Shown piece after piece: positions 1-64,000 of a stretch of DNA of 64,000 nucleotides. Both the position numbers and the translations under genes were made by a program. Each line of letters opens with the position of its first letter. The first letter of the stretch is position 1. The stretch lies in the NCBI RefSeq assembly GCF_003614185.1, contig NZ_KZ987724.1, forward strand, positions 4,720,046 through 4,784,045, read 5' to 3'. Below the pieces are notes generated by a model. It was not told the origin of the DNA. It ran no database searches and saw only the letters and a program-made list of their open reading frames with translations. The DNA comes from Paenibacillus aceti (GTDB taxonomy: Bacteria > Bacillota > Bacilli > Paenibacillales > Paenibacillaceae).

Positions 1-175
1 CATTTTAAGAAGGGACGGTTTTTTTATACTTCTAGGATTCAACCAAAATGTTTCAGGTCTGATCCGCCGGCTCGAGTTGGCTGTTCATACTCATAAGGTC
101 ACTTCAGTAATGGGTCTAAAGGCCATGAAAATTTAGGTGGTTGTACTCAGTAGGGATTAATTATCTGTAATTCCA

Positions 176-204
176 TTGTTTGTGGTATGTGCTGATAGTA
201 TAAT
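176..204 (+). promoter_or_regulatory. Probable sigma-A promoter of the stalk-domain protein gene
   Basis: TTGTTT (176-181) and a perfect TATAAT (199-204) are separated by 17 bases and lie about 90 bases upstream of the start at 295. The rest of the first 294 bases shows no gene. Confidence 0.6.
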
Positions 205-294
205 ATCAAGGATTACATAAGGGGAATATTTCCATAAACCCACAAAACATCCTGTCTATCAAGATATCAAAAAAATTTAAGGAGTTGATTATTC

Positions 295-1200
295 ATGAAA
301 TTAAAGAAAACGGGATTTGTACTTATGTCATTGGTTCTTCTACTGACCATGATGCCTGCCATGACATCCGCTGCCTCCAAGCTGTCGATCGTAGTTGAGG
401 TTAACGGGAACCTAATCTCATTTCCGGATGCGAAGCCGTTTATGGACAAAAGCAATCGAGGGCAGGTGCCAGTCCGATTAGTAAGTGAAGCACTCGGAGC
501 AGAAGTAGGCTGGGACAGCAAGAGCAAGCAAGTTACCGCGGAAATGGGAGAGGACACCATTGTTCTGACCATGGGACAGAAAGCGTACACCGTTAACGGC
601 CAAACGAAACAACTGGACACAGTAGCTCAGCAGAAACAGAATAGAACCTTCGTTCCTCTGCGCTTTGTCAGCGAGGCGCTCGGTGCTAAAGTAATCTGGC
701 ATAAGGATCTTTATAGTGTGGAGATTTTAACGGGGCTTGCGGCGGTGCAGGAGGAGAAGAAGGACGACAAGGTGGATGATACGGCAGATAACGCTACGTC
801 TACACTACCTAAATATATTGAGGATTCATGGGGCGTTAAAAGAAGTATAGAGGGGGAGACTCAAAAAACGACTTCTGAAGGATTCAGTCACTATAACTCC
901 TATAATTCGGGGTTAATTGCATCTGGTCATAAATCAAACGGGAAAGATTTAATGTTCTTACAATCTCAAGTTCGTTTTGATAAAGATGGTGTGGATTATA
1001 GCCAACAGGTTAAAGATTTGGATGAATTATTGCGCCAAAAGATTGAAACTGAAACAGTAGACAAGATCATGAAGTATGTAAAACAAAAGACCAAAAGGGA
1101 AGATGAATTGGAAGCAAAGGAATTCAGTGACAAAACCTATGGTATTCAGGTTGAGTCCAGGTATTGGGATAATATCGTTGTATCGATTTGGTATAAGTAG
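295..1200 (+). CDS. Secreted copper amine oxidase N-terminal (stalk) domain protein
   Basis: The 301-residue protein has a clear Sec signal peptide (MKLKKTGF, hydrophobic core, TSAAS cleavage region). Residues about 30-145 carry two copies of the copper-amine-oxidase-N / stalk fold, seen as the repeated motif VPxRxVSEALGAxVxWxxxxxxV (near 60-75 and 120-135). In Paenibacillus this domain is usually a structural cell-surface module without metal or enzyme activity. Residues about 150-301 are charged and unlike anything I recognise. The start is set by AAGGAG ten bases upstream of the ATG. The next gene begins 11 bases downstream, so the two are probably cotranscribed. Its molecular role is unknown. 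Confidence 0.85.
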   Translation: MKLKKTGFVLMSLVLLLTMMPAMTSAASKLSIVVEVNGNLISFPDAKPFMDKSNRGQVPVRLVSEALGAEVGWDSKSKQVTAEMGEDTIVLTMGQKAYTVNGQTKQLDTVAQQKQNRTFVPLRFVSEALGAKVIWHKDLYSVEILTGLAAVQEEKKDDKVDDTADNATSTLPKYIEDSWGVKRSIEGETQKTTSEGFSHYNSYNSGLIASGHKSNGKDLMFLQSQVRFDKDGVDYSQQVKDLDELLRQKIETETVDKIMKYVKQKTKREDELEAKEFSDKTYGIQVESRYWDNIVVSIWYK

Positions 1201-1211
1201 GTGTAATTTAA

Positions 1212-2182
1212 ATGAAAAGACAAATCAGTATATTTCTTTTGATCGTTCTTTTCTGCGGTATGGTATCGCAAAACATTATAGCTGCTGAGGAAGAAGATAA
1301 TGGAGAGAAGATAACTCTCGAGGAACTAAAGACGCTTACTCCGAAAGCAGTGTTAGAAAGAGCTAATAAGGATATGGAAGAGTTGTATGGTTTAAAAAAC
1401 TTTTTTCCACAAAAGGTAAAAGGGAGAGAGCTTAATACTGCCCTGTTACAGCAACAAATTAATGAAGCGATTAGAGCGCCTGAGAGGTTTACAGGTTTTG
1501 ACATTGTATATGGCAGTAGCCACGGCACAAAGATTACCCATAAAGGAAAAGTCATGACCAGATATTCTGGATACAATGTATTTGGAGATCCTGTATCCAC
1601 GGATGGTTTTCCCTGGGATGCAGGCTGGAGCGGAACTAAAATTCAAAACTTCCTGTTTATACCAAGTCCCTGGGATACCAAGAAACTAAATCAGCTATTT
1701 GACAATTTTCCCGAAAGCTTCGGTTCAAAACCACCCGAAAAACTCACCGAATACCTGGGCGGCGAAACCTTCGAAGGCAAGTGCACACCGAAGGATCGGT
1801 AAGCAGACCCTATGAGTATAAGCATTATTATACGGTGTGCACGGGTGAAGGTGAGAATAGAAAATGTGAGGAGAAATCAGAAACCCTGACAGGAACCGCG
1901 ACCGCGAAGTTTTTACCAAATACAGTCCCTAATACCTACGAAATGTATGTATACAACGGGATGAAGGATGTTCCAAAGCGCGAGTACCGTGACGAAATCG
2001 AAGATAATCAAACGGATTCTGTTGTTAAGAATCTATTTTGGACGAATGAACCCTATCCCTATAATGTGATTCGCTGGATGCACCATCAGGATGCAGAGGG
2101 GAAAAAGTACGACTGGACGAAAGCTCCAGGACAATATAAGCGTCCATGCACCGCCAATCAGAAAAAACTAAGTATTATGTAG
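1212..2182 (+). pseudogene. Secreted protein of unknown function, split by a one-base frameshift
   Basis: The first part (1212-1802) encodes a signal peptide (MKRQISIFLLIVLFC) and about 185 residues. It then switches frame near 1779-1785 and continues to 2182 for about 133 residues. Restoring one G in the aagtgc at 1778-1783 would join GGETFEGK to VHTEGSVSRPY and give a single protein of about 320 residues. The second part contains a Cys pair (YTVCTGEGENRKCEEK), possibly a disulfide or metal loop. I recognise no family. It lies 11 bases after the stalk-domain gene and was probably cotranscribed with it. The break may be a real mutation or a sequencing error. Confidence 0.65.
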
Positions 2183-2244
2183 CTAGCTTATGGGTCTGTC
2201 GAATAGCCTTCAAACACTGCACCAGTAGCACCAGCTTGTCTAAC

Positions 2245-2287
2245 AAAAAAGGCTCCCCACAGGTTTATCAAAACCTGCAAGAAGCCC
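2245..2287 (-). terminator. Rho-independent terminator of the 412-residue repeat protein
   Basis: Read on the minus strand, GGCTtC...CAGGTTT-tgat-AAACCTG...AGCC forms a long interrupted stem followed by TTTTTT. It lies just after the stop at 2311. The stem could also terminate the plus-strand transcript arriving from 2182. Confidence 0.8.
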
Positions 2288-2310
2288 CTTTGTAGTATTT
2301 TCACCAATTA

Positions 2311-3549
2311 TTATTCTGCTGCTGCATTGCCACTATCACCACTAACAATGACTACCTCTGCGTTCGTAATTCCTGGCAAGGATCTGGTCATGATCGGAGA
2401 GTGGTAGACTACAACTTTCATTCCGTCCTTCAATTCGGAGTCTCCGCCAAGCGCCGGAAGTACGACCGTCTTATCGGTGATGTTCAGGATGATATCGTTC
2501 TCCGTCTTGTCATCGGAGCCGACATTTAGGTAGACTTGGCCTTCTGCAGCCCGTTCGGAAGTGGAGATTGTGCCTTCAGCCTTCACTGCTTCAGAGGCTT
2601 TGACCACGATCTTCTTGGCATGGGTTTGTGCAGGGTAGCTCATGGCCATAACGTTGCCATAAAGTGCATCAATATAGGCGTTCTCCTTCAATGCGTCAGC
2701 GGTCAGAGCAGCTCCGTTCTCATCGACAATTTCCGTGTCTTGATCGACATGCAGTACCAAATAGTTGGTGCCGCCTTGCTCCATTGCATTGCCGATAACC
2801 GTGATCGATCCGGTTTTATCGTTAATATTCGTAATGATACCGCTAGTTCCTGGAGACAGATCAGCGATCTCCTCGGTATTGACAACCATATAGTTCGTTG
2901 TGGATTGAGCCGGCAGGCTCATGGCTACAGCCGGTCCATAGAAGGCTTCAATGCTCATACCTTTTTTGATATCCCCAGCTTCAATGGCCTTGTGATTCTG
3001 ATCGAGGATCGAGGCTTTAGAGTCCAGATGCAGGATGATTTCATCTTGATGACCGCCATAGAGGTCGGTGCCTTTTACGAAGAGGCTGCCGTCCTCGCGA
3101 ACCTCGGAAACTGTGCCCTTGATTGCGCTGAAATCACGATCCTGAACGACGAGCGTCAGAGCAGTTCCGCGGGCGGGCAGGCTCTTGGTGATGTTCGGAT
3201 TGTAGAAGGCTTTGACGACCTTCTGATCATCGATGATCTTCTGCAGAGCTACTTTATTGCCCCGGGCATCCACGATCTTGGTATCCTTGGTGATCGACAG
3301 AATGATCTCACTTTGGTCTGTTGGCGCCAGGCTGCGGCCCGTTACTGTAATGAACTTTCCTGTATTATCATTCACGAAATTCGTGATCTTTCCCATGGTA
3401 CCAGGTACTACCTTTACTTGATTGACGATAGCTTCGTTATTTCCATTCGAGATGAGAGGGGTCTGTGCATTTTGGGCAAAAGCTGCTGCAGGTATAGCTG
3501 CCATGGCCAGAATCGTCGCGGTTGCTAGAACTTTGAATGGTTTTTTCAT
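2311..3549 (-). CDS. Secreted protein built of four ~90-residue internal repeats, function unknown
   Basis: The 412-residue protein has a Sec signal peptide ending ...PAAAFAQ. After it come four degenerate repeats starting near residues 50, 140, 232 and 322. The first three follow the pattern GxxGxI-(N)D-xTG-xxxVxG, then IIL-xxxxDTxIVD, then a segment ending AxYxPxxTxSLPAQ and a strand IVV. The SLPA/SYPA element is kept in all four copies (SLPARG, SLPAQS, SYPAQT, SLPGIT). This suggests tandem beta-rich modules exported to the cell surface or medium. I know no named family for it. AGGAGG seven bases upstream fixes the start. It is monocistronic, with its own terminator downstream. Confidence 0.8.
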   Translation of the reverse strand: MKKPFKVLATATILAMAAIPAAAFAQNAQTPLISNGNNEAIVNQVKVVPGTMGKITNFVNDNTGKFITVTGRSLAPTDQSEIILSITKDTKIVDARGNKVALQKIIDDQKVVKAFYNPNITKSLPARGTALTLVVQDRDFSAIKGTVSEVREDGSLFVKGTDLYGGHQDEIILHLDSKASILDQNHKAIEAGDIKKGMSIEAFYGPAVAMSLPAQSTTNYMVVNTEEIADLSPGTSGIITNINDKTGSITVIGNAMEQGGTNYLVLHVDQDTEIVDENGAALTADALKENAYIDALYGNVMAMSYPAQTHAKKIVVKASEAVKAEGTISTSERAAEGQVYLNVGSDDKTENDIILNITDKTVVLPALGGDSELKDGMKVVVYHSPIMTRSLPGITNAEVVIVSGDSGNAAAE

Positions 3550-3724
3550 GAGTGATTCCTCCTAGTTTCTGTGTGTAGGGTCGTACTTATGGCACTACGG
3601 CCAGCCGTTAGAGACATTTATATTGCCTGTCCCAGTTAAGCTTTTCGCCATTATAGACGGAGGACATTAAAGAATGTTGCAGTTCGGGATGAACAAATTT
3701 GAAGGCATCCTTTCATCTCGATAG

Positions 3725-4082
3725 GCGCTGAAGAAAGAAGAGGAGCTTACGTTCCAGGATGCAGCTCAGCTTCCGAAATGGGCGAGATCCGATATTGCCC
3801 AATGACCATACCTTCCGTGCGGATCAGGAGATAACCCGTACTGAGCTGGCGGTGATGGCCGCGAAGGCGCTGGGCGCCAACGAGCCTTCGCAGGAGGCAT
3901 TAACATTTGCCGATGCTGGCAGTATTCCGGCCTGGGCACAAGGCTGGATCGCCACCGCTGTTAATGAAGGCCTGATACAAGGGCGCGGCAGCAACCGCTT
4001 CGCCCTGCGTGAGCTGGCAACCCGGGCGGAAGCCTTAGTCGTTGTCATGCATTTGCTTCAGGTTCAGGCTCAAGGGCAGTGA
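3725..4082 (+). pseudogene. Remnant of an S-layer homology (SLH) protein
   Basis: Two adjoining frames encode SLH fragments. Bases 3725-3805 read ...LTFQDAAQLPKWARSDIAQ and stop, which is the centre of one SLH module. From 3800 another frame reads FRADQEITRTELAVMAAKAL then TFADAGSIPAWAQGWI...GLIQGRG...RAEALVVVMHLLQ, which is the end of one module and nearly all of the next. The join lacks the GLVxG part of the first module, so a small internal deletion shifted the frame. SLH triplets normally bind pyruvylated cell-wall polymer and anchor surface proteins. There is no signal peptide and no good ribosome binding site at 3759, so I treat it as a decayed C-terminus. Confidence 0.75.
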
Positions 4083-4093
4083 TATAAAAAAGA

Positions 4094-4141
4094 AGAGGCT
4101 GTCTCAATAGTCGATCTTTTGACTTGGAGACGCCTCTTTTG
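4094..4141 (+). terminator. Terminator-type hairpin, dispersed copy 1
   Basis: GAGGCTGTCTCAA...TTGGAGACGCCTC followed by TTTT forms a long stem with few mismatches. Nearly the same sequence occurs at 35751-35798 in the other orientation, again just after a gene end, so this is a repeated terminator-like element. Confidence 0.7.
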
Positions 4142-4186
4142 CGTGCCCGAAAATGTGAACATCCCCATGCACTGGCCGGATCACTC

Positions 4187-4374
4187 GGACACGGACATTA
4201 TTGTCCGTTAGCGCTGATCCTGTGGCACTTAGCTCTTGTAACGGACAATGATGTCCATTACAAGGGAAATAGCCGCGAAAAATTGCATTTTGTGCCTCTA
4301 CTGGTCAAAAGTGTCCGTTGGAGAAGCGTATTTGCTGTTTCCATGCTCTAACGGTCATTTTTGACCGCTTGAGC
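4187..4374. repeat. Four-unit intergenic palindrome array, family C (CGGACAnnnTGTCCG)
   Basis: Four related palindromic units lie in 188 bases: acggacattattgtccgtta (4191-4210), taacggacaatgatgtccat (4239-4258, continuing as ta to 4260), ggtcaaaagtgtccgttg (4303-4320) and taacggtcatttttgaccgc (4349-4368). No ORF here looks genuine. The four-unit layout parallels the unrelated arrays at 17.6, 33.8, 48.3 and 60.3 kb. Confidence 0.7.
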
Positions 4375-4429
4375 ATTGCGATCACATCACTCCTCGAATT
4401 GCCGTTATTTCTCGCAAAATTTCTTTTTG

Positions 4430-4736
4430 TTATCTGAGCAATAGCCCCGGAATTGAATATTTATATAAATCCGGTGTCTCCGGATCTGTGAACAAGTAGA
4501 AGCTCCCAAAGTTATCCTGTGCCAGCTTGCGAACGCCAGTAGCCAGTACAGTGATCTCCTTCGTCAAGGCGTCGACCTTGAATATCATATTTGGGGGAAG
4601 TTGCTGGCTTAGGATCCTTAACAACTTTAGCCTGAGCTTGAGCTTTAGCAGAATTCATCGGGAAGCCGGAACAGGTAAGCGCTATCACTAGATAGCAAAA
4701 GAAAAGCATCAGAGCGGTCCTTCGGAACTTCACCAT
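4430..4736 (-). pseudogene. Frameshifted small secreted protein gene
   Basis: The ATG at 4736 has GGAGGT nine bases upstream and opens a signal peptide (MVKFRRTALMLFFCYLVIAL, ending SAKAQAQA). About 40 residues later the reading must change frame near 4570-4620 to continue as FKVDALTKEITVLATG...FYLFTDPETPDLYKYSIPG to 4430. The second half looks like one or two blades of a beta-propeller or a carboxypeptidase-regulatory-type strand pattern, but I cannot name it. The combined product would be only about 100 residues, so internal or C-terminal sequence has also been lost. An operator-like element at 4780-4797 sits in its promoter region. Confidence 0.55.
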
Positions 4737-4779
4737 TCGTGGACATACCTCCTTTTTTATATGCGAAGATTTGAATACG

Positions 4780-4797
4780 TGTATATTACATGCATAC
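4780..4797. promoter_or_regulatory. Operator-like site, copy 1 of TGTATATTACATGTATAC
   Basis: TGTATATTACATGCATAC differs by one base from the site at 6354-6371 and also matches the inverted site at 6505-6520. It sits 44 bases upstream of the broken gene starting at 4736. The core is GTATA-N7-TATAC-like, which fits a dimeric repressor. Confidence 0.5.
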
Positions 4798-4839
4798 ATA
4801 AATCGTCGATCCCTCGTCAAGCTTTATTTAATTTAATAG

Positions 4840-4877
4840 AAAAAAGGGTCAAGCAGTGTCTAATCTGCTTAACCCTC
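4840..4877 (-). terminator. Terminator of glutamate dehydrogenase
   Basis: On the minus strand AGGGTTAAGCAG-loop-CTGCTTGACCCT is followed by TTTTTT, just after the stop at 4887. Confidence 0.85.
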
Positions 4878-4886
4878 TGTCTTATC

Positions 4887-6266
4887 CTAGAATAGTTTCC
4901 CTTGCGCGTAAAGAATCGTCGATATCCTCATAATGGCATGGTCAAAACAAGTTTGTCTAAGGGATTTATCAGTGCCAAAATAAAGCGGATAAATCTTTTT
5001 CATGGTGCTCTCCATCTTTTTATGCAGCTGTTCGAAGATCTCTGATTCGGTGTAGTATTGGGTCTCCCGGCCCTGCAGCCATTCGAAATAAGATACGATG
5101 ACTCCACCTGCATTCGCCAGAATATCCGGAATCACAAGTGTACCTCGATCCGCTAATATATCATCCGCTTCACCCGCTATTGGAGCATTCGCCCCTTCCA
5201 CAATGATCGGAGCCTTAACCCGGTCTACATTGTCTACTCTAATCTGATCCTCTAATGCGGCCAGTACGAGCACATCCACATCAAAATATAGAATAGCCTC
5301 CCGATCCAGAATGTCAGCCTGGACACCTGCTTCAAGAAGCTGCTCTTGATTGATAGGGAGATCCCCTTGGTTAGCCGCGGCAAATTTGGCCAATGCAGGG
5401 ATGTCCATTCCGTTCGAATTATAAAGGGTAATATTGCGGTCACTGACGGCGATGATTGTATTGTTTATGTATTGACAGCGATAAGCCTCAGAGGCCATGA
5501 CAGATCCGACATTACCGAATCCCTGGACAGCTAGAGTGATCGGACGGTTCCGGCACTCCAGGACGGTTGCTGCCTGCCTGGTAGCAGACTGAGATAATTG
5601 CTCGTGATGTTCCTCTGGATAGTCATGTAATAAATATCGGAGTGTATAATAGACTCCTTTACCAGTAGCCTCTTTGCGGCCGAGGGACCCACCATTCAGT
5701 ACGCTTTTGCCTGTGAAGCTGCCCAGATAGGGTTTTCCGTAGTGGATATCTTTATATTCACTCATCATCCAGTCCATCTCACGTGCGCTGGTTCCCACAT
5801 CGGGAGCGGGGATATCCTTGTCCGGACCCAGGACCTCGTTAAAATAATGGACATATTTTTTACATATTTGATAGAGCTCCTTGGTAGAGTATTCTCGCGG
5901 ATTAATGGCAACTCCGCCTTTGCCTCCCCCGAAGGGAACCTCATGCAGCGCATTCTTTAATGTCATCAGAGCTGCTAGATTGACCACCTCTTTTTCATTG
6001 ACGGACTCATGGAACCGTATACCGCCCTTGTAGGGCCCAAGCGTGTCATTATGCTGCATACGGAAGGCGGGGATTCGTTCTATCACTCCATTATCCCTAG
6101 CAATTCTCAAGTAAGCTTTATGAATATGGTTAGGGGTTGATAGAATCGTAATCAGGGATTGAATAGCTTTGACCCTGTCCTCATTTTTGAGCTCCGATAA
6201 GAAGAGGGGTTCATCCAATAGATCGTTTAAGGACTCCTTAATAACATCTGTTGTCTGCTTTGCCAT
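4887..6266 (-). CDS. NAD(P)-dependent glutamate dehydrogenase (Glu/Leu/Phe/Val family)
   Basis: This enzyme catalyses glutamate + NAD(P) to 2-oxoglutarate + ammonia in the cytoplasm. Residues 111-118 are PFGGGKGG and 153-159 are PAPDVGT (catalytic Asp156); the nucleotide-binding loop GFGNVGS is at 249-255. At about 459 residues it is some 30 longer than B. subtilis RocG/GudB. The excess seems to be a hydrophilic insert at about 217-243 (EEHHEQLSQSATRQ...) just before the Rossmann domain. I place the start at 6266 because GAGGTG lies nine bases upstream; the GTG at 6278 overlaps that site. A near-consensus cre at 6320-6334 suggests CcpA control, as known for rocG. It is monocistronic with its own terminator. 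Confidence 0.93.
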   Translation of the reverse strand: MAKQTTDVIKESLNDLLDEPLFLSELKNEDRVKAIQSLITILSTPNHIHKAYLRIARDNGVIERIPAFRMQHNDTLGPYKGGIRFHESVNEKEVVNLAALMTLKNALHEVPFGGGKGGVAINPREYSTKELYQICKKYVHYFNEVLGPDKDIPAPDVGTSAREMDWMMSEYKDIHYGKPYLGSFTGKSVLNGGSLGRKEATGKGVYYTLRYLLHDYPEEHHEQLSQSATRQAATVLECRNRPITLAVQGFGNVGSVMASEAYRCQYINNTIIAVSDRNITLYNSNGMDIPALAKFAAANQGDLPINQEQLLEAGVQADILDREAILYFDVDVLVLAALEDQIRVDNVDRVKAPIIVEGANAPIAGEADDILADRGTLVIPDILANAGGVIVSYFEWLQGRETQYYTESEIFEQLHKKMESTMKKIYPLYFGTDKSLRQTCFDHAIMRISTILYAQGKLF

Positions 6267-6319
6267 GACTTTAATCACCTCAATTTAAATTTAACCGCCT
6301 ATACAGAGTGTAGCAGTGA

Positions 6320-6334
6320 AAGAAAACGCTATCA
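6320..6334. promoter_or_regulatory. Candidate catabolite-responsive element upstream of glutamate dehydrogenase
   Basis: AAGAAAACGCTATCA matches the cre consensus WTGNAANCGNWNNCW with one mismatch. It lies 54 bases upstream of the dehydrogenase start, in the shared intergenic region with the sugar operon at 6545. Confidence 0.45.
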
Positions 6335-6353
6335 ACTATGATTAATTAATACC

Positions 6354-6371
6354 TGTATATTACATGTATAC
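6354..6371. promoter_or_regulatory. Operator-like site, copy 2 of TGTATATTACATGTATAC
   Basis: TGTATATTACATGTATAC is an imperfect palindrome 88 bases upstream of glutamate dehydrogenase. It matches sites at 4780-4797 and, inverted, 6505-6520. Confidence 0.5.
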
Positions 6372-6473
6372 ACATTAACGTGGAACTCGTCAACTATTAG
6401 CCACGAATCGTTGCCAGGACTGAAGAAATAGCAGCTTCCGATTTAAAAAAATTCGATATTTAAAATTAAGGCA

Positions 6474-6520
6474 TTGACAATGATTACCGGTTTGGTTAAT
6501 TTAAATACAGGTAATATACA
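6474..6520 (+). promoter_or_regulatory. Promoter of the sugar operon with overlapping operator-like site, copy 3
   Basis: A perfect TTGACA (6474-6479) is followed after 17 bases by a weak -10 (TAATTT, 6497-6502). Immediately downstream, 6505-6520 is the reverse complement of TGTATATTACCTGTAT, the third copy of the shared operator-like sequence. A site just after the -10 is the usual position for a repressor. The GntR-family gene at 16051 at the end of this operon is the obvious candidate. Confidence 0.5.
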
Positions 6521-6544
6521 GGTTCTTATAAGGGGGGGTTTGCA

Positions 6545-7447
6545 TTGGCAGGAATATTTAATCGCATGAAAAGAGAACGCTTTATTTACTTATTGCTGCT
6601 GCCGGGACTGTTATATTTCATCATTTACCGTTATCTCCCCATGGCCGGTTTGGTCATTTCGTTCCAGGACTATAATCCCTTTGTGGGAATTTGGAAGAGC
6701 GAGTGGGTAGGCTTCAAGCATTTTGCCCGTATGTTTGAAGATAGCGAAGTGATCCATGTTCTAATCAATACGCTGCAAATCTCAGTATTGCAAATATTCG
6801 TGGCCTTTCCGTTCTCTATTATTCTGGCGCTTATGCTTAATGCTCTGCGTAATGAAACGTACAAGAAGCTGATCCAATCGATGGTGTATCTGCCGCATTT
6901 TCTGTCTTGGGTAGTAGTAGTCGGGATCTTCGTCGTATTCATGCGTGGAGAGGGGCTTATTAACTCCATTTTGGCGCAATTCGGCCTTTCCGGGATTCCC
7001 TTTTTGACAGAACCAGCACTTTTCAAGCCGATTATTGTTCTGCAGACGATCTGGAAGGAAGCGGGCTGGGGCACGATCATCTTCTTGGCCGCTCTATCCG
7101 GGGTGAATCCGGCTCTCTATGAAGCAGCTGTTATAGATGGAGCCTCCAGGTTTCGGCAGCTATGGCATGTGACTCTACCAGCGATTCGAGGTGTGATCGT
7201 CACTTTATTTATTTTGCGGCTAGGTAGTGTTCTGGACACCGGGTTTGAACATATTTTCCTGATGCTGAACCCATTTAACATGGAATCGGGGAATGTGCTG
7301 GATACCTATGTTTACTACAAGGGGATTCAACAGGGGAATATCAGCTTCGCTACATCGGTCGGAATGTTTAAGGGAGTTATCGGTCTTATCCTTGTTGTAA
7401 GCGCTGGCAAGTTAGCCAAGCGATTTGGCGAGGACGGACTCTATTAA
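6545..7447 (+). CDS. Carbohydrate ABC transporter permease, LplB/ABC-sugar type 1
   Basis: The 300-residue inner-membrane permease has six predicted membrane spans and the binding-protein-dependent transport (EAA) signature near residues 190-210 (YEAAVIDGASRFRQLWHV), the contact for the ATPase. The N-terminus RMKRERFIYLLLLPGLLYF is typical of LplB-like permeases for oligosaccharides or uronates. The start is TTG at 6545, preceded by AAGGGGGGG. It is the first gene of an operon running to 17508, and the second permease and lipoprotein follow directly. No ATPase is encoded, as usual for this family, which shares an MsmX-type ATPase encoded elsewhere. The substrate is unknown. Confidence 0.9.
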   Translation: MAGIFNRMKRERFIYLLLLPGLLYFIIYRYLPMAGLVISFQDYNPFVGIWKSEWVGFKHFARMFEDSEVIHVLINTLQISVLQIFVAFPFSIILALMLNALRNETYKKLIQSMVYLPHFLSWVVVVGIFVVFMRGEGLINSILAQFGLSGIPFLTEPALFKPIIVLQTIWKEAGWGTIIFLAALSGVNPALYEAAVIDGASRFRQLWHVTLPAIRGVIVTLFILRLGSVLDTGFEHIFLMLNPFNMESGNVLDTYVYYKGIQQGNISFATSVGMFKGVIGLILVVSAGKLAKRFGEDGLY

Positions 7448-7495
7448 TCTCTCGGGTGATCGGGACGATCAGGACAGTGAGAAAGGAATTTATCT

Positions 7496-8374
7496 ATGAA
7501 TACAAGAAATGTTGCGGAGAAAATATGGGATTGCTTCAACATTGCAGCTTTAGCGGTGATTGCTAGCTTGATGCTGCTCCCGTTCGTACATATTTTTGCA
7601 GTCTCCTTCTCATCGCTGGAGGATGTGCTGCAGAAGGATTTCATATTGTGGCCCAGCCATTGGACGGCGGATTCCTACCGGGTCATCTTCCAATCCAGGC
7701 CATTCATCAGCTCGCTTGGTGTGACGGTCACGATTACGGTGCTAGGCACCCTAGTGAGCTTGATATTAACCACATCGATGGCTTATGCGCTAACTCGTAA
7801 TATATTGGGGCAGCGGGTCATCCTGCTGATGATCATCTTTACGATTCTATTTAACGCGGGCATGATTCCCGTGTATCTGGTCGTCAAATCGACGGGGCTG
7901 ATTAACTCGCTATGGTCCTTGATCATTCCGGGGGCGATCAGTTCATTTAATCTGATTGTCATCCGGCAGTTTTTCCTGAATATTCCCGGCGAGCTGAGCG
8001 AAGCCGCCCTCATCGACGGTGCCAATGAGATAAGAACATTCTGCTCCATTATACTTCCGCTATCGAAGCCGGCCTTGGCGACATTCGCCTTGTTCTATGC
8101 GGTCGGTTACTGGAACAAATATTTTGAGGGGATTTTGTATCTGAATGATGCCAGGAAATGGCCTGTTCAAGTCGTCCTGCGTCAGATGGTCATTATGAAC
8201 GAGACGACCTCTACTTTAGGCTCGGATGTGCTGCTGCAATTTGAGAATCAACCCCCTCCCGTGACGATCCAGATGGCGGCGATTCTTGTAGCTACATTAC
8301 CTATTCTCATTCTCTATCCGTTCCTGCAGAAGCATTTTGCCAAGGGGGTGATGATCGGTTCAGTAAAGGGTTGA
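7496..8374 (+). CDS. Carbohydrate ABC transporter permease, LplC type
   Basis: The 292-residue second permease pairs with the product of 6545-7447. It has six membrane spans and the EAA motif near residues 180-200 (LSEAALIDGANEIRTFCSI). The C-terminus LQKHFAKGVMIGSVKG is the conserved ending of LplC-like permeases. AAAGGA nine bases upstream supports the ATG. Together with the preceding permease and the lipoprotein that follows it forms a complete importer except for the ATPase. Confidence 0.9.
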   Translation: MNTRNVAEKIWDCFNIAALAVIASLMLLPFVHIFAVSFSSLEDVLQKDFILWPSHWTADSYRVIFQSRPFISSLGVTVTITVLGTLVSLILTTSMAYALTRNILGQRVILLMIIFTILFNAGMIPVYLVVKSTGLINSLWSLIIPGAISSFNLIVIRQFFLNIPGELSEAALIDGANEIRTFCSIILPLSKPALATFALFYAVGYWNKYFEGILYLNDARKWPVQVVLRQMVIMNETTSTLGSDVLLQFENQPPPVTIQMAAILVATLPILILYPFLQKHFAKGVMIGSVKG

Positions 8375-8443
8375 TGCTGCAGCATGATCAGACTATGAAT
8401 GTAAGGCTGTATCTCAATTAAATGTCGGAGGGGATCAATTGAA

Positions 8444-10048
8444 ATGAAGCTCAAGAGGCTGACCATGTGGGTAGTTGTTCTGCTGCTCGTGTTCACGACA
8501 GCATGTTCATCTAGTAAGGGCCAAGGTGAAGCTCAAGGTGAGACAACGGACAAGAAGGAAGCTGCAGCGTCAGAGCCAGAGAAGACAGAGGAGAAATACA
8601 AGATTACGGGGGCGACCTATATTTTCGGTAATCCGCCTCCATCCGGTGGGCGTGGGCAGCAGATGCTTAACGAGAAGTTTAACGTCGATTATTTCGTAGA
8701 GAAGATTCCAAGCGAGAATTTCATCGAGAAGATCACGGCGATGGTGGCAGGTGGCAATATGCCCGATCAGATCAGCTTCCGTGCAGCGAATATCGAATTG
8801 TTCAATCGTTGGGCCAAGCAGCAAGCCTTTCTGCCTCTTGACGATTACATTCAGGAATTTGATTACTTGAAGGAGATTCCTGATGAGCTGTGGCTACCAT
8901 TTACGGTTGATGGGAAGATATACGGTATTCCAACATGGTCTCCGGTAGAGTCGCAATCCTTCATAGTGCGTAAAGACTGGCTGGATAAATTAGAGCTGTC
9001 TGTGCCGACCAGCTACGAGGAGCTTGAGCAAGTGGCCATCGCCTTTACGAAGAAGGATCCCGATGGCAATTCGAAGCATGACACCTACGGTTTAGCTATT
9101 GGTCAGGATATCAATCCTTCCTATGCGATGGGTCCCTATTGGCAGAACGACACCTGGTATCACAAGAATGCGGAGGGGAATTTCATTCCGGGCATGATCT
9201 CGGAGGGACGTAAGGAGCTGATCCAATTCTTCGCTGATCTGCATAAGGAGAAGGCTCTGACCAGTGATTTTGCGGTAGTCAATTGGGCGGATACGAATAA
9301 TGAATTCTATTCCAGCAAAGCGGGGATCTTTCTAATCGCTGTGCGCGGAATGTCCCAGGATTATATGGATGCGTTGCAGAAAATTGACCCATCTGCGGAA
9401 TTTGTCGTGCTTGAGCCGTTTGCCGCACCGGATGGCTCAAAGGGCTTTACCGCAGGCTCGGGATACTCCAGATTCCTGACGTTAAATGCCAAGCTGGCTG
9501 ACAGCCCGGATAAGGTGCGCAAAATGCTAGAGATCCATGGCTTCTCACGCCAATATTATCCGGCTTCTACCACGACCTCAGCCAATGAAGACTTCGATTG
9601 GTACTACGGCAATGAAGGGGTCGGCTATAAGCTGGACGAGAACAATATCCGCGTGCCTCTTACTGAGCCGGGTAGCGGTACCGAGCCTTTTCTGTACTTT
9701 ATAGATAGCACAGCCTGGGTAGGTGCCGAGGATGATGCCGAATTCCCGCTTGCTTATACGAATGAGAAATTGCGAGAGGCTACACAGCAATTAGTAGATA
9801 TTAATAAGTCATATAAGCTGTATTATCCACCGAGCGTAGGCATTATTTCCGCTGCGGAGACGGAGCACGGCGCAGAGCTGAACACTTACCTGATCAATGA
9901 GCAGACCAAGATGATTACGGGCAATCGGCCGATTTCCGAGTGGGATGATATGGTTCAAGAGTATTTGAAGCGCGGCGGCTCGAAGATTATAGAAGAATAC
10001 AACGCGGTCATTAAGGGGCGCGGGTATACCGAGCATATCTGGAAATAG
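8444..10048 (+). CDS. Extracellular solute-binding lipoprotein (LipO-like) of the sugar ABC importer
   Basis: The 534-residue family 1 solute-binding protein has an N-terminal lipoprotein signal peptide with lipobox FTTAC (Cys near residue 21), then a Ser/Gln/Glu-rich tether. Its long length is typical of LplA/LipO proteins that bind oligosaccharides or uronate-containing sugars. It captures the substrate outside the membrane for the permeases at 6545 and 7496. GGAGGGG lies upstream of the ATG. A strong hairpin at 10062-10096 follows the stop and may raise the level of this transcript segment relative to the enzymes downstream. The ligand cannot be read from the sequence. Confidence 0.9.
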   Translation: MKLKRLTMWVVVLLLVFTTACSSSKGQGEAQGETTDKKEAAASEPEKTEEKYKITGATYIFGNPPPSGGRGQQMLNEKFNVDYFVEKIPSENFIEKITAMVAGGNMPDQISFRAANIELFNRWAKQQAFLPLDDYIQEFDYLKEIPDELWLPFTVDGKIYGIPTWSPVESQSFIVRKDWLDKLELSVPTSYEELEQVAIAFTKKDPDGNSKHDTYGLAIGQDINPSYAMGPYWQNDTWYHKNAEGNFIPGMISEGRKELIQFFADLHKEKALTSDFAVVNWADTNNEFYSSKAGIFLIAVRGMSQDYMDALQKIDPSAEFVVLEPFAAPDGSKGFTAGSGYSRFLTLNAKLADSPDKVRKMLEIHGFSRQYYPASTTTSANEDFDWYYGNEGVGYKLDENNIRVPLTEPGSGTEPFLYFIDSTAWVGAEDDAEFPLAYTNEKLREATQQLVDINKSYKLYYPPSVGIISAAETEHGAELNTYLINEQTKMITGNRPISEWDDMVQEYLKRGGSKIIEEYNAVIKGRGYTEHIWK

Positions 10049-10061
10049 AGTGTTGTTAAGG

Positions 10062-10096
10062 GAATATGCTGAAGCCTGAGGCATTTCAGCATATTC
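10062..10096 (+). promoter_or_regulatory. Intra-operon stem-loop after the binding-protein gene
   Basis: GAATATGCTGAA-GCC-tga-GGC-a-TTTCAGCATATTC forms a stem of about 15 pairs without a following T-run. The lack of a T-tract and the downstream cotranscribed genes suggest an mRNA-stabilising or partial-termination element rather than a true terminator. Confidence 0.6.
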
Positions 10097-10124
10097 TCAT
10101 CATTCGATAAAGGTTGTGAAAGCG

Positions 10125-11843
10125 ATGGGATTGGCACGAATAGGAATATGGCTGGATCAAGGAGCCCTGGAGCACAGACATCGATACGGGGTGAATGTTT
10201 TTCAGGCCTATATCTTGGAGATTATGGATCATTTAGGCTTCTCATTTACGACGATAGACCATGCTGCACAGATCCGCCGTGAGACGGTGGATGTAGTCAT
10301 TATTGCATTAGCCAGCGAACAGCGAGCGGACCATGAGGTGTTATGGAATTTCATGCTGGAAGGTGGGAGCGTCATCTCCTTCGCTGGACTAACCGCATTA
10401 TCCGCTCGATTGGGATGCTCGCCAATGCGGGAGATTCCAGTCGCTTATGCGGATATAACAGTGGACTGGTATAGAGATGTCCGACTGCGCGGATTTGATT
10501 ATCGCCCTTGGGCGCGGGATGTTCAGCGATCTGCGGATACGAATGCGGTAAGCATGGGCTATGGGTCAATCCATCAGGGGAGACCCGACGGGGAAGCCTG
10601 CGGAGATGTCATCCAGAGCTTCTGCATCGGTAAGGGGCGATTGGAGCGCTGGGCCCTGGATATTCCGGCGACCATCGTGCGATTACAGCAGGGGAAGCGG
10701 CCGGTTGTAACGGATGGGCTGCCAGCACCCGACGGAACCGGGTCCGTTGATGATTGGATTCTGAAGGCAGATGATGATATGCAGCAGGATTGGGAATATG
10801 ATCGGTTGACTACGGAGACCGGGATGAAGTATTTTGCGTACCCATATGCGGACTTATGGAAGCAGGCTTTTGCCGGACATTTATTACATGTCGCTACGGA
10901 GCAGGGACTGATCCTGCCCTTCATTGACTATTGGCCGGATGGTGTAGAGCAGGTCGCCATGATCTCCCATGATAGCGATCATAACATAGATGAGTCAGCG
11001 GAGCTCACCCTGGAGCTGCTTCAAGAGCATGATGTGCAGAGTACATGGTGTATGATCGAGCCAGGATATTCCCCGCATCTATATGAACGGATTAAGAATA
11101 ATGGCCATGAATTAGCTCTGCATTACAATGCACTGCCACTGGATAACGGTGCCTGGGAGCAGGCTGAATTTATCCGGCAGCATGAATGGTTCAAATCAAT
11201 AACAGGCTTCTCCCATGCGATTTCCAATAAGAATCACTATACCCGGTTTGAAGGGTGGGGAGAATTATTCGATTGGTGCGAAGAGCAGCGGATCGAATCG
11301 GATCAGTCCAGAGGGCCGAGCAAGAAGGGGAATGTAGGCTTCACGTTCGGAACCTGTCATCCTTATTTCCCAATCGCTTGGTCAGATCAGAAGAATCGGA
11401 TTTACAATGTGCTGGAGATCCCCTTTTTAACGCAGGATTTGAATCATGATGCACTGGCGGACAGCAGCGTGATCCAGCCATTCCTGGACGGTGTAGCTAG
11501 GGTGCGCGGGGTAGCCCATTTCCTATTCCATCAGGTACATATTTTGAAGCAATTGCCTGTGCGAGAGGCGCTTTCCAAGGTCATTATCGAGGCGAAGCAG
11601 CGGGGCTTTGTCTTTTGGACGGGGAAGCAGATTAATGATTGGGTACGAGCCAGACGACAAATCTCCATTCTTGGAATCCGCGCGGATGGTGCTGTTGAAT
11701 TCAGTCATCCAGATTCGGCCCATCAGGCTGTAGTCTGGGTTCCGCTGCAGGCGAAGGAGCAGGTAGAATCCGGGCATGTGCAAGTGAAGTATGGGATTCG
11801 CTGTAAGAAGCAAGTATTGACTAGTATAAAAGAGGTGAACTGA
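10125..11843 (+). CDS. NodB/polysaccharide-deacetylase-like protein with N-terminal glutamine-amidotransferase-like domain
   Basis: The protein has about 572 residues. Residues 1-200 have the alternating strand pattern of a class I amidotransferase-like flavodoxin fold ([21 protein letters not shown]) without an obvious catalytic triad. Residues about 275-500 carry deacetylase-like motifs: SHDSDHN at 281-287 (the Asp-Asp metal motif) and GHELALHYN at 327-335 (the HxxxH-type motif). There is no signal peptide, so it acts in the cytoplasm on an imported compound. Possible activity is N- or O-deacetylation of a sugar or sugar-like acid. The start may be ATG 10125 or GTG 10116. Only one base separates it from the next gene. 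Confidence 0.7.
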
Positions 11844-11844
11844 A

Positions 11845-13083
11845 TTGACCCATACCAATAAACTGGCGATACATGGCGGGGAGAAGGCGAAGCAGACCCC
11901 GTTCGGAACAGGCAAGAGATTCGGACTTGAGGAAGCGAGAGAGCTGTTAGAGGCGTTGGAGCAGAATACACTATTCTATCATTTTGGAAATAAGGTCAAA
12001 CGCTTTATTGCTGATTTTAATGAAATGTATGGAGTCCCTTACAGCGTTGCTACTTCCTCAGGGACGGCTGCGATCCATGTCGCCTTGGGAGCAGCGGGTG
12101 TTACGGTAGGTGACGAGGTGATCACTAGTCCGATTACTGATCAGGGAACAATGATTGGGATCTTGTATCAGAATGCGATTCCTGTTTTCGCCGATTTGGA
12201 CCCGTATACCTACAATTTGAACCCGGCATCGATTGAAGCTCGGATTACCCCGAGGACGAAGGCGATACTGGTGGTTCACTTGGCAGGTAACGCATGCGAT
12301 ATGGACCCGATAATGGAGATCGCGAGAAAATATAATATCAAAGTGATCGAGGACTGTGCCCAGGCCTATCTGACGGAATACAAGGGGCGGCTCGCTGGCA
12401 CGATGGGGGATTATGGCTGCTTTAGCACTAATGATTTCAAGCATATTTCAACAGGTGACGGCGGGATTGTGACTGTAAATTCCGGGGACGAGGAGGATTA
12501 TCGCCGAACTCATGCCTTTGCGGACAAGAACTATAAACGAATCGGAGAAAGCCTGGATCGCAATCCGAGTAGCCTTGCTCCGAACTATAGAATGAGTGAA
12601 CTGCAGGGGGCAGTGGGGATTGGTCAGTTAAAAAGGCTGGAATGGCTCTGCGGCAGAAGAGCGGAATTAGGCAGCGCCTTAACCGAAGGGCTGAAGGATC
12701 TGCCACAATTGACCACGATGCAGGTTCTGCCGGATAGCCGCTGTACCTACTGGTTCTATATGTTCCGATTGGTCGAGGACAAACTGAATTGTACTAGAGA
12801 GGAATTCGGCGCAGCGCTTGAAGCGGAGGGCATTAAGAACCGGTTAGGTTATATTCCATCTGTAGTGTACATGCAGCCTATGTTTCAGAATAAACAGGCC
12901 TATCTGAATAGCCAGTTCCCATTTGACTTGACCGGCACGGATTATAAGCAGGGCGACTGTCCTGTATCTGAGGAGATCCTGCGGACGGCTATTCAAGTGC
13001 CGCTCAATGAGTTCTATACCGATCAGGATTTGCAGGAAATGATAGAGGCGATACGGAAAGTCACTTTGTATTATGCCAAATAG
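11845..13083 (+). CDS. DegT/DnrJ/EryC1/StrS-family PLP-dependent aminotransferase
   Basis: The 412-residue cytoplasmic enzyme belongs to the sugar/cyclitol aminotransferase family. The phosphate-cup segment is SSGTAAIHVAL (71-81), the cofactor Asp is in VIEDCAQA (Asp170), and the Schiff-base Lys is Lys199 in STNDFKHISTGDGG. The N-terminus KLAIHGGEKAKQTPF resembles the AHBA-synthase / scyllo-inosose aminotransferase branch rather than ArnB. Known members move an amino group between glutamate or glutamine and a keto-sugar or inosose. In this catabolic operon it may run towards deamination. It starts with TTG, with AGAGGTG seven bases upstream, directly after the deacetylase-like gene. Confidence 0.88.
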   Translation: MTHTNKLAIHGGEKAKQTPFGTGKRFGLEEARELLEALEQNTLFYHFGNKVKRFIADFNEMYGVPYSVATSSGTAAIHVALGAAGVTVGDEVITSPITDQGTMIGILYQNAIPVFADLDPYTYNLNPASIEARITPRTKAILVVHLAGNACDMDPIMEIARKYNIKVIEDCAQAYLTEYKGRLAGTMGDYGCFSTNDFKHISTGDGGIVTVNSGDEEDYRRTHAFADKNYKRIGESLDRNPSSLAPNYRMSELQGAVGIGQLKRLEWLCGRRAELGSALTEGLKDLPQLTTMQVLPDSRCTYWFYMFRLVEDKLNCTREEFGAALEAEGIKNRLGYIPSVVYMQPMFQNKQAYLNSQFPFDLTGTDYKQGDCPVSEEILRTAIQVPLNEFYTDQDLQEMIEAIRKVTLYYAK

Positions 13084-13109
13084 CGAAGTGTTAGAGGTGA
13101 ATCCGCAAA

Positions 13110-14972
13110 ATGAGTATAACTAAGCTGGGGATACCGGTAGATGCAGCGGAATCCAGAACGGCAGCAGTATGTATAAATGAGACTGGCGATAGCCGAGTGG
13201 TCATTGCAGCCAAGGGCTTCCTGCTCGTCGTAGATATAGAGTCGGGGGAGTGTGCGCAGTTACTCTTTCCCGATGGCAATACCGAGTATCCGTACGATTG
13301 CTTTGCAAGCAGCAACGGAATGTTCTATGTTGGCGCGGGGAATAGGTTCTATGCATTAGATCCGTACCAACTCATCTATGTGGCTGTGCTCCAGATCAGC
13401 CAGCATCGAGATGAATTATGCGGCTTTAGCTATGCGGAGAATTTGCAGGGGCATATCTATGTCGCTTCATATCCAGCGTGTCGCTTGTATCGCTATCGTC
13501 CAGAGGAACAGGATATCACCTGCTATGGGAGCATGGATTCTGAGCAGAAATACCCCTCTTATATGGCAGTGGATGCTTATGATTGGGTGTACCTGGGAAT
13601 AGGAACAGCTAGGAAAAATATTGTTGCTTATCATCCCCAGCGCAGTGAACGTCGAACCTTGCTCCATGAGGAATTAAGAGGTATCGGTATGGGGCAGGTC
13701 ATGCAGGGGGAGGATCATCAGGTATACGCGCTTCTAGGAGAGCATTGGGCAAAAGTTGAACAGGGAGTGGTTATCGAGCGGTTAACGGATAACCAGCTCC
13801 CTGCCTCACTTTACAAGGGAACCAGCTTCGACAAATTTCATCGTCAACTGCAAGGAAAATGGCGGCTCCTCAGCCATAGCCTGTCGAATCGCGAGCTGCT
13901 TCTGAAGCATATAGATTCAGAGCAGGTGAAGGTCATTCGGCTCACCTATAAATCCGAAGGAGCTGCGCTGTCTACACTGATTTCTGGGCCGGATTCATGT
14001 ATATATGGAACGTCGATGCATCCTTTGCATTTCTATAGCTATGATCCACATGCGCGTGGGAAGGGGGAAGGACAGAACAGGCTTATCAATTGGGGACCCC
14101 ATGTCATTCAGCATGGCTTCGGTGGGAACATAGCCGCTTATACCGTGCAAGGGAATCTACTGATTGGGGCGGCTTACCCTGAAGGGCGACTCCATCTGTA
14201 TGATGTAACAAGGCCGATTCAGACCGACAAGGCATCGTTGCTAGCGAATCCGAATGGCCAGCCGTCGATACGTAATCCTCTTTGTGTAAGCTCTCATCCT
14301 GAGATTTTTCGCCCCAGATGTGTGGTTGCATTGCGGGATCAGGAGCATGTCGTATATGGCGGTTTCCCTGGCTATGGCATGGTGGGTGGGGCTCTATGTA
14401 TCTATCATCTGCGATCGGGTAAGGAGTGGCTCATTCCAAATTCGGCGTTGATCGAGGGACAGAGTACGGTCTCATTGGTAGAGGCGATCACGGACAGTGT
14501 GCTCATCGGCGGAACCAGCATTGAGACCCCTGGAGGCGCAGAGCCGAAGGCACATTCTGCCTGTATTTACACCTTGGACTTGGAGAAGAGGAGCGTTATG
14601 CAGTGCTGGATGCTGCGCGAGGATATTCGGGAATATACTTTGCTGTTGGTAGCACCCAACGGCTGGATTCATACGATAACCTCCTGCTCTAAGTACCTGG
14701 TATGGGACCCGGGCTGTGAGGGGGTTATACATGAGGTCGATTTGTCATCCTGGGGCAAAGTATTGCATAGCGGCTGGTTGCTATCTGTAGAGGAGGAGTG
14801 CATCTATGGAGTGATGGGTTACGCTATATTTCGAATCCCCCTGGATAGCCTGCAGCCCGAGCGGCTTTTCATTCCAGAGAGGGAGATTACTGCCGGATTA
14901 GCCAAGGTAGATAATGAGCTTTATTTCGCGATGTCGGCAGTGCTATGCAGCTACTCAATGAAGGAGGGGTGA
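13110..14972 (+). CDS. Cytoplasmic beta-propeller protein of unknown function
   Basis: The 620-residue protein has no signal peptide. It contains repeated strand patterns of the type YPSYMAVDAYDWVYLGIG and VVYGGFPGYGMVGGALCIY, typical of six- to eight-bladed propellers (quinoprotein/NHL/SMP-30-like). I recognise no catalytic residues. The family is commonly found beside LplABC-type transporters in Paenibacillus-like genomes, but I know no defined activity. AGAGGTG ten bases upstream supports the ATG. By position it belongs to the same pathway as the deacetylase-like and aminotransferase enzymes; it could be a lactonase, epimerase or lyase, or a scaffold. Confidence 0.65.
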   Translation: MSITKLGIPVDAAESRTAAVCINETGDSRVVIAAKGFLLVVDIESGECAQLLFPDGNTEYPYDCFASSNGMFYVGAGNRFYALDPYQLIYVAVLQISQHRDELCGFSYAENLQGHIYVASYPACRLYRYRPEEQDITCYGSMDSEQKYPSYMAVDAYDWVYLGIGTARKNIVAYHPQRSERRTLLHEELRGIGMGQVMQGEDHQVYALLGEHWAKVEQGVVIERLTDNQLPASLYKGTSFDKFHRQLQGKWRLLSHSLSNRELLLKHIDSEQVKVIRLTYKSEGAALSTLISGPDSCIYGTSMHPLHFYSYDPHARGKGEGQNRLINWGPHVIQHGFGGNIAAYTVQGNLLIGAAYPEGRLHLYDVTRPIQTDKASLLANPNGQPSIRNPLCVSSHPEIFRPRCVVALRDQEHVVYGGFPGYGMVGGALCIYHLRSGKEWLIPNSALIEGQSTVSLVEAITDSVLIGGTSIETPGGAEPKAHSACIYTLDLEKRSVMQCWMLREDIREYTLLLVAPNGWIHTITSCSKYLVWDPGCEGVIHEVDLSSWGKVLHSGWLLSVEEECIYGVMGYAIFRIPLDSLQPERLFIPEREITAGLAKVDNELYFAMSAVLCSYSMKEG

Positions 14973-14979
14973 CGGGGGC

Positions 14980-16017
14980 ATGGGATATCGCTTATCAGCA
15001 TTGTCGAAGGAAGGGTTTCCGAATCTATTAGATGGAGTTAATCACATGAATGATTGGGCGAAAAAAAGAGAGAACATTGCGCAAACATGGCAGCGCTGGA
15101 TCGGCTGGATGCCTGAATCTGTCCCGACGGACTATACGATATATTCCGAGCAGCCGCAGTCGGATCATATCCGCATTCACCTCTCTTACAAGACGGGCTT
15201 CGGCGATCATGTATATGCTTATTTGCTGATCCCTGGCAAGGAGAGGAATCCCCGAGATCCATACCCGGCGATGCTGGCGCTGCATCCGACCGATGCCAAA
15301 GGCAAGGCGGATGTTGCGACGGAAGAGGGACGGGAGAATCGCAGATATGCGCTGGAGCTTGTCTCAAGGGGATATGTCGTACTGGCGCCGGATACCATTA
15401 CGGCAGGCGAGCGTATCTATGAAGGGGCGGAGGCATTTCAGACCGCTCCCTTCTACCGTGAATTCCCCCATTCGACAGTGATCGGGAAGATGATTCATGA
15501 TCATCAGCAGGGGATTGAGCTTTTATTAACCCTGCCCTATGTAGACCCGGCACGGATCGGTGCAATCGGGCATTCATTAGGTGCTTATAATGCTTACTTC
15601 CTAGCTGCGGTAGATCCGCGGATCAGAGCTGTTATTTCCAGCTGTGGTCTATGCCCCTTTACGGACGACCCGACCCCGGAGCGATGGGGACAGCGTGACT
15701 GGTTCTCACATATGCCCAAGCTTACGGAGGCCATTCTTGCGGACGAAGTTCCGTTTGAGTTCCACGAGATTATGGCCCTGATGGCACCAAGACCTTTATT
15801 CAACTGGTTCACCCAGAACGATCCGATCTTTCCAAATTGGCAAGCCGCAGCCCTTGCCTCTAGCAATCTCGACGCGCTGTACCGATGGTTAGGTCATGAT
15901 AGCAGCTATATTTCTTTGCTGGGAAATGGGGGACACGACTTCCCTCCAGGCATCAGAGAGGAGAGCTATGAATTTGTCGATCGTTGGCTTAGAAACAGTG
16001 GATCGTTTATAATATAG
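14980..16017 (+). CDS. Alpha/beta hydrolase, acetyl-xylan-esterase / dienelactone-hydrolase-like
   Basis: The 345-residue enzyme has the nucleophile elbow GHSLG (Ser199), the acid in a segment after MAPRPLF, and the His in GNGGHDFPPG near residue 321. Family members remove acetyl or other acyl esters from sugars or cleave small esters. There is no signal peptide, so it acts inside the cell on an imported substrate. AAGGAGGGG upstream fixes the start, eight bases after the propeller gene stop. With the NodB-like protein it gives the operon two possible deacylation steps. Confidence 0.82.
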   Translation: MGYRLSALSKEGFPNLLDGVNHMNDWAKKRENIAQTWQRWIGWMPESVPTDYTIYSEQPQSDHIRIHLSYKTGFGDHVYAYLLIPGKERNPRDPYPAMLALHPTDAKGKADVATEEGRENRRYALELVSRGYVVLAPDTITAGERIYEGAEAFQTAPFYREFPHSTVIGKMIHDHQQGIELLLTLPYVDPARIGAIGHSLGAYNAYFLAAVDPRIRAVISSCGLCPFTDDPTPERWGQRDWFSHMPKLTEAILADEVPFEFHEIMALMAPRPLFNWFTQNDPIFPNWQAAALASSNLDALYRWLGHDSSYISLLGNGGHDFPPGIREESYEFVDRWLRNSGSFII

Positions 16018-16050
16018 AAAATAATTGCAATAAATAGGAGCGGATTGTTT

Positions 16051-17508
16051 GTGTTAAGTCGAAAAAATGATTTCTTAATACGTTATCAAACTTTAAGAGA
16101 CGATCTGCGCGGAGAAATATTAAGCGGTAGGATTAAACCAAATGAATATATACTGCCTGAGAATACACTGAGTCAGAAATATAATCTTAGCCGGGTATCC
16201 GTTCGTAAAGTGTTGGCGGAGCTTGTCGAGGAAGGACTTATAGAGAAAATTACGGGAAAAGGGAACCGGGTTACCATCCCCAAGGACGGCCTGGCTAGAG
16301 AGAAGATCAAGCTCGCCTGGTTCTCTTCCTCTTATGAGTTAAATATCGTCGAGGAGATTGTGAAGAGGTATAATCAGTCCCAGCCGTTCGCTGAGGCCGA
16401 GCTGACTATTATTCCAGAGTCCAGCTATATGGAGAGCATTGTGCAACTGATCGAAAGCGAAGACGGCCCGGATGTGTTCATGGTATCCGACAGCCAGTTC
16501 AGGCAATTGTTAGATATGGGCAAGCCTCATCTGCTGCATCCGTACTTATCGGATAAGATGAACCCGCAGGAGGATAGCTATCCGAAGCTGTATGAATTGT
16601 TCGAGTATGAGGGAAAGTCAATCATCACTCCGTTTTTATTTTCGCCTGTTGTGGTTTGTTATAATCAGCGGCTATTTGAGCAGGCCGGTATCCGTGGACA
16701 GGACCCTATTCACAATTGGACAGCACTTATAGATACGGCCAAGTCCTGCACGAAGGATACCGATGAGGATGGCCGGATCGATCATTATGGATTTTGCTTC
16801 TCCTCCTCTCCTCATAGATGGCCTGTATTCATGCTTCAGAATGAAGGCATGCTGGTTTCCGATAATAATGAATGTGTCCTAGACCATCCCAATACGATAG
16901 AGGCATTGCAATTTTGTCTGGATTTAATGTATAAGGAGCAGGTTTCCCCAATTTATTCCCATGGCAGTGAGTATATGGCTGAGTCCTTATTTATGAAGGA
17001 ACGTGTGGCTATGATTCTCAGTACGTATTACTTCATGAATGAATTCAGAGGGAGTACGATGCAATGGAATGTGTGCCCGGTTCCCGCGCAGAAATCGGAA
17101 GGGACGTTGCTGCTGGGCGGCGGACTGGGGATCAATAAGAATAGTCGGCGTTTGAAGCTGACCGAGAGTTTTGTGGACTACATGGTTGGGACTGAAGCCC
17201 AAACATTATTGAAGAAGATGGGCTGCACGATCCCGGCACTGAAAAGTGTGGCAGAAGACGACACCTTGCTTGATCCGGCAATTCACCCTGAGAACTACAA
17301 CGTGTTTCAAGAGATTATGCCGTATGCCAAGACGCTTCTTGAACTGAAGCTGAGCACGAGTGAGTTCGATCTACTGAGAGATGAAATGCAGCTGATGTGG
17401 ATGAACATTGAGAGCCCGAGCGAGGCTTGCGTGCGAATTGTGCAGCTTATTAATGATCAGCGCGCTCAAGCTGCTGCCTCTGCCAAGTCCGTGGTTGAAG
17501 AATCATAA
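16051..17508 (+). CDS. GntR-family regulator fused to a cytoplasmic solute-binding-protein domain
   Basis: The protein has about 485 residues. The N-terminal 75 residues form a GntR winged helix (YNLSRVSVRKVLAELVEEGL then the wing EKITGKGNRVTI). Residues about 85-470 are a family 1 extracellular solute-binding fold (DVFMVSDSQFRQLLDMG, TDEDGRIDHYGF, LLLGGGLGINKNS), but without signal peptide or lipobox. The usual GntR effector domain is thus replaced by a transporter-type ligand pocket. It probably senses the imported sugar and controls the operon starting at 6545, possibly through the site at 6505-6520. Start options are GTG 16051 (used here) or TTG 16045, both after AGGAG. Confidence 0.88.
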   Translation: MLSRKNDFLIRYQTLRDDLRGEILSGRIKPNEYILPENTLSQKYNLSRVSVRKVLAELVEEGLIEKITGKGNRVTIPKDGLAREKIKLAWFSSSYELNIVEEIVKRYNQSQPFAEAELTIIPESSYMESIVQLIESEDGPDVFMVSDSQFRQLLDMGKPHLLHPYLSDKMNPQEDSYPKLYELFEYEGKSIITPFLFSPVVVCYNQRLFEQAGIRGQDPIHNWTALIDTAKSCTKDTDEDGRIDHYGFCFSSSPHRWPVFMLQNEGMLVSDNNECVLDHPNTIEALQFCLDLMYKEQVSPIYSHGSEYMAESLFMKERVAMILSTYYFMNEFRGSTMQWNVCPVPAQKSEGTLLLGGGLGINKNSRRLKLTESFVDYMVGTEAQTLLKKMGCTIPALKSVAEDDTLLDPAIHPENYNVFQEIMPYAKTLLELKLSTSEFDLLRDEMQLMWMNIESPSEACVRIVQLINDQRAQAAASAKSVVEES

Positions 17509-17513
17509 TAGTC

Positions 17514-17575
17514 TAAATGAAAATACAGAACGCTATTTTCTCCCCAATATGGCTCCCCCGTTTCGTTAGAGTATC
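17514..17575. repeat. Family B intergenic repeat, two units
   Basis: Two inverted units matching TAACGAAAC-N5-ATCGCTATTT are present: gaaaatacagaacgctattt followed by the reverse unit ending gtttcgttagag. They relate to arrays at 58098-58235 and 60252-60445. They abut the family A array that begins at 17611. Confidence 0.6.
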
Positions 17576-17610
17576 GTTCGAGCTCGTTGGGTGGGGGAGG
17601 TTTCGCCAAA

Positions 17611-17791
17611 GCCTGCAAATATGCAGGAATTTCGCTCAAATTCCCCTCTGGACGGATAAATTCCTGCGAAAAGGCAGGTGTTTTCCACGCCTAGGCCCGT
17701 TTCCGGAGAAAAAGAAGAGAAAGCCTGCATATTTGCAGGCTTTCTCTCGTAACAGGCGCTTTCAGGCTCAAAAACCTGCATATCTGCAGTT
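17611..17791. repeat. Family A intergenic palindrome array, copy 1 (CCTGCAnnnnTGCAGG), four units
   Basis: Units lie at 17611-17628 (gcctgcaaatatgcagga), 17661-17679, 17722-17741 and 17773-17790, with spacers of roughly 30-45 bases. The array lies between the convergent ends of the GntR-fusion gene and the carbamate kinase gene. Related four-unit arrays are at 33812-33998 and 48320-48510. Some units are followed by T-runs and could terminate transcription. Confidence 0.75.
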
Positions 17792-17810
17792 TTCGTTGTT
17801 ACACTTACAC

Positions 17811-18785
17811 CTAGCCCGATTGCGACGCACACTTATAATAATCGTTTTCCCTGATGATCCGGGTGCCCGATTTACCCTCCAGGGCCAGATCAGCCTGATC
17901 CAGCGAGCAGATGACGGACATCCCGCCTCTTTCAGCAAAGCCGATCGCAGCCTCCATTTTAGGCCCCATGCTTCCGGCACTGAACTGGCCTTCATCCGCA
18001 TACTGCTGGGCTTCCTCCAGGGATATCGTTCCCAGCGACTTTTGCTGCGGTGTTCCATAATTCACATACACATTTTCCACATCCGTCAGGATCATGAATA
18101 TATCCGCGTCCACATCCTGGGCCAACTGGTATCCACTGCGATCCTTGTCAATTACCGCTTCTACACCGATCAAGGTTCCATCAGCCTGACGGTATACCGG
18201 AATTCCACCGCCACCTGCGGCGATCACAATCGCTCCCTGATCCGTCAGCGACCGGATGAAATGGGCGCCGATAATGGATATCGGCATCGGAGAGGGAACG
18301 ACACGGCGCCAGCCTCGGCCCGCATCCTCCTTAACGATCCAGCCCTTTTCTTCCGCGAGCTGTCTAGCTTCTTCCTCCGAATAGAAGACGCCGATCGGCT
18401 TCGCCGGGTCCAGAAAGGCCGGGTCTTCCTTCGACACCTCCGTGAGCGTCAGCATACTCGTTACATGATTGCTTAATCCGAGCTTCTGTAGCTCGTTCTT
18501 CAAGCATTGATTCATCATATATCCGATGAAGCCTTGGGATTCTGCGCTGCATACATCCAGCGGAAACGGCGGAACCACTTCCTTGGCTTCGTCTTGCTGA
18601 CGCAATATATTCCCCACCTGCGGGCCATTTCCATGGGTGATGATGACTTCATAGCCCTGCCGCACAATGCGGGCGATCACCTCGCAGCATTTCCGGACGT
18701 TGTCTACTTGATTCTCATAGGTAGCCTGTTGCTTCGGCTGTAGAATGGCGTTGCCGCCAAGGGCTATCACGACTTTTTGTGCCAA
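17811..18785 (-). CDS. allK: Carbamate kinase of ureide catabolism (AllK/YbcF-like)
   Basis: The 324-residue amino-acid-kinase-fold enzyme transfers phosphate from carbamoyl phosphate to ADP, yielding ATP and carbamate (then ammonia and CO2). Visible motifs are VVIALGGNAIL at the N-terminus, THGNGPQVGN near residue 50, and VIDKDRSGYQLA with DADIFMILTDVE for the nucleotide. It is last in the minus-strand ureide operon, which sets its role: energy recovery from the carbamoyl phosphate made by the AllFGH complex, rather than arginine fermentation. The start is TTG with GGGAGG eight bases upstream. It overlaps the end of the preceding gene by 19 bases, which suggests translational coupling. Confidence 0.92.
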   Translation of the reverse strand: MAQKVVIALGGNAILQPKQQATYENQVDNVRKCCEVIARIVRQGYEVIITHGNGPQVGNILRQQDEAKEVVPPFPLDVCSAESQGFIGYMMNQCLKNELQKLGLSNHVTSMLTLTEVSKEDPAFLDPAKPIGVFYSEEEARQLAEEKGWIVKEDAGRGWRRVVPSPMPISIIGAHFIRSLTDQGAIVIAAGGGGIPVYRQADGTLIGVEAVIDKDRSGYQLAQDVDADIFMILTDVENVYVNYGTPQQKSLGTISLEEAQQYADEGQFSAGSMGPKMEAAIGFAERGGMSVICSLDQADLALEGKSGTRIIRENDYYKCASQSG

Positions 18786-19681
18786 ATTGGATTCCTCCCT
18801 ATTGTTAGCATCCCGAGCAGTATCCCAAATGCGGTATCCAGACCGGAGCTATGTCCCACGGACAATAATTCTCTGGTCCGCTTCATCAGGTTGCCGGTGT
18901 CCCCTAGAGCAAGGGCATGCAAGACATTCGATACTACGGAACTGAATTGTCCCTTTAGCGCATAGCGCAGATATTCCCGGCTGATATCCGTCGTTAAAGC
19001 TTCTAGCTCGATTAGCTCCGATAAATGCTGTCGGAACCGGTCCGAACAGATACCTGTAATGGCATCCCCTGCCAGTATTCCCGTCAGCATGTCATCCCCG
19101 GAGGGGGTCAGACCGTTGCCTCTGCCCATCCAGTATCTGAGAGTTTCATCGATGAGGGATAGGCTCTGCATTTGAACTGAATTCATAAGCTGTATCGCCT
19201 TGTGCTCATGATCTGAACAGGAGGCATAGGATCTAACAAGAATGCATTCGGTAAAATGCTCCACTTGAATCCCCGTGCCTGTAGGCCGGCGATATGCGCC
19301 TATTTCGGAGGCGAATACACCCAAGCTCGATAGCAAGGCTTCAGGCTGGACCTCCGCCAATCCTATAGTAGAATCATATGCACGCGGGCGATCTAATTTA
19401 ATACAGAATGAGGAGAAGAAGAGGGACGACATGACGCGGTCATACAGCACGGCATCCCCTTGATGAAGTAGTGCGATGAGCTGCGGTACCTGTTCATCAT
19501 CGAGATGGATGCCGAACGGAAGCTGCCCGTTCTTCATACCGCCGATGAAGATAAGTCCGTCTCCCATCCTTATATTCCACCCATTCTGAAAAATGCTGTG
19601 CACATAGCCTATTTCATCAGCATGGAGAAGAGGGTGTATAGAAGCGCTATGGGCTTCGCTCGTCTGGATGAGGTATGTCAT
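18767..19681 (-). CDS. allH: DUF2877 protein, oxamate transcarbamylase subunit (AllH/YlbF-like)
   Basis: The 304-residue protein carries the DUF2877 core (YWMGRGNGLTPSGDDMLTGIL near residues 180-205, GHSSGLDTAFGILLGM near 275-290). In E. coli the homologous ylbF lies with fdrA and ylbE, and the three were shown to form an oxamate carbamoyltransferase (AllFGH). Here the same three genes and carbamate kinase are contiguous in the same order. AAGGGGAG upstream of the ATG supports the start. By itself the subunit has no assigned catalytic residues that I can name. Confidence 0.85.
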   Translation of the reverse strand: MTYLIQTSEAHSASIHPLLHADEIGYVHSIFQNGWNIRMGDGLIFIGGMKNGQLPFGIHLDDEQVPQLIALLHQGDAVLYDRVMSSLFFSSFCIKLDRPRAYDSTIGLAEVQPEALLSSLGVFASEIGAYRRPTGTGIQVEHFTECILVRSYASCSDHEHKAIQLMNSVQMQSLSLIDETLRYWMGRGNGLTPSGDDMLTGILAGDAITGICSDRFRQHLSELIELEALTTDISREYLRYALKGQFSSVVSNVLHALALGDTGNLMKRTRELLSVGHSSGLDTAFGILLGMLTIGRNPIWHKKS

Positions 19682-19711
19682 GCCGTTCTCCCCTTGTCCT
19701 TCATTATTGAT

Positions 19712-20977
19712 TCAGATCAGTCCCAGCTTCAGCGCATAGGCCTCAAGCGCTTTCTCGAAGCAGGCCAGAGGTGCGCGAACCGTACCTGCGCCGATCTGAC
19801 CAACGCCCGGTTCCTTGTGAGCGATCCCTGTATTAATTACTGGAGTAATGCCTGTTTCAACGACCTTCCGGGCATCGATACCCAGGCAGGTTCCTTGGAA
19901 ATTCCAGGTCGGGATCGTGAAGTTAGGGTTGTGATCGATACAGATTTCCGTCATTTCATTACTGGTCGCCAGCGCATCATCGAATCCCCCTGCGCCTACG
20001 AACCGGGTTACACCAGGCGCAGCCACCATGGCCATGCCGCCTACGCCAAAGGCTTCAGTAATGGCGCTATCCCCGATATCCGGGTTGGCCATGTCCTGTG
20101 AGTACCCGGTGAAGAACAAGCCTTGCGGAGTATTCACCGGCGCAGTGAACCACTCGTCGCCCATGCCGCTGATACGGATTCCGAAGTTTTGACCATTTCT
20201 GGACATGGCTGTAACGACGGTGCCATGTTCGATCGTTCTGGCCGCGTCGAGCACCGCCTTGGAAGTCGCCATAGCAATATTCAAGAAGAACTGGTCAGTA
20301 TCAGCCAGGAATTCTACTACCGCGGATTTATGTTCTTCGCTCAGATCCGTCCGCAGAATGTAAGGTGTGATCTCCTTCAAGAATACGAGGGAGGCCGCGA
20401 TATTCCGTTGGTGGAATTCATCCCCCATCGTGATCGCCTTCGCGATCATCACGTTGATGTTCAGTCCATTCTCGGTAAGAGATAGCGCTCTGGACAGAGT
20501 AGGGCCGAGTACATCCCGCATCCATTTAAGACGCAGGATGACCTCATCAGAATAAGCTCCGAAGCGCAATACCTTGCCGATCCCCTCATTCATCGTGCAA
20601 TAGGCCCGGTTGCCGTCGGTCCGGTTCTCTACCACGACGACCGGCATATTAGCGGAGGTAATGCCTCCCATCGGCCCTACCGCCTGCACATGGTGGCAAG
20701 GGATGAAGGTGATCTCCCCTTGCTTCAACAGGGTCATGGCCTGCTGTTCATCCTCCGCCCATCCTTCGAACAGGCAGGCTCCGACACAAGCGCCCTGCAT
20801 AGGGCCGGTCATGTCCTCGAATTGTATCGGCGGCCCCGCATGCAGAAGCACCCGTCCGTTAAGCTCCTCCACTACCGTCTTGGCAGGAACGACATCCACC
20901 AGAAATGGGGCGCCGGCCACGATTTTTTGAATGACTGCCTGATTCGCTTCGTCGATTGTTGTATAAGGTCCGTACAT
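19712..20977 (-). CDS. allG: DUF1116 protein, oxamate transcarbamylase subunit (AllG/YlbE-like)
   Basis: The 421-residue protein matches the YlbE/DUF1116 family. It opens with a region containing LLHAGPPIQFEDMTGPMQGA, followed by a helical middle and conserved Gly/Met-rich segments (FGVGGMAMVAAPGVTRFVGAG, then LGIDARKVVETGITPVINTG). It partners FdrA/AllF and AllH in cleaving oxalurate to oxamate and carbamoyl phosphate. TAGGAGG upstream gives the ATG. It lies 31 bases after the fdrA-like gene and 30 bases before the DUF2877 gene. Confidence 0.88.
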   Translation of the reverse strand: MYGPYTTIDEANQAVIQKIVAGAPFLVDVVPAKTVVEELNGRVLLHAGPPIQFEDMTGPMQGACVGACLFEGWAEDEQQAMTLLKQGEITFIPCHHVQAVGPMGGITSANMPVVVVENRTDGNRAYCTMNEGIGKVLRFGAYSDEVILRLKWMRDVLGPTLSRALSLTENGLNINVMIAKAITMGDEFHQRNIAASLVFLKEITPYILRTDLSEEHKSAVVEFLADTDQFFLNIAMATSKAVLDAARTIEHGTVVTAMSRNGQNFGIRISGMGDEWFTAPVNTPQGLFFTGYSQDMANPDIGDSAITEAFGVGGMAMVAAPGVTRFVGAGGFDDALATSNEMTEICIDHNPNFTIPTWNFQGTCLGIDARKVVETGITPVINTGIAHKEPGVGQIGAGTVRAPLACFEKALEAYALKLGLI

Positions 20978-21008
20978 GCTGCATCCTCCTAAATTAGGTG
21001 TATTATCT

Positions 21009-22751
21009 CTAGCTGAGCAGGCTCAGTATTCTGCGCATTTTTTCATTGCCTCCGGCGATCGGACGCCAGTCATACTGGACCGTGCTGCCCCCGTAGCTGC
21101 TGATCGTATGGGTGAATTTCTTCAAGCCGATATTGATGACTCGTGGTTTACTGCTTAACAGCTCGGCGATAGCCTCCGAGACCTGAATCTCTCCCTGCAT
21201 TGTCTGCTTCACTTCAGAGTGGGTCTTATCGTTGTCCTGGAGCTGAATACCCATCATAGCCAAAGCGGTGCGTACAGCCTGGTTATTGCTCTCCTTGACG
21301 ATCACGCCTGCCTGCTCCAGCTTGGCCTTCTGCTCCTCATAATTCTGCGGGTCATTCGCCGTGCCGCATAACGCCGCCACGAAGTATAGATTCCTTCCCT
21401 TGGCTGCCGCTTCGCTCCGGGTATTCTGAATGACGGGCAGCAGAGCCCCGGCCATATCATCATGGGAGCCATATCCCAATACAATATCCAGCAGGATAAT
21501 CGCCGTAGACTCATCTTGCGCGGCCTGCTTGATATAATGGACTCGCGTCTCTGGGTCGATCATCGGGTGCGGCTTGCCCTGGGTGTATTTGTCGTCTCCC
21601 AAGTCGATGACTTCATGTCCACCGGCTTTAAGCAAGTAACCGTCCTCATGAATGAGCTGCCCCAACTCCAAGCCTTTCGACATGAGAACCGCAGCCTCAT
21701 AAGCGAGGGTACCGCCCGAATAGAGCCCTTTGATCGTCGTTTGCTCTGGTCTGAGCGCTGCGCTAGGCACCTCTCCGTTCAGCTTATTGTAGTTCGCCTG
21801 AATCGCTCGGCCTTTGGACAGATCGACAGCGATCATAGCGGTCTCTTCCAAGGTGGAGGCGTAATATACGCTGCCTTCGTGAGTCTGCGGCTCCTCCCCG
21901 ACGAAGATAGCAACGACCGGCTTCGACAGACGGTGCAGCAGCTGCACAACCTGATTCCGCACTTCCTTGGCGGGCGGTTTGGAGATCACAGCGATCACTT
22001 CGGTATCCTTATGCTTCTCCAGCCCTTGTATCGCATTTAACATCGTGATCGCTCCGATCGTATCGGACAGATCGCGTCCTCCAGTCCCGATGGCGTGACT
22101 CACTCCGCCGCCCAGGCGGTCGATAAGGCTGGTGACCTCCTGAATCCCGGTGCCGGAAGCGCCAACGACGCCGATATTGCCCTCTGTGATGACATTGGCG
22201 AAGGCGATCGGGATACCGGAGAATACCCCGGTTCCGCAATCCGGGCCCATCACCAGCAGACCCTTCTCAGCGGCCTTTTGCTTCAGGCGCAGCTCATCGT
22301 GAATGTCAACATTATCGCTAAAAATAAAAGCATGAAGTCCATGATCAAGCGCCTTCTCGGCCTTTTCTGCCGCATATTGCCCTGGAACAGAGATCAACGC
22401 CAGATTGGCATTCGGCAGCGTCTTCATCGCCTTATCCCAGGTGCGTACGGATTCGAAGGCCTGTTTACTGCTGCTTACGGCCTGGTTTTTAAGTTCAGCT
22501 TCAATCGTAGCCAGTACCTCGGTTACTTTCTCGGCATGATCAGTTCGGATCACGATGCACATATCGTTAGGGCCAGCTTGGTCCAGTTCGTCCGTATACA
22601 TGCCGGTATTCTGGAAGATTTCCTTGTTCGCCGGCGTTCCCATCATAATTGAGGCTTGATGAACGCCATCCATCATGGAGATCTTGTTCGTCAGCAGCAT
22701 GAGGTTCACCGAATCCTGATAGGAATTTTCTTGAATGATGGAATATAGCAT
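21009..22751 (-). CDS. allF: FdrA/AllF-like acyl-CoA-synthetase-fold subunit of oxamate transcarbamylase
   Basis: The protein of about 580 residues is closely similar throughout to E. coli FdrA as I remember it: QDSVNLMLLTNKIS, MMGTPANK, ANLALISVPGQYAAE, GLLVMGPDCGTG, GNIGVVGASGTGIQE, GGRDLS and IDLGDDKYTQGKPHPMIDP. The fold is the CoA-binding/ligase domain of the succinyl-CoA synthetase superfamily, and it is thought to carry the carbamoyl-transfer site with AllG and AllH. The start at 22751 has AGAGGTG nine bases upstream, against a GTG at 22763 that overlaps this site. Length agrees with the family (about 555 residues). Confidence 0.9.
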   Translation of the reverse strand: MLYSIIQENSYQDSVNLMLLTNKISMMDGVHQASIMMGTPANKEIFQNTGMYTDELDQAGPNDMCIVIRTDHAEKVTEVLATIEAELKNQAVSSSKQAFESVRTWDKAMKTLPNANLALISVPGQYAAEKAEKALDHGLHAFIFSDNVDIHDELRLKQKAAEKGLLVMGPDCGTGVFSGIPIAFANVITEGNIGVVGASGTGIQEVTSLIDRLGGGVSHAIGTGGRDLSDTIGAITMLNAIQGLEKHKDTEVIAVISKPPAKEVRNQVVQLLHRLSKPVVAIFVGEEPQTHEGSVYYASTLEETAMIAVDLSKGRAIQANYNKLNGEVPSAALRPEQTTIKGLYSGGTLAYEAAVLMSKGLELGQLIHEDGYLLKAGGHEVIDLGDDKYTQGKPHPMIDPETRVHYIKQAAQDESTAIILLDIVLGYGSHDDMAGALLPVIQNTRSEAAAKGRNLYFVAALCGTANDPQNYEEQKAKLEQAGVIVKESNNQAVRTALAMMGIQLQDNDKTHSEVKQTMQGEIQVSEAIAELLSSKPRVINIGLKKFTHTISSYGGSTVQYDWRPIAGGNEKMRRILSLLS

Positions 22752-22811
22752 GGAGATGAGCACCTCTTTTTTCGTCAGTAAATTAGTTCGTAATTACAGC
22801 TTGCCCGTCCA

Positions 22812-23861
22812 TTACTTGGCAAAAGGATCTTTGTTATCGTACTGGTTCTTATGAACAATATCCGAGACCAGATATTCATAGATCTCATCGACAATCTCGA
22901 TGCCGTTCTTCTCGTACTCGGCTTGAATATGATCGCTATTCTGCCCTGGGAACAGCACCTGCGCAATGCCGGGCGCCGGCTTGATTCGGTTCAGTTCATC
23001 CATGGTCTGTGAGATGCGTTGTTTAAATTCACCCGGGTCGGTGAAGAAGGCCGGATTAATGACCAGATGGAACTGCCCAAGATTACGGTATTCGGTCAAA
23101 TCATGATACATCGAAGAGACTTTGTTCCCGAATGGGAGGCCTAGCAGTATGCCCGAGAGCACATCCACCATCATCATCAGTCCGTACCCCTTCGGTCCGG
23201 CGATAGGGAGCAGGGCGTTCACCTTGAAAGGATCTGTCGTCGGATGCCCCTCTCGATCCACTGCCCAGGATTCCGGAATGGATTCATGCCTGGATCTGGC
23301 GTGCAGGATCTTCCCCCAAGCCTGTACCGTCGTGGCCATGTCCAAGGTGATGATGCGGTCGTCCTGGCTTGGCGCGGCAAAGGCGATCGGGTTCGTTCCG
23401 TAATACGGCTCGGAGCCGCCGAAGGGAACGACCATCGGGTCGGATTGGCAGACGGAGATGCCGATCATTCCGGCTTTGGCCGCCTGCCGTACGAAGTAGG
23501 ATAATGCTCCGCTATGCCCGATTCTCCGCACGCCGACAGCGGCGATTCCGCTGCTCTCGGCCATCTTGATCGCTTCATCCATCGCCTGCTTGGCAGCGAC
23601 ATGGCCAACCCCGTTATCTCCATCGAAGACAGCTGTACATGGCCCGGTTTTCTCAAACTTGAATTCTGGCTCCGTATTGATTCCGCCTTTGGCAATTCGC
23701 TCGGCGTAATATTCCACTCTCATAGCTCCGTGGGAATGAATGCCTCTCACATCGGCATGGACCAACACGTCCGCCACGCCGTCAGCATGCTCCTTAGATA
23801 GACCTGCCTTATGCAACTTAGCGGCAATCAGTTCGTTCAACTTGGCTCTATTCACTCGCAA
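22812..23861 (-). CDS. allD: Ureidoglycolate dehydrogenase (NAD)
   Basis: The 350-residue enzyme of the malate/lactate-dehydrogenase-like (Ldh2) family oxidises (S)-ureidoglycolate to oxalurate. Conserved stretches shared with E. coli AllD include ADVRGIHSHGAMRVEYYAER, CQSDPMVVPFGGSEPYYGTN and GPKGYGLMMMVDVLSG, and it ends NKDPFAK. I choose the TTG at 23861, six bases after AGAGGTG, giving MRVNRAKLNELI, aligned with the E. coli start MKISRETLHQLI; a GTG at 23870 overlaps the ribosome site. It feeds oxalurate to the AllFGH enzyme encoded just downstream. Confidence 0.93.
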   Translation of the reverse strand: MRVNRAKLNELIAAKLHKAGLSKEHADGVADVLVHADVRGIHSHGAMRVEYYAERIAKGGINTEPEFKFEKTGPCTAVFDGDNGVGHVAAKQAMDEAIKMAESSGIAAVGVRRIGHSGALSYFVRQAAKAGMIGISVCQSDPMVVPFGGSEPYYGTNPIAFAAPSQDDRIITLDMATTVQAWGKILHARSRHESIPESWAVDREGHPTTDPFKVNALLPIAGPKGYGLMMMVDVLSGILLGLPFGNKVSSMYHDLTEYRNLGQFHLVINPAFFTDPGEFKQRISQTMDELNRIKPAPGIAQVLFPGQNSDHIQAEYEKNGIEIVDEIYEYLVSDIVHKNQYDNKDPFAK

Positions 23862-23923
23862 CTCCAACACCTCTGTTCATTTATGTTTGTACACTAGGTT
23901 AACCGTTGCATTAAGATGCGGTC

Positions 23924-24688
23924 TTAGAGATTAGCGTCCCGGTTACAGTCCTTGGAATAGACATAAGCGAGCTTATCCCGGCCGACAGCATAGCAAGCCT
24001 GCTGTACATAGGGGCCCATGAAGATATAGTCGCCCTTCTTCACCGGAATCCATTCATTGTCCAGGTTGTACATTCCTTCACCGGAGAGCAGGTAAGCTCC
24101 ATGCTCCTGCACATGAGTCTCGATAAAAGGATGGCAGGCCCCGGGATCGAAGGTCAGAATATGAAAGTTCATATCGAAGGCAAGCTCTTTAGGCAGCAGA
24201 TCCTGAATCCGCATATCGGTCATCCCGTCATAATCCTCTTCGGGAATATCGTTCGAGTTGCCGGTGACGACCCATGGCTTCAGGTCTTTTAACGGTTTAT
24301 GTTTCTGCTTGTAGAGGAACAACTTGCTGTCGCCATCCTTCAGATTTTCAAGGTACATCGTCGTACCAGGAGGGCAGTAGAGATAGCCGCCGCTGCTCAG
24401 CGTGTAAGCTTGATCGTCGGCAGATGCCTTAATCTCGCCCTCAAGCACATATACGAACGTCTCGATATGCTCCTGGCCGCCGAAGCCATCCTTGTTCATG
24501 CCTCCTTGGTGCATCGTAACGATGTAATCTACGAAGCTGGCTCCCAGCTTAGGGGTTGCCAGTATCGATATAGAGCAGTTCTCGAAGCCGGGAACGACGT
24601 TATTAACGAGCCCCTCCGGGGCGATTAGCGCGTATTTCCCATGTTTGATAATAGAGCGGCTAGACAATAGATCCGTAGGATATCCCAT
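23924..24688 (-). CDS. allE: (S)-Ureidoglycine aminohydrolase, bicupin
   Basis: The 254-residue double-cupin enzyme hydrolyses (S)-ureidoglycine to (S)-ureidoglycolate and ammonia using Mn. The first cupin holds FVYVLEGEIKASADD; the second holds the metal-ligand pattern near residues 190-225 (HPFIETHVQEHGAYLLSGEG), consistent with His/Glu/His ligands. AGGAGAG upstream supports the ATG. It sits between the transporter and the dehydrogenase in pathway order and is the usual partner of AllC and AllD. Confidence 0.93.
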   Translation of the reverse strand: MGYPTDLLSSRSIIKHGKYALIAPEGLVNNVVPGFENCSISILATPKLGASFVDYIVTMHQGGMNKDGFGGQEHIETFVYVLEGEIKASADDQAYTLSSGGYLYCPPGTTMYLENLKDGDSKLFLYKQKHKPLKDLKPWVVTGNSNDIPEEDYDGMTDMRIQDLLPKELAFDMNFHILTFDPGACHPFIETHVQEHGAYLLSGEGMYNLDNEWIPVKKGDYIFMGPYVQQACYAVGRDKLAYVYSKDCNRDANL

Positions 24689-24730
24689 TGAATTTCTCTC
24701 CTTAGATTTTTTGATTTTCTATATTTATCA

Positions 24731-25978
24731 CTACTTGCCCTGTGCTGCAGGACGTTTAACGAGATTGGCGAAGAACAGGAAGGCGGTTCCCACTAAAATG
24801 ATGCCGATCGCCAGGTAGAAACCAAGGATCTTGCTGCCCGTAGCGTCAGAGATCAGTCCCGTTACGAACGGAGCGATAACTGAAGACATCATGCCGAAGA
24901 AGTTGAATACGCCGAAGGTGGTGCTGTATCCTTTCTTAGGTGCGATGTCAGCTACGTAGGAGATCATGATCGGGTCAACGGCTAATTTACCGAAGAATCC
25001 GTACATAATCAGGAACAGAATCAGCAGTTCATTGCTTTGAATCGCGACCGTCAGATACAGAGTAACGGCGGCGATGATTTGCAAGATAATGACGACCCTG
25101 ATCTTCCGATTCTTGAACTTGTCGGACAGCTTGCTGAACAGCAGGGCGCCGGGAACCGAAGCGAAGGCAACCAGAGCTGAAGCGAAGCCGATGGCAGCTC
25201 CCTGGAATCCACGTTCCATTTGCAGGTAGCTCGGCAGCCAGGTCACAATCATGTAGTACCCGTAACAAATCGCGAAGTATATGACATAGGCCGAGATCAT
25301 TCGAATATCTCCGAACAGTGTCTTTAGAGAGGCCCTGTCCTCCGCGTTCTTCTCCTTGCTGGCTTCAGCGGATTTTATCGGCTTCTCCTTAATTACCTTG
25401 GCAAAAGCGAGAGTTACGGCGATAATCAGACCGGTTGTAATGAAGAGGAGCGGCCTCCAGTCCCAGCCCTGTCCTTTTACCAGGTAAGAGGAGCCGATAT
25501 AGCCGATCGCCATCCCCAGAGCCGAGCCGCTATTGATAATGGCTGTGGAGAAGCTTCGCTTCTCATCCGGGATAGAGGATGAGGAGATCGAGTAGGCCGG
25601 TCCATAATAGGTACCTTGTCCAAGTCCCGCCAGGAAGCTGCCCACGAGCAGGAATAGCAGGGAAGGGGCGATACCGACGGTAAAGGCACCGAAGGCGAAG
25701 ATTAAGAAGCCTGGGATGAGCATGATCTTCCTGCCTAGTTTATCTGCCAGGAAGCCGGAAGGAATCTGCATAGAGGTGTATGCCAGGAAGAACAGACTAG
25801 AGATCAGGCCCATGCTGGCATCGGATTCGATTCCGAGTTGGATTTTGATTTCAGGCAGGATCGGATTCAGCACTGTTCTGTAAATCCAGATAACAGTCCA
25901 GCCAAGACAGAATAGAATCACGATCTTCTTCCAATATTCCATTCCGCCTTGCTTAGCTGTCGAAGCTTGTTTGTTCAT
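24731..25978 (-). CDS. MFS transporter, probable ureide (allantoate-type) or related anion importer
   Basis: The 415-residue, 12-span major facilitator contains the loop 2-3 motif GFLADKLGRK and a charged central loop (KPIKSAEASKEKNAED) between the two halves. It resembles the anion:cation symporter branch. TAAGGAGG upstream fixes the start. Its position between allC and allE suggests it imports allantoate, ureidoglycolate or a similar ureide; E. coli uses an unrelated allantoin permease. The exact substrate is inferred only from context. Confidence 0.85.
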   Translation of the reverse strand: MNKQASTAKQGGMEYWKKIVILFCLGWTVIWIYRTVLNPILPEIKIQLGIESDASMGLISSLFFLAYTSMQIPSGFLADKLGRKIMLIPGFLIFAFGAFTVGIAPSLLFLLVGSFLAGLGQGTYYGPAYSISSSSIPDEKRSFSTAIINSGSALGMAIGYIGSSYLVKGQGWDWRPLLFITTGLIIAVTLAFAKVIKEKPIKSAEASKEKNAEDRASLKTLFGDIRMISAYVIYFAICYGYYMIVTWLPSYLQMERGFQGAAIGFASALVAFASVPGALLFSKLSDKFKNRKIRVVIILQIIAAVTLYLTVAIQSNELLILFLIMYGFFGKLAVDPIMISYVADIAPKKGYSTTFGVFNFFGMMSSVIAPFVTGLISDATGSKILGFYLAIGIILVGTAFLFFANLVKRPAAQGK

Positions 25979-26036
25979 CTCTTTATTTCCTCCTTAATCA
26001 TGAGGGGTTTCGGGATGCAGTTAAGCTGAATACTGT

Positions 26037-27269
26037 TTACTCTTGGTATGCCAGTTTGTACAGGGTTCCGATCAGAGCCTTAACTCCTTCAGCCAGATCA
26101 TGGGGCTCGGTATATTCCGCCGGATTATGGCTGATGCCATCTCTGCTCGGTACAAAAATCATAGCTGTTGGCGTCAGTTCGGCCAGAATCTGCGAGTCAT
26201 GTCCTGCCCCGCTATGCATCAGCCTGTAGTTCAGGCCCTTCTCTTTGCATTGGCGTTCAATCACTTCGACGATGCGTCCGTCCATAGGGACCGGATCGGC
26301 ATCCATCCACATATCGATATTTAGCTCAACGCCCATGTCCTCCGCGATCCTTTTCAGGGAAGCTGTGATCTCCTCGGTGAATTGAATAATCTCGCTCTTC
26401 TCGGTATGACGGACATCCAGGGTGAATAAGGCGTGGCCTGGGACGACATTAACTACATTGGGCTTCACTTCGATCTTGCCTACCGTGGCAACTAACGGAT
26501 CTCCATGCTGCTTCGCCCGGTTGATGATATCGCAGATCATGGCGCTGGCGGCCTGAACGGCATCCTTGCGGTAGCCCATCGGTGTTGTCCCGGCATGGTT
26601 CGCTTCTCCGTTCACTTCGATGGTGAATCGGCGCTGCCCCACGATGCTGTGCACGACACCGACCGATTGGCCTTCCTTCTCAAGCACGCTGCCTTGTTCG
26701 ATATGAATCTCAACGAACGCTTTCAGATCCCGGCGAATCTCCGCGGACTCATCGCGGAACCTAAAGCCGCATTCTCTCATCGCATCCACGAAGGCGATGC
26801 CGTCAAAATCGGCAATATTCTGCACCTCTTCGCGTTTTGCTGTACCGACTATATTTTTAGAGCCCCAGAAGGCATATGGGAATCGGCTTCCTTCCTCCTC
26901 CGCCATCGATACGACCTGTAGATTGCGTAGCGGCTGCCCGTAGGTTTCCTTCAAATACTTCACAGCGAGCAGACCAGCGACAATACCGTATTGTCCGTCG
27001 TATAACCCGCCATTGCGGACTGTATCCACATGCGAACCGGTCAGGATAGTCTCGTCTTGATATTTCGTGCCCTGCAGGCCTCCGAACAGATTTCCGATTT
27101 CATCGAAATACACGTCGAAGCCTTCTTGTTTCATCCAGCCTTCCAGAGCCTTCTGAGCCTCCAGCCATTCTTTAGAGTAGAGTAGACGGGTAATTCCCCC
27201 CTCAGGGTCATCCCCGAAATATCCGAGCCATTCTAATAGCTGCATGATATCGTGACTTAATTCTTGCAT
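26037..27269 (-). CDS. allC: Allantoate amidohydrolase (M20 family)
   Basis: The enzyme of about 410 residues hydrolyses allantoate to ureidoglycine, CO2 and ammonia. Metal-ligand motifs are visible: GSHVDTV (His80), LYDGQYG (Asp91), AEEEGSRF (Glu near 125), EIHIEQG and GAGHDSQ, typical of the Zn/Mn amidohydrolase/carbamoylase group. The start at 27269 is nine bases after AAAGGA; the ATG at 27275 is only three bases away. It is the first gene of the minus-strand ureide operon and has a strong cre-like site (27337-27350) upstream. No allantoinase gene is in the window. Confidence 0.9.
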   Translation of the reverse strand: MQELSHDIMQLLEWLGYFGDDPEGGITRLLYSKEWLEAQKALEGWMKQEGFDVYFDEIGNLFGGLQGTKYQDETILTGSHVDTVRNGGLYDGQYGIVAGLLAVKYLKETYGQPLRNLQVVSMAEEEGSRFPYAFWGSKNIVGTAKREEVQNIADFDGIAFVDAMRECGFRFRDESAEIRRDLKAFVEIHIEQGSVLEKEGQSVGVVHSIVGQRRFTIEVNGEANHAGTTPMGYRKDAVQAASAMICDIINRAKQHGDPLVATVGKIEVKPNVVNVVPGHALFTLDVRHTEKSEIIQFTEEITASLKRIAEDMGVELNIDMWMDADPVPMDGRIVEVIERQCKEKGLNYRLMHSGAGHDSQILAELTPTAMIFVPSRDGISHNPAEYTEPHDLAEGVKALIGTLYKLAYQE

Positions 27270-27336
27270 GCTCATCGTTCCTTTCTATGATGATGAAGAT
27301 GAAGCTAAGAAATGGTTAACCTTCTTACACTTAAAT

Positions 27337-27350
27337 TGTAAGCGTTTACT
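27337..27350. promoter_or_regulatory. Candidate catabolite-responsive element (cre) of the ureide operon
   Basis: TGTAAGCGTTTACT is very close to the cre consensus and nearly palindromic. It lies about 68 bases upstream of allC. CcpA binding here would repress ureide use when preferred sugars are present. Confidence 0.65.
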
Positions 27351-27370
27351 AAAATGTGATCATTAACAGA

Positions 27371-27404
27371 AGTGGATAAAAGTCCGCCGGACGTTTTATC
27401 CACT
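27371..27404. promoter_or_regulatory. Long palindrome between pucR-like gene and allC
   Basis: AGTGGATAAAA and TTTTATCCACT flank GTCCGCCGGACG, itself nearly palindromic. It may be the operator of the PucR-type regulator or the terminator of its gene; no T-run follows in either direction. A smaller repeat, AAACAG-n7-CTGTTT, follows at 27414-27432. Confidence 0.5.
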
Positions 27405-27437
27405 TTGGGTAAAAACAGAGCTATGCTGTTTGAAAAA

Positions 27438-29120
27438 TCATCTTGCTATTTCTTTTTTTAACAAATTTAGAATCTTAATCCCAACGCGAACCTCGAGCAT
27501 TTCCTCCGAATCCTCAAAATCCATATCCGTGATCTCCTTGATTCGTTCCAGCCGGTACATCACGGTTTTATAATGGACGAACAGGTCCTGGGCGGCTTTG
27601 GCTGCATTTTGATTATGCTGCAGGAATATATCGAGCGTGTGGAGCAGATCATTCTTAATGGCGTTCTTGCTCTCAACCAGTCTGCATAGCGGAGCAGGGA
27701 TGAAGGAGGTGAGCGCCTCCTGCTCTGGAAACTGACACAACAGCCGGAATAGGCCGAGCTCCGAGAAGGCGGTGATCGATTCACTGCCATGTAGTACACC
27801 GCCGAGCTCTAAGGCATCTTGGGCTTCCTGATAGCTCTTCGACACCTCCATCGCCGTTTCCGCTATCCCTCCGATGCCGATCTGGACTACGATATCCTGG
27901 GTCTTTTCGCGGATATCTTTCTGAATTTCACGGGCTTTTTTCTTGACGGCTGACAGCCAGTCCTTGCTCTTAACTCCTTGCTGCTTGACGGGCAGGAGCA
28001 GAATGATCATATCGCTACGGCTGCGCATGATGCCGTTTTTGAAGCTGGAATGGATCGCCTCATGCAAATAAGTGAAGGTGTCACTTTGTAATTTTCGCAT
28101 ATTTTGCGGTTTATTCATTTCATTTTCACTAAGCGAGGAGAACTCTTCCTGGACATGGAATAACAATACGGCATACGAACGCTCCAGTTCCCAGCCGATC
28201 AGATTGGCCCGCTGGTAGATCGTCTCCAGCACCTGGGGTCTGCCCGCCAGCAGATCGTCAATGATGTCGTTCTTGAACTCTCGCTCCACCTCCGCCACGG
28301 CGAACTGCTTGACCAGCTCCAGGGACAGCGCTGTAGCGGCATTCTCTATCGCAATGAAATCGAGCTCCTCCAGTGGCCTGGTGGCCTCGGTGATAATTAG
28401 ATACACTTTAATATGATTAACCGTTCGAATCGGGACGACGACTTGATCGACATTTTTCACGGTGGGTTCGGATACTTGCGCTTTTCTCCAAAAATACGGG
28501 AATTTTGTCTCGAATATTTTCTCAAGCTCAATGTCCAGCTCCTGCTGCTCCAAGGGGATTGCGGATAGGGAGTCAGGGATCATACAGGCGAAATTTCGGT
28601 CATAGAGGGATACGGGGTTGCCGATCAGTTCCTCCAGAGTATCGATAATGGAATCCAGGCCTGCATCTGTCAGGGAGAGCGCAGTGAAGCGGTCATGGAC
28701 CTCTTTAAAATATTTAAGCTTCATCACCTGGTTATTGAACAGCTCCTCCATCACGGGATAGAGCACATCGACATACGGGATATCCTGAGGAATCTGAATG
28801 ATGGGCAGCCCAGCCCGCTCGCCGGTCTCTATGATGGCATCAGGGATTTCTTTGACAAAACGGTGATTCTTGATCATCAGAGCGCTGACCCCTCTTTCAG
28901 CCAGCCGAAGTATAAATATCCGCTGCTCTTCCTCCGAATAATTGAGAATCGGGTACAGGCTCGTCAGCAGCATCTCGCCGCCCTTCAGCCAATCCGCGAT
29001 ATCGGGAGCCTCCATGATCGTGATTCCTTTAATGACGTTGCATAGTCCGGCTTTGCCTCCCAGGACCTCGGCGTTCCTCAGCCTTTTCATTCTCAACACA
29101 TGTTCTACTCTAAACTCCAT
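27438..29120 (-). CDS. PucR-family transcriptional regulator of ureide catabolism
   Basis: The 560-residue protein has an N-terminal PucR sensor domain (about 5-125: LGGKAGLCNVIKGITIMEAP, then GEMLLTSL), a GGDEF-like/GAF-like middle (about 290-430) and a C-terminal helix-turn-helix (about 500-545: LLHTLDIFLQHNQNAAKAAQ, YKTVMYRLERIKEIT). In Bacillus, PucR activates purine and allantoin degradation genes. It lies immediately upstream of the all genes on the same strand but is separated by a 160-base intergenic region with its own signals. AAAGGAG upstream of the ATG gives the start. Confidence 0.9.
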   Translation of the reverse strand: MEFRVEHVLRMKRLRNAEVLGGKAGLCNVIKGITIMEAPDIADWLKGGEMLLTSLYPILNYSEEEQRIFILRLAERGVSALMIKNHRFVKEIPDAIIETGERAGLPIIQIPQDIPYVDVLYPVMEELFNNQVMKLKYFKEVHDRFTALSLTDAGLDSIIDTLEELIGNPVSLYDRNFACMIPDSLSAIPLEQQELDIELEKIFETKFPYFWRKAQVSEPTVKNVDQVVVPIRTVNHIKVYLIITEATRPLEELDFIAIENAATALSLELVKQFAVAEVEREFKNDIIDDLLAGRPQVLETIYQRANLIGWELERSYAVLLFHVQEEFSSLSENEMNKPQNMRKLQSDTFTYLHEAIHSSFKNGIMRSRSDMIILLLPVKQQGVKSKDWLSAVKKKAREIQKDIREKTQDIVVQIGIGGIAETAMEVSKSYQEAQDALELGGVLHGSESITAFSELGLFRLLCQFPEQEALTSFIPAPLCRLVESKNAIKNDLLHTLDIFLQHNQNAAKAAQDLFVHYKTVMYRLERIKEITDMDFEDSEEMLEVRVGIKILNLLKKEIAR

Positions 29121-29143
29121 TATCTAGTCTCCTTTGAAGCGAT

Positions 29144-29172
29144 AATCCCCATCTAAAGAGCAGACGGGGATT
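29144..29172. promoter_or_regulatory. Inverted repeat in the divergent region upstream of the pucR-like gene
   Basis: AATCCCCATCT-n7-AGACGGGGATT pairs over 11 positions with one mismatch, 24 bases upstream of the regulator start at 29120. It may be an operator or a leader hairpin. The rest of the 257-base interval up to 29378 shows no other feature. Confidence 0.35.
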
Positions 29173-29377
29173 TGATCGGGGATGGTAGATCATTGTTCTG
29201 TTCTCCTTTTTTCGACAAAAACTTTTCGATCTCCTGCACCATGCACGGATTGTTGAACCTGGCTTCCAAAGACAGTACGATAAGCATACGCAGCCGGGAG
29301 ATGTCCGGGCAGTTTGGAATATATTAGATAGCATTGACGGTTAGGACTGACAATATGAACGAGAAAGGGGATAAAAG

Positions 29378-30250
29378 ATGAGAACAATCTGCTATAAAAA
29401 GATTGGCGGAGTCGAGCTGCTTGGGGACTTCTATAGTACCGGTCAAGTGAATTCGCCTGTAGTCGTCTATATTCATGGGGGAGGCTTCATATGGGGGTCG
29501 AGACAGGAGATTGCCAAGGAGGAGGCCGAGCGCTACAACCAGGCCGGATTCCATGTGTTCTCGATCGATTATCGGTTAGCTCCGGAGACGAAGCTTGCAG
29601 CGATCGCTGAGGATATTCTCGATGCCATCCATTGGCTGCAGAATGAAGCGACTGATGTGCTGGGGATTGAGGTGCCTGCCATCGCTGTGGTTGGCCATTC
29701 GGCAGGAGGGTATCTTGCGCTGCTCGCCGGGGCGAGAGAGCCGAAGCTGAAGGCGGTCGTGTCTTTTTACGGATATGGGGATCTGCGGGCCGACTGGTCT
29801 ACCCAGCCGAGTCCATACTATCTGGAGAAGCCGATCGTACCCCGGAAGCTGGCGGATCATTTGATCACAGACCGCATACTAACGGAAGCTTCTGTTCAAC
29901 GCAGATACGGCCTTTACCTATATCATCGTCAACAAGGGAGCTGGGTTCAGGCAGTCACCGGGCTTGATTCTGAGCGGGATCGCGCGGAGCTGGAACTGCT
30001 CTGTCCTGTGGAGTCCGTAACGTCCGCTTTCCCGCCGGTTATGCTACTGCATGGTGAGCAGGATCAGGATGTGCCGTGTACAGAATCCCTGCTCATGGCG
30101 GAACGTTTGCACCGTGCCGGAGTTGCTCACACGCTCGTTACTTTGCCTGGTGAAGATCATTTGTTTGATCAACAGAAGGGGAAGGAGAGTGTCCGGCAGG
30201 TCTTGGCCCAGGAGCTTGATTTCCTTCGCGAGCATTTAACGTCTGTATAA
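29378..30250 (+). CDS. Alpha/beta hydrolase, hormone-sensitive-lipase-like esterase
   Basis: The 290-residue cytoplasmic esterase has the oxyanion motif HGGGF (VVVYIHGGGFIWGS near residues 29-42), the nucleophile motif GHSAGG (about 109-114), and an Asp/His pair in GEQDQDVP and GEDHLFD. Members hydrolyse short acyl esters of small molecules. AAAGGGG upstream supports the ATG. It is transcribed divergently from the ureide operon, but nothing ties it to that pathway. It is followed 116 bases later by the large secreted protein gene. Confidence 0.88.
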   Translation: MRTICYKKIGGVELLGDFYSTGQVNSPVVVYIHGGGFIWGSRQEIAKEEAERYNQAGFHVFSIDYRLAPETKLAAIAEDILDAIHWLQNEATDVLGIEVPAIAVVGHSAGGYLALLAGAREPKLKAVVSFYGYGDLRADWSTQPSPYYLEKPIVPRKLADHLITDRILTEASVQRRYGLYLYHRQQGSWVQAVTGLDSERDRAELELLCPVESVTSAFPPVMLLHGEQDQDVPCTESLLMAERLHRAGVAHTLVTLPGEDHLFDQQKGKESVRQVLAQELDFLREHLTSV

Positions 30251-30366
30251 TTTTTCCGCGAAAGCTCTGAATTTACATAAACCTGAACATCATTTAGTCC
30301 TCCAATAATAATCCGATGTAAGAATGAAGATGTTGTACTAGTATTTATCAATCGGGGAGGGTAATG

Positions 30367-33300
30367 ATGAACAAATGGTCTAGAGTCATATCCAAATGGT
30401 TAAAATCAGGTATCGCACTGTCATTAGCATTATCGCTTCAACTCGGGTTGGGCCAGGAGGCCCCGTCTGCTCATGCGGAAGGCCCGAATGATCCCGCGCC
30501 ATTTATTGCCGCGAAGGTCGTTAATGAGAACGCTGGGAAAAAAGTGCTCTTCGACAATACGCATGGGCAGACAGCGGGAGCCGCCGATTGGGTGATCGAC
30601 GGGGGCTTCTCGGACTTCGGCAATGCGTTAGCCAACAATGGGTATGATGTGAAGGAGCTTCGCAAGCCTACATCATTTACTTACAATGATCTGAAGGATT
30701 ATGAAGTATTCGTCATTGCTGAGCCTAATATTCCTTTTAAGCAAAGCGAGCAGCAGGCGATGGAGCAATACGTAGAAGAGGGTGGCAGCATCTTCTTCAT
30801 CGGGGATCATTACAACGCGGATCGCAACAAGAATCGTTGGGACGGTTCTGAAGCGATTAACGGATATCGCCGGGGAGCGTGGGAAGACCCCAAGAAGGGA
30901 ATGAGCACGGAGGAGAAAAATGCAGCGGCCATGCAAGGAGTTGTCAGCTCCGATTGGCTCGCTGATAATTTCGGTGTTCGGTTCCGTTATAATGCCTTGG
31001 GTGATATCAACGCTAATGATATCGTAGCCCCGAATCAGGCCTTCGGGATTACGCAAGGGGTGTCCAAGGTAGCGATGCATGCCGGTTCCACGCTGGCGAT
31101 TACAGATCCGAATAGAGCGAAAGGGATCGTGTATCTTCCGCAGACCAATGCAGCTTGGCCTAATGCGGTGGATCAAGGCGTCTATAATGGCGGCGGGAAG
31201 GCGGAAGGCCCCTATGTCGCCGTCTCCAAGGTCGGTCTGGGTAAGGCAGCATTCATCGGGGATTCCTCTCCGGTAGAGGATGCTTCGCCGAAATATCTGC
31301 GCGAAGAGACGGGAACCAAGAAGACCACCTATGACGGGTTCAAGGAGCAGGATGATGCGAAGCTGCTCGTGAATCTGGTAGATTGGCTATCGGAGCAGGA
31401 GAATTATACGGGTCTGAATCAGGTGAGCGGCTTGCAGCTTGATGCGGCGACTGAGCTGCTGCCATTCGAGGCGCCTGCCGCCTCCACTGAGCCTCAGGCT
31501 GAGCCATGGTCGGCTCCAGCTGCAGGATACAAGTGGTGGGATTCCTCGACCTTCAAGGCAGGCTCCTATGGTGGGCCGGCAGCGAGCGCGAATGCCGCTT
31601 ATTCCTTCGTGCATCAAGCGCTTCTCCCTAATGCCCAGGATTTTCAAATCCGTGTTGTGGTGGATCAACTCCCAGCCAACTCTACGGTATCCGGTCTGGG
31701 CCTGGGAATCTATCTGACTGGCGGCACGCAGGTCGCCAAGGTTCAGAATGCAGACGGCAGCTGGCCTTCGGCTTACGGATACAGCCAAACCTTCAGCGTC
31801 ACCTCCAACAGCCAGGGCCGCGCCTATAAAGATCTGACTGTTAGAATCAAGCCAGGTACAGCGGGAGCCGCGAATCTCAGATTAAGACAGAATGGCAATA
31901 ATCTGTTGACTACATCTGTGACACTAGCTAATGTGCCTGCCGAACCGCTTCCAGAAGAAGGCGGCTCCACTCCGCTTCCTGCTCTGAGCACGATTGCAGA
32001 GGGAAGGGGCAAGCCGGAGGGAAGCGTAGTTACGCTGCAGGGCACGATTACGACCGAACCGGGCTCGTTCGGCGGGCAAGCTTTTTATATGCAGGATGAG
32101 ACGGGCGGTATTTATGTGTATCAGAGTACGGGCGGTTTCCATCAAGGCGATATAGTTAAGATTACTGCTCCGCTCACTCTTTACAATACGGAGCTTGAGC
32201 TCGCCGATCCGCTCGCGATCGAGAAGGTTGGAACGGCTGAGCTGCCTGCATCGAAGCAAGTAGTTTCGGTGAATGCAGATAATCAAGGCCAACTGGTCGA
32301 GCTGAGACAGGCGAAGATTCAGAATATCATCGCGGCGGCTCCGACAGGTTCGTTTGAGTTTGATGTAGTTCGTGATGGGATCAGCAATCATGTGCGTGTG
32401 GATGCCAGAACAGGGCTGCAGCTTGCCGATTTTCCTTATGAGGAAGGTCAGGTTGTTGATTTGCGGGGGATCTCCGCCATTTTCAAAGGCGTCTATCAGT
32501 TGAAGCCGCGGGGGTTGAGCGATATTTCGCTCTCCCCAGCTGCTGTTGCGCCGGTGACCACGGCGATGCTCTCTGAGGTGCCTAACGGTAACGGTTGGTT
32601 TAAGCACGGGGTTAAGCTTACGCTGAGCGTGGAGGGGCAAGAGAGTGGCGGTAGCGGCAATGGAGGTACGACTGGTAGTACGGGGGGTACGACGACGAAG
32701 TATGCGGTAAATGGCGGGCCAGAGACGGTTTATACCGAGCCTGTAGTGATTGACTCTGAGGGCGCTCATACGGTTCGATATTTCTCTGTGAGTGCGGCAG
32801 GTTATGTGGAAGAGGCGAAGTCTATCGAGGTCAAGCTGGATCTGACCGCGCCAGCCGTTACGTTGACCCAATCGGGCCAAGTGGTTGGTGATGTGCGGGA
32901 GCAGGATATTTTGAAGTTTGAACTGAGCAGCTCGGATGCGGGGTCTGGCGTAGCTGCGGAGAAGCTGTGGATTGATGGGCAAGAAGTGGCAAGCGGACAG
33001 GCTGTTGCCGCGAAGGATCTTGGTCTGGGCGAGCACACGGTGAAGTATGCGGTGGAGGATTTGGCAGGAAATATTGCTCAGGATAGCGTTGTTTTTCGTG
33101 TGAGCGCGGACGGGGACAAGCCACAGCCGAAGGGAGCTCCAGGAAAGCCTGTACTGTCCAGCACGAGTGGACATGCTAACGGGCTTCGGGAAGGAAATTT
33201 CAAGATTCAAATGAATATGTGGTGGGGCAATAATGGTACAGAGTTCAAGCTATATGAGAATGGTGAACTGATCCATAATATTGCCTTATCAGATGCATCC

Positions 33301-33711
33301 CCGACTGCCCAATTCGCAAGCGTGGATATAGCTGGTAGAGCGAATGGTACCTATGTCTATACCGGGGAGCTGATCAACTCGCAAGGCTCGACCAAGTCCC
33401 AGGAGTTAGTCGTCGTTGTGACTGATGCCTCTCCAGGCAAGCCGGTCCTCTCGCAGGATAACTGGGACGGCGATGGAAACTATAATGTCTCCATGAACAT
33501 GTGGTGGGGAACGAATGCTGCGGAGTATCGGCTATATGAGAACAGCGTATTGATAGATACGCAGAATCTATCCATCAACACCCCCTCTGCACAACGCGCT
33601 GTAACCTACCTGTCCAACCGCGCCGTCGGCACCTACGAATACCGCGCCGAATTGATCAACGCCGCGGGTGTAACTTCCAGCGAGGTGATTACGGTTCGGG
33701 TGAGCAAGTAA
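30367..33711 (+). CDS. Large secreted multidomain protein with OB-fold and ChiA-N-like domains
   Basis: The protein has about 1114 residues with a signal peptide ending SAHAEG. In order: a GATase-like/DUF4350-like domain (about 45-335; KVLFDNTHGQTAGAADWVID, EEGGSIFFIGDHYN), a strand-rich linker (about 370-525), an OB-fold domain of the secreted-nuclease type (about 540-710; GTITTEPGSFGGQAFYMQDE), an OmpL47-type Ig-like region with a Gly/Thr-rich insertion (about 725-910), and two C-terminal chitinase-A-N-like modules (about 925-1020 and 1025-1114) each containing MNMWWG and LYEN. I see no certain catalytic domain. Its likely role is extracellular polysaccharide or nucleic-acid binding. The second ATG (30367) has better spacing from GGAGGG than 30364. 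Confidence 0.8.
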   Translation: MNKWSRVISKWLKSGIALSLALSLQLGLGQEAPSAHAEGPNDPAPFIAAKVVNENAGKKVLFDNTHGQTAGAADWVIDGGFSDFGNALANNGYDVKELRKPTSFTYNDLKDYEVFVIAEPNIPFKQSEQQAMEQYVEEGGSIFFIGDHYNADRNKNRWDGSEAINGYRRGAWEDPKKGMSTEEKNAAAMQGVVSSDWLADNFGVRFRYNALGDINANDIVAPNQAFGITQGVSKVAMHAGSTLAITDPNRAKGIVYLPQTNAAWPNAVDQGVYNGGGKAEGPYVAVSKVGLGKAAFIGDSSPVEDASPKYLREETGTKKTTYDGFKEQDDAKLLVNLVDWLSEQENYTGLNQVSGLQLDAATELLPFEAPAASTEPQAEPWSAPAAGYKWWDSSTFKAGSYGGPAASANAAYSFVHQALLPNAQDFQIRVVVDQLPANSTVSGLGLGIYLTGGTQVAKVQNADGSWPSAYGYSQTFSVTSNSQGRAYKDLTVRIKPGTAGAANLRLRQNGNNLLTTSVTLANVPAEPLPEEGGSTPLPALSTIAEGRGKPEGSVVTLQGTITTEPGSFGGQAFYMQDETGGIYVYQSTGGFHQGDIVKITAPLTLYNTELELADPLAIEKVGTAELPASKQVVSVNADNQGQLVELRQAKIQNIIAAAPTGSFEFDVVRDGISNHVRVDARTGLQLADFPYEEGQVVDLRGISAIFKGVYQLKPRGLSDISLSPAAVAPVTTAMLSEVPNGNGWFKHGVKLTLSVEGQESGGSGNGGTTGSTGGTTTKYAVNGGPETVYTEPVVIDSEGAHTVRYFSVSAAGYVEEAKSIEVKLDLTAPAVTLTQSGQVVGDVREQDILKFELSSSDAGSGVAAEKLWIDGQEVASGQAVAAKDLGLGEHTVKYAVEDLAGNIAQDSVVFRVSADGDKPQPKGAPGKPVLSSTSGHANGLREGNFKIQMNMWWGNNGTEFKLYENGELIHNIALSDASPTAQFASVDIAGRANGTYVYTGELINSQGSTKSQELVVVVTDASPGKPVLSQDNWDGDGNYNVSMNMWWGTNAAEYRLYENSVLIDTQNLSINTPSAQRAVTYLSNRAVGTYEYRAELINAAGVTSSEVITVRVSK

Positions 33712-33811
33712 TTGGGATTAGAGTACGTAGTAGGGGGCAGAACTTTGTCCCTTTCCTTGAGGCTCGACCTTTTAGGAGCCTTTTAGGACATTTTGGACTT
33801 TATAGAGCTTC

Positions 33812-33998
33812 AAACCTGCAAAAATGCATCTTTTTTTGCTGTGATACCCCTCAACGAGAACAAAGCCTGCAAAAATGCAGGCTTTTCACTTTAAAAAGCG
33901 ATAATAGAAGTAAAATGGCTGAAATTCCTGCATTTTCGCAGGTATTTACTCAAAAAGGGGAAAATTAGGCGAAATTCCTGCATTTTCGCAGGCTTTTT
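33812..33998. repeat. Family A intergenic palindrome array, copy 2, four units
   Basis: Units are at 33813-33830 (aacctgcaaaaatgcatc), 33863-33882 (agcctgcaaaaatgcaggct), 33925-33942 and 33975-33992 (ttcctgcattttcgcagg). The first two face one way and the last two the other. It lies between convergent genes. Confidence 0.75.
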
Positions 33999-34358
33999 CT
34001 AAACGTCCAGCACCCCGCACCAATATCCCGTCTGAACGTCCTGACCTAAGCCCCAAACGCCCAGCACCAAGCGAACAAACCGCCCCGCAGCACCAGCTCA
34101 GCCCAAGTTACTAACCTTCCCTAGCCAATACCCGGAATTAGCATTCAACGAGGCTCCTCGCACCACAGCATCCTGCAATGTTCAATACCCGCCACTACCA
34201 TCCACAGCGCCTTGCTCGAATCCAACACGACCTCCAGCACCCAGCACACCACACCATCTCGCCCCCACTGAGCGACCAACTGGTACAGCATGCACAGCGT
34301 GCTTGGCCTTTAAACAGCGCCCGCACCTGTGGCCTCACTAACCGCTTAAGAAATCCGC
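33999..34358. other. Non-coding G-poor, C/A-rich tract
   Basis: The plus strand is strikingly poor in G and rich in C and A for over 300 bases (for example cccagcaccccgcaccaat). I see no convincing gene in it. A similar tract follows the family B array at 60470-60735. Confidence 0.55.
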
Positions 34359-35132
34359 CTACAGGATCTGTGCATATTTCAGGCCGTGGAGGATGCCGCC
34401 CTGGTCGACGTGGCTGGTTACATAGTTGGCATAGGGGAGCAGGTCCTCATGGGAATTGCCCATAGCGATGCCAAGGCCTACGGTGGACAGCATTTCCTTG
34501 TCGTTCAGGCCGTCACCGAAGGCGATCGCCTGCTCTGGCTCCAGCTCCAGAAGACGGAGCATGGCCTTGACCCCCTCCGCTTTGGAAGAGTCAGCTGGCA
34601 GTACGTCCATCGCCGTTTTATGCCAACGAATGTAACGCAGCCCTGGAATTTGCTTCTGATATATAGGTTCATCCTGTTCTTCACAGTGCAGAAAGACTTG
34701 ATAGATATCCGCCTTGGTCCAGAAGTCGGGATCATAGCCAGGTAGATCGACCTTCAGGGATAGAACGGCATTTTGAACAGAAGGGTCAATCTCATTATTG
34801 GCATAGAATTCCGCACTTCCCTCAAACACCAGCGAATGACGGTGCTCCGTCGACAGTCTGACCAATGCTTCCACATCAGTCCGCGGTATCGGATGCTGGT
34901 AGATCGTTTTGCCTTTATATACGACATAACCCCCGTTCAGACTTACATAGGATTCGATTCCCAGCTGCTGGGCCAGCTTCTCAAAGAAATACGGTGCCCG
35001 CCCTGTAGCGATAACGGGCTCGACCCCGCGCCGCTTCGTCTCGGCGACCGCTTCGATGGTGTCCAGCGGAATCTTCTTCTCATCATTCACGAGCGTACCG
35101 TCAATATCAAAAAAGGCAATTCTATAATTCAT
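34359..35132 (-). CDS. Cof-type HAD-superfamily phosphatase
   Basis: The 257-residue enzyme has motif I FFDIDGTLVND at residues 7-17 (nucleophile Asp), motif II in the PVIATGRAP segment, and motifs III/IV as K (SSKAEGVKAML) and FGDGLNDKEML. The cap between motifs II and III is of the Cof/type IIB class. Such enzymes dephosphorylate sugar phosphates, FMN or PLP; the substrate here is unknown. I start at 35132 (MNYRIAFF) rather than 35192, because the upstream 20 residues are not family-like and GGAG lies before the later ATG. Confidence 0.88.
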   Translation of the reverse strand: MNYRIAFFDIDGTLVNDEKKIPLDTIEAVAETKRRGVEPVIATGRAPYFFEKLAQQLGIESYVSLNGGYVVYKGKTIYQHPIPRTDVEALVRLSTEHRHSLVFEGSAEFYANNEIDPSVQNAVLSLKVDLPGYDPDFWTKADIYQVFLHCEEQDEPIYQKQIPGLRYIRWHKTAMDVLPADSSKAEGVKAMLRLLELEPEQAIAFGDGLNDKEMLSTVGLGIAMGNSHEDLLPYANYVTSHVDQGGILHGLKYAQIL

Positions 35133-35366
35133 CAATTCGTTGTCTCCTATCCTCTGAAGTATCTCTCTACTAATATGGACGTAATATACCATCCGCTTGA
35201 GCGGGTGGCAAGCTACAGACAGGCCCGGATCAACAGTTTATAGCTTGGAACTGGTTGCTGCAGATTCATGAAATACATAAGCCGAGTATAAATCCGCACC
35301 GACTGAGGCTTCATAGATATAGTACAATTATCTAACAGATGGCTTATTCATGAAAGGATGAAAAGA

Positions 35367-35705
35367 ATGGACAAGAAGGTTATTTTTCTGACTACAGACA
35401 GTTTGGGGAACGGTGATACAGAGCTAGGGGCGCAGCTGTTGGAGACATTCGTAAATCTGCTTAAGCAGCGTCAGCCCTTGCCTGTAGCAGTATTTTGTGT
35501 GAACCGTGGGGTACTGGCTTTAACGGAGCAGTCATTTGCATCCCTCCATTTAAAGGAGCTTCAAGATAAGGGCGTACCTGTTCTTGCCTGTGGTACCTGT
35601 GTCGATTATTATCAAATCCGCGAACAGTTAGTAGCCGGAGAAGTGTCGAGTATGGGGCATTTCATGGAACTGGCGGAGAAGTACGAGGTTGTTACTATCG
35701 CATAG
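35367..35705 (+). CDS. DsrE-family protein, YedF C-terminal-like
   Basis: The 112-residue protein contains the DsrE fold with TTDSLGNGDTELGAQLLETF at the start and the conserved ACGTCVDYY motif near residue 75, whose Cys residues are typical of sulfur-relay or YedF-like proteins linked to selenium or sulfur metabolism. The N-terminal TusA domain found in full YedF is absent. The ATG at 35367 is spaced seven bases from AAGGA; the one at 35358 overlaps it. It stands alone between two minus-strand genes, so its partners cannot be read from context. Confidence 0.82.
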   Translation: MDKKVIFLTTDSLGNGDTELGAQLLETFVNLLKQRQPLPVAVFCVNRGVLALTEQSFASLHLKELQDKGVPVLACGTCVDYYQIREQLVAGEVSSMGHFMELAEKYEVVTIA

Positions 35706-35750
35706 CATTCGGGAGGAATGTCACTAACGGCAAATTCCCTATTCTCATAG

Positions 35751-35798
35751 AAAAAGGGGCGTCTCCAAGTCGAAAAATCGACATTTGGGACAGCCCCT
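35751..35798 (-). terminator. Terminator of the LPXTG protein gene, dispersed hairpin copy 2
   Basis: On the minus strand GGGGCTGTCCCAAAtGTCGA-ttt-TCGACttGGaGACGCCCC is followed by TTTTT. It is closely similar to 4094-4141. It could also serve the plus-strand DsrE gene ending at 35705. Confidence 0.75.
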
Positions 35799-35838
35799 GC
35801 TTTACTTTTTAGTTATAAAGGATGGTTAAGGCTTCATC

Positions 35839-38800
35839 TTACTTAGTCTGCAGTTGCCTTCTTCTTAGGAGGTACAGCGTAGCTCCAACAGCGATGAGTG
35901 CCAGGCCTGTCAGTTGGTAGGGTAGAAGGCTCGATTCGCCTGTTTTCGGCAGCACTTTGCCTTTGCTTGCTTGATTCTTGGCTCCTTCAGCCCTTCCTTT
36001 GTCAGACGTTTCAGCTGCTGGCGTTATTGGTGTTTCTTCCTGCGATTCGGTCAGCTCTTCCGTCGTTGGCTCAGGATTTACTGTTTGGCGATTCTCTGGA
36101 TCAGTTTGTCCAGGCTGCCTCGAATCGGGATTCTCACCAGGTTCTGACTCCTTGTCCGAATTTACTGGGTGGGGGGGAGTTGGACTTACTGGCGTAGTAG
36201 TGCCACCACCACCGCCTCCGTTTCCGCTACTGTTCCAGTTATCACCGCCCCCGGAATTTGGAAGGCTGGTGTTTATCTTTTCCACGAAAATAGTCTCTGT
36301 CTGCTGATCAGAAATTTCAAATTGTACAGGTGTCTTATCCAGTAAGAAGCCTGCTGGTGCTTTGACTTCAATAAGGTGGTATTTATTCGGCTTCAGATTG
36401 TCCAGGAACAGTTCTCCGTTCTTGTCTGTGGTCAATTTGGCTGTATCGATATCTTTGACGAGTTGGTACAGATAATTACCGTCTTGATCGAAGATAGGCG
36501 ATTGCTCCCACAATTCGAATACAGCGCCTGCCAGCCTCTGATCCTTGCTTGAGTTATATTTACTTAAATGAACGGAGCGGTCATTCACCTTGTTCTCAAT
36601 AGTTCTTGACGTTTCTGGCTGATTAATGGATATCGCAGTTTCAGCCTGCTCGATGACATAGCCATCCGCCTTGATCTCAACCAAGGTATAGTTGCCATAC
36701 TTCAGATTATTGAACTTGATCAGACCATTCTGATCGGTGACACCCTCGGCGACAATCGCATTAGAGCTGTCCCGAAGCTCGAATTCTACCCCTGGAATGG
36801 CGGATTGATCCTTGGCATTTACCTTGGTTACGATCAGTTTGCCGTCGAGACCCCATGCATTAGTCTTTGACAATGGCACGAAGGTCGTCTGGTTTTCCTT
36901 TATCTCAAAGGTCACTGGCCTCGTATCCAATTCATAGAATTCCGGAGCGGTGATTTCGACCAGCTGATACTTTCCTGACTCTAAGCCGCCTTTTGCAATT
37001 CTCCCCTCAGTATCTGTCTCTAGCACATCGATAGGAATCCCCAGCGGGAAAGTGCTAGTAATTTTATTTAAGACAAATTTAGCTCCTTTTAATTTCTTGT
37101 TTGGATCGCTAGAATCTGTCTTGATTAGTTCAAAGCCCTGCCGGATAATCTCATTGACAATCGTGAAAGGCACTTCAGGATCTTTGAAATAGATATCCTT
37201 TCCTTGATCCGTTGCATAGTCAGGGTCCGCTAAGTAGCCGCTAGGAGTAGAGACCTCTTTTAATTTATAGGGCAAGCCTTCTGTCTTTCCGTTGTACCTG
37301 TATTTCTTGACAGTCTTGGCGTTCCCATTGCTATCGGTAATAAGAGTTTCCAACAGAGCGGTATTTGAAGCGTTCCAGAGCTCGAAGATGACTCCCTCAA
37401 TCGGCTGATTCAGATCATCCAGCTTGTGAATCTTCAGCTGCCCATTGCCGGTAGATACTCCTCCGCCAGCTCCCGCGAGTGAGACCTGTATCCCCTTCGC
37501 TCCATCGTTACCTTCAACGGATGCGATGCGGCCTGCGAACTTGGCTTCATTTTCAATTCTCTCGCCACTATCCGCATTAATATAAGATTCATATTGCAGA
37601 ATATAGGCGGTTTTTAATTCTTTCTTGAAGGTAAGGGTGAAGGTGTTATCTTGAACCTCCAGCTTAAAGAAATCATTATCCTGATTTCCATCTTTATTGA
37701 GCGGCTCACCGATCGTTGAGATCTCTCCATTGTTACCGGCAGGTAGATCTGTCTTATATAGTCGCAGGGAATCCGCTAGTAAAATTTGATTATCCGATAA
37801 AGTATCTGTTAAAACAGAACCGGCTGGAATGTAAGACTGGCTAGGGTTGATTGTAACTTTCCAGGCAGCTTTGTCTGTTTTCCCTTCCTGTCTGCCCTGC
37901 TTGTACAGCAGTTCGCCGCCATGCTTCGGGGTCACTTCAGCCTTCTGCTCGAATAGACTTGTAGTTCCATCCAATAGAGCCGCATAATTAGAATAGATTC
38001 CCTCTATCGGAAAATTGCCATCAAGGCTAGTTCTGTATTTGACCTGATAGGCTTCTTTACCTATTTTACCTAGACTTAATTCGAAGCTCTTGTCATCATC
38101 AGCTATCTTGAGATTATAATTCGTAACAACCTCGCCGATAGATACCGTATTATTCTTGCTATCCAGAATCAGCTTATTGACCTCGAAGGAGTCTTTGATA
38201 TAAGTCTGATTTCCTGTCAAGGAGTCGGTAATTGTCGCATTCTCTACGTTAAACAGATTGTAATTGGCAATAACCGTCCAAGTGATCTCTTTGTCCTTGG
38301 CGCTGTATGTGCCTATTTTTCTGCCATTGTTATTCGTAAAGTCCTGAGGGGTTACTTTGGCCTGTTTATCAAGCTGATGAGAGCCATTCAGATCTTTCCA
38401 TGTCAATGTCGCTCTATTCTCATAAGCGCCATCCGCAGGTTTGCCTGCTTTAGGATCAAATGATGTCTTATAAGTAATCGTAACTGGATCTTTGATCACC
38501 TCTCCACTCTTGAGCTGGAGCGTGAATCCCTCGCTATAATCATCTTGCGGCATCAATTTGAAGGGGGATTTAGTCAGTTCTTGATCATTAACTTTAATAC
38601 TCTCCGGGAGCAGATTCATATGATTACCCGCGTAATCATCTTTGATCACAATGTTGGACATTTCAATCCGATCCTCATTGAGGACAAGCTCCCATTCAAT
38701 TTCCTTCTCATTGAAGTCTTCATGCTTTACATTCTTCCTGAAGATCAGTTCACCAATCCAATGGGAAGCGGACTTCTCGATATTCCCGAAAGTAACAGAG

Positions 38801-40227
38801 TTAGTGACGTTTTGATCTTCATAAACACGCTCTTCTATTTCCGTTTGATACTCAATCAGGTAGGCCTCGGTGATCGTATTTTTGAATTCAAGTGTAAAGC
38901 CGGTCTCGAAGCCAGCGTTATCCTGCAAGACTTGTAAATCATATTCGCTCTTGTCGATTAGAGCATCGCGCAACGCATGTCCATAACTATCTATGGTTAC
39001 TTTATACACGTTGAACTTGTTATCGGCCAGTTTGAGTTTAACCTTATTGTTGGGGTTGAATATGTCCTTAATGATCGGCTGTCCAATCTTCTGTAAATTA
39101 TAATTGTACTCAATGGCCCAATCGATAGTCCGCTTGATCCCCGCAGCAGTAGAGACAGTATCCGAATTGGTGACCTTCTTGTTCAACGGTTCATTGAAGC
39201 TTATATATACACTGGCAGAGGTCTCTTTGCTGTACTTTCCATCATTTCCGGTAAGCGTGACAGCATTCTTGTATTCTCTGTTTAAAAAAGGTTCTTCGGT
39301 TGGAGCGGCAACATGAGTCTTGTACTTTACTCTATAGGCTTTATGGATATCTCCCAGCTTGATAGGGAATTCCTGTTCTGTTCTGAATAGGGAGCCCTCC
39401 TTAACCGTTCCATCGATATTTACTATTAATTCATAGACCTTAATATCATCTTTGAGGGATAATCCGTCCCCGAGTTGGTCATTCAGCTCGGCGCCTTGTA
39501 TTGCTTGCTCTTGCTGATTGAAGTCAACCGTCCATTCCACTTCATCAGAGTTGAAGCCCTTCGGATTGTTGACGTTTTTTATCAATTGATCTGTAGCTGT
39601 GTTTTTGAAGTTTACAACGATGCTGCCGGCGGACGCGAACTCAAAGAGTTGCTCCAATCCATCGCCAAATTTCTGCTTATTGAACTCGATCCATACGAAG
39701 AATTGGCCCTCATACCCCAGCCCATGATCAATGCTGTCGTTGAACGTGAACGTGACAGTTCCCGCCGGGGTTACAACATAATCCCCGACTCCGCCTGTTA
39801 ATGAACCGCTCAGAACATCAGGGATGGCGAACTTGTCCGGGAGAGTGAAGGTGTAGGCTGAACCAGCGCTGTAAGGGTGGCCATCCTCTAGTTCCCAATC
39901 AAAAATAATGGCTACTGGCCTATCCGCATTGGCCAAATAATCAGGGCTATCCAATCGTTTGCCATTCGGATGAAGCGCACCACTATTCTCATCATAAATA
40001 GGCTTGTCATCATACATTTCTACTGTAATAAGGGAGAACTTATCCGTAATCCCAATTCCAGACTGAGGACCCTCACTACCATATACATTTTCCGTGACAC
40101 TTTCCTGTGCCGTTACTGCAGCATCCTCGGATTCACCTTCAGCCAGGGTGACGGAAGAGGGCAGCATAATATTTAGCATTAAGACAAGCACAAGAAACAT
40201 AAATAACGGCTTTCGATACTTCTTCAT
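35839..40227 (-). CDS. LPXTG cell-wall-anchored adhesin with collagen-binding-like and SpaA/CnaB repeats
   Basis: The protein has about 1462 residues. A signal peptide (KYRKPLFMFLVLVLMLN) is followed by an SdrG/Cna-A-like N-terminal domain (about 40-210) and about five repeated Ig-like adhesin modules (about 215-930), each opening with a strand such as VEWTVDFNQ, IDWAIEYNY, IEWELVLNE, ITWTVIANY or AAWKVTINP. Then come four SpaA/CnaB modules (about 950-1345; GVIFELWN, GAKFVLNK, GVEFELRD, GAVFELWE), which in this family form Lys-Asn isopeptide bonds. A Gly/Pro/Glu-rich wall-spanning stretch precedes the sorting signal LPKTG, a membrane segment and LRRRQLQTK. It mediates surface adhesion; the ligand is unknown. 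The start could also be 40242. No sortase gene is in the window. Confidence 0.92.
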   Translation of the reverse strand: MKKYRKPLFMFLVLVLMLNIMLPSSVTLAEGESEDAAVTAQESVTENVYGSEGPQSGIGITDKFSLITVEMYDDKPIYDENSGALHPNGKRLDSPDYLANADRPVAIIFDWELEDGHPYSAGSAYTFTLPDKFAIPDVLSGSLTGGVGDYVVTPAGTVTFTFNDSIDHGLGYEGQFFVWIEFNKQKFGDGLEQLFEFASAGSIVVNFKNTATDQLIKNVNNPKGFNSDEVEWTVDFNQQEQAIQGAELNDQLGDGLSLKDDIKVYELIVNIDGTVKEGSLFRTEQEFPIKLGDIHKAYRVKYKTHVAAPTEEPFLNREYKNAVTLTGNDGKYSKETSASVYISFNEPLNKKVTNSDTVSTAAGIKRTIDWAIEYNYNLQKIGQPIIKDIFNPNNKVKLKLADNKFNVYKVTIDSYGHALRDALIDKSEYDLQVLQDNAGFETGFTLEFKNTITEAYLIEYQTEIEERVYEDQNVTNSVTFGNIEKSASHWIGELIFRKNVKHEDFNEKEIEWELVLNEDRIEMSNIVIKDDYAGNHMNLLPESIKVNDQELTKSPFKLMPQDDYSEGFTLQLKSGEVIKDPVTITYKTSFDPKAGKPADGAYENRATLTWKDLNGSHQLDKQAKVTPQDFTNNNGRKIGTYSAKDKEITWTVIANYNLFNVENATITDSLTGNQTYIKDSFEVNKLILDSKNNTVSIGEVVTNYNLKIADDDKSFELSLGKIGKEAYQVKYRTSLDGNFPIEGIYSNYAALLDGTTSLFEQKAEVTPKHGGELLYKQGRQEGKTDKAAWKVTINPSQSYIPAGSVLTDTLSDNQILLADSLRLYKTDLPAGNNGEISTIGEPLNKDGNQDNDFFKLEVQDNTFTLTFKKELKTAYILQYESYINADSGERIENEAKFAGRIASVEGNDGAKGIQVSLAGAGGGVSTGNGQLKIHKLDDLNQPIEGVIFELWNASNTALLETLITDSNGNAKTVKKYRYNGKTEGLPYKLKEVSTPSGYLADPDYATDQGKDIYFKDPEVPFTIVNEIIRQGFELIKTDSSDPNKKLKGAKFVLNKITSTFPLGIPIDVLETDTEGRIAKGGLESGKYQLVEITAPEFYELDTRPVTFEIKENQTTFVPLSKTNAWGLDGKLIVTKVNAKDQSAIPGVEFELRDSSNAIVAEGVTDQNGLIKFNNLKYGNYTLVEIKADGYVIEQAETAISINQPETSRTIENKVNDRSVHLSKYNSSKDQRLAGAVFELWEQSPIFDQDGNYLYQLVKDIDTAKLTTDKNGELFLDNLKPNKYHLIEVKAPAGFLLDKTPVQFEISDQQTETIFVEKINTSLPNSGGGDNWNSSGNGGGGGGTTTPVSPTPPHPVNSDKESEPGENPDSRQPGQTDPENRQTVNPEPTTEELTESQEETPITPAAETSDKGRAEGAKNQASKGKVLPKTGESSLLPYQLTGLALIAVGATLYLLRRRQLQTK

Positions 40228-40351
40228 GATAGAGTCATTCACCTCTCAAAAATTTTGTGATCATGTCGATTTAGGTCGATACTTATCCCAGCTAATATAA
40301 AATAGGTCACTGAATATATTCTAAATATGTATGGGTGGGGGAGCTTAACAG

Positions 40352-40391
40352 AAAAAAGACGATGAGTTCCTCGTGAAGAGAAACTCATCGC
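40352..40391 (-). terminator. Terminator of the response regulator gene
   Basis: On the minus strand GCGATGAGTT-loop-AACTCATCGTC is followed by TTTTTT, 50 bases after the stop at 40442. It separates this gene from the LPXTG gene downstream on the same strand. Confidence 0.85.
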
Positions 40392-40441
40392 CTAGATTTT
40401 GCTCTATGTTCGCTCTATTATAAGCTTCTTACATATCGCCA

Positions 40442-41590
40442 TTAAATCGATTGCTTCCATTCCAGGTACCAATTTGTCAATTCTCTGCTAGGAGCTACGT
40501 CAAATTCATCCCGCAGCTTAGTACATAGAATCCGGTACACTTTCCTGACCTCTAACTGATGATTCGATATGGAGTATACCTTCATTAAGCCGAGGTATCC
40601 GTCTTCCACATAGGGCAGTCTATATACGATTTCTTGGTATAATGACATAGCTTCCGTATACATCTCACTAGACAGACAATACTCCGCCAGTTGCTTCACA
40701 TGAGTCAGCCAGATCAGCCGGAGGCGTTCCTGCTCATATTCTGCCCAGGTATAGCGATGATCGGCTAGATAATCCCCTTTATATAGGGACAGGATAGACA
40801 GATGTTGCCCCATAGTATCAGCAGTTACGGGCCGAGCCTTCTTGACCCGAGACTCCCAATCCTCCACATCCAGCTTCACATCTCCTAGCAGAAGGCTGTA
40901 CCCGCCATCCTTATATTTGATCTCTAGCTCGAACTCCGCTTCCTTAAGTACTTTGCGAATCTGGTAGATCGCGGTATGTAATTGGGCTGTCGCTTTGTCG
41001 ATATCATATTCCGGCCATAGCAAGTCGATCAACGACTGCTTGGTTACGATGGTATCGTGATGAAAGAGCAGGTAAGCGAATATCTCCGGGGCCTTCAGTG
41101 TTCTGCAGGCAAAAGACTTCGTTGTTCCATCCGCATCAACATAATGGATATTCCGAAAACAGTTCAGCTGTATAGCGTTCGCTTCATTGCCACGGTCTGT
41201 TAATTCTCCTGCAGCTTTGGCAATACGCTGTAAGGTGATAACTAATCTGTCCGGACTGACTGGCTTGAGCAAGTAATCAAGCGCGTTGATCTCAAACGCC
41301 TTCAAGGCGTATTCCTGAAAGGCAGTCGTGAACACGATTTCAATATGTGGTTGAATATTCAGCAACTGATTAGCCAATTCAAACCCGGTAATCTCAGGCA
41401 TTTCAATATCCAAAAAAGCCAGATGCAGAACTTCCCGCCGAGCTGCTGCAAGAGCTTCAAGAGGATTCATGTAGGAACCGGCAAGCTCTATATCTACCTC
41501 GGTCTGCTCCCTCAGTAATGTCTCCATTTTCAATATAGCAAGGCTTTCATCATCGACGATAATTACCTTAAGTCCCATACCTCTCTTCAT
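40442..41590 (-). CDS. Response regulator with winged-helix and BTAD (SARP-like) output
   Basis: The protein has about 382 residues. Residues 5-125 are a receiver domain (VIIVDDES, phosphoacceptor Asp in LAFLDIEMPE, then VFTTAF and the Lys in YLLKPVS). Residues about 150-240 are an OmpR-like winged helix (LLFHHDTIVTKQSLIDLLWP, TAIYQIRKVLKEA). Residues about 245-380 are a bacterial transcriptional activation domain of TPR type (RYTWAEYEQERLRLIWLTHV, EDGYLGLMKVYSI). This order is known in SARP-like regulators of Firmicutes. No histidine kinase lies nearby, so it is an orphan here. Start options are 41590 (GGAGG close upstream) and 41578. Confidence 0.88.
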   Translation of the reverse strand: MKRGMGLKVIIVDDESLAILKMETLLREQTEVDIELAGSYMNPLEALAAARREVLHLAFLDIEMPEITGFELANQLLNIQPHIEIVFTTAFQEYALKAFEINALDYLLKPVSPDRLVITLQRIAKAAGELTDRGNEANAIQLNCFRNIHYVDADGTTKSFACRTLKAPEIFAYLLFHHDTIVTKQSLIDLLWPEYDIDKATAQLHTAIYQIRKVLKEAEFELEIKYKDGGYSLLLGDVKLDVEDWESRVKKARPVTADTMGQHLSILSLYKGDYLADHRYTWAEYEQERLRLIWLTHVKQLAEYCLSSEMYTEAMSLYQEIVYRLPYVEDGYLGLMKVYSISNHQLEVRKVYRILCTKLRDEFDVAPSRELTNWYLEWKQSI

Positions 41591-41771
41591 GCACCTCCGC
41601 TTGTTTGCTGCCCTCATTCTAGCACAGAAAGTGGTATCTAAGGATGATTGTATGTTAAATCCTTGTCTTTACCTGGTCAAGCCTTCTTGCGCAGGGATTG
41701 CTCCTTATGCTTGTGTCGGTGTATGTTTAGTATAGAATGGATTGGATCAGTAAGAAGGGGGAGTGAGTAAA

Positions 41772-43160
41772 ATGGCGGAACTAAATCCTGAGGTAGTCGC
41801 AGAAATACTTAAGCAGCAGCACAGCGTTATAAATACAGGGAGAACCCGTTCTCTCGAGTTCAGGCTGCAACAGCTCCAGGCGTTGAAGAAATCTGTTCAG
41901 CAGCATGAGCGTGAGATTATTCATGCGTTGCATCAGGATTTGCGCAAGCCCGAGTTCGAGGCTTACTCCACGGAGGTCGGGTATTTCTATGACAGCATCG
42001 GCTACATCATAAAGAATCTACATAAATGGATCAAGCGGGAGCGGGTTCGTACCCCGATCGTTCACTTCGGGTCACGCAGCTATGTATATTCGGAGCCGTA
42101 TGGCTCGGCATTAATTATCGGGCCGTTCAATTATCCGTTTATGCTAGTGATGGACCCACTGGTCGGTGCGATCGCTGCCGGAAATTGCGCAGTCATCAAG
42201 CCTTCAGAATATACACCGTATGTATCACAGATTATATCCAAGCTGATTGGCGAATGTTTTGACGAATCCTATGTACGGGTCATTGAAGGGGGACAGGAGG
42301 CCAACTCCGTATTGCTTCAGGCACCATTCGATATTATTTTCTTCACGGGGAGTGTCCGGGTCGGCAAGATCGTCATGAAAGCTGCGGCCGAGCATCTCAC
42401 CCCGGTCGTGCTGGAGCTGGGCGGCAAGAGCCCTTGCATCGTGGATCAGGAGGCGAACTTGGACTTAGCAGCACAGAGGATCGTCTGGGGAAAATATTTG
42501 AACACAGGGCAGACCTGTGTTGCTCCCGACTATGTGTTGGCCCATCAGGCTATCCGTAAGAAGCTTATAGCGAAAATGAAGGAGTACATCCTGGCCTTCT
42601 ACGGAACGCAGCCGCGGTTCAGTCCGGATTATGGGCGGATCGTCAATCTCAAGCATTGGGATCGTCTGAACGGGCTGCTGGAGGGAGCTGTCATCGCTGC
42701 CGGAGGGCAGACGGACCGGGATGATCTGTATATTGCACCTACCTTGCTGGACGAGGTGAACTGGAATGACAAGGTGATGGAGGATGAGATCTTTGGCCCG
42801 ATCCTGCCGGTACTGGAATATAGTGATCTGCAGCAAGTGATTGATGCGGTCAACTCCAGACCGAAGCCGCTGGCCCTTTATCTGTTTACGAACGACAAAC
42901 AGGTCGAGCAGCGGGTGATGAGTACGGTGTCTTTTGGCGGGGGATGTGTGAATGATACGATCATGCATTTGGTCAGTCCGTATCTACCTTTTGGCGGCGT
43001 TGGCTCATCTGGCATGGGGGCTTATCATGGACGGCATAGCTTCGATACCTTTTCCCATAAGAAAAGCGTGCTGAACAAGTCCACCCGGATTAACCCAAGC
43101 TTCCTGTTCCCGCCTTATAACGATAAGAAACTGGGACTGGTCAAGCGATTTCTAAAATAG
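41772..43160 (+). CDS. Aldehyde dehydrogenase, class 3-like (YwdH type)
   Basis: The 462-residue NAD(P)-dependent enzyme oxidises aldehydes to acids. Active-site residues are visible: Asn120 in GPFNYP, Glu215 in LELGGKSP and catalytic Cys249 in NTGQTCVAPD. The short length and C-terminal hydrophobic/basic tail (FLFPPYNDKKLGLVKRFLK) match class 3 fatty-aldehyde dehydrogenases that associate with membranes. GGGGGAG eight bases upstream of ATG 41772 sets the start rather than GTG 41763. It converges with the germination operon, with only 18 bases between the stops and no separate terminator visible. Confidence 0.92.
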   Translation: MAELNPEVVAEILKQQHSVINTGRTRSLEFRLQQLQALKKSVQQHEREIIHALHQDLRKPEFEAYSTEVGYFYDSIGYIIKNLHKWIKRERVRTPIVHFGSRSYVYSEPYGSALIIGPFNYPFMLVMDPLVGAIAAGNCAVIKPSEYTPYVSQIISKLIGECFDESYVRVIEGGQEANSVLLQAPFDIIFFTGSVRVGKIVMKAAAEHLTPVVLELGGKSPCIVDQEANLDLAAQRIVWGKYLNTGQTCVAPDYVLAHQAIRKKLIAKMKEYILAFYGTQPRFSPDYGRIVNLKHWDRLNGLLEGAVIAAGGQTDRDDLYIAPTLLDEVNWNDKVMEDEIFGPILPVLEYSDLQQVIDAVNSRPKPLALYLFTNDKQVEQRVMSTVSFGGGCVNDTIMHLVSPYLPFGGVGSSGMGAYHGRHSFDTFSHKKSVLNKSTRINPSFLFPPYNDKKLGLVKRFLK

Positions 43161-43178
43161 ATCTGCGCCATTAAAAGC

Positions 43179-44348
43179 TTATTGAGTTTCGTTCGAGTTC
43201 GTATTATTCGTATTATTTGTGTTGTTATTATTGTTCGAATTCCTATTTGCAAAGAGCTTGCGAATGAAATGAGTGAGCAGCATGATGACCGGCAGGAGAA
43301 AACCCCACAGCAGCATAAAGGCGGGCCAGGTTTCTCCGTCCCATTTTTGCTGATAAGTGATATTAGGGTAGATGATCTCCGCCATAGCTACGAGAATCAT
43401 ACCAAGCGGCAGCACCAAAGGGCGATAATCCCGCAGATTGAAGATGCATGTCAATCCCAAAGCTATGAAATACATGTAGATTGCAATTCTGAAGAACAAT
43501 GTCGTGTACCACATGATCCCCATAATGACCTCAATCCGCTGCAGAAAACTACCGATGTTGATCTTCTGAGCTAGCAGATAGCTCGGATACATGCTGTTCG
43601 CTATAATATCAGGTCCGAAGACCAGTATACCCAGAGCCACAATCAAGGTGATGGCCAGTCCTCCGATTATAGTTCCGATTAAGAGGGCTCTTCTCGCTTT
43701 TTTGGCATCATTTACGGCCGCGGAGTGGAAGATGAGCAGGCAGAAGTGAGGAAGCACCACGCCTGACAAGAAGCCGCTGGCCGCCGGCCAGATGGGCTTC
43801 ATCCCGTTCTCCATCAAGGGTAATATATTCTCCGTCTGCGTCTGATTAAGAATCAGGATGGCGAAGGAGAAGAACAGGAGGATGAAGGGAAGGATCAGGA
43901 GCTCAGAGGAACGGGCGATGGTCTCGATCCCCAGATGCACGCCCATTACAATGACAACCGTAAATAGAATATTAATCGCTTGTGTCGGAGTCTCCGGCAT
44001 AATTTGTGTTGTCACAAAGTTGCTGGTGAAGTAGAGCGCTGGCGAAGGGCCAGTGAGAAATAGTGTAATAACGACCAGCAGTGCAATCGTTTTGCCCAGC
44101 CATTTGCCGAACAGAGTCTCCATCATAAGGATCATGTTCAATTGGGGATAGAATTTCGTCAGCAGATTATACAGACATAGTACGGCAACCCCCAGGAACA
44201 GTCCAACGAGACAAGCGATCCAGGCATCCTGCTTCGCAGCCATAGTTACAGCGGACGGAATGATGAGTATACCGCTGCCGATCGTGAAGAACATCGTCAA
44301 GGTCGTAAGCTGCCTGGGAGATATATTAACTTCGCGGTATTTCTTCAT
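43179..44348 (-). CDS. Spore germination receptor B subunit (GerAB/endospore germination permease family)
   Basis: The 389-residue inner-membrane protein of the APC-like GerB family has about ten spans, starting REVNISPRQLTTLTMFFTIG. B subunits contribute the nutrient-binding site of the germinant receptor in the inner spore membrane. The C-terminus ends in an unusual Asn/Thr-rich tail (NSNNNNNTNNTNNTNS). GAGGAG eight bases upstream of ATG 44348 supports this start; a GTG at 44357 is an alternative. It is the last gene of the ger operon; expression in the forespore is expected for the family, though I did not find a sigma-G promoter with certainty. Confidence 0.92.
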   Translation of the reverse strand: MKKYREVNISPRQLTTLTMFFTIGSGILIIPSAVTMAAKQDAWIACLVGLFLGVAVLCLYNLLTKFYPQLNMILMMETLFGKWLGKTIALLVVITLFLTGPSPALYFTSNFVTTQIMPETPTQAINILFTVVIVMGVHLGIETIARSSELLILPFILLFFSFAILILNQTQTENILPLMENGMKPIWPAASGFLSGVVLPHFCLLIFHSAAVNDAKKARRALLIGTIIGGLAITLIVALGILVFGPDIIANSMYPSYLLAQKINIGSFLQRIEVIMGIMWYTTLFFRIAIYMYFIALGLTCIFNLRDYRPLVLPLGMILVAMAEIIYPNITYQQKWDGETWPAFMLLWGFLLPVIMLLTHFIRKLFANRNSNNNNNTNNTNNTNSNETQ

Positions 44349-44365
44349 GAACTTCACTCCTCGGA

Positions 44366-44602
44366 CTAGACCAGTCCAATATTTTTCAGCAAAAGAATGA
44401 GCGGACTAAGTATATTCGTGATGACTTGAAGCGGCGTAGGAACATCATGCAGCAGATTCACAGTAAGACTTGCGGCGACTCCAATGCTCAGAAGAATGAA
44501 GAAGGCCCACAACTCTTTATAGTATTTATTTTTGAACAGGTCAGGGGCCACGAACCAGATAATATAACTGGTCACTACTAGGATCACCACAATGCTGAGC
44601 AT
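44366..44602 (-). CDS. Small two-span membrane protein, germination-receptor D-subunit-like
   Basis: The 78-residue protein has two hydrophobic segments (about 3-22 and 30-52, with a further hydrophobic end) and lies between the C- and B-subunit genes. Some Bacillus ger operons encode a small two-span 'D' subunit that modulates receptor function; size, topology and position fit. AAGGAG nine bases upstream is formed by the last codons of the gerC-like gene, so the two are translationally coupled. Confidence 0.7.
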   Translation of the reverse strand: MLSIVVILVVTSYIIWFVAPDLFKNKYYKELWAFFILLSIGVAASLTVNLLHDVPTPLQVITNILSPLILLLKNIGLV

Positions 44603-44608
44603 AATAGA

Positions 44609-45814
44609 TTACTCCTTCAAGTTTTTCAGAAAAGAGTCCTTCGTCGTACCAAGCCGCTTTATGCTTACATCTACACTGATATTTACCGGCAGATTGCGAA
44701 AATATCGCTGATCCCAATCCTCTTGCAGCTTCTTCCAGGCCTTGGGATTGGAACGATGGATGGTATCGCCGAATCCGAAAATATCTGAACCGTATTTTGT
44801 CTGTACGGTATGAATAGAGTTCTCCATAAGGGTCTTGATCCGTTCGCTGAACAGCTGCTCGAGCATATTGACCGTTTGCATATCGAGCAGATCCAGGTTT
44901 TTACATTCTACATCGGAGATATTCCCGGTGACGCGCACATCAATATTGATCTGCGGCTGTCCGTCGATGACCTTGCCGCGGGATTTCGTCTTCGATGTGA
45001 TAACCTCGAACGAGATTTTGCCGCCGCTGGGGCATTTGGCATGATCCATCGTAGTTTTGATGTTGTCGCGAATGAAATTATAGCCCTTGCTTTCATCTTC
45101 AGTTAGGAAGCCGACCACTTTATCGTAATTAAACACAGCGATCCCCGAAAATTTCAACTGAGTAGGCGTATTGATCCCTTCCACATTCTGTTTCTTTGCG
45201 CCCAATTCCGGATCCCCTATAATCCGCAGAACAGGCAGTACGGGATGTTTGCCTTTGCTGAGCAAGTCACTGACCATTTCATTCAAAGTTTCCGTTAAGC
45301 TAGGCGCCCAGGTCTGCTCGGATGTCTCCAAAGAAGCGAATAATTTATTGGCCGGAATTTTCTGCAGTGGTGTCATGATCTTCAGGGCCTCCTCGGCCGT
45401 GGCACCTCGTACGATAGCGAGGTAGAAGTCCGTCCGCATCTCATGGTCCCGGAGCAGGAAATCCAGCGACTCGGCTACGCCATCCTCAGCTAGAGCCTCT
45501 CCAATCAGCACCATTCTCAATTGGGCGACATACATTTTACGCGGACTGGTATTACTGATCCTCCGTATGGCCTCGGAGACGGTATGTCCCTTCGCGGTAT
45601 ACAGGGTAGCCGGAGCCTCGCCTCCTCCTTTGCCGCCTGTAACCTCGCTCGGATTTACAACTTGTACCGATACCTGGTAGCTGTTGTCCCCACTCTTGTC
45701 CAGTCCAAATCCAACAGCTATGGCGAGCTCGTTTAACTCACGGCGATTCCAGCATCCCGTTAAGAGTGAAGTCACGATAAAAAGCAGAAGCAGACAAGCT
45801 GCATATTTTTTCAT
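44609..45814 (-). CDS. Spore germination lipoprotein, Ger(x)C family
   Basis: The 401-residue lipoprotein has a signal peptide with lipobox LLTGC (Cys21) followed by WNRRELNELAIAVGFGLD, a hallmark of GerC proteins. It then has the usual three-domain GerC body and the C-terminal sequence HRSNPKAWKKLQEDWDQRYF. C subunits attach to the outer face of the inner spore membrane and are needed for A/B complex function. It begins 21 bases after the A-subunit stop and overlaps the ribosome site of the next gene. Confidence 0.93.
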   Translation of the reverse strand: MKKYAACLLLLFIVTSLLTGCWNRRELNELAIAVGFGLDKSGDNSYQVSVQVVNPSEVTGGKGGGEAPATLYTAKGHTVSEAIRRISNTSPRKMYVAQLRMVLIGEALAEDGVAESLDFLLRDHEMRTDFYLAIVRGATAEEALKIMTPLQKIPANKLFASLETSEQTWAPSLTETLNEMVSDLLSKGKHPVLPVLRIIGDPELGAKKQNVEGINTPTQLKFSGIAVFNYDKVVGFLTEDESKGYNFIRDNIKTTMDHAKCPSGGKISFEVITSKTKSRGKVIDGQPQINIDVRVTGNISDVECKNLDLLDMQTVNMLEQLFSERIKTLMENSIHTVQTKYGSDIFGFGDTIHRSNPKAWKKLQEDWDQRYFRNLPVNISVDVSIKRLGTTKDSFLKNLKE

Positions 45815-45835
45815 TGTCTGATCGGTGCCACCTTT

Positions 45836-48166
45836 CTATCTGTGCTTCGGTGGGTTTGGTCCCGAGTTAGGGCCTTGCCGCTGAATATTCTTCTGATTAA
45901 TGAGCCGCGGACGTTTGATCATGAAGCGATGCGGTAGGCGCAGAAGCGTATCCTTGTTATCGCTCGGGATAATCGGCGCCAGTGGAGTCATATAAGGTAC
46001 ACCGAAGGTACGCAGACTGCACAGGTGCAGAATAATGATGGTACATCCGGCGAAGATGCCCACCAGTCCAAAAGAGGCCGCCAGACCCATCAGCGGGAAG
46101 CGCAGCATTCGGAAGGCGATGGACATATTATACGAAGGCAGCACGAAGCTGGAGATCGCAGTGAGTGAGACGACGATAACCATGGCTGCCGAGATAAATC
46201 CGGCCTGGACTGCAGCTTGACCAATGACGAGAGTTCCTACGATAGAGACAGCCGCTCCAATATATTTAGGCATGCGTACGCCCGCCTCACGCAGAATTTC
46301 AAACGTCATCTCCATCATGAGCGCCTCGAAAAAGGCAGGGAAAGGGACAGCCTCCCGCTGTGAAGCCAAGCTCATCAATAGAGCGGTAGGAATCATCTCC
46401 TGATGGAAGGTGGTAACTGCAATATAGAAGGACGGGCTCAAAAGAGAGACCACCAGACCGACATAACGGAGAAGGCGGATGAAGGTGCTGATGTCGGCAC
46501 GCTGATAATAATCCTCTGCAGCATGCATGAAAGAGACGAATGGCGCCGGTACACAGAGCACAATCGGAGTGCCATCGACGAAGATGGCGATCTTGCCCTC
46601 CAGCAATTCAGCCGCGATGACATCGGGCCGCTCCGAGTAGTATACCGTTGGAAAAGGGGTCATTGTCTCGTCCTGAATCAATTCCTCAATATAGCCGCTC
46701 TCCAGAATAGAGTCGATGTTGATGTTGCTCAGCCTGGAACGTACTTCCTCCACGATCTGATCATTTACGATCCCTTTGATATACATAATGGCCACATCCG
46801 TTCGAGAGACATGGCCGATTTGCATGGATTCCATCCAGAGGCTCGGGTCCTTAATTCTGCGCCGGACCAGCGTCGTGTTGGTACGCAGCGCCTCGGAGAA
46901 TCCTTCGCGCGAACCGCGCACGACATTCTCGGAGGAAGTCTCGCCGACACCGCGATCCCTCCAGCCGCGGACACTGGCTGCGGTGGCGGTATTCTCACCG
47001 TCGACGAGCAGGATCGTATCCCCGGATAATAGCGAATGGAACAGGCTGTTGTAGTCCGGAAGATCATGTATATCACCGAAGGTTAAGGCCCGGTCTTTAA
47101 TAAGCTGAGACACGTTGGAGATATCGCGCTTCTCTTCACTAAGAAGATCTAGAACTTCCCCTTCCGGTTGCATTAACGGTTCCATAATATAGTCATTAAT
47201 GATCGTGCAATCGGCTAGCCCATCGATGAACAGAATAGCGATCAGTCTGTCATTAGCGGGGCTGAAGGGGAATCTTCTAATAATGAGATCAGTGCTGTTA
47301 CCAAGCGAGTCCTTAATGAACTTAACGTTCTGCTCAAGACTTTTAGAGATCGGTGGAAGCTGCGGGTCTTGGCCCGATTTTGTTTCCTGAGTGGCATGCG
47401 CCTTGGGATTATTCGGTGTATTTGGCTGCTGTCTGTATTGTTGATTTTGCTGATTCTGTTGGTTTTGTGCGCTCTGTTGGTTTTGTTGCTGTTGTTGGTT
47501 CTGCTGATTTTGTTGACCCTGCTGCTGTTGTTGCTCTGCTGGTTCTAACCCGTTGCTGGTAGGCCCCCCATCATTCGGAACCCCTCCACTATTCCCACTG
47601 GACGCACTCGCTTGATTGCTTCCACCTTCCGTCTGATTGCTTTGGGAAGCAGCGTTTTGGGGCGTTTGGTTCTGAGAAGCATTGCTCTGGTCAGCGCTAT
47701 TTTGGGTTCCACCGCTTTGTGACGCGCTGTTCTGGGTTGAGTTACTCTGTGATGTATCGCCTTGAGACGTATTATCTTGGGAAGCCCCATCCTGAGAAGC
47801 ATTGTTCTGAGTATCGCCTTGAGATGCACTGTCCTGAGTCGCACCATTTTGGGATGTCCCGCTCTGTGCCTGCATTTCTTGCGACTCCTGAGCCGTCTCG
47901 GTTTCTTGACCATTTTGCGTTTTTTGGCTGTTCTCAATCTCCAGCATGGCTTGCGATTGCTGATATTGTTGGCCGTTTTGGCCTTGTTGAGTCGCCTGAT
48001 TCTGTTGCTCTGCTTGTGCCTTTGAAGGCTGATTACTATCTTGACTCTCTTGCCCTTCAGGGGCATTTTGAGTGTTTTGCGTTTCCGGTTTTTTTTCTGA
48101 TTGTTGACCCGTTGCGGCTGCGGAACTATTTATTTTATGAAGGTTTTTCCTTTTACGCATGCGCAT
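45836..48166 (-). CDS. Spore germination receptor A subunit (GerA family) with long Gln/Asn/Ser-rich N-terminus
   Basis: The protein has about 776 residues. Residues about 15-265 are a low-complexity region with runs such as QNQQNQQQQQNQQ and repeats of the type SQ(N/G)(D/S)TSQ. From about 270 the normal GerA begins (LEQNVKFIKDSLGNSTDLIIRRF), with the cytoplasmic NTD2 (DCTIINDYIMEPLM, RRIKDPSLWMESMQIG), then TM segments (FYIAVTTFHQEMIPTALLMS) and a basic tail. The A subunit is thought to form the ion channel of the receptor. GAGGGTGG six bases upstream of ATG 48166 fixes the start. The N-terminal extension is absent from most GerA proteins, though B. cereus GerIA is known to carry a Pro/Gln-rich one. 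Confidence 0.93.
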   Translation of the reverse strand: MRMRKRKNLHKINSSAAATGQQSEKKPETQNTQNAPEGQESQDSNQPSKAQAEQQNQATQQGQNGQQYQQSQAMLEIENSQKTQNGQETETAQESQEMQAQSGTSQNGATQDSASQGDTQNNASQDGASQDNTSQGDTSQSNSTQNSASQSGGTQNSADQSNASQNQTPQNAASQSNQTEGGSNQASASSGNSGGVPNDGGPTSNGLEPAEQQQQQGQQNQQNQQQQQNQQSAQNQQNQQNQQYRQQPNTPNNPKAHATQETKSGQDPQLPPISKSLEQNVKFIKDSLGNSTDLIIRRFPFSPANDRLIAILFIDGLADCTIINDYIMEPLMQPEGEVLDLLSEEKRDISNVSQLIKDRALTFGDIHDLPDYNSLFHSLLSGDTILLVDGENTATAASVRGWRDRGVGETSSENVVRGSREGFSEALRTNTTLVRRRIKDPSLWMESMQIGHVSRTDVAIMYIKGIVNDQIVEEVRSRLSNINIDSILESGYIEELIQDETMTPFPTVYYSERPDVIAAELLEGKIAIFVDGTPIVLCVPAPFVSFMHAAEDYYQRADISTFIRLLRYVGLVVSLLSPSFYIAVTTFHQEMIPTALLMSLASQREAVPFPAFFEALMMEMTFEILREAGVRMPKYIGAAVSIVGTLVIGQAAVQAGFISAAMVIVVSLTAISSFVLPSYNMSIAFRMLRFPLMGLAASFGLVGIFAGCTIIILHLCSLRTFGVPYMTPLAPIIPSDNKDTLLRLPHRFMIKRPRLINQKNIQRQGPNSGPNPPKHR

Positions 48167-48319
48167 GGCTGTCCACCCTCTTGTATTTATTAGCAATCAT
48201 TATTGCCAACGAGGCTGAGCGATAAACTTGATTCTTGATTATCGGAAGACATTCCTGTGCCACATAGTTAGATATGTAATTGTGAAGCCACGTTCGTGCT
48301 CAATCGCCCCGTATACCAG

Positions 48320-48510
48320 AAAGCCTGCAAATATGCAGGAATTTCGTCTCTCTGCCGTCCCAAAATGGAAAATTCCTGCGAAAATGCATCCTTTTTCACC
48401 ATATCGGCCTGATTCTACAGAAAAAGGTGGAAAAGCCTGCATAATTGCAGGAATTTCCTAGTAACAGGTGGTTTTGAGGTTAAAAGCCTGCATAATTGCA
48501 GGCTTTTAAC
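48320..48510. repeat. Family A intergenic palindrome array, copy 3, four units
   Basis: Units are at 48322-48339 (gcctgcaaatatgcagga), 48373-48390 (ttcctgcgaaaatgcatc), 48434-48451 and 48485-48502 (gcctgcataattgcaggc). Order, spacing and even parts of the spacers resemble the array at 17611-17791 (ggaatttcg after unit 1, aaattcctgcg at unit 2). Confidence 0.75.
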
Positions 48511-48833
48511 ATTGCATGGGCACTTCGAGCGGTATGCGGGGGAAAGTTACGAAGCTACTAAGGGTTTCCTTGGGGCATTTCGCGGTAAGTAAGTCACTAT
48601 TGATCTATTTAGGTCAGTCCGTACGAATACACTGGTTACTATAAAAGCCACTATTGAGTGGTCGCGCAGATATATGGGTCTACGGATTCCTATGGCCACT
48701 TTCATTTGAACTCAAAGGGGATCGAGGGAACTTGTACTGGGTTCGCCCATTCACTACAGGCTACAGGTGGACCGCCCAGCGATGAGCGAACTATCGGCAT
48801 GTGCCAAGTACAATAAGGATGTAAAACGGATTG
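48511..48833. other. Intergenic stretch without recognisable gene
   Basis: I see no ORF with a ribosome binding site and no RNA gene. It separates the family A array from the terminator of the SIS-domain gene. Confidence 0.5.
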
Positions 48834-48877
48834 AAAAAAAGCAGGCCCAGGAACTTAAGTTTCCTGGCCTGCTTTTC
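48834..48877 (-). terminator. Terminator of the SIS-domain gene
   Basis: AAGCAGGCC(c)AGGAA-cttaag-TTCCTGG(g)CCTGCTT is a near-perfect palindrome with T-runs on both sides. It lies 25 bases after the stop at 48902 on the minus strand and can work in both directions. Confidence 0.9.
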
Positions 48878-48901
48878 TGTTATATGTCTGGACTTGGAGG
48901 G

Positions 48902-49948
48902 TTAGAGCTTGACCCAGGCGACAAGGCCGTCGGGCTGATCCGGGTCGATGCCTAATTGTTCAGCTTTGCTAAGCGCAACAATTTGCGGGATGAAAATAAA
49001 CGGAATGCCGTGTGCGGCAGTATCCAGCTTGTTGGCGGAGACGATGGCCAAGTCAACGAACTCGGCAGGAATCACGTCTGGCCGATCCGCGAAGGCAATA
49101 ATTCTCGCTCCCCGGTTCTTAATATCGCGCATAAGCTTGTGTTGATGCTCGGTTCCACGATCCGACAGTGCCGCGATCACCAAAGTATCTTCTCCTACCG
49201 TAACCATCGGTCCATGGCGAACATCGAGCAGATGGAAGGAATGAGCCTGAATCTTGGCAATTTCCGTTAGCGCAATAGCTCCTTCAGAGGCAAGCCCCTG
49301 GAGCTCGCCATCAGCCAACAGGACGGCATTAGTCCAATTGAAGTCAGCTGCACTGCGGATGCTGCTCTCAACAGACTCCATATAAGCTTCGCCCTGGCTG
49401 ATTGCAGTCTGCAGATCGGCGATGAGCTTGTCATCTCCACCCACGAATGCACTCAGCAGCAGATTGGCCATATACAAATTCGTGACTGTCCGGGTCTGGC
49501 AGACGCTATGGTCGAATGCCCATGGCAGTTCCAGAGCGAAGTCAGCTTGCTTCGAGAGCGGTGAATCGCTCACACAGGACAGAGCCAGTACCGGAAGGTT
49601 ATTGCCTGCTTCGCGGAGTAGACGAACTGCTTCCACAACCTCGCTGGTACTGCCGGAGCGGGAAGGTGCTACCAACAACGTGTTCCGCAGCATTGGCTGA
49701 TACTGCTCATAGTTCAGCATAAGATCTCCGCCCGCCAAGGCGTAGGCAGGTAGGCCAGCCCGCAAGGAGACGGACTGAGCAGCGGAGCGGCTCAGACAAT
49801 AACTTGATCCGCAGCCGACGAAGGTGATCGAAGAGATAGCTTGGGTTTTAACGAAGTCAACGATTTGTTGTCTTTTGCCCATCATGTAGTCATAAGTTTG
49901 TTGCAGGGCAGCGTATTGCTGCTTGATTTCACTGTAAGTCAAGCTCAT
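48902..49948 (-). CDS. Double-SIS sugar-phosphate isomerase/deaminase, AgaS-like
   Basis: The 348-residue cytoplasmic protein has two sugar-isomerase (SIS) domains: about 35-170 (FVGCGSSYCLSRSAAQSVSL, SRSGSTSEVVEA) and about 200-335 (EGAIALTEIAKIQA, DVRHGPMVTVGEDTL). It resembles the C-terminal half of GlmS and AgaS, which deaminates galactosamine-6-phosphate to tagatose-6-phosphate. The divergent neighbours (deacetylase, ROK kinase, aldolase, PfkB kinase, DeoR regulator) complete a GalNAc/galactosamine route, which is why I favour AgaS over a fructosamine deglycase. AGGAGG upstream supports the start. Confidence 0.82.
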   Translation of the reverse strand: MSLTYSEIKQQYAALQQTYDYMMGKRQQIVDFVKTQAISSITFVGCGSSYCLSRSAAQSVSLRAGLPAYALAGGDLMLNYEQYQPMLRNTLLVAPSRSGSTSEVVEAVRLLREAGNNLPVLALSCVSDSPLSKQADFALELPWAFDHSVCQTRTVTNLYMANLLLSAFVGGDDKLIADLQTAISQGEAYMESVESSIRSAADFNWTNAVLLADGELQGLASEGAIALTEIAKIQAHSFHLLDVRHGPMVTVGEDTLVIAALSDRGTEHQHKLMRDIKNRGARIIAFADRPDVIPAEFVDLAIVSANKLDTAAHGIPFIFIPQIVALSKAEQLGIDPDQPDGLVAWVKL

Positions 49949-50012
49949 AGACGCTTAGACCTCCTATTAGATAAGTTCGAATATTCATTTATAACGTATG
50001 AGGACAGTGTAT

Positions 50013-50042
50013 ATCATAAAAATGATTTTTTCAATCAAAATA
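50013..50042. promoter_or_regulatory. Operator candidate, direct repeat copy 1 in the agaS-nagA intergenic region
   Basis: The sequence begins ATCATAAAAATGATTTTTTC and continues AATCAAAATA. It matches 50147-50175 almost exactly over 29 positions. It lies 65 bases upstream of the agaS-like gene and is a likely site for the DeoR-family regulator at 54386. Confidence 0.55.
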
Positions 50043-50116
50043 AACACAACAATGATTGATAAATTTAAAAAACGATCATAAATACCGAATTTATTCATTT
50101 ATCAATCAATTATATA

Positions 50117-50145
50117 TTGATTTGATCATAAAATAAGAATATTAT
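50117..50145 (+). promoter_or_regulatory. Promoter of the nagA operon
   Basis: TTGATT (50117-50122) and TATTAT (50140-50145) are separated by 17 bases. The second copy of the 29-base repeat begins two bases after the -10, where bound repressor would block transcription. Confidence 0.55.
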
Positions 50146-50146
50146 A

Positions 50147-50175
50147 ATCATAAAGTGATTTATTCAATCAAAATA
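50147..50175. promoter_or_regulatory. Operator candidate, direct repeat copy 2
   Basis: The sequence begins ATCATAAAGTGATTTATTC and continues AATCAAAATA. It has one base deleted and two substituted relative to copy 1 and lies 30 bases upstream of the nagA-like start. Confidence 0.55.
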
Positions 50176-50204
50176 GATGTCGAATAACATAGGAGGGTGC
50201 ATCT

Positions 50205-51434
50205 ATGGAGTCCAGCGCGATTCAAATTCAACATGCTCGAATTTTAACGCCACAAGGCTGGATCAACAACGGAAGTTTATTTATCAAAAATGGAAAAATC
50301 GTCGGCATAGACCAGGGAGACGAAAGCGGGGTAAAGAGCAGCGAACAGCTGACCTTCGGCGACGAACGATGGACGCAGGTCGATGCGGCGGGGAAAATGC
50401 TGCTGCCCGGCTTTGTAGATGTCCATGTGCATGGCGGTGGTGGATTTGATGTTATGAAAGGGAGCAGCGAGGAATTGTACGGCATGTGCCGGTTCCATGC
50501 ATCCAGAGGCACCACTTCATTGCTGGCCACCACGTTGACTGCGACGCATGAGGAGATTATCTCCGCGCTAGAGGCATCCGCCAAGGTCGTTCAAGATACA
50601 GATCGTCAGCCGGATGGTGCTCATCTGCTCGGGGTTCATTTGGAAGGGCCATTCCTGAATCCGGCAAGGAGCGGAGCTCAGAATCCGGATGATCTTCGCG
50701 AGCCGTCTATCGAGGAGTTCGAATCCTTCTGGTCCGCCTCCAAAGGCACGATCAAGCTGATGGCGATTGCTCCTGAGCTGAATTCTGCAGAAGAAGTCAT
50801 CGTACATGCTGTGAATAAAGGAGTCACCATCTCATTAGCTCATACAGATGCGGATTACGCAACGATGAAAAAGGCTGTGGAGTGGGGAGCTACGCAGGTC
50901 ACCCATCTATTCAACGGCATGCGTCCATTGCATCATCGGGAGCCTGGAGTTGCCGGGGCGGGGCTAATGCTGGATGAACTCGCAGTAGAGTTGATTTGCG
51001 ACGGTCATCATGTCCATCCTGATTTGATCAAATGGGTATTCAAAATCAAGCCTGAAGGCAAGGTCATTATGATCACCGATAGCATGTGCGCGGCCGGTTG
51101 TCCTAATGGTGAGTATTATCTGGGCAAGCTTCCCGTCCTGATGCATAACGGGCAGGTCCATCTGAAGCTGGATGACGGCTCTTTGGGCAGCTTGGCAGGC
51201 AGCTCGCTGACGATGATCGATGCTCTATCCAGAACTGTGGCTTTCACGGGCAAGGAAATCGCTGATATCGTTCCAGCCCTTACGATTCATCCGGCCACGC
51301 AGATCGGCGTCCAGGATAGGAAGGGATCGATCGAGCTTGGAAAGGATGCCGATCTAGTCCTGATCGACGATGATTTCCAAGTACATCAGACCTATGTGCT
51401 AGGTTGGCAGGTCTATGATGCTGCAAGCCATTAA
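50205..51434 (+). CDS. nagA: N-acetylglucosamine/galactosamine-6-phosphate deacetylase
   Basis: The 409-residue amidohydrolase contains GFVDVHVHGGGGFDVM (metal-binding HxH), HLEGPFLNPARSGAQNP (the metal Glu), SLAHTDADY, THLFNGMRPLHHREPG and ITDSMCAAG (catalytic Asp), all typical of NagA. It removes the acetyl group from an N-acetylhexosamine-6-phosphate. Next to AgaS-like, tagatose-type kinase and aldolase genes, the GalNAc-6-P version of the reaction (agaA role) is more likely than GlcNAc-6-P. GGAGGG upstream gives the ATG. It is first in a five-gene plus-strand operon. Confidence 0.92.
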   Translation: MESSAIQIQHARILTPQGWINNGSLFIKNGKIVGIDQGDESGVKSSEQLTFGDERWTQVDAAGKMLLPGFVDVHVHGGGGFDVMKGSSEELYGMCRFHASRGTTSLLATTLTATHEEIISALEASAKVVQDTDRQPDGAHLLGVHLEGPFLNPARSGAQNPDDLREPSIEEFESFWSASKGTIKLMAIAPELNSAEEVIVHAVNKGVTISLAHTDADYATMKKAVEWGATQVTHLFNGMRPLHHREPGVAGAGLMLDELAVELICDGHHVHPDLIKWVFKIKPEGKVIMITDSMCAAGCPNGEYYLGKLPVLMHNGQVHLKLDDGSLGSLAGSSLTMIDALSRTVAFTGKEIADIVPALTIHPATQIGVQDRKGSIELGKDADLVLIDDDFQVHQTYVLGWQVYDAASH

Positions 51435-51458
51435 TAGTGAGGGGAGCGGGATTCTTCT

Positions 51459-52424
51459 ATGAAGTATGCCGTTGGAGTCGATGTAGGAGGCACCAATATT
51501 GTCTGCGGGCTGGTGGATGAGGACGGGAATATCGTAGCCCAGCGTAAATATCCTACCGATTCGCAGGAAGGCCATCAGGCTATTTTATCAAAAATCAGTG
51601 CCACGATTGAGCAGTTAATAGAGGAAGCCGGCATAGCATCAGAGCAATGTGTTGCAGTAGGAATGGGGATCCCGGGCTTGGTAGATCCGGAACAAGGCGT
51701 GAGCCTAAGGGCAGTCAATCTGAATTGGCGCAATATTCCAATAGCTGGCCGTTTAAAGGAGCTTACTGGCAGATCGGTCTACATCGATAATGATGTGCGC
51801 ATGTATGTCTATGGAGAGGCGGTTGCCGGAGGCGGCAGAGGTCATGAATTTGTCTATGGAGTGACGATCGGAACGGGCTTGGCTTCAGCCTTCGTGCAGC
51901 ATGGTAGCTTGCACTACGGACATCGCTTCATGTCTGGGGAGATCGGCCATGTACCTATAGAAAATGTGGATTTTCCGTGCAATTGTGGACGGATCGGCTG
52001 TCTGGAGACGGTGGTGTCCGCGACTGGCATTGCCAGACAAGCGCGCAGCCGGATTACGAAGGGGGAAGCAAGTTTGCTGCAGGAATGGTTCCCGGATATC
52101 GCTGATATCACAGCCAGCGGGGTATCCAGAGCTAGCGATGCCGGGGATATCCTGGCCCGCGATGTTCTGGCCCAGACCGGCAAGACGTTCGCCAGAGCTC
52201 TAGCCTGGGTGGTTCCCCTGCTCTCACCGGATGCCATTGTAATCGGTGGCGGCGGAGCATTAGCAGGCGAGGCGTTATTCGCCCCTATGAGGCAGGAGTT
52301 GGATGATTTACTGCTTCAAGATTATCTAGGCCAGTTCGTGATCAAGACCGCCGAGTTAAATGATCATGCCGGTATAGTTGGCAGTGCTCTTTGGGCGCTG
52401 AAACGCAGCGGCAGTAACGATTAG
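51459..52424 (+). CDS. ROK-family sugar kinase
   Basis: The 321-residue kinase has the phosphate-1 motif GVDVGGTNIVCGLVDEDG at the N-terminus, the substrate motif GHVPIE with the zinc site CNCGRIGCLE near residues 170-185, and ATP motif GGGGALAGE near 265. ROK kinases phosphorylate hexoses or N-acetylhexosamines at O6. No PTS gene is present in this locus, so this enzyme probably phosphorylates free GalNAc or galactosamine after import by a transporter encoded elsewhere. It follows nagA by 24 bases. Confidence 0.88.
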   Translation: MKYAVGVDVGGTNIVCGLVDEDGNIVAQRKYPTDSQEGHQAILSKISATIEQLIEEAGIASEQCVAVGMGIPGLVDPEQGVSLRAVNLNWRNIPIAGRLKELTGRSVYIDNDVRMYVYGEAVAGGGRGHEFVYGVTIGTGLASAFVQHGSLHYGHRFMSGEIGHVPIENVDFPCNCGRIGCLETVVSATGIARQARSRITKGEASLLQEWFPDIADITASGVSRASDAGDILARDVLAQTGKTFARALAWVVPLLSPDAIVIGGGGALAGEALFAPMRQELDDLLLQDYLGQFVIKTAELNDHAGIVGSALWALKRSGSND

Positions 52425-52498
52425 CGATTCAGTTTAGCAAGTTAATTATAAGCCATATGAATTATCCCATTAATTATATTTTTAGGAGGACAAATCTT

Positions 52499-53365
52499 AT
52501 GCCACTTATTTCGTCTACTTCCATGCTTCAACAAGCCAGAGAGAATGGATACGCCATCACTGCTTTTAACGTTCATACCTTGGAGATGCTGCAGGCTGTC
52601 GTCGAGGCGGCCAGCGAGACGAATTCGCCACTTATTATTCAATCGACGGTGGGCACCGTCAAGCATCTGGGACCTAAATATATCGCTGCGGCAGCTAAGG
52701 TTGCTGCGGATCAGACTGGCTTGCCGATCGCGCTTCATCTGGATCACTGTACGGATTTCGCTACGATTATTCAATGTATCCGGGCGGGTTATACCTCAGT
52801 CATGATCGACGCTTCCATGCTTCCCTATGAAGAGAATGTGAAGCGGACGCAACATGTAATGGAGGTAGCCGCAGCTATAGGAGTGAATGTCGAGGCTGAA
52901 TTGGGCAAGGTTGGCGGAGTTGAGGATGATATCGTAGTCGATGAGCGCGACGCTATGCTGGCTGACCCAGATGATTGCAAGCTGTTTGTTGAACAGACGA
53001 AGGTGCTGACATTAGCGCCAGCGATCGGAACTGCACATGGTATCTATAAGGGCGAACCGAACATTGATTTTGATAGAATTGCGAAAATTGCCGAGAAGGT
53101 AGACGTTCCGCTTGTCCTTCATGGAGGCTCTGGCATTCCGGCTGACCAGGTGAAGAAGGCTGTTGCCCTAGGGATGTCCAAGATGAACGTAGCCACTGAG
53201 CTGAGAATCGCCTTCTCTAATGCGATCAAGGACGTATTCGCGAAATCTCCTGAAGAGAATGATCCGCGCAAATATATGGTTCCAGCCAAGGAAGCAGTAA
53301 AACGCCTGGCCATCGAGAAAATGGAATTATGCGGATGCATCGGTAAGGCAGGAACATTGAAATGA
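52499..53365 (+). CDS. Class II ketose-bisphosphate aldolase (tagatose/fructose-bisphosphate type)
   Basis: The 288-residue zinc aldolase splits tagatose- or fructose-1,6-bisphosphate into glyceraldehyde-3-phosphate and DHAP. Metal and catalytic segments are LHLDHCTDF (Asp/His), VEAELGKVGGVEDD, AIGTAHGIYKG, LVLHGGSGIPADQ and KMNVATELR. The length and EDD segment match GatY/KbaY-like aldolases; context suggests tagatose-1,6-bisphosphate. The ATG at 52499 has AGGAGG nine bases upstream; earlier in-frame starts lack one. Its stop overlaps the next start by four bases (ATGA). Confidence 0.9.
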   Translation: MPLISSTSMLQQARENGYAITAFNVHTLEMLQAVVEAASETNSPLIIQSTVGTVKHLGPKYIAAAAKVAADQTGLPIALHLDHCTDFATIIQCIRAGYTSVMIDASMLPYEENVKRTQHVMEVAAAIGVNVEAELGKVGGVEDDIVVDERDAMLADPDDCKLFVEQTKVLTLAPAIGTAHGIYKGEPNIDFDRIAKIAEKVDVPLVLHGGSGIPADQVKKAVALGMSKMNVATELRIAFSNAIKDVFAKSPEENDPRKYMVPAKEAVKRLAIEKMELCGCIGKAGTLK

Positions 53366-54291
53366 TTACTACTGTCACCTTGAATGCGGCGATCGATAAG
53401 ACCTATTATGTCCCTCGGTTCGTCCCTGGCGAGGTGCATCGCGTGGCTCAGCAAATCGCTGAGCCGGGCGGCAAGGGGAATAACGTCGCCAAGGTTATTC
53501 GCTTATTGGGCGGCGAGGTGACCGCATCTGGTTTTGTTGCCGGGAACAATGGGGCCTTTATCGAAAAGGGCATGCAGGCGCAGGGAATCCATACGGCATT
53601 CGTAGCAGTGGCGGGTGAATCGCGCGTATGCCTGAACATCATGGACGAGTCGAATAGCCAGTCCACAGAGTTGCTGGAGCAGGGGCCCAAGGCCGGGCAT
53701 ATGGAGCTTGCCGAGCTTAATTTAAGATTGGGCGAGCTGACCCAGAAATCGAACATTGTTGTGCTGTCCGGGAGCCTGCTTCCTGGCGCCTCAGCCGGAT
53801 TGTATGCGGAACTGATCGACACCATTAAATCGGTGGGAGCGCGGGTGTTTCTAGACACGAGCGGCGCTGCTCTTAACGCCGGGATGGAAGCTAAGCCTCA
53901 TTTTGTGAAGCCGAATGAGCATGAATTAGCAGCCTGGCTCGGCAAGGAAGGCTTGAGTGAGACGGAATGTATTGAAGCGGCCCGTCAATTGTCAGAGTCG
54001 GGTATTCCACAGGTATGCGTTACATTGGGCGAGCGGGGGACGATTGCACTCATCGATGGAGCTGGCTTTCGTGTAACTCCGCCCGAGATTCAGGCTGTAA
54101 ATACAGTCGGCTGTGGGGATTCTTTTGTGGCCGGGATGGCATTTTCGGAGGAACGTGGGGACGCACCGGCAAACAGACTGCGAATAGCGACAGCAGCGGC
54201 TGCGGCTAATGCGATGTCGGAGCGGGCAGGGCACTTCGAGCAGGATGTATATGAGAAATTGATTGACCAAGTGAAGGTTGCTCCATTATAA
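53362..54291 (+). CDS. PfkB-family 1-phosphofructokinase / tagatose-6-phosphate kinase
   Basis: The 309-residue ribokinase-fold enzyme has ITTVTLNAAIDKTYYV at the N-terminus, GGKGNNVAKVIRLLG near 35-50 and the catalytic signature NTVGCGDSFVAGMAF near 250-265 (Asp base in GCGDS). This subgroup (LacC/FruK) phosphorylates tagatose-6-phosphate or fructose-1-phosphate. In this operon tagatose-6-phosphate, the product of the AgaS-like enzyme, is the expected substrate. The ATGA overlap with the aldolase gene implies coupled translation. Confidence 0.9.
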   Translation: MITTVTLNAAIDKTYYVPRFVPGEVHRVAQQIAEPGGKGNNVAKVIRLLGGEVTASGFVAGNNGAFIEKGMQAQGIHTAFVAVAGESRVCLNIMDESNSQSTELLEQGPKAGHMELAELNLRLGELTQKSNIVVLSGSLLPGASAGLYAELIDTIKSVGARVFLDTSGAALNAGMEAKPHFVKPNEHELAAWLGKEGLSETECIEAARQLSESGIPQVCVTLGERGTIALIDGAGFRVTPPEIQAVNTVGCGDSFVAGMAFSEERGDAPANRLRIATAAAAANAMSERAGHFEQDVYEKLIDQVKVAPL

Positions 54292-54385
54292 GCTCCCAAG
54301 TTCCCGCTTGCATTCTTGTCCTTCATCCTCCAAAATTATATGTTAGAGCTGTTGACGGACCATTAGTTTACAAGAGGAGAAGGCT

Positions 54386-55177
54386 ATGGAAATTTCAAAA
54401 ACCGGACTTCGCAGAGCGAAGATTCTGGAACTGATAAAAGTAAGCGGCAAAATATCGATTCAAGAAATAATAGAAGCGACGGGCTGCTCGGAAGCGACGG
54501 CCAGACGCGATCTCGACTCGTTGGAGAAATCAGGAGAGATTATCCGTACCATTGGCGGAGCGATATATGATGGAGATCGTGCTTCGACATCCGAGGTATC
54601 TTTTGCGGATAAACGCTTCTCGCATCTTCCGGACAAGGAACGGATCGCACGTAGGGCGGCCTCTTTAGTTGAAGAGGGCGATGTGGTCGGGCTTACGGGC
54701 GGGACGACGACTTTTCTGATCGCCAAGGAGTTGAAGAAGCTACGCAATATTACGATTGTGACCAATGCGGTTAACATCGCTGCGGAGCTGGTTGATGCGG
54801 AAGAGATCCAGGTCGTAGTTATTGGCGGAGTGATGCGTACGAAGAGCTATGAGTTGATTGGACCCCTCGCTGAGAGCGTGGTGTGCAAGCTCAATGTTAC
54901 GAAGATGTTTCTCGGTGTAGATGGAGTCTCCCAGGAGCATGGCTTCACGATGCATTCGGAATTAGAGTCCCGGATTGCCCAGCAGCTGATCGAGCGCTCA
55001 AGCCAGGTCTATGCGGTATTTGATGACAGCAAGCTGCGGAGATCGGCCTTGTTCACGATTACCCCGTTGTGCCAGGTTACAGGGATTATTACGAACAAAC
55101 TGCCTGACGGCTGGACGGCTCCCGAATGTGAAGAGCAGCAGCTTGAGATTTACATCGCATCAGATACAGATCAGTAG
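54386..55177 (+). CDS. DeoR/GlpR-family transcriptional regulator
   Basis: The 263-residue protein has an N-terminal DeoR helix-turn-helix (RRAKILELIKVSGKISIQEI, CSEATARRDLDSLEKSGEI) and a C-terminal DeoRC sensor domain related to sugar-phosphate isomerases (GLTGGTTTFLIAKEL, VTNAVNIAAEL, VVVIGGVMRTKSYELIGP, KMFLGVDGVS). Such repressors bind a sugar phosphate effector, as AgaR does. It closes the plus-strand operon and probably represses both directions through the 29-base repeats at 50013 and 50147. GAGGAG upstream gives the ATG. Confidence 0.9.
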   Translation: MEISKTGLRRAKILELIKVSGKISIQEIIEATGCSEATARRDLDSLEKSGEIIRTIGGAIYDGDRASTSEVSFADKRFSHLPDKERIARRAASLVEEGDVVGLTGGTTTFLIAKELKKLRNITIVTNAVNIAAELVDAEEIQVVVIGGVMRTKSYELIGPLAESVVCKLNVTKMFLGVDGVSQEHGFTMHSELESRIAQQLIERSSQVYAVFDDSKLRRSALFTITPLCQVTGIITNKLPDGWTAPECEEQQLEIYIASDTDQ

Positions 55178-55217
55178 GACGGATCGTGGTTACTGTGGAC
55201 ATATACACCTATAGATA

Positions 55218-55247
55218 AGATTGCCCGGATCGGGCGATCTTTTTTTA
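55218..55247 (+). terminator. Terminator of the nagA-deoR operon
   Basis: AGATTGCCCG-gat-CGGGCGATCT is followed by a run of seven T, 40 bases after the stop at 55177. Confidence 0.92.
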
Positions 55248-55338
55248 GCGCTCTGGGAAATCACAATACCGATATAGAAACTATAAATGAGCAAATTGGC
55301 TTCCAGAAAACTGTAAAATCAAAAAGAATAGAGACAAA

Positions 55339-55890
55339 GTGAACCTTTACGACAAGACATTCACTCACCCGGACGGCTCTGCATATACGAAAATCGACCG
55401 GGTTTGTGACCAGGCTCAGACCTTGCCTCTCCCGCCTCATCGCGGCTATTGTCTGGTCGATTCCTGGTTTACCTGTCCCCGCGTCATGGATGCGTATGCG
55501 CGGCGGCAGGCTATCACGTCATCGGTGCACTGAAACCAATCGGATTCTCTACCCCCAGGCATCCGGGTCTCCATTCAAGACTACGCGCAGCATATCCGCA
55601 AAGTAGACGTTCGCCTCGTCACCGTGAGCGGTTCGTCGTACTGGATGTATCGCTACGAAGGGGCATTGAATGGAATCGACAACGCCGTGGTTTTACTTTG
55701 CTGGCCGAAGCAGGCTTTCGGAGAGCCGAAGGCGTTGCGCGATTTTTGTTGTACAGATATCACACTGGAAACGGATACCATTGCAGCATTCTACGCCAAA
55801 CGCTGGCCCATCGAGATTTTCTTTCGGCAATCCCAAAATAATTTGGGCTTTGACACGTATCAGGTTCCACAAACCGTGTACTCTACCTAG
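55339..55890 (+). pseudogene. Degenerate transposase fragment (IS4-like DDE type)
   Basis: Three successive frames encode pieces of one transposase: DGSAYTKIDRVCDQ...GYCLVDSWFTCPRVMDAYARR (second catalytic Asp region), then GYHVIGAL, then IRVSIQDYAQHIRKVDV and VSGSSYWMYRYEGALNG...FYAKRWPIEIFFRQSQNNLG (Glu region, the YxxRWxxExxF-like signature). The N-terminal DDE part is absent and the C-terminus is cut at 55890, so it is inactive. I could not find terminal inverted repeats. It marks the border of an AT-rich accessory patch. Confidence 0.8.
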
Positions 55891-56420
55891 TTATAATAAA
55901 TTGTTCTATCCATTGAATGTCTATTAATTCCAAACATATTAATTGCTTTGAGATTGTCATTATATATCATAAGATTATAATCCAAGTTATTACGTAACAA
56001 CTCAATCTCTTCATCTGATAATTCATTGTCCATAATCAGTGGTATTTCTATAGCGTACTCTCTTTTCCCATTAGGCTCGATAGGTTGAAGTTCAAAATAA
56101 TCGGATTCTTCAACTTTAAGAATATTTGAGACTTCTTTTGGAAAAAGTAATCTGTAATATATTTTTGGTTTTGTGATTAATAATTTTTGATAAAATTTCT
56201 CGTGAAATGTAAATGTCCATGTATATACTAGTTTATTATTTCCATACTTTATATCAAATGAACTTACACTGAAGTTGGCAGGCACAAACCAAAGATTATT
56301 CTCAGTTCCAGACGCTTCATCCAATTGACGATTGATATTTTCAAACGTCATATTTTGATTATTGCTACAACCAGCAAGAAACAAACAGAGAACTATAACA
56401 AATAATCGTAATTTAGGCAT
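55887..56420 (-). CDS. Lipoprotein of unknown function
   Basis: The 177-residue protein has a lipoprotein signal peptide (LRLFVIVLCLFLAGC, Cys near residue 18). The body is AT-rich in codon use and resembles nothing I know; it includes segments YTWTFTFHEKFYQKLLITKP and ELSDEEIELLRNNLDYNLM. It converges with and slightly overlaps the transposase remnant. Base composition is clearly lower in G+C than the flanking metabolic operons, which suggests transfer. The ribosome binding site is weak. Confidence 0.7.
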   Translation of the reverse strand: MPKLRLFVIVLCLFLAGCSNNQNMTFENINRQLDEASGTENNLWFVPANFSVSSFDIKYGNNKLVYTWTFTFHEKFYQKLLITKPKIYYRLLFPKEVSNILKVEESDYFELQPIEPNGKREYAIEIPLIMDNELSDEEIELLRNNLDYNLMIYNDNLKAINMFGINRHSMDRTIYYN

Positions 56421-56782
56421 GTATAATCACATCCGCTAATATAAACTATTATTACGTAAAATTGAGTGAAGAGCATAACACCTTGTACATACTCCAAGAT
56501 TGCAAAATTGTAATATATTTCAATATAAATAATAATATAGAATATTTGGTTGAGTCAATAATAATTAGAGAATGGTGCTAAGGTCTTGGTGATGAACCAT
56601 TCAGCATGTGCCTGATGAAACCAATACCCTAGTAAATTACTCAGTTCATGGCTACCTGTATTCACTAGAGCCCAATTGATCAATTAATGAAAAAATGGTA
56701 TAATTTATATAAGCGTTACCGCTGATTAATGTATCTGTACAGGATATATTAATTATTTATTCTTAATATTTTGGGTGAAAAC
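56421..56782. other. AT-rich intergenic stretch
   Basis: I see no gene, repeat array or RNA here. It separates the divergent lipoprotein and tandem-repeat genes. Confidence 0.5.
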
Positions 56783-57154
56783 ATGGATACTGAAAAGTCG
56801 AAGTACATCACTATACTTCGTCCTCTCGATTACATTATGGATGTTAAAGAAGCAGCCAAACTTTGGAATAATAGTCCATCGTATGTCAAAGACCTATGTA
56901 GACTAAAACTTAAAAAAAAGGGGATGGCAATTAAAAAAGGAAATACCTGGATCATTAATAAAAGTAATGTTACTGACTCAAATAATCCTCTACTTTACAT
57001 TTTAGATGCGGAAGAAGCAGCAGTACGTTGGAATTATAGCCCATCCTACGTAAAGGATCTGTGTAGAGAGAGTCTTGAGGAAAAAGGATATGCAATCAAA
57101 AAAGGAAAGACATGGATATTGGATGCTAACCAACCAAATCCTAAATTACTTTAA
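56783..57154 (+). CDS. Small protein of two tandem helix-turn-helix-like modules
   Basis: The 123-residue protein consists of two copies of about 45 residues that share the pattern (D)xxEAAxxWNxSPSYVKDLCR, xLxxKGxAIKKGxTWI (about residues 20-60 and 70-110). The pattern looks like an excisionase/MerR-type winged helix (an N-terminal AAxxWxxSxxYV helix pair and a basic wing). DNA binding is inferred, not shown. The ATG at 56783 lies five bases after GGGTG. Its AT-rich composition matches the neighbouring lipoprotein gene, not the aldo/keto reductase that follows 37 bases later. Confidence 0.7.
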   Translation: MDTEKSKYITILRPLDYIMDVKEAAKLWNNSPSYVKDLCRLKLKKKGMAIKKGNTWIINKSNVTDSNNPLLYILDAEEAAVRWNYSPSYVKDLCRESLEEKGYAIKKGKTWILDANQPNPKLL

Positions 57155-57191
57155 ATAGATCTATCGTATCTAATAGATGAGGAGGGGTAGA

Positions 57192-58082
57192 ATGAAATAT
57201 CGTACACTTGGGAAAACAGGCCTCGATGTGTCGGTGATCGGCATGGGAACTTGGCAATTCGGCGGAGAATGGGGCATTCAATTTACCCAGAATGAGGTAG
57301 ATGCGATTCTCGATCAGGGTCAGGAGCTCGGCATCAATCTGATCGATACAGCCGAGTGTTATGGCGATCATTTGTCCGAGTCCTTCATCGGGAATTATAT
57401 GGGCCGCCGCAAGCGGGAGGACTGGATTATCGCTACGAAATTCGGTCATCATTTCCATGAGCGCTTTACCCGTACAGATGTGTTCGATGCTGCTGATGTT
57501 TTGAAGCAACTGGATGCGTCTTTGAAGGCGTTGAATACGGATTATATTGACCTGTACCAGTTCCATTCCGGGCCGGATGCAGTATTCGATAATGATGCGC
57601 TGTGGACTATGCTGGACAAGCAAGTGCAAGACGGAAAAATACGCCATTTAGGCACTTCGATCGGCAATAACGATAACCTTCATCAGACAGAGCAATCCAG
57701 TAAAGTCAATTCAGAAGTGATTCAGGTCGTCTATAACCGTCTGGATCGCAAGCCAGAAGAGCGTGTATTCCCGTCCTGCCAGAAGCAGAATCTGGGTGTG
57801 CTGGCCCGTGTCCCGCTGGCGAGTGGTTATTTGAGCGGAAAATATAAGCCGGGTGCGGTGTTCGATTCCACTGACGTTCGCCATCGTCATGATCCAGAGA
57901 GCACGCGCCGCAAGCTGGAGGAAGTGGAGCGAATTTATCGCAACGAAGTTCCGGAAGGCGTGAATATGGCACAGTGGGCCTTGGCCTGGTGTCTTAAGAA
58001 TCCGGTCGTCACCGCAGTAATTCCGGGATGCAAGAATCCAGCGCAAGTAGCCTCCAACGCTGCGGCTGCGCAATTGCTGTAA
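57192..58082 (+). CDS. Aldo/keto reductase
   Basis: The 296-residue NADPH-dependent oxidoreductase has KYRTLGKTGLDVSVIGMGTW at the N-terminus, catalytic Asp/Tyr in LIDTAECYGDHLSE, Lys in WIIATKFGHHF and the substrate/cofactor segment YIDLYQFHSG. It lacks the extra loops of the Kv-beta subgroup and is closest to general Firmicute aldo/keto reductases. The substrate is unknown. GAGGAGGGG before ATG 57192 fixes the start rather than 57177. Confidence 0.9.
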   Translation: MKYRTLGKTGLDVSVIGMGTWQFGGEWGIQFTQNEVDAILDQGQELGINLIDTAECYGDHLSESFIGNYMGRRKREDWIIATKFGHHFHERFTRTDVFDAADVLKQLDASLKALNTDYIDLYQFHSGPDAVFDNDALWTMLDKQVQDGKIRHLGTSIGNNDNLHQTEQSSKVNSEVIQVVYNRLDRKPEERVFPSCQKQNLGVLARVPLASGYLSGKYKPGAVFDSTDVRHRHDPESTRRKLEEVERIYRNEVPEGVNMAQWALAWCLKNPVVTAVIPGCKNPAQVASNAAAAQLL

Positions 58083-58097
58083 AATCGGTGCATTGGC

Positions 58098-58235
58098 TCT
58101 AAACGAAACTACATATCGCTATTTTCACAAAAAAAGCTGTAAAAAATTTTAACGAAACACCATATTGTTATTTTGTGGAAATCCGGGTTTTTGACCTCCA
58201 ATGGGCTCCAATAGCGATACCCCGTTCGTTAGAGT
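58098..58235. repeat. Family B intergenic repeat array, three units
   Basis: Units are ctaaacgaaactacatatcg followed by ctatttt (58100-58126), taacgaaacaccatattgtt (58150-58169) and the reverse unit aatagcgataccccgttcgt followed by tagag (58210-58234). This lies downstream of the aldo/keto reductase and may serve as a terminator-like element. Confidence 0.65.
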
Positions 58236-58315
58236 GAACAAATGGATGTTCCGACATAGCCATCCTAATTTATCAAGTATTTGGCATAAAATTACGGGAA
58301 ACGTGATATTTCTTA

Positions 58316-58344
58316 TTGACCATTGTCAAAATTAGCCTTAATAT
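58316..58344 (+). promoter_or_regulatory. Promoter of the XRE-TPR regulator with an overlapping palindrome
   Basis: TTGACC (58316-58321) and TAATAT (58339-58344) are 17 bases apart. The -35 is embedded in the perfect inverted repeat TTGAC-catt-GTCAA (58316-58329), a candidate autoregulatory operator. Confidence 0.5.
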
Positions 58345-58417
58345 TAAATTATAGATTTTTTTCAATATTATGGATTGTCTGGATTGGCTATTACTTTCAT
58401 AGGGGGGTGAATCCTTT

Positions 58418-59833
58418 TTGATTTCCACCGTCACGATACGCGCAGAATTAGAAAGCTACATCAAGAAGGAGGGGATAACTCTTCATCAATTTGCTGAAAC
58501 ATCCGGAATTAATGTAGGCACCCTAAGTGGCATTATTAACGGGAACAGACCGATATCGATTGGACAATTGGATCTCATTACCGAGATTATGGGCCTTCCG
58601 GAAGGCAGCTATTATGAAATGTATGTGGATGAGAGTTTTGCTTCATCAGCCCCACATTGGCGTAGGTTACGTCCCTTTCTGCTTCGCTGCGCGGAGCTTC
58701 GGAGACATGATTGTATTCAAAAGGTACTTGTTCTCCTGATTGAAGATATCAAACAGGTGGCAGGTATTTTTGAAACGGCGGAAATCATGTTTGAACAAGG
58801 ACTGAAAGAGGCAGCTATTCTTCTGTATGAATGTGTGGTCGAAAGTGAAAGATCAAGTCATTGTGAACGTTTAGCTATCAGTTATTTCAGATTGTTTCAA
58901 ATCTATCAAAAGGATAACCATAAGAACTTCACTGCCGCAGCTCAATTTATTCCATATCGCCACAGACTGCCTGAACATCTCGTACTCGACGGGTTAGTCA
59001 TGTTGGCTGAATTATACTACGTGAATAAAGATTGGGATGAAGTTGAGAAATATACGGATGAATTATGCAACTTGACAGAGATTCTGTATCGTAAACGTTG
59101 TTGGGAGACTCCTGATTTTAGGCCCTCTCGATCATTGGTCTATTACTACGGTATAGGTTATCTTTATAAGGGTGCTTGTTATGAATTCCGAAGGATGTTC
59201 AGTGAATCCCGGAAATGGATCGCTAAATATGCCGACTTAAGCTGGTTTGAGAGTTTGGATCAGAATATGTTAGTGGAAGTTGAGAGATACAAGATGTTTG
59301 CTCGTGCCAATTTGCTCTCCATAGATGTCAAGGAGGGGAGAGTGTCGAGAATCCCCGAGTATATTGAGTTTCTGAAGGAGAACCCAAGCGAAGTGCTGGA
59401 AGGCTTGATTACTTTGCTTGAATCGGCAAATCGGCATAAGTTTTTTGTGGACGAGCATCTTAGTTTATTTTCAGATGAGATTAAATATTATCTCAGTATT
59501 AGTAAGCAAATACCGGATGACCATAACAATCAGGACTTTGTTTACAAAGAACAAGTTCATACATTCCGCTGTTCCTTATTTTTTCAGAAATATGCAATCT
59601 ATTGTTTCAGGAAGAAGATGCTGGCAGAGGGGATTAAGAATACCTTACTCAGCCTAAAGTTTTCGATCCGAATCAACAGTAAGAGCATGATGGCGAACAG
59701 CATGATTTTATATGAGTTCTACAGGGACTATAGCACCACGGAGCAACAAACAACTTATATCAAATTATGTGAGGAGGCGTGGGACAATGAAGAAGAGTTT
59801 AGTATGGATGACTATGCAAATTCTATCTGTTAG
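58418..59833 (+). CDS. XRE-TPR (RRNPP-type) peptide-responsive regulator, AimR-like/AloR-like
   Basis: The 471-residue cytoplasmic protein has an XRE helix-turn-helix (about 8-62: ITLHQFAETSGINVGTLSGI, INGNRPISIGQLDLITEIMG). The remaining 400 residues are helical and TPR-like (LKEAAILLYECVVESE, FRMMFSESRKWIAKYADL-type helices, LAEGIKNTLLSLKFSIR). This is the layout of the RRNPP family, whose TPR domain binds a re-imported signalling peptide. A 32-codon exported-peptide gene overlaps its 3' end. The start is TTG, eight bases after AGGGGGGTG. In P. polymyxa, related AimR-like Alo regulators are each paired with such a peptide gene. The actual target genes are unknown. Confidence 0.82.
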   Translation: MISTVTIRAELESYIKKEGITLHQFAETSGINVGTLSGIINGNRPISIGQLDLITEIMGLPEGSYYEMYVDESFASSAPHWRRLRPFLLRCAELRRHDCIQKVLVLLIEDIKQVAGIFETAEIMFEQGLKEAAILLYECVVESERSSHCERLAISYFRLFQIYQKDNHKNFTAAAQFIPYRHRLPEHLVLDGLVMLAELYYVNKDWDEVEKYTDELCNLTEILYRKRCWETPDFRPSRSLVYYYGIGYLYKGACYEFRRMFSESRKWIAKYADLSWFESLDQNMLVEVERYKMFARANLLSIDVKEGRVSRIPEYIEFLKENPSEVLEGLITLLESANRHKFFVDEHLSLFSDEIKYYLSISKQIPDDHNNQDFVYKEQVHTFRCSLFFQKYAIYCFRKKMLAEGIKNTLLSLKFSIRINSKSMMANSMILYEFYRDYSTTEQQTTYIKLCEEAWDNEEEFSMDDYANSIC

Positions 59834-59885
59834 CGTTGTTATTGGAGGAGTAATCACAGCATTTACACATGGCGCTGGTTATTAA
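59787..59885 (+). CDS. Pro-peptide of a quorum-sensing pair, overlapping the regulator gene
   Basis: A 32-codon ORF starts at ATG 59787 with GGAGG nine bases upstream, inside the last 47 bases of the regulator gene in another frame. It begins MKKSLVW, has a hydrophobic core of about 15 residues (ILSVSVVIGGVITA) and ends FTHGAGY. This is the form of exported signalling pro-peptides (PapR, NprX, Phr and especially AloP, whose active part in P. polymyxa Alo13 is SHGRGG as I recall). The mature signal would be the last five to eight residues. A strong terminator follows at once, so the pair is a closed unit. Expression is not proven by the sequence. Confidence 0.82.
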   Translation: MKKSLVWMTMQILSVSVVIGGVITAFTHGAGY

Positions 59886-59905
59886 GATTAATTTGAGATT
59901 GGACG

Positions 59906-59942
59906 AAGAATCAACTCTATCTTGAGTTGATTCTTTATTTTT
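59906..59942 (+). terminator. Terminator of the regulator-peptide pair
   Basis: AAGAATCAACTC-tatctt-GAGTTGATTCTT is a perfect 12-pair stem followed by a T-rich stretch, 20 bases after the peptide stop. Confidence 0.92.
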
Positions 59943-60031
59943 ACCAAATTTGGGATTTTTTATTATATGCACAAACATCCAATATGCATTATTTAGCAAC
60001 AGACCCTAAAATATAACATAGGGTGATTGAC

Positions 60032-60217
60032 GTGATTAGAAGAGAGACGATAAGAACTATTATTGAGCAGGAACGAGAGGAATTAAACCGACTAGCGGCA
60101 CAATACGGTTTATTGGACAGGCGTGTGCTTGAACAATCTGTAGAGCTCGATGAATTGATAAATAAATATAATAAAGTCAGGTATTATGACTCTCAGAAGA
60201 AGAAGCCGATTGCTTAG
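60032..60217 (+). CDS. Spo0E-family aspartyl-phosphate phosphatase
   Basis: The 61-residue helical-hairpin protein carries the Spo0E signature SxELDxLIxxY (LEQSVELDELINKYNK near residues 33-48). Family members dephosphorylate Spo0A~P and delay sporulation. I choose GTG 60032, six bases after AGGGTG, over GTG 60023. The gene lies directly downstream of the peptide quorum-sensing pair but behind its terminator. Its own 3' end overlaps a terminator stem. Confidence 0.85.
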   Translation: MIRRETIRTIIEQEREELNRLAAQYGLLDRRVLEQSVELDELINKYNKVRYYDSQKKKPIA

Positions 60218-60241
60218 AAAGCGAAGGGGCTTCTTTTTCTG
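60195..60241 (+). terminator. Terminator overlapping the 3' end of the spo0E-like gene
   Basis: AGAAGAAGCC within the last codons pairs with GGGCTTCTTTTTCT after the stop, followed by a T-rich tract. Confidence 0.6.
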
Positions 60242-60251
60242 TACTCTCCCC

Positions 60252-60445
60252 ATTCTAACGAAACTGGGCATCGCAATTTGCACGAAAAAGGGCTGTTCCC
60301 AATCCTAACGAAACTGGGGATCGCTATTGAGGCCAATAAGTAACTAAAAGGCTGATTTTCGCCCAAATAACGATATGGAGTTTCGTTAGAGTTAAATTAA
60401 CGTCGTTTTCCCTAAAATAACGATACCCAGTGTCGTTAGAGTTAA
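60252..60445. repeat. Family B intergenic repeat array, four units
   Basis: Two forward units (ctaacgaaactgggcatcgc at 60254-60273, ctaacgaaactggggatcgc at 60304-60323) are followed by two reverse units (aaataacgatatggagtttc at 60365-60384, running to gttagag; aaataacgatacccagtgtc at 60415-60434, running to gttagag). The length of about 190 bases and four-unit order match the family A and C arrays in layout, though not in sequence. Confidence 0.75.
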
Positions 60446-60860
60446 AGCACCTTGAGGAACTCGATTAACCTTCAACGACCTTCAACAAACGGAACGTCAT
60501 ACTACACAAATGTAGCCAGTGTAACGCAACCAACACAACCAACGCAACTCAACCAGCAAACACAACCAGCGCCACACAACACAACCAACCAGCCCCAAGC
60601 TCCCCTCCCTACTACTCCAACTCCTCAAACTACTCTCCAACTAATCCTAGACAACTCTCGAACTCCTCCCCCAACACGTACCAACTCTCCCCAATTTGCT
60701 TCAACACGCATCAATTCCCTGAGACACCGCAGATAACCCATATTTCCCTAATCGTCCTTATGTGTAAAAATTACATATTTTTATTTAGCAAGAAGTAAAA
60801 TCAACCAATTGACATCCCAACCTTTTAATTTAAGGAAAACCGCGTCGTTTCAACAAAAAT
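60446..60860. other. Non-coding G-poor, C/A-rich tract
   Basis: From about 60510 to 60735 the plus strand is nearly free of G (for example caaccaacacaaccaacgca). An ORF of 94 codons exists but has no ribosome binding site and reads as low-complexity Pro/Thr/Gln, so I do not call it a gene. The remainder to 60860 shows nothing. Confidence 0.5.
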
Positions 60861-60889
60861 TCATACAAAAGGGCACCTTCTGCCCTTGA

Positions 60890-60940
60890 TGAAAACGTTT
60901 GAACCTGTTAACATAGCGCTTATAGTTGTTATGACAACAC
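60890..60940. promoter_or_regulatory. cre-like site and palindromic operator candidate upstream of the nucleoside hydrolase
   Basis: TGAAAACGTTTGAA (60890-60903) resembles a cre with one mismatch. GTTGT-tatg-ACAAC (60926-60939) is a palindrome typical of GntR/LacI-type operators. A small hairpin, AAGGGCA-ccttc-TGCCCTT (60869-60887), precedes them. Together they suggest catabolite and substrate control of the operon starting at 61033. Confidence 0.45.
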
Positions 60941-61032
60941 TATAAAAGGTTGAGGGATATGTAATAATTACACCCAGTAAACTCACACCTTTTGAACAAT
61001 TACATATTTCTCTCCTATTTCAGCGATAGGAG

Positions 61033-61923
61033 GTGGTAACCATTCGAAAGATAATCATCGACACAGATATTGGCGACGATATCGATGATGCCCTGGCGAT
61101 TGCGCTTGCCTTGAATTCACCCGAGCTTGACTTGGTTGGCTTAACGACGGTATATCGCAATACGCCGATTCGTACTAAGCTGGCGCTTCAACTGCTGAAG
61201 GCTTACGGAAGATTGGATATTCCGGTAGCCACGGGGATCGGTAAGCCGCTATTTGCGGAGACGAATATTGACGATATTCCATGTCAATGGTCCGATGAGT
61301 ATCATGATATTGGACTCAATAGCGATCAGCATGCAATCGATTTCCTAATCGAGCAAGTACGACTTGATCCGGAAATTACGATTGTTGCGATCGGCCCGCT
61401 AACGAATATTGCCTGCGCAGTTATGAAAGCACCAGAGGTTATGAAGCAGGCTAAAATCGTCATGATGGGCGGCATGTATTCAGCTTATTATCCGGAGTGG
61501 AACATCGTCTGTGATCCGGAGGCGGCGGCGATCGTGTTCAATGCCGGTCTTCGCTTAACGATGGTAGGCTTGGATGTAACGCTTAAATGCCGCTTGACTG
61601 AAGCGGATGTGGAGAAGATCAATCGGGCCAGCCAGAGCGAAGTCAGCTTCCTCTCACGTCTTCTCACCCAATGGATGGATTCATCGAAGCATCTTCCAAT
61701 CCTTCATGATCCGTTAACTGTAGCCTATGTAAGTCATCCAGAATTGCTAAAAGTGGCACCGAAGCGAATGCTTGTAGAATGCAAGGGCGAGCATACAAGA
61801 GGAATGACCGTCGAAGAGCAGGATGTATTCTTCGGTCGTCCGACAGAGACAAATATGCTTGTAGCCGTAGATGTTTTGCGAGATCAGTTTGTTGACATGT
61901 TTATGCAAAGATTGTTCAAGTGA
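61033..61923 (+). CDS. Inosine-uridine-preferring nucleoside hydrolase family protein
   Basis: The protein has about 294-297 residues. The N-terminal IIIDTDIGDDIDDALAIALAL holds the Asp cluster that binds calcium, and IVAIGPLTNIACA and the later His/Asp segment (HLPILHDPLTVAYV) complete the active site. The enzyme hydrolyses the N-glycosidic bond of ribonucleosides to base and ribose. The start is odd: AGGAGGTG is followed by GTAACCATTCGAAAG, so the GTG at 61033 overlaps the ribosome site, and the family start (M-R-K-I-I-I-D) would need the ATT at 61042. It is followed with no gap by an ABC importer. Confidence 0.9.
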   Translation: MVTIRKIIIDTDIGDDIDDALAIALALNSPELDLVGLTTVYRNTPIRTKLALQLLKAYGRLDIPVATGIGKPLFAETNIDDIPCQWSDEYHDIGLNSDQHAIDFLIEQVRLDPEITIVAIGPLTNIACAVMKAPEVMKQAKIVMMGGMYSAYYPEWNIVCDPEAAAIVFNAGLRLTMVGLDVTLKCRLTEADVEKINRASQSEVSFLSRLLTQWMDSSKHLPILHDPLTVAYVSHPELLKVAPKRMLVECKGEHTRGMTVEEQDVFFGRPTETNMLVAVDVLRDQFVDMFMQRLFK

Positions 61924-61940
61924 ACAGGGGGATATTACAA

Positions 61941-63197
61941 ATGAGAAACAAAAAGGCAACTTGGGGAGTAGCGCTTCTAGCAGGCGTATTGCTGTTATCT
62001 GGATGCGGGAGCAAGGCGAACAACAACGTAGCCGCTAACAATAACAGCGAATCCGAAGGTAATCAGGTAACGATTGAATTGTTCAACCAGAAATCAGAGA
62101 TTAAAGATTATATGGAGCAGATTATTCGAAACTTCGAAGAAGAGAATCCAAACATTAAAGTAAATCAGGTTCAAGTCCCTGACTCACGTCAGGTTCTATA
62201 TAGCCGGATGGCAAGTAACGACGCACCAGATATCATGTCGATTTTTCCGAATGAATCCGACTTCAGAACTCAAGCTGAATCTGATTATTTCCTGGACCTG
62301 ACGGACACCGATCTTCTGGCTAATGTCGATCCTACATATTACGAAGATGTGAAAGTTAACGGCAAGGATTACAGTGTGCCATTAACGATGAATGCTTATG
62401 GTATTTTCTATAACGTTACGAAATTCAATGAGCTGGGATTAACGGTTCCTACAACTTGGGGGGAATTAGAGAACACAGCCAAAGCAATTAAAGAGAAAGG
62501 TAAGATCCCGTTTGCAACCAGCTTCAAGGATGCCTGGACGGCGGGTCACCTTACCGAAGCGTTGATTACCAATGCAGAGAATCCTGAGGCGGCAGCGAAG
62601 TTCTTCGCAGATCCTGCTGCGAAGGCAGAGGATAACGCGGGGATTCAGAAGATGATCACTCAAATGGACTTTATCCGTGATTACAGCCAGGCGGATGCGG
62701 CCGGTAATGGATACAATGAAGCGGTCAATCTGTTCGCTACTGGAGAAGCTCTGATGCTCCCTCAAGGGATCTGGGCTGTGCCGGTCATTGATATGGCAGG
62801 TATGGAAGACGAGTATAAGATGTTCCCTGTACCGAATGACAGCGGCGCTGGTGTTGTTACTGGCGGTATTGACTATGCGCTTGCGATCTCGGCAGAGACG
62901 AAGCACCCGGAAGAAGCGAAGAAATTCGTTAAATTTATGACTGAACAGAAGACAGCTCAATTCCTAGCGGATAACGAGAAGTCACCTTCGACTGTGAATG
63001 GGGTAAAAGCGAATTCACCACAGACAGAGGATGTTACCAAATTGCTCTCTGAAAATGGACGCTTTCAGCCATGGCTTCACTTTGATTGGAAAGCAGGTCT
63101 CGACTCCAGCTGGGGGACTGAAACTTCTGCTTATCTGATCATCAAGGATAAAGGGGCTCTGGAATCCTGGATTAATAAGGAATTTGGCAAGAACTAA
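61941..63197 (+). CDS. ABC transporter solute-binding lipoprotein (family 1, sugar or nucleoside type)
   Basis: The 418-residue lipoprotein has lipobox LLLSGC (Cys near residue 22) and an Asn/Ser-rich tether, then the family 1 solute-binding fold (IELFNQKSEIKDYMEQIIRN, MNAYGIFYNVTKFNELGLTV, GIWAVPVIDMAG). CAGGGGG ten bases upstream sets ATG 61941, against a GTG at 61920 that overlaps the previous gene. Downstream is a matching permease gene. Position after a nucleoside hydrolase suggests import of a nucleoside or a ribose-containing glycoside, but that is context only. Confidence 0.9.
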   Translation: MRNKKATWGVALLAGVLLLSGCGSKANNNVAANNNSESEGNQVTIELFNQKSEIKDYMEQIIRNFEEENPNIKVNQVQVPDSRQVLYSRMASNDAPDIMSIFPNESDFRTQAESDYFLDLTDTDLLANVDPTYYEDVKVNGKDYSVPLTMNAYGIFYNVTKFNELGLTVPTTWGELENTAKAIKEKGKIPFATSFKDAWTAGHLTEALITNAENPEAAAKFFADPAAKAEDNAGIQKMITQMDFIRDYSQADAAGNGYNEAVNLFATGEALMLPQGIWAVPVIDMAGMEDEYKMFPVPNDSGAGVVTGGIDYALAISAETKHPEEAKKFVKFMTEQKTAQFLADNEKSPSTVNGVKANSPQTEDVTKLLSENGRFQPWLHFDWKAGLDSSWGTETSAYLIIKDKGALESWINKEFGKN

Positions 63198-63305
63198 AAA
63201 TGGTAATCGGACGATAATAGGTTGGAACTGGGGAGTAAAATCCTTGGTTCCACTCTCTTTATTCGGTGATTGTATGTCAACTTTTTTTGAAATGGGGGAC
63301 AGTGA

Positions 63306-64000
63306 ATGAAAAACTTCAACAGACATGCCCATTATTTTTTCACACTGCCAGCTCTACTCTTGTATGCCATCTTCTTCATTTACCCGTTGATCAACGGGTT
63401 TCTGTATAGCTTGACGGATTGGGACGGGTTGAGTAAGACACATAAATATATCGGATTCGATAATTATAGCGAGCTTTTGAGTGATGGACGGATACGCAAC
63501 AGCCTGGGCTTTACATTTCGATACGCGCTGCTGCTGATTGTTCTGACGGTCGTGCTGGGCGTAGTTATTGCGTTGCTGCTGAATCGTGTTAAGAAATTTC
63601 AATCCTTTTTCCGGACGACTTATTTCTTCCCGGCAGTTCTCAGCTTGATCACCGTAGGCTTGATCTGGAATCAACTGTTCTCTCAAGCTCTTCCGGCTTT
63701 CGGTAAAGCGATCGGTTCCGAGATGCTGTCGAAGAATCTGCTATCTGACCCGAGCTGGGCTTTCTATGGTGTTCTGTTCGTCAGCCTATGGCAAGGACTG
63801 GCCATTCCGATTCTATTATTCCTGGCTGCCCTACAGAGTGTGCCGCAGGATTTGCTTGAAGCGGCCAGTCTTGATGGTGCTAATGCATGGCAGCGTTTTC
63901 GTTCGGTGGTTGTGCCTTTTCTGATCCCGACCTTAAATATGGTCGTTATCTTATCGGCCAAGAATGGAATCACCGCCTTTGATATTATCGTCGCCATGAC
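63306..64000 (+). CDS. ABC sugar transporter permease, MalF/UgpA type (5' part, runs off the window)
   Basis: At least 231 residues are encoded from ATG 63306 (GGGGG seven bases upstream) to the window end without a stop. Membrane spans begin HYFFTLPALLLYAIFFIYPL and SLTDWDGLSKTHKYIGFDNY marks the first periplasmic loop of this family. The EAA motif LLEAASLDGANAWQRFRSVV is near residues 180-200. It pairs with the lipoprotein encoded at 61941; a second permease is expected just beyond the window. Confidence 0.9.
   Translation, partial: MKNFNRHAHYFFTLPALLLYAIFFIYPLINGFLYSLTDWDGLSKTHKYIGFDNYSELLSDGRIRNSLGFTFRYALLLIVLTVVLGVVIALLLNRVKKFQSFFRTTYFFPAVLSLITVGLIWNQLFSQALPAFGKAIGSEMLSKNLLSDPSWAFYGVLFVSLWQGLAIPILLFLAALQSVPQDLLEAASLDGANAWQRFRSVVVPFLIPTLNMVVILSAKNGITAFDIIVAM

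Follow-up and report, generated by a model that had tools for sequence, protein, structure and literature searches.

Among the genes of the window, by which we mean the whole stretch of 64,000 nucleotides of Paenibacillus aceti DNA that was analysed, we found a three-gene locus that we read as a chromosomal Alo-type peptide signalling module setting the level of a Spo0E-like protein. We put the probability of this reading at about 0.82. The locus consists of a receptor gene (aloR-like), an overlapping pro-peptide gene (aloP-like) and a Spo0E-like gene, and all of its features lie on the forward strand. The gene order, its conservation, the receptor clade and the conserved promoter elements are observations taken directly from the genomes, and the Spo0E-like gene is the strongest single clue to the function of the locus. 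An earlier note on this DNA had recognized the first two genes and overlooked the third, which lies directly downstream of aloP; it was right in kind and over-read the kinship. New in this locus are the peptide sequence, a separate receptor clade and an operator prediction.

Voichek and colleagues describe the Alo systems of P. polymyxa as an HTH receptor with an adjacent pro-peptide of 32-50 amino acids, six of them with a spo0E-like gene next (PMC7425212). One of these, Alo13, has been studied in a B. subtilis reporter, where the spo0E promoter that follows is turned on by the receptor and shut off by the peptide SHGRGG (PMC7425212).

An aloR-like gene overlaps an aloP-like gene

The aloR-like gene (58418..59833) encodes a protein of 471 amino acids with an HTH at its N-terminus, an assignment based on the open reading frame, Pfam, the identity to AloR13 and the receptor tree. 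Its start codon is TTG at 58418, preceded by the ribosome-binding site GGGGGGTG at 58402..58409. TTG is the first start codon with such a site at 23 of the 24 loci of the genus clade, and L028 is ambiguous. A consensus scan places a predicted promoter, TTGACC-17 nt-TAATAT, at 58316..58344; a TTGAC-N16-18-TATAAT-like promoter precedes the receptor at 19/24 loci of the clade. This promoter and its orthologous counterparts contain the repeat TTGAC-N4-GTCAA. The right part of the repeat, TGTCAAA in the window and several relatives, resembles the Spo0A box (consensus TGTCGAA). Such a Spo0A-box-like element in the receptor promoter could close a feedback loop.

The product had been described as an XRE-TPR regulator, and the HTH half of that description stands: the N-terminus matches HTH_3 (Pfam, E 4.3e-6). 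The TPR half finds a sub-threshold Pfam match only (TPR_2, 0.24), and PDB profile searches with the receptor returned, below E 0.01, only HTH domains. Because of the homology to AloR, we infer that the C-terminus is a degenerate-TPR receptor domain; the same homology would make the protein a member of the RRNPP(A) family (PMC7425212).

Within the receptor, residue 259 (59192-59194) is Arg, where most AloR rows compared have Gly; Arg or Lys also occurs there in a separate clade with EHGGGY-like peptides. Receptors with HG(A/V/M)G peptides can be told from those with HG(W/Y/F) peptides at two positions only, R259/G259 and S301/C301. We considered the two positions as trackers of peptide type and rejected them as such, since each group is a branch of the same tree and position 259 is usually Gly outside them. 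The two positions are kept as a post hoc lead, with residue 259 a possible specificity residue.

The aloP-like gene (59787..59885) encodes a pro-peptide of 32 amino acids, MKKSLVWMTMQILSVSVVIGGVITAFTHGAGY, and overlaps aloR by 47 bases (59787-59833). The sequence confirms both open reading frames and the overlap as they had been reported, together with a proper ribosome-binding site for the small frame, AGGAGG at 59772..59777, 9 nt before the ATG. The product has a hydrophobic core by hydropathy, and in its 32 residues and its overlap with the receptor gene it resembles the pro-peptides of the Alo systems, which have 32-50 residues, a hydrophobic N-terminal helix and a gene next to or overlapping that of the receptor (PMC7425212). 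It ends in FTHGAGY. By analogy with SHGRGG of AloP13 (PMC7425212), the C-terminal hexapeptide THGAGY (59865..59882) is the predicted mature signal. The spacer between hydrophobic core and HG, measured by a fixed rule, is 0 in the window; in the rest of the window clade spacers run from -4 to 11 and pro-peptide lengths from 30 to 36 amino acids. The main texts of the literature searched, as distinct from the supplementary tables that hold known peptides, gave no match to THGAGY or FTHGAGY, and the window receptor clade may be listed in the supplementary tables of PMC7425212.

The module recurs across the genus

AloR-like proteins are present in all 41 genomes of the genus (E <= 1e-20), and the window receptor clade (over 550 bits) is represented in 24 of them. 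Loci whose receptor ends in the same 120 residues as an earlier locus were removed before loci were counted. A small ORF, defined by a start at the same offset, an early K or R, a hydrophobic core and some ribosome-binding match, stands at the identical offset at 22 of the 24 orthologous loci, and every one of the 22 has HG followed by 1 to 8 residues. This bears out the central claim of the earlier note, an Alo-type receptor/pro-peptide pair on a bacterial chromosome. The check that it had proposed, a small ORF with (S/T)HGxG beside homologous receptors, came out in part: HG is there in 22/22, but the strict pattern in only 7 of the 22 intact peptides. HGxG is found in 14/22, and HG alone is invariant. 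At two loci aloP has decayed (the start is lost in L027, and L028 has a stop at codon 4), with receptor and spo0E kept.

Selection on the pro-peptide can be gauged past the receptor stop codon, where synonymous change outweighs nonsynonymous per site: aloP has 73 synonymous differences at 293 sites against 105 nonsynonymous at 856, a dN/dS of ~0.49 over 22 pairs that are not independent of one another. The window copy differs from that of L006 by 6 synonymous and 2 nonsynonymous changes. Some pairs show the opposite trend, as L009-L011 with 2 synonymous and 9 nonsynonymous.

A spo0E-like gene lies downstream at all 23 assessable loci (L019 ends too soon), identified by motif and tblastn; the Pfam PF09388 evidence covers the window copy only. 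At L041, L042 and L048 the peptide is present and no spo0E was found within 1.2 kb. An aldo/keto reductase gene lies upstream at 15 of the 24 loci (flank searched ~1.5 kb), which argues that the window locus was probably inherited vertically. The eight named relatives, seven Paenibacillus and one Paenibacillaceae metagenome bin, fit the range of the Alo systems (PMC7425212).

In a maximum-likelihood tree of 73 receptors, from which L026, L035-L039 and receptors under 400 amino acids were left out, the window receptor falls in a clade of 27 rows (support 99/99), apart from the AloR13 rows. The window genome holds a second AloR-like gene (L002, G000:C1:5549651-5551027), of 38% identity and with one TAG inside the match; it carries its own small overlapping ORF, ending in DHHGGM.

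The Spo0E-like gene has a conserved promoter region with a predicted operator

The Spo0E-like gene (60032..60217) starts with GTG, with an alternative GTG start at 60023, and encodes 61 amino acids that include QSxxLD and match Pfam PF09388 at 7.3e-14. Sequence and conservation place its ribosome-binding site, AGGGTGA, at 60020..60026. The window genome has three Spo0E-like genes, this copy included, and one Spo0A gene.

Between aloP and spo0E lies a terminator-like hairpin (59905..59936) with a 13-pair stem, a 6-nt loop and a T-rich tail, in agreement with the terminator already noticed after the small ORF. Of 25 loci, 20 have such a hairpin between aloP and spo0E. In a control with 250 base shuffles, two scored as high as the real sequences, but 50 of the shuffles came from the five hairpin-less loci and could not count. 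The hairpin makes spo0E probably a separate unit with its own promoter. The region 3' of it is strongly conserved over the 24 loci at which spo0E is present, namely L040 of P. vini and 23 loci of the genus (all but L019, whose sequence stops short). There it holds a -10-like TAATAT/TAAAAT and an inverted repeat; a good -35 was not found in this conserved region at the 24 loci. In the window the predicted -10-like element is TAAAAT at 60007..60012, conserved as TAATAT/TAAAAT/TATGAT.

The inverted repeat is the element that we predict to be the AloR operator, TGC-N25-GCA before spo0E. Its window copy, ATGC-N25-GCAA, spans 59967..59999, with arms at 59967-59970 and 59996-59999. Removal of promoters at least 85% alike reduced the set to 13; in the unanchored alignment of these, the best inverted repeat among 5,775 placements was (A/T)TGC-N25-GCAA, with 0.88 of arm positions paired. 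The core TGC-N25-GCA stands upstream of spo0E at 24/24 loci examined (23 from the genus and that of P. vini), and none of 500 column shuffles contained a repeat as good, their mean maximum being 0.74. The count was anchored on GCAAC, so that the right arm was fixed and the left arm free; the unanchored alignment led to the same best repeat. Elsewhere in the window WTGC-N25-GCAA occurs once, inside a gene at 61876, and the spo0E promoter pattern has one further exact match elsewhere in the window genome. No repeat of this type was found within 300 bases upstream of aloR. It is likewise absent from the gap after the peptide at L041, L042 and L048, the loci without a spo0E found, and the recognition helix, conserved in those clade members with spo0E that were sampled, differs in L041 and L048, the two compared.

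Five other small AloR groups do not favour the 25-bp spacing over the rest. In the AloR13-like group (5 sequences) its score is 0.95, and other spacings do as well or better; in L030/L031 it scores 1.00, tied for best, and in the remaining three it does not come first. Alternatively, the left half of the repeat could be a weak -35 element.

Genomic neighbourhood

Six neighbouring proteins were scanned. Three belong to metabolism or transport, one is a DeoR-type regulator, one has no assignment and one is a small HTH protein. The earlier statement that no phage genes surround the locus agrees with the metabolic, transport and regulator neighbours, and needs qualifying for the last of the six. 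This protein (56771-57154), ~1.3 kb upstream, has HTH_59/HTH_17 matches and an excisionase-like PHROG match, and by eye consists of two similar halves. It counts as a weak lead against the non-phage reading. A phage or other mobile origin was considered and rejected, given that metabolic genes adjoin the locus and that the same aldo/keto reductase recurs upstream of its orthologues. Window positions 55339-55927 hold overlapping frames that resemble, by eye, the remains of an insertion-sequence transposase.

Relatives of the receptor do occur in mobile DNA. An IMG/VR contig (L088) carries a 64% relative at its end, past genes that look by eye like phage-lysis genes, and we take this end of the contig for host DNA at the border of a prophage. 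Distant relatives were found in Brevibacillus phages (2 of 50,697 records) and in plasmids (35 of 72,556 records). In the Brevibacillus phage SecTim467 (L094, 2161-3984), a gene annotated Spo0E lies directly upstream of an AloR-like gene of 31.9% identity, whose end is overlapped by a small ORF without an obvious signal peptide.

An interspersed repeat, AACGAAAC-N5-ATCGNTATT, lies on either side of the module, at 58102-58240 and 60254-60446 of the window, arranged as direct pairs ~50 bp apart that face inverted copies. Exact matches number 324 in the window genome (reversed control 0), 396 in G032 and 198 in G011, and the repeat is absent from the other 13 of the 16 genomes searched. Rfam gave no match in the 64-kb window. 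This is possibly a lineage-specific family of hairpin-forming repeats.

Proposed mechanism and alternatives

The module can be pictured as follows. The receptor gene would be transcribed from its own promoter, as the conservation of that promoter suggests. The sequence and the AloP13 precedent suggest that the hydrophobic N-terminus would direct the export of the 32-residue pro-peptide and that trimming would leave a short piece of its C-terminal end; THGAGY, or something close to it, is the likeliest product. In the absence of peptide, a receptor dimer would occupy TGC-N25-GCA, immediately 5' of the -10 box, and activate spo0E, a direction of control suggested by Alo13 (PMC7425212) and by the conserved operator. 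In B. subtilis, Spo0E lowers phosphorylated Spo0A (PMC7425212); its counterpart here would do the same and so delay sporulation. Accumulated peptide would be taken back into the cells and bind the receptor, whereupon spo0E expression would fall and Spo0A be freed, with the shut-off modelled on Alo13 (PMC7425212). A dense population would in the end have less Spo0E and be freer to sporulate.

The first point at which this picture might fail is its output. The receptor and signal peptide could be of Alo type and spo0E a conserved neighbour outside receptor control, with other genes or aloR itself regulated instead. The hairpin that separates aloP from spo0E would suit such an arrangement, as would L041, L042 and L048, where receptor and peptide persist and no adjacent spo0E was found. 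We nevertheless think it unlikely: spo0E is there at every assessable locus with a conserved inverted repeat upstream, Alo13 is a direct precedent (PMC7425212), and no such repeat was found in the 300 bases upstream of aloR.

The other two alternatives concern the small ORF. That aloP encodes a small membrane protein or a type I toxin-like peptide, translated with the receptor and carrying no signal, might be supposed from its short, strongly hydrophobic product, whose core reaches the C-terminal residues, and from the longer tails of some orthologues (THGMGINSNC, FHGWGGR). We judge this very improbable, because the hydrophobic part varies whereas HG near the C-terminus is kept in all 22 intact peptides, pro-peptides of this type also accompany paralogous receptors, in several cases with long spacers, and fragments of 9 of the 14 predicted AloP peptides of P. 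polymyxa were detected in the medium (PMC7425212). It is harder still to believe that the peptide is on its way to being lost, with the receptor an orphan listening to the peptides of other strains. Decay of this kind is seen in L027 and L028, and no intact HG peptide was found in eight P. polymyxa-group relatives examined; in the window and its closest relatives, however, the start, ribosome-binding site and C-terminus are intact, and the differences from L006 are mostly synonymous. An Alo-type module with spo0E as its output stays our preferred reading.

In the literature searched, one system of this family, Alo13, has been functionally tested; the present locus contributes a further peptide and a further ortholog group. 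It yields testable predictions, namely the hexapeptide, the output gene and the operator. Since the same module is found in 24 of 41 genomes with peptides that differ by species, it also offers a natural series for following peptide-receptor co-change.

Comparison with known systems

Alo13 is the natural reference. As AloR13 we took the receptor that precedes AloP13 in the P. polymyxa-like genome G103 (100% peptide match), which has 17 AloR-like proteins (E <= 1e-10); the AloP13 pro-peptide itself matches 3 of 395 family genomes at E <= 0.01. The window locus and Alo13 (AloR13-AloP13-spo0E) share the order of receptor, overlapping pro-peptide, terminator-like hairpin (seen by eye at L043) and Spo0E-like gene, and both have a receptor of the same HTH family and a peptide with HG at the C-terminus. 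They differ in the pro-peptide, which has 32 amino acids and spacer 0 in the window and 44 amino acids and spacer 20 in AloP13 (L043), in the peptide (THGAGY vs SHGRGG), and in the TGC-N25-GCA repeat of the window clade, which was not found at Alo13. Compared over 470 columns, the window receptor and AloR13 share 36.6% identity, above the rule of 30% identity and 80% coverage that was applied to known receptor clusters (PMC10075063). The closer kinship with Alo13 that had been drawn from the shared HG-G pattern is not supported: the two receptors fall in different clades, and paralogous pro-peptides, too, commonly carry HG close to their C-terminus, which makes the HG-G match a trait of the family. 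Orthology to Alo13 was rejected on these two grounds.

The closest receptors of the P. polymyxa group lie elsewhere, headed by L051 of G103, 48.6% identical to the window receptor. L049-L051, L071, L072 and L074-L076 join with L073 in a branch of good support (98/97). This branch and the window clade belong to one larger group, whose deeper order the tree does not settle. Apart from L073, these loci (the eight that were examined out of 15 such loci) showed no intact HG pro-peptide and no spo0E under fixed rules; the peptide thus seems to be gone from the nearest relatives in the P. polymyxa group. L073 retains one, ending in GHGIGLN. In L049 and L051 the receptor is followed by a frame that, on reading its translation, resembles a thiamine/pyridoxal kinase.

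A wider reading can also be drawn, and we offer it tentatively, as one that has somewhat less than an even chance of being right. The window clade would be a separate, vertically inherited Alo lineage in which His-Gly is fixed and its neighbours vary by species (AGY, AGN, VGH, WG, YWG, WS, MFS). Its receptor would read TGC-N25-GCA with the spacing used by AimR, so that sporulation and lysogeny signalling would share a DNA-binding geometry and a layout, and the P. polymyxa branch would have lost the signal and kept an orphan receptor.

The comparison with arbitrium bears on the second part of that reading. The site that AimR of phage SPbeta recognizes lies downstream of aimP, is 31 bp long and contains an inverted repeat of a trinucleotide (PMC6536502); in SPBc2 this site reads ACT-N25-AGT and lies ~20 nt past a stem-loop. 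Within 350 bases after aimP, the exact ACT-N25-AGT is present in two of five phage records (SPBc2 and Goe14) and was not found in phi3T, BUCT082 or SPbetaL3, which makes the wider reading somewhat less likely. In a published tree based on structures, AloR and AimR belong to the same clan (PMC12700828). Similarity between them at the level of sequence was looked for and discarded, with an hhalign probability of 0.1% between the receptor profiles and a score within that of shuffles. If confirmed, the operator would support the common ancestor proposed for AimR and AloR (PMC12700828), as DNA evidence independent of the comparison of protein structures. The AimR-AimP-aimX systems of Bacillus SPbeta-type phages and the window locus have in common a receptor, a peptide gene, a stem-loop and a long-spaced inverted repeat, and ACT-N25-AGT of SPBc2 matches the predicted TGC-N25-GCA in spacing and layout. 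They part in setting and in target: the window locus is chromosomal, with spo0E in the place that aimX takes in the phages.
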